Assembly: GCA_040757115.1 (NCBI GenBank)
Contig: JBFLYA010000204.1
Coordinates: 1-6,717 of the forward strand
Length of the DNA: 6,717 nt
Direction: 5' to 3'
From: a bacterium
GTDB lineage: Bacteria > UBA9089 > CG2-30-40-21 > SBAY01
Shown here: piece after piece, positions 1-6,717 of the stretch
Position numbering within the stretch: position 1 is the first letter of the stretch
Layout: each line of letters opens with the position of its first letter
Translations under genes and position numbers: made by a program
The notes under the pieces: model-generated
Databases searched by the model: none
Told to the model about the DNA's origin: nothing
Seen by the model: the letters and a program-made list of their open reading frames with translations, nothing else

Positions 1-10
1 TGGAAAACAA

Positions 11-50
11 CAAATTTCCATAAATTTCTATTAGTTTCTATTAATTTCAA
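11..50. repeat. Degenerate 10-bp tandem repeat
   Basis: Four successive 10-base units read caaatttcca, taaatttcta, ttagtttcta and ttaatttcaa. All share a central TTTC in the same phase, giving a strict 10-bp period. The tract may continue to the left of the window. No function is evident, and a period close to one DNA helical turn could simply reflect slippage of an AT-rich sequence. Confidence 0.6.
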
Positions 51-63
51 TTTTTTTAATAAT

Positions 64-94
64 ATCTCCCTATCTCCTTAATCTCCACATCTCC
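64..94. repeat. Four ATCTCC units at 8-9 bp spacing
   Basis: ATCTCC occurs at 64-69, 72-77, 81-86 and 89-94, four copies in 31 bp. On the minus strand these read GGAGAT and are purine-rich, so they resemble ribosome-binding sequence, but no reading frame follows. I treat the tract as a simple repeat. Confidence 0.6.
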
Positions 95-106
95 TTTTGT
101 TACACC

Positions 107-120
107 ACCTGAACGCTTAC
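107..120. repeat. 14-bp direct repeat, copy 1 (partner 586-599)
   Basis: The sequence acctgaacgcttac recurs at 586-599 as acctgaacggttac, in the same orientation with one mismatch. Its core is the reverse complement of GTAACCGTTCA-like sequences that also start the elements at 187 and 6489. It therefore seems to be a border motif shared by several repeat modules. Confidence 0.5.
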
Positions 121-187
121 AAAAAATTGGATTATTTCAAGGAGTTTTTGTGCGAAGATTTTTTACTCTTCAGGACTGAAAAAATTG

Positions 188-399
188 GTAACTATTCACC
201 ACGAAGGGCACGGAGAGCACGAAGTGAAATTTGATGAATTATCGAATTCATGAAGCTCAAATATTGACATATATGAAATTGGCAAATATCAAGGTTGGTC
301 TATTGATAAATTTCAATGTGGAAAGATTGAAAGAAGGCATAAAGAGATTTGTTCTGTAACATCTTCATGTCCTTCGTGCTCTTCGTGGTGAATAGTTAC
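188..399. repeat. 212-bp element with 37-bp imperfect inverted ends
   Basis: The left arm (188-224) and the reverse complement of the right arm (363-399) match at 32 of 37 positions. The first 19 outer bases are identical (gtaactattcaccacgaag). The arms are made of CACGAAG-type units. The 138-bp interior has no coding potential on inspection and holds a small 7-bp hairpin (234-240/245-251). No flanking target duplication is visible and no transposase is encoded. It is best described as a non-autonomous palindromic or MITE-like intergenic element. The purine-rich sequence at 6489-6529 looks like a single arm of the same family. Confidence 0.65.
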
Positions 400-434
400 A
401 TAAAAGATTAAGTAATCGTTTAGGTAACAGGAAT

Positions 435-543
435 AATATTGAATATCGAATGTAGAATGATGAAGTTTCTGGATTTTTCTGTTTGGCCGTTTTTATACTT
501 TGAACATTCTACATTCGATATTCTACATTCTACATTCAATATT
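435..543. repeat. Inverted repeat with 19-bp perfect arms
   Basis: gaatatcgaatgtagaatg at 441-459 is the exact reverse complement of 505-523, with a 45-base loop. The outer AATATTGAAT (435-444) also pairs with ATTCAATATT (534-543). The right arm is longer because it carries an extra copy of the TACATTC unit. The structure could fold in RNA downstream of the HD-GYP gene, but no T run follows in the minus direction, so I do not call it a terminator. Confidence 0.6.
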
Positions 544-574
544 TTGTAAGTGTTCCGAAATCTCGATCAATATT

Positions 575-600
575 AGTAACTCAAGACCTGAACGGTTACT
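575..600 (-). other. Weak AGTAAC/GTTACT hairpin after the HD-GYP stop
   Basis: AGTAAC (575-580) and GTTACT (595-600) form a 6-bp stem with a 14-base loop, five bases beyond the stop codon of the HD-GYP gene. The stem is AT-rich and no T run follows in the minus direction, so an intrinsic terminator is unlikely. It overlaps the second 14-bp direct-repeat copy (586-599). Confidence 0.3.
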
Positions 601-604
601 TTCT

Positions 605-2086
605 CTATTCGTTTAATATCTTACCTTTTTCAATTGCACTCAGGAATGCCCTGGTTACCTGTGGGTCAAATTGGATATTTGAATACTTTTTTATCTCGGC
701 AATGGCATAGTCTATAGTAAACTTGTCCCGATAAGGTCTATTTGAAGTCATCGCATCAAATGTATCGGCAATAGCTAATATCCTGCTGCCAAGAGGTATA
801 TCTTTTCCTTTTAATCCGTTAGGATAGCCTCTACCCTCAAATCGTTCATGATGATGGAGTATGATGGGAACAACCTCTTCCATTTGTCTTATTGTGCCTA
901 TAATTTGAGCACTTATGGTGGGATGTTTTTTTATCTCGCTATATTCTTTTTCATTTAATTTTGATGGTTTATGCAAAATTTCCTCCGGAATACCTATTTT
1001 ACCCACATCATGTAAAAGCCCGGCTAAATATATTATTTCTTTTTCCTTAAACGAAAGATTAAGTTCCTCAGCTATGGCTAAGGCTATTTTGCTTACTCTT
1101 TCAGAATGACCGTAGGTATAAGTATCTTTTGCATCGATGGTTGAGGATAGAGATTTAACCGTATTGAAAAAGAGTTCTTTAGCATCTGTAAATAGCCAGA
1201 AATTTTTAATCGCTATTGCCCCTTGAGTAGCCATAGCGGTAAGCAATTTTAAATCCCGTGATGTAAAAATACTGCGGTCTATTTTATCGGTCAAATTTAT
1301 GACACCAATAATCTCTCCGACTGCCTTCAAAGGAACCGATATTATTGGCAGACTAATAAACGATTTAGTTTTATATCTTTTCATTCTTTCTTCTTCAGAG
1401 AGATTTTCTGCCTCTGCATCCGAGACAATCAAGGGTTTCCCCTCTTTTACGACCTTGCCCGCAACTCCTTCTCCTACCTTTATTCGAGTATTTTTGACTA
1501 TTTCTTGAGGGATGCCATGAGCGGCAACAATTTTAAGAAATTCACGCTCACGGTCAAGAAGCATTAATGATGCCCGTTCTACTCGGATTATCTCTACTGC
1601 CTTTTCCACTAACATTTGACATATTTCATCTACATCAAATATATTACTTACGGTCCTGGCTATCTCGTATAAAAGATTTAATTCTTCATAAAGCACTCCC
1701 ACTTCTTTAGCCATATCTTCTTTATTTATAAAGTTTTGGATAATATCATTGATTAACAGAATATTCTGTTTAATCTCTTGTTTTTTACTGGATAGCCCAC
1801 AACCGATTAAAACCCCAATTGTTCCTTCATTAGTAATTATAGGTAATCCTACTCTTAAATATTCAGTATCACATTCTTGGACACAGGATTGACCTGAACT
1901 CATTACCTCAGAGAGGATAGAAAGGTGATTACCCATACATCTTCCTTTATGTTTAATCAATTCACAAAGTTTAGTGCTCTGAAATACCTGTTGGTTAGAA
2001 TCAACAATAAATAAAGGGATACCTGTTATTTGGGCAAGTTTATTTAATAAATCTGTTTTTTGTAGGAATTCTTGAATATACATCAT
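605..2086 (-). CDS. PocR-like/GAF/HD-GYP signalling phosphodiesterase (probable c-di-GMP hydrolase)
   Basis: The 493-residue protein has three parts. Residues about 10-100 look like a PocR-type ligand-binding domain, with cysteines 41, 50, 68 and 72 and a GLPI...GTIGVLIGCGL stretch. A helical, probably coiled linker (about 120-150) leads into a GAF domain (about 150-297; VGEGVAGKV and GEIIGVINL). Residues about 305-490 are an HD-GYP domain: YGHSERV (H327), LLHDVGKIGIP (H359, D360), KKHP (H388), HHHERFEGRGYP (411-422) and D441 in IADTFDAM. HD-GYP proteins hydrolyse cyclic di-GMP, and all usual metal-ligand positions I can place are present. The usual HHExxDG reads HHERFEG here, an Asp-to-Glu change at residue 417. 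No membrane segment is seen, so a cytoplasmic sensor is likely. Two ATGs are adjacent; GAGG (2091-2094) is 4 nt from the first and 7 nt from the second, so Met2 may be the true start. Confidence 0.9.
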   Translation of the reverse strand: MMYIQEFLQKTDLLNKLAQITGIPLFIVDSNQQVFQSTKLCELIKHKGRCMGNHLSILSEVMSSGQSCVQECDTEYLRVGLPIITNEGTIGVLIGCGLSSKKQEIKQNILLINDIIQNFINKEDMAKEVGVLYEELNLLYEIARTVSNIFDVDEICQMLVEKAVEIIRVERASLMLLDREREFLKIVAAHGIPQEIVKNTRIKVGEGVAGKVVKEGKPLIVSDAEAENLSEEERMKRYKTKSFISLPIISVPLKAVGEIIGVINLTDKIDRSIFTSRDLKLLTAMATQGAIAIKNFWLFTDAKELFFNTVKSLSSTIDAKDTYTYGHSERVSKIALAIAEELNLSFKEKEIIYLAGLLHDVGKIGIPEEILHKPSKLNEKEYSEIKKHPTISAQIIGTIRQMEEVVPIILHHHERFEGRGYPNGLKGKDIPLGSRILAIADTFDAMTSNRPYRDKFTIDYAIAEIKKYSNIQFDPQVTRAFLSAIEKGKILNE

Positions 2087-2098
2087 AATACCTCAAAT

Positions 2099-2127
2099 AG
2101 TAACTATTACAAGATGCTTGTGTTACT
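2099..2127 (-). promoter_or_regulatory. Stem-loop just upstream of the HD-GYP ribosome site
   Basis: Within the 81-bp gap before the HD-GYP gene, AGTAAC (2099-2104) pairs with GTTACT (2122-2127). Inside it, ACAAG (2109-2113) pairs with CTTGT (2117-2121) across a 3-base loop, leaving a 4-base bulge on one side. The structure ends five bases upstream of the GAGG at 2091-2094. No T run follows, so it is not a terminator. It could influence ribosome access or mRNA stability; that is inference. Confidence 0.35.
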
Positions 2128-2167
2128 TTACCCATCAATTGAGTAGCGACCAAGCATTGTCTACTCT

Positions 2168-2644
2168 TTATATATGGTCAAGGAGATTAGCCGCTGGAGA
2201 CTCAGGTGAAGTTCTTACTTCAAGTTCAATTCCATAATTAGCGGCTAATTGACGACATACCTGCATTTCTTCATCATTCATTGAAATAGAAGGAAATAAC
2301 TGTTTTCTGTCCGGTGTAAATTTCATTCCTCCGACATTTATATTTTTAATAGAGACACCCTCCTGGACTAATTGCAGGGCATCTTTCGGATTAGAAATAA
2401 GTAATATGGTAGGAAGTATGTCAAATTGTCCTTTTTTGATTAAGTCAGCGGCTTCATTGATAGTGAGAATAAATATCTTTATTTCATCTGGGGTAGCTAT
2501 CCTCATTAATTTCTTTTGAGGTTCATTTTTAGCGACTTTATCGTTGGCAACTACGATTTGTTTGCACCTTAATGCCCTTGCCCAGCCGATGATGACTAAG
2601 CCATGAATAAATCTATCATCAATTCGAATTAAATCTATAGCCAT
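2168..2644 (-). CDS. PTS system mannose-family EIIB component
   Basis: The 158-residue protein is a complete EIIB domain of the mannose-fructose-sorbose PTS family. It opens with MAIDLIRIDDRFIHGLV, matching the family signature RIDDRLIHGQV, so His14 is the expected phospho-accepting residue. The later NVGGMKF segment (about 103-109) and the closing ELEVRTSPES are also typical. EIIB takes phosphate from EIIA and normally passes it to a sugar bound by EIIC/EIID. Its gene begins 30 bp after the EIIA gene, as a separate protein rather than the EIIAB fusion of E. coli ManX. The ribosome site is weak: only AAGATAA lies near the ATG, and the AGGGA further up is too distant, so expression may depend on coupling to EIIA translation. 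The start is fixed by the family N-terminus. No EIIC or EIID gene lies beside it. Confidence 0.93.
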   Translation of the reverse strand: MAIDLIRIDDRFIHGLVIIGWARALRCKQIVVANDKVAKNEPQKKLMRIATPDEIKIFILTINEAADLIKKGQFDILPTILLISNPKDALQLVQEGVSIKNINVGGMKFTPDRKQLFPSISMNDEEMQVCRQLAANYGIELEVRTSPESPAANLLDHI

Positions 2645-2674
2645 GATAATTATCTTAGAATAATATTCCCTATT

Positions 2675-3079
2675 TTATTCTTTTTTCCCCTTCAATAGTT
2701 CTCTCAGACTTACAATATCTTTTCTTGATGATTCTTTGGCTTTTTTAACTGCCTGGTGTAAATCTAAATCTTGATGAGACATAAGACTGATAATCATCGG
2801 TAAATTTACTCCACAAATTACCTCAATTCCTTTTTGTTCAAGAAACTCACCAGCTACTTTTGAACAACTACCGTGAAGTAAATCTGTTAATAGGACTACA
2901 CCATCTCCTTTATCTACTTTTTTAATGGCATTTGAAATTTTGTTAGATAAATCATCCAATCCTTCACTCGGGAAAAAAGAGACGATTTCTAAATTTTCCT
3001 TTTTAAGCCCTATCCATTGTCCAGTCTCAACAAGTTTAGCCCCTAATTCACCATGTGTAACAATAACTATTCCAATCAT
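2675..3079 (-). CDS. PTS system mannose-family EIIA component
   Basis: The 134-residue protein matches a free-standing mannose-type EIIA domain. It begins MIGIVIVTHGELG, so His9 corresponds to the phosphorylated His10 of E. coli ManX. Asp66 in LLTDLLHGSCS occupies the position of the conserved Asp in the VDTWGGSP loop, with His-Gly in place of Gly-Gly. GVNLPMI (90-96) matches GVNIPML. EIIA accepts phosphate from HPr-His-P and gives it to EIIB in the cytoplasm. GAAGGA (3088-3093) lies 8 nt before the ATG and supports the start. The gene starts 20 bp after the two-helix membrane protein gene. Free EIIA/EIIB pairs without EIIC/EIID may regulate rather than transport; the neighbourhood suggests this but does not prove it. 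Confidence 0.93.
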   Translation of the reverse strand: MIGIVIVTHGELGAKLVETGQWIGLKKENLEIVSFFPSEGLDDLSNKISNAIKKVDKGDGVVLLTDLLHGSCSKVAGEFLEQKGIEVICGVNLPMIISLMSHQDLDLHQAVKKAKESSRKDIVSLRELLKGKKE

Positions 3080-3099
3080 TTTCTTAATCCTTCTCCATT

Positions 3100-3354
3100 T
3101 TATCCTTTACTTGAAAAATAGAATGTTACCGCACAACCTAATAAACCAGAGAAGATTGACCAAACAACAAGAACAAGATTAAGCATATCCTTAAAAGAGA
3201 ATTTATCTACGGGTAAAATATAAAGAAGGATTGAACCTGAGATGATAGAGATGGTTATCAACACACCCGAAAGCCAGATTAACATTATGATTACTTTTAT
3301 TCTTGATTCTTCTCTTTTTACTTCTATTTTTTCGGTTAAAGTTTCTTCAGCCAT
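3100..3354 (-). CDS. Small two-helix membrane protein of unknown function
   Basis: I chose ATG 3352-3354, giving 84 residues starting MAEETLTEKIEVK. An AGGGGA ribosome site (3364-3369) lies 9 nt upstream. A longer frame back to 3405 would overlap the zinc-ribbon gene and lacks such a site. Residues 1-20 are charged. Two hydrophobic segments follow, about 21-47 and 58-80, joined by a short PVDKFSFKD loop, and the protein ends SSKG. This suggests a helical hairpin in the inner membrane with both ends on the same side. Only 2 bp separate its ATG from the stop of the zinc-ribbon gene, so translation is probably coupled. I do not recognise the family. The second helix (GLLGCAVTFYFSS) resembles tails of small phage or membrane-anchor proteins, but this is too general to assign a function. 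Confidence 0.75.
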   Translation of the reverse strand: MAEETLTEKIEVKREESRIKVIIMLIWLSGVLITISIISGSILLYILPVDKFSFKDMLNLVLVVWSIFSGLLGCAVTFYFSSKG

Positions 3355-3356
3355 TC

Positions 3357-3614
3357 TTATATTTCCCCTAATTTCCTTGCAGAAAAAATTGTAAATTTCC
3401 CACACTTAGGACATATATATGTTACTACAGGAACACCTCTATCAATATCAAGTCTAACTTTTCCACCTGATGTTTTTTCTATTTTTGACAAAACATATAA
3501 ATCTTTAACTTTTTTCAATGGTATGTTACACTGCTCACATTTATAAGGTATTAATATCGCAGGCAATTCCTCTACTTCAACAGGTATTCTATCTAATGTA
3601 GGAGTAACAGACAT
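3357..3614 (-). CDS. Small zinc-ribbon-like protein of unknown function
   Basis: The 85-residue protein has two CxxC pairs, C26-x2-C29 (KCEQC) and C68-x2-C71 (ICPKCG), 38 residues apart, the usual layout of a zinc ribbon. The intervening segment (about 32-66) looks like beta strands carrying basic residues (VKDLYVLSKIEKTSGGKVRLDID). There is no signal peptide or membrane helix, so a cytoplasmic protein is expected. The start is well supported by a strong AAGGAGGTG site, with AGGAGG at 3624-3629, 9 nt before the ATG. The gene follows ahcY by 61 bp and ends 2 bp before the membrane-protein gene. I cannot assign a function. Zinc ribbons of this size can bind nucleic acid or protein. The tight link to the two-helix gene suggests the two products act together, which is inference. 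Confidence 0.8.
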   Translation of the reverse strand: MSVTPTLDRIPVEVEELPAILIPYKCEQCNIPLKKVKDLYVLSKIEKTSGGKVRLDIDRGVPVVTYICPKCGKFTIFSARKLGEI

Positions 3615-3623
3615 TCTTTTCCA

Positions 3624-3629
3624 CCTCCT
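3624..3629 (-). promoter_or_regulatory. Strong ribosome binding site of the zinc-ribbon gene
   Basis: On the minus strand the sequence reads AAAGGAGGTGG, nearly the full anti-Shine-Dalgarno complement, 9 nt before the ATG at 3612-3614. It fixes the start and predicts efficient translation of the zinc-ribbon/membrane-protein pair. Confidence 0.8.
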
Positions 3630-3634
3630 TTATC

Positions 3635-3648
3635 CCCCGCCAGCGGGG
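3635..3648. repeat. GC-rich palindrome in the ahcY/zinc-ribbon spacer
   Basis: ccccgccagcgggg is a perfect 6+6 palindrome around CA. In RNA it would fold as a 5-bp GC stem with a 4-base loop. It is a marked GC spike in AT-rich surroundings, lying just upstream of the zinc-ribbon ribosome site. No T run follows in the transcribed direction, so termination is unlikely. It may be a short dispersed palindrome or an mRNA processing or stabilising hairpin. Confidence 0.45.
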
Positions 3649-3675
3649 AACATTCTAACCAAATTGTTCTTTATT

Positions 3676-4944
<1,269 letters not shown>

Positions 4945-4945
4945 T

Positions 4946-4957
4946 TATTGGTTAAAT
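4946..4957. repeat. Left 12-bp flanking direct repeat (target duplication)
   Basis: tattggttaaat here is identical to 5245-5256 on the other side of the MITE-like element, and the match stops at both ends of the 12 bases. This fits a target-site duplication. It lies three bases beyond the ahcY ribosome site. Confidence 0.65.
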
Positions 4958-5000
4958 TAGAGTTCTGCAAAACCAGGAAACTGTAGTTTTTAAGCGGGTA

Positions 5001-5057
5001 TTCAAAAAGCAAAATGCAAAAAGCAAATATAAAAATTACATATCAAAATGTAAAATT
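5001..5057. repeat. 57-bp dispersed module, copy 1 (partner 6661-6717)
   Basis: Positions 5001-5057 match 6661-6717 at 55 of 57 bases, and 5008-5057 is identical to 6668-6717 for 50 bases. The module consists of AAAATGCAAAAAGC-type units. The second copy has no TTCTGCAAAA end on its visible side, so this module appears to be a separate dispersed sequence nested in the insertion. The two copies bracket metK as direct repeats 1660 bp apart. Confidence 0.9.
5026..5054 (-). promoter_or_regulatory. Candidate promoter in module copy 1, facing ahcY
   Basis: On the minus strand TTTACA (5049-5054) is followed after exactly 17 bases by TATATT (5026-5031). Each hexamer differs from the sigma70 consensus at one position. 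Transcription would start near 5019, about 87 bases before the ahcY ATG. Such matches arise easily in AT-rich DNA, so this is a candidate only. Confidence 0.4.
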
Positions 5058-5172
5058 ATCTCTTTCCTTTCAGCGTTAAAATACTTGAAGCAAAGATATT
5101 ACCAAATTCCTCCAACTCTTTGAAAAACTATGCTACTTCCTTTTTGAAATTTGATTTGTAATTTTGCATTTT

Positions 5173-5207
5173 GATATTTGATATTTGATATTTAATATTT
5201 AATATTT
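5173..5207. repeat. 7-bp tandem repeat, five units
   Basis: Three gatattt units are followed by two aatattt units with perfect 7-bp phase, and then a partial ATTT. The tract lies in the right half of the insertion next to one arm of its inner inverted repeat. It probably grew by slippage, and copy number may vary between strains. Confidence 0.65.
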
Positions 5208-5244
5208 ATTTGTTGTCTCCCACAAATCCTATTTTGCAGAACCC

Positions 5245-5256
5245 TATTGGTTAAAT
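5245..5256. repeat. Right 12-bp flanking direct repeat (target duplication)
   Basis: This is the exact copy of 4946-4957. Here it forms part of a small palindrome, ATTGGT-TAAAT-ACCAAT (5246-5262), that overlaps the last base of the metK stop codon. The insertion therefore seems to have targeted a hairpin at the 3' end of metK. Confidence 0.65.
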
Positions 5257-5261
5257 ACCAA

Positions 5262-6401
5262 TTACACCTTATTCTTCAACAATTCAACCTTATCTGTTTT
5301 TTCCCAGGTGAATTCTTCTTCTTCTCGACCAAAATGTCCATAAGCCGCTGTTTTACAATAAATTGGTCTAAGAAGATTTAGATGATTGATTATCCCTTTC
5401 GGAGTAAGTGGAAAGACCTCTCTGATTAATTTTACTAATTTTTCATCTTCAATTTTTCCGCTACCGTAGGTATTAACCATAATGGATACCGGGTCAGCGA
5501 CACCGATAGCATAGGATAATTGAACTTCACATGCACAGGCTAATTCTGCGGCAACGATATTTTTGGCGATGTATCGTGCCATATAGCATGCGGAGCGGTC
5601 AACCTTGGTTGGGTCTTTACCTGAAAAACAACCACCACCATGTCTTCCCCAACCACCATAGGTATCGACCATTATTTTTCTGCCAGTAAGTCCTGTATCT
5701 CCTACCGGACCTCCAATCTCAAATCTCCCTGTTGGATTGATAAAAAACTTAGTTTGCTTATCCAGAAAATCAGCCTGAATAGTTTTTTTAATTACCTCCT
5801 CAATCACTCCTTCTCGAATATTTTCTATGGTTGCTTCTGGGTGATGTTGGGCAGATATAATCACCGTATCTATCCTTGCTGGTTGCCCATTTTTATATTC
5901 TACGGTTACCTGGGATTTTCCATCAGGTCTCAGAAAATCAAGAATTCCTCTTTTGCGGACATACGCTAATCGCTTAACTAATTTGTGGGCTAACATAATA
6001 GGTAATGGCATCAATTCTTGAGTTTCATTTATGGCATAGCCAAACATCATTCCCTGGTCACCAGCCCCTTCTTTATCCACACCTAAGGCAATATCTGCGG
6101 ATTGTTCGTTAATACAGGTTAATATTGCACAATCTTGATAATCAAATCCATAGTCAGGAACAGTATATCCTGTGGATTTAATTACTTCCCTTGCTACCTT
6201 AGGTATTTCTACATAACAATCAGTGGTAATCTCACCGGCAACTAAAACTAAACCCATTCCGACTAATACTTCACACGCTACCCTTCCTTTTGGGTCATTG
6301 GCTAAAATTGCATCCAAAACTCCATCTGATATTTGGTCGGCAATTTTATCCGGATGCCCTTCTGTTACAGATTCAGAAGTAAATAAAAAGTTTTTTCCCA
6401 T
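5262..6401 (-). CDS. metK: S-adenosylmethionine synthetase
   Basis: The 379-residue protein is a full-length methionine adenosyltransferase, which makes SAM from methionine and ATP with release of phosphate and diphosphate. The N-terminal [20 protein letters not shown] holds the catalytic His16 and Asp18. [11 protein letters not shown] (112-122) is the family signature near the mobile active-site loop, and this loop is shorter than in E. coli. [18 protein letters not shown] (about 218-235) and [25 protein letters not shown] (about 246-270) supply phosphate- and metal-binding residues. The second signature reads GGGCFSGKD, with Cys258 where E. coli has Ala. The protein ends with [22 protein letters not shown], as expected. 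Nine cysteines is a fairly high number. The AGGAGG at 6414-6419 is 12 nt before the ATG, somewhat far, but the N-terminus fits the family exactly. It is first of the minus-strand genes and feeds the methyl cycle with ahcY. Confidence 0.97.
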
Positions 6402-6439
6402 TTTTGGTATTTTCCTCCTTTTGTGCTTTTGATGTTGTT

Positions 6440-6468
6440 AGTTTATCATAAATCAATTAAATTTGCAA
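6440..6468 (-). promoter_or_regulatory. Possible metK promoter
   Basis: On the minus strand TTGCAA (6463-6468) is followed after 17 bases by TAAACT (6440-6445), each with four of six consensus matches. A start near 6433 would give a leader of about 30 bases containing the AGGAGG at 6414-6419. The match is modest and the region AT-rich, so confidence is low. Confidence 0.3.
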
Positions 6469-6488
6469 CTACTTTTTTTATAAATTCT

Positions 6489-6529
6489 GGTAACCGTTCA
6501 CCGCAAGATGCCACAGAGACGCAGAGAAG
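6489..6529. repeat. Purine-rich repeat arm of the GGTAAC..TTCACC family
   Basis: The sequence starts ggtaaccgttcacc and continues as CGCAAGATGCCACAGAGACG, then GCAGAGAAG. The left arm of the element at 188 starts ggtaactattcacc and continues with CACGAAG units, so the two appear related. No matching inverted arm is seen before the window ends, so this copy is solitary or incomplete. Confidence 0.5.
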
Positions 6530-6559
6530 AAAATTAAAATTTATTTACGATACGCTTAA

Positions 6560-6583
6560 CATCCCTGATTTTCATCAGGGATG
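6560..6583. repeat. 10-bp perfect hairpin with TTTC loop
   Basis: CATCCCTGAT (6560-6569) pairs exactly with ATCAGGGATG (6574-6583) around a 4-base TTTC loop. It lies in the metK upstream repeat zone. No T run follows closely on either strand, so it is not a clear terminator. It may be a further dispersed palindrome. Confidence 0.55.
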
Positions 6584-6660
6584 GATTAACAAATCGGTGG
6601 TGTCTGAAAATAACTCTAATAGTGAAATCTATGCAGATTTGGTGTCCAAAAGGGATTTCC

Positions 6661-6717
6661 TCCAAAGAGCAAAATGCAAAAAGCAAATATAAAAATTACA
6701 TATCAAAATGTAAAATT
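6661..6717. repeat. 57-bp dispersed module, copy 2 (partner 5001-5057)
   Basis: This copy runs to the window edge and matches copy 1 at 55 of 57 positions, so the true repeat may be longer. It has the same orientation as copy 1. On its left there is no sequence matching the inverted end of the 4958-5244 element. Confidence 0.9.
6686..6714 (-). promoter_or_regulatory. Candidate promoter in module copy 2, facing metK
   Basis: The TTTACA-17-TATATT arrangement of copy 1 is repeated exactly, with TTTACA at 6709-6714 and TATATT at 6686-6691. It points toward metK from about 280 bases upstream of the ATG. The evidence is sequence resemblance only, in AT-rich DNA. Confidence 0.3.

Follow-up and report, generated by a model that had tools for sequence, protein, structure and literature searches.

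The spacer between metK and ahcY in a 4.3-Mb draft genome contains a 289-bp insertion that, judging from its sequence, is a MITE-type, non-autonomous DNA element belonging to a multicopy family. The members of this family are placed non-randomly relative to ribosome-binding sites, with one particular end, denoted L, typically located about 15 nt from the Shine-Dalgarno (SD) sequence of the next gene. The metK-ahcY copy derives by internal deletion from a longer parent that encodes a protein of the S23/IVP family. The main interest of this DNA beyond its initial annotation, which had recognized a MITE-like insertion, lies in this placement rule and in the intervening-sequence-protein parent.

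The window, that is, the whole stretch of DNA analyzed (6,717 nucleotides), is the entire contig C204 of this genome. Both genes are encoded on the minus strand, and the spacer between them contains an AT-rich insert. An Rfam covariance-model scan of the window yielded zero matches. Elsewhere in the window (2168-3079), there are genes for mannose-type PTS IIB and IIA; IIC and IID are absent from the contig. The features relevant here are as follows.

3676-4932, minus strand: ahcY, adenosylhomocysteinase (TIGR00936, 649.6 bits)
4937-4942, minus strand: SD sequence AGGAGG of ahcY, 15 nt from the L end of the element
4948-4957: target-site duplication TTGGTTAAAT, ahcY side, exact 10-bp repeat of 5247-5256
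4958-5246, minus strand: mobile element, 289 bp; transcribed sense from the R end to the L end, same strand as metK and ahcY
4958-4972, plus strand: L terminal inverted repeat TAGAGTTCTGCAAAA, facing the ahcY ribosome-binding site
5056-5138, minus strand: remnant, 3' end of the PF05635 gene up to the TAA stop, gene middle deleted (from alignment with the 584-bp parent at locus L441)
5139-5169, minus strand: remnant, start of the same PF05635 gene, ATGCAAAATTACAAATCAAATTTCAAAAAGG (identical to the start of the L441 ORF up to the deletion point)
5232-5246, minus strand: R terminal inverted repeat TAGGGTTCTGCAAAA, facing metK
5247-5256: target-site duplication TTGGTTAAAT, metK side
5262-6401, minus strand: metK, methionine adenosyltransferase (TIGR01034, 596.3 bits)

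Boundaries, copy number, and empty sites

The initial annotation described inverted ends and exact 12-bp direct repeats enclosing a 287-bp element (4958-5244). Both kinds of repeats are present at the positions given, namely, the exact direct repeat TATTGGTTAAAT at 4946-4957 and 5245-5256 and the inverted ends at 4958-4972 and 5232-5246 (93% complementary), and the left edge of the element stands, but the other boundaries shift slightly. The outer TA is part of the inverted end (...CCCTA), so the element extends to 5246 and the target-site duplication is 10 bp long, not 12. These TAG...CTA limits and the usual duplication of ~10 bp were fixed by copies elsewhere together with clean empty sites. 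Across the family, the ends are 15-bp inverted repeats of the form TAG(A/G)GTTCTGCAAAA.

The end word RGTTCTGCAAAA occurs 137 times (58 + 79) in this genome, with 0 occurrences of the reversed word used as a control, 16 times in a genome of the same genus (G001), and 0-7 times in the rest of the 21 genomes compared. The 287-bp query detected ~40 scored relatives in the genome, with unrelated flanks. Among ~70 fetched loci, which do not comprise every copy in the genome, 27 full copies of 258-496 bp were delimited, and for 24 of these, a script identified a duplication of 8-13 bp, mostly ~10 bp and in some cases with one mismatch. The copies consist of conserved ends (~45 bp at R and ~65 bp at L) and a variable middle with simple tandem repeats. 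Neither the copies nor their parent (see below) contain a transposase gene. One insertion is common to both species of the genus (L133 and L137), so the family predates the species split and later expanded in this genome. The exact R-end sequence is absent from a collection of 84,980 species genomes and from viral contigs, a set that may exclude the genome of the window and its near relatives.

Most BLAST copies (46-287) were considered as simple copies of the element and turned out instead to belong to a second family (GGTGGTGTCT...AGACACCACC, 330-620 bp, 8-bp duplication) that has taken up the right portion of a metK-ahcY-type element; they were left out of the placement counts. The left part of a member of this second family occupies positions 6596-6717 of the window, and the contig ends inside it.

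The metK-ahcY junction of G001 lacks the element and contains ATTTAACCAA once, along with one degenerate copy and two small indels. Cleaner empty sites were found in G001 at three other loci: an exact one with a single AGGAATAAAA (L163) and two that are almost exact (L183 and the second L175 insertion). The multicopy end word, the empty junction in the same genus, and these three sites together argue for a MITE-type insertion. Thus, the empty site in a related genome and the further copies with the same ends that the initial annotation suggested seeking were both found, and the non-autonomous transposition it proposed is borne out by the multicopy family, coincident ends, duplications, and empty sites.

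The residual metK-ahcY gap of 30 bp, which the initial annotation obtained by removing the element and one direct repeat, is arithmetically correct. The actual empty spacer in the same genus is ~57 bp because one extra palindromic unit is present, and the spacers at this junction in relatives range from 12 to ~980 nt. The notion that the insertion split an ancestral operon is an overstatement that is not demonstrated: metK and ahcY are still adjacent and co-directional, the ahcY SD is intact, and no intrinsic terminator was found inside the element.

A parent element encoding a four-helix-bundle protein

In the longer copies of the element, the transcribed strand carries a decayed reading frame. 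A search for PF05635 identified 26 genes in this genome and none in 14 control genomes, and two of these genes are located inside the ends of the present family (L441 and L442). L441 is a complete element of 584 bp (TAGGGTTCTGC...TTTTGCACAACCCTA) with an 8-bp duplication, GGTACCAA, located 14 nt before AGGAGG. It holds a single intact ORF of 123 aa, with matches to PF05635 (67 bits), TIGR02436 (“four helix bundle protein,” 82 bits), and the solved chain 2rld. L442, a second parent copy truncated by the end of its contig, shows 6 synonymous and 3 replacement differences. The alignment between the window copy and the parent runs from one end to the other, apart from two missing segments, namely, the central part of the gene and a stretch close to the L end; the window copy is therefore an internal-deletion derivative of the parent. 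A possible leader peptide that reads outward through the L end (GGAGGAAATTGATAAAAATA...) was also examined, but the window copy has lost the stretch in question.

Inverted arms of at least 12 bp within 140 nt bracket 19 of 25 PF05635 genes, compared to 4 of 137 control ORFs, and these arms often consist of simple repeats. At six loci (L428, L433, L440, L443, L448, and L452), the PF05635 gene lacks TAGRG ends, yet an SD and a co-directional gene are located close behind. Several PF05635 genes are inside two other inverted-end families. One of these, a third and very abundant family with inverted ends GTAACTATTCACCACGAAGG...CTTCGTGGTGAATAGTTAC, is represented in the window at 188-399 and contains a PF05635 gene or remnant in L430, L434-L437, and L445; in a fourth, CTAGTGCTCTGTCGCTACTCAA ends surround a PF05635 gene in elements of 700-800 bp (L446, L447, and L451). 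At L428, L431, L432, L440, L443, L448, and L452, the gene lies in long inverted arms, with a different short tandem unit in each case, and most of these genes are found directly before an SD, in sense. The same simple-repeat-arm architecture is seen in the window at 435-543, a hairpin of simple units (AATATTGAATATCGAATGTAGAATG / CATTCTACATTCGATATT).

The initial annotation also suggested looking for an insertion sequence (IS) with matching ends. None was found, and the source of the element is instead the element coding for the four-helix-bundle protein. No transposase bearing these ends was detected in 19 draft genomes of the phylum, in which the assemblies break in repeats, and unpaired ends in several genomes, inspected for an enclosed transposase, flanked nothing but host genes and, in one case, a nested IS110-like insertion. 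An ORF similar to IS110-type transposases (FIGLDVDKK) splits one copy of the element at L164 (contig C21, ~27,850), at a point ~110 bp from the L end. The enzyme may reside in unassembled repeats, may have been lost, or may be of an unexpected kind.

IS4-type insertion sequences generate duplications of 10-13 bp and encode a DDE transposase. The duplication length (~10 bp) and short ends of the present family would suit an enzyme of this kind, which makes it a real possibility, albeit one to which we assign somewhat less than an even chance, that these are ordinary MITEs derived from an IS4-type element and that the four-helix-bundle gene is an accidental passenger. The elements in sister genera that share only terminal inverted repeats (TIRs) and have unrelated interiors are compatible with this scenario, as is the presence of four-helix-bundle genes in at least two other TIR families, suggesting that such genes may be moved as cargo. 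However, none of the 11 PF01609 (DDE_Tnp_1) loci is flanked by these ends, and no ISAs1-type (PF13808) gene is present in the genome. Furthermore, SD-anchored placement is, to our knowledge, unusual among IS elements, and no report of it was found in the partially covered open-access literature.

Placement relative to Shine-Dalgarno sequences

When L ends are read outward from the inner sequence GTTCTGCAAAACYARGAAACTGTAG, TCTA is followed, after ~15 nt, by AGGAGG and a start codon. Under a strict script, an SD with a gene reading away was detected at 31 of 44 distinct L ends and at 0 of 38 distinct R ends (Fisher P = 1.5e-12; 2% background for any or random positions); some of the ~13 L ends that miss this test do so merely through annotation. 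Of these 31 SD-adjacent L ends, 27 lie at a distance of 12-16 nt from the SD. For copies with a co-directional upstream gene, this distance has a median of 15 nt and a standard deviation of 3.4 nt, whereas the distance from the stop codon to the R end has a median of 33 nt and a standard deviation of 32.5 nt. An L end-to-SD distance of 12-18 nt was observed in 17 of 19 cases; uniform placement would produce 2.3, and the observed count was never reached in 100,000 trials. Orientation is biased as well, with 21 of the 27 full copies flanked by two genes that read from R to L and 1 in the reverse arrangement. The metK-ahcY copy obeys the rule.

Sister genera contain elements with TAGAGTTCTGCAAAATG / TAGACTTCTGCAAAATG ends, unrelated hairpin interiors, and 9-11 bp duplications, and for sister elements with TAGACTTC ends, the SD bias is weak or absent. 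In the sister set, SD-adjacent ends account for 5 of 10 TAGAG/TAGGG ends (G at position 5) and 6 of 54 TAGAC ends. Hence, the SD rule is strongest in the genus of the window and may be tied to a single type of end. In genome G003 (L359-L397), TAGACTTCTGCAAAATG elements have expanded separately; their hairpin interiors are unrelated, their duplications measure 9-11 bp, and some of them occupy palindromic sites such as AAGGGGGAAT/ATTCCCCCTT.

The pattern suggests targeting as opposed to selection. Under selection alone, the element would insert randomly into AT-rich spacers in both orientations, and only the copies that spare the SD and are harmlessly oriented would survive. Insertions into coding sequences are indeed expected to be lost, the sense and antisense strands fold differently, and a one-directional promoter or terminator could eliminate half of the insertions, although no terminator was found in the element. 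Such a process predicts a minimum distance to the SD but not the tight maximum that is apparent from the two standard deviations, and other hairpin repeats at the same loci and in the same spacers, to which the same constraint applies, lack the pattern (ends near an SD in 10 of 158 cases for GTAAC..TTCA, 4 of 68 for GGTGGTGTCT, and 1 of 12 for CTAGTGCTCTG). For these two reasons, we rank selection alone below the targeting scenario and consider it unlikely.

The hairpin target envisaged in the initial annotation applies to some of the sites only. Several insertions lie in the GGTAATTGG/CCAATTACC palindromic repeat and others outside it, and the feature they have in common is an SD ~15 nt away. 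It has to be considered that the palindromic GGTAATTGGTTAAATGGTTACC repeat is itself the target and ends before SDs, so that SD proximity would be indirect; in favor of this view, the window site lies in such a sequence, as do roughly one-third of the other sites. This explanation is improbable given that the same SD distance is found at sites lacking this repeat, namely, AGGAATAAAA, ATGGACAATT, CAACCTTAAC, TTCACTTAAT, and AGTTAGTAAA, and the palindrome was accordingly ruled out as the common denominator of the targets. Palindromic GGTAATTGGTTAAATGGTTACCAATTACC repeats fill many spacers up to the SD and often serve as targets (L073, L020, and L398-L414). The idea that the element is not mobile at all, but rather a conserved spacer or a recombination product, has nothing but the missing transposase in its favor and is refuted by the empty sites as well as the duplications and unrelated flanks, so that its probability is negligible.

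Proposed mechanism and relationship to known elements

The scenario that we consider quite probable as a whole combines a MITE-type deletion derivative, SD-anchored placement, an enzyme acting in trans, and an RNA hairpin between cistrons. The element originated by internal deletion of the 584-bp parent, which consists of inverted ends, hairpin-forming arms, and one S23/IVP-family gene. An enzyme of the cut-and-paste type, acting in trans on the TAGRGTTCTGCAAAA ends, would recognize these ends together with an asymmetric target near the ribosome-binding site and place the element asymmetrically relative to that site. In the operon message, the element would fold as a single long hairpin that stops immediately ahead of the next ribosome-binding site, separating the cistrons at the RNA level with neither coding sequence touched, similarly to a ribosomal RNA intervening sequence (IVS), and we propose that it is tolerated for this reason. 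The role of such a hairpin spacer in the mRNA is consistent with the predicted fold of the window element (-68.4 kcal/mol, z -4.7) and with the better folding of the transcribed strand than of the antisense strand in 24 of 27 copies, a non-independent comparison given that the copies are related. The four-helix-bundle protein could itself have a role in the element.

The closest parallel is the IVS of 23S rRNA. In Coxiella burnetii, the IVS is a selfish element with an S23p ORF that is excised by RNase III, with short tandem repeats before the ORF and deletions in the ORF; IVS mobility has been argued since about 1990, and older proposals regard IVSs as transposition remnants or as mobile elements in which the ORF serves mobility (PMC4990558). 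The elements described here share with the 23S rRNA IVS the PF05635 family (intact in the parent, decayed in the window copy), the inverted-arm hairpin, tandem repeats by the ORF, a deletion-prone ORF, and location within transcribed RNA. They differ in that they occupy not a 23S rRNA gene but mRNA spacers of many operons, the metK-ahcY spacer and other spacers of protein-coding genes, and in target duplication and multicopy spread.

Among MITEs, Chunjie of Geobacter uraniireducens is likewise short and multicopy, with inverted ends, direct repeats, and size variants, and according to the title of a paper cited in PMC10969869, one copy is located in an operon “without disturbing the operon structure.” The present family differs from it in that the parent codes for a four-helix-bundle protein, and the text of that 2024 review of prokaryotic MITEs describes no SD-anchored, one-orientation placement, with no mention of Shine-Dalgarno, ribosome, or orientation (PMC10969869). 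BrickBuilt of Porphyromonas gingivalis is similar as a MITE with a hypervariable internal tandem repeat, but neither a four-helix-bundle gene nor SD placement is reported in the part of the source available (PMC4596501). REP/REPIN, ERIC, and Correia-type repeats are also non-coding, hairpin-forming, and intergenic, whereas the elements described here have a different 15-bp end sequence, 8-13 bp duplications, and a protein-coding parent. IS4-type insertion sequences share the duplication length, but no transposase with these ends was found. No reports of SD-anchored MITEs or of TIR elements with this protein were found in the open-access literature, which is weak evidence of novelty because that coverage is partial.

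A broader and rather doubtful proposal is that S23/IVP proteins serve in the mobility or targeting of a wide range of hairpin elements, all of which would insert at transcribed sites in contact with the ribosome, namely, the ribosome-binding-site leaders of mRNAs in the present case and 23S rRNA in the known IVSs. Intact copies would then mobilize the metK-ahcY element, as a deleted member of this class, in trans. The parent also connects the S23/four-helix-bundle family, to which no function is assigned, with elements for which inverted ends, target duplications, and empty sites are documented. Placement of a mobile element at a near-fixed distance from ribosome-binding sites and in a single orientation would constitute a new rule of target choice, as well as a natural route into operons that does little damage. 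The question of IVS mobility becomes testable here, with intact and deleted copies as well as empty sites available within one genus.
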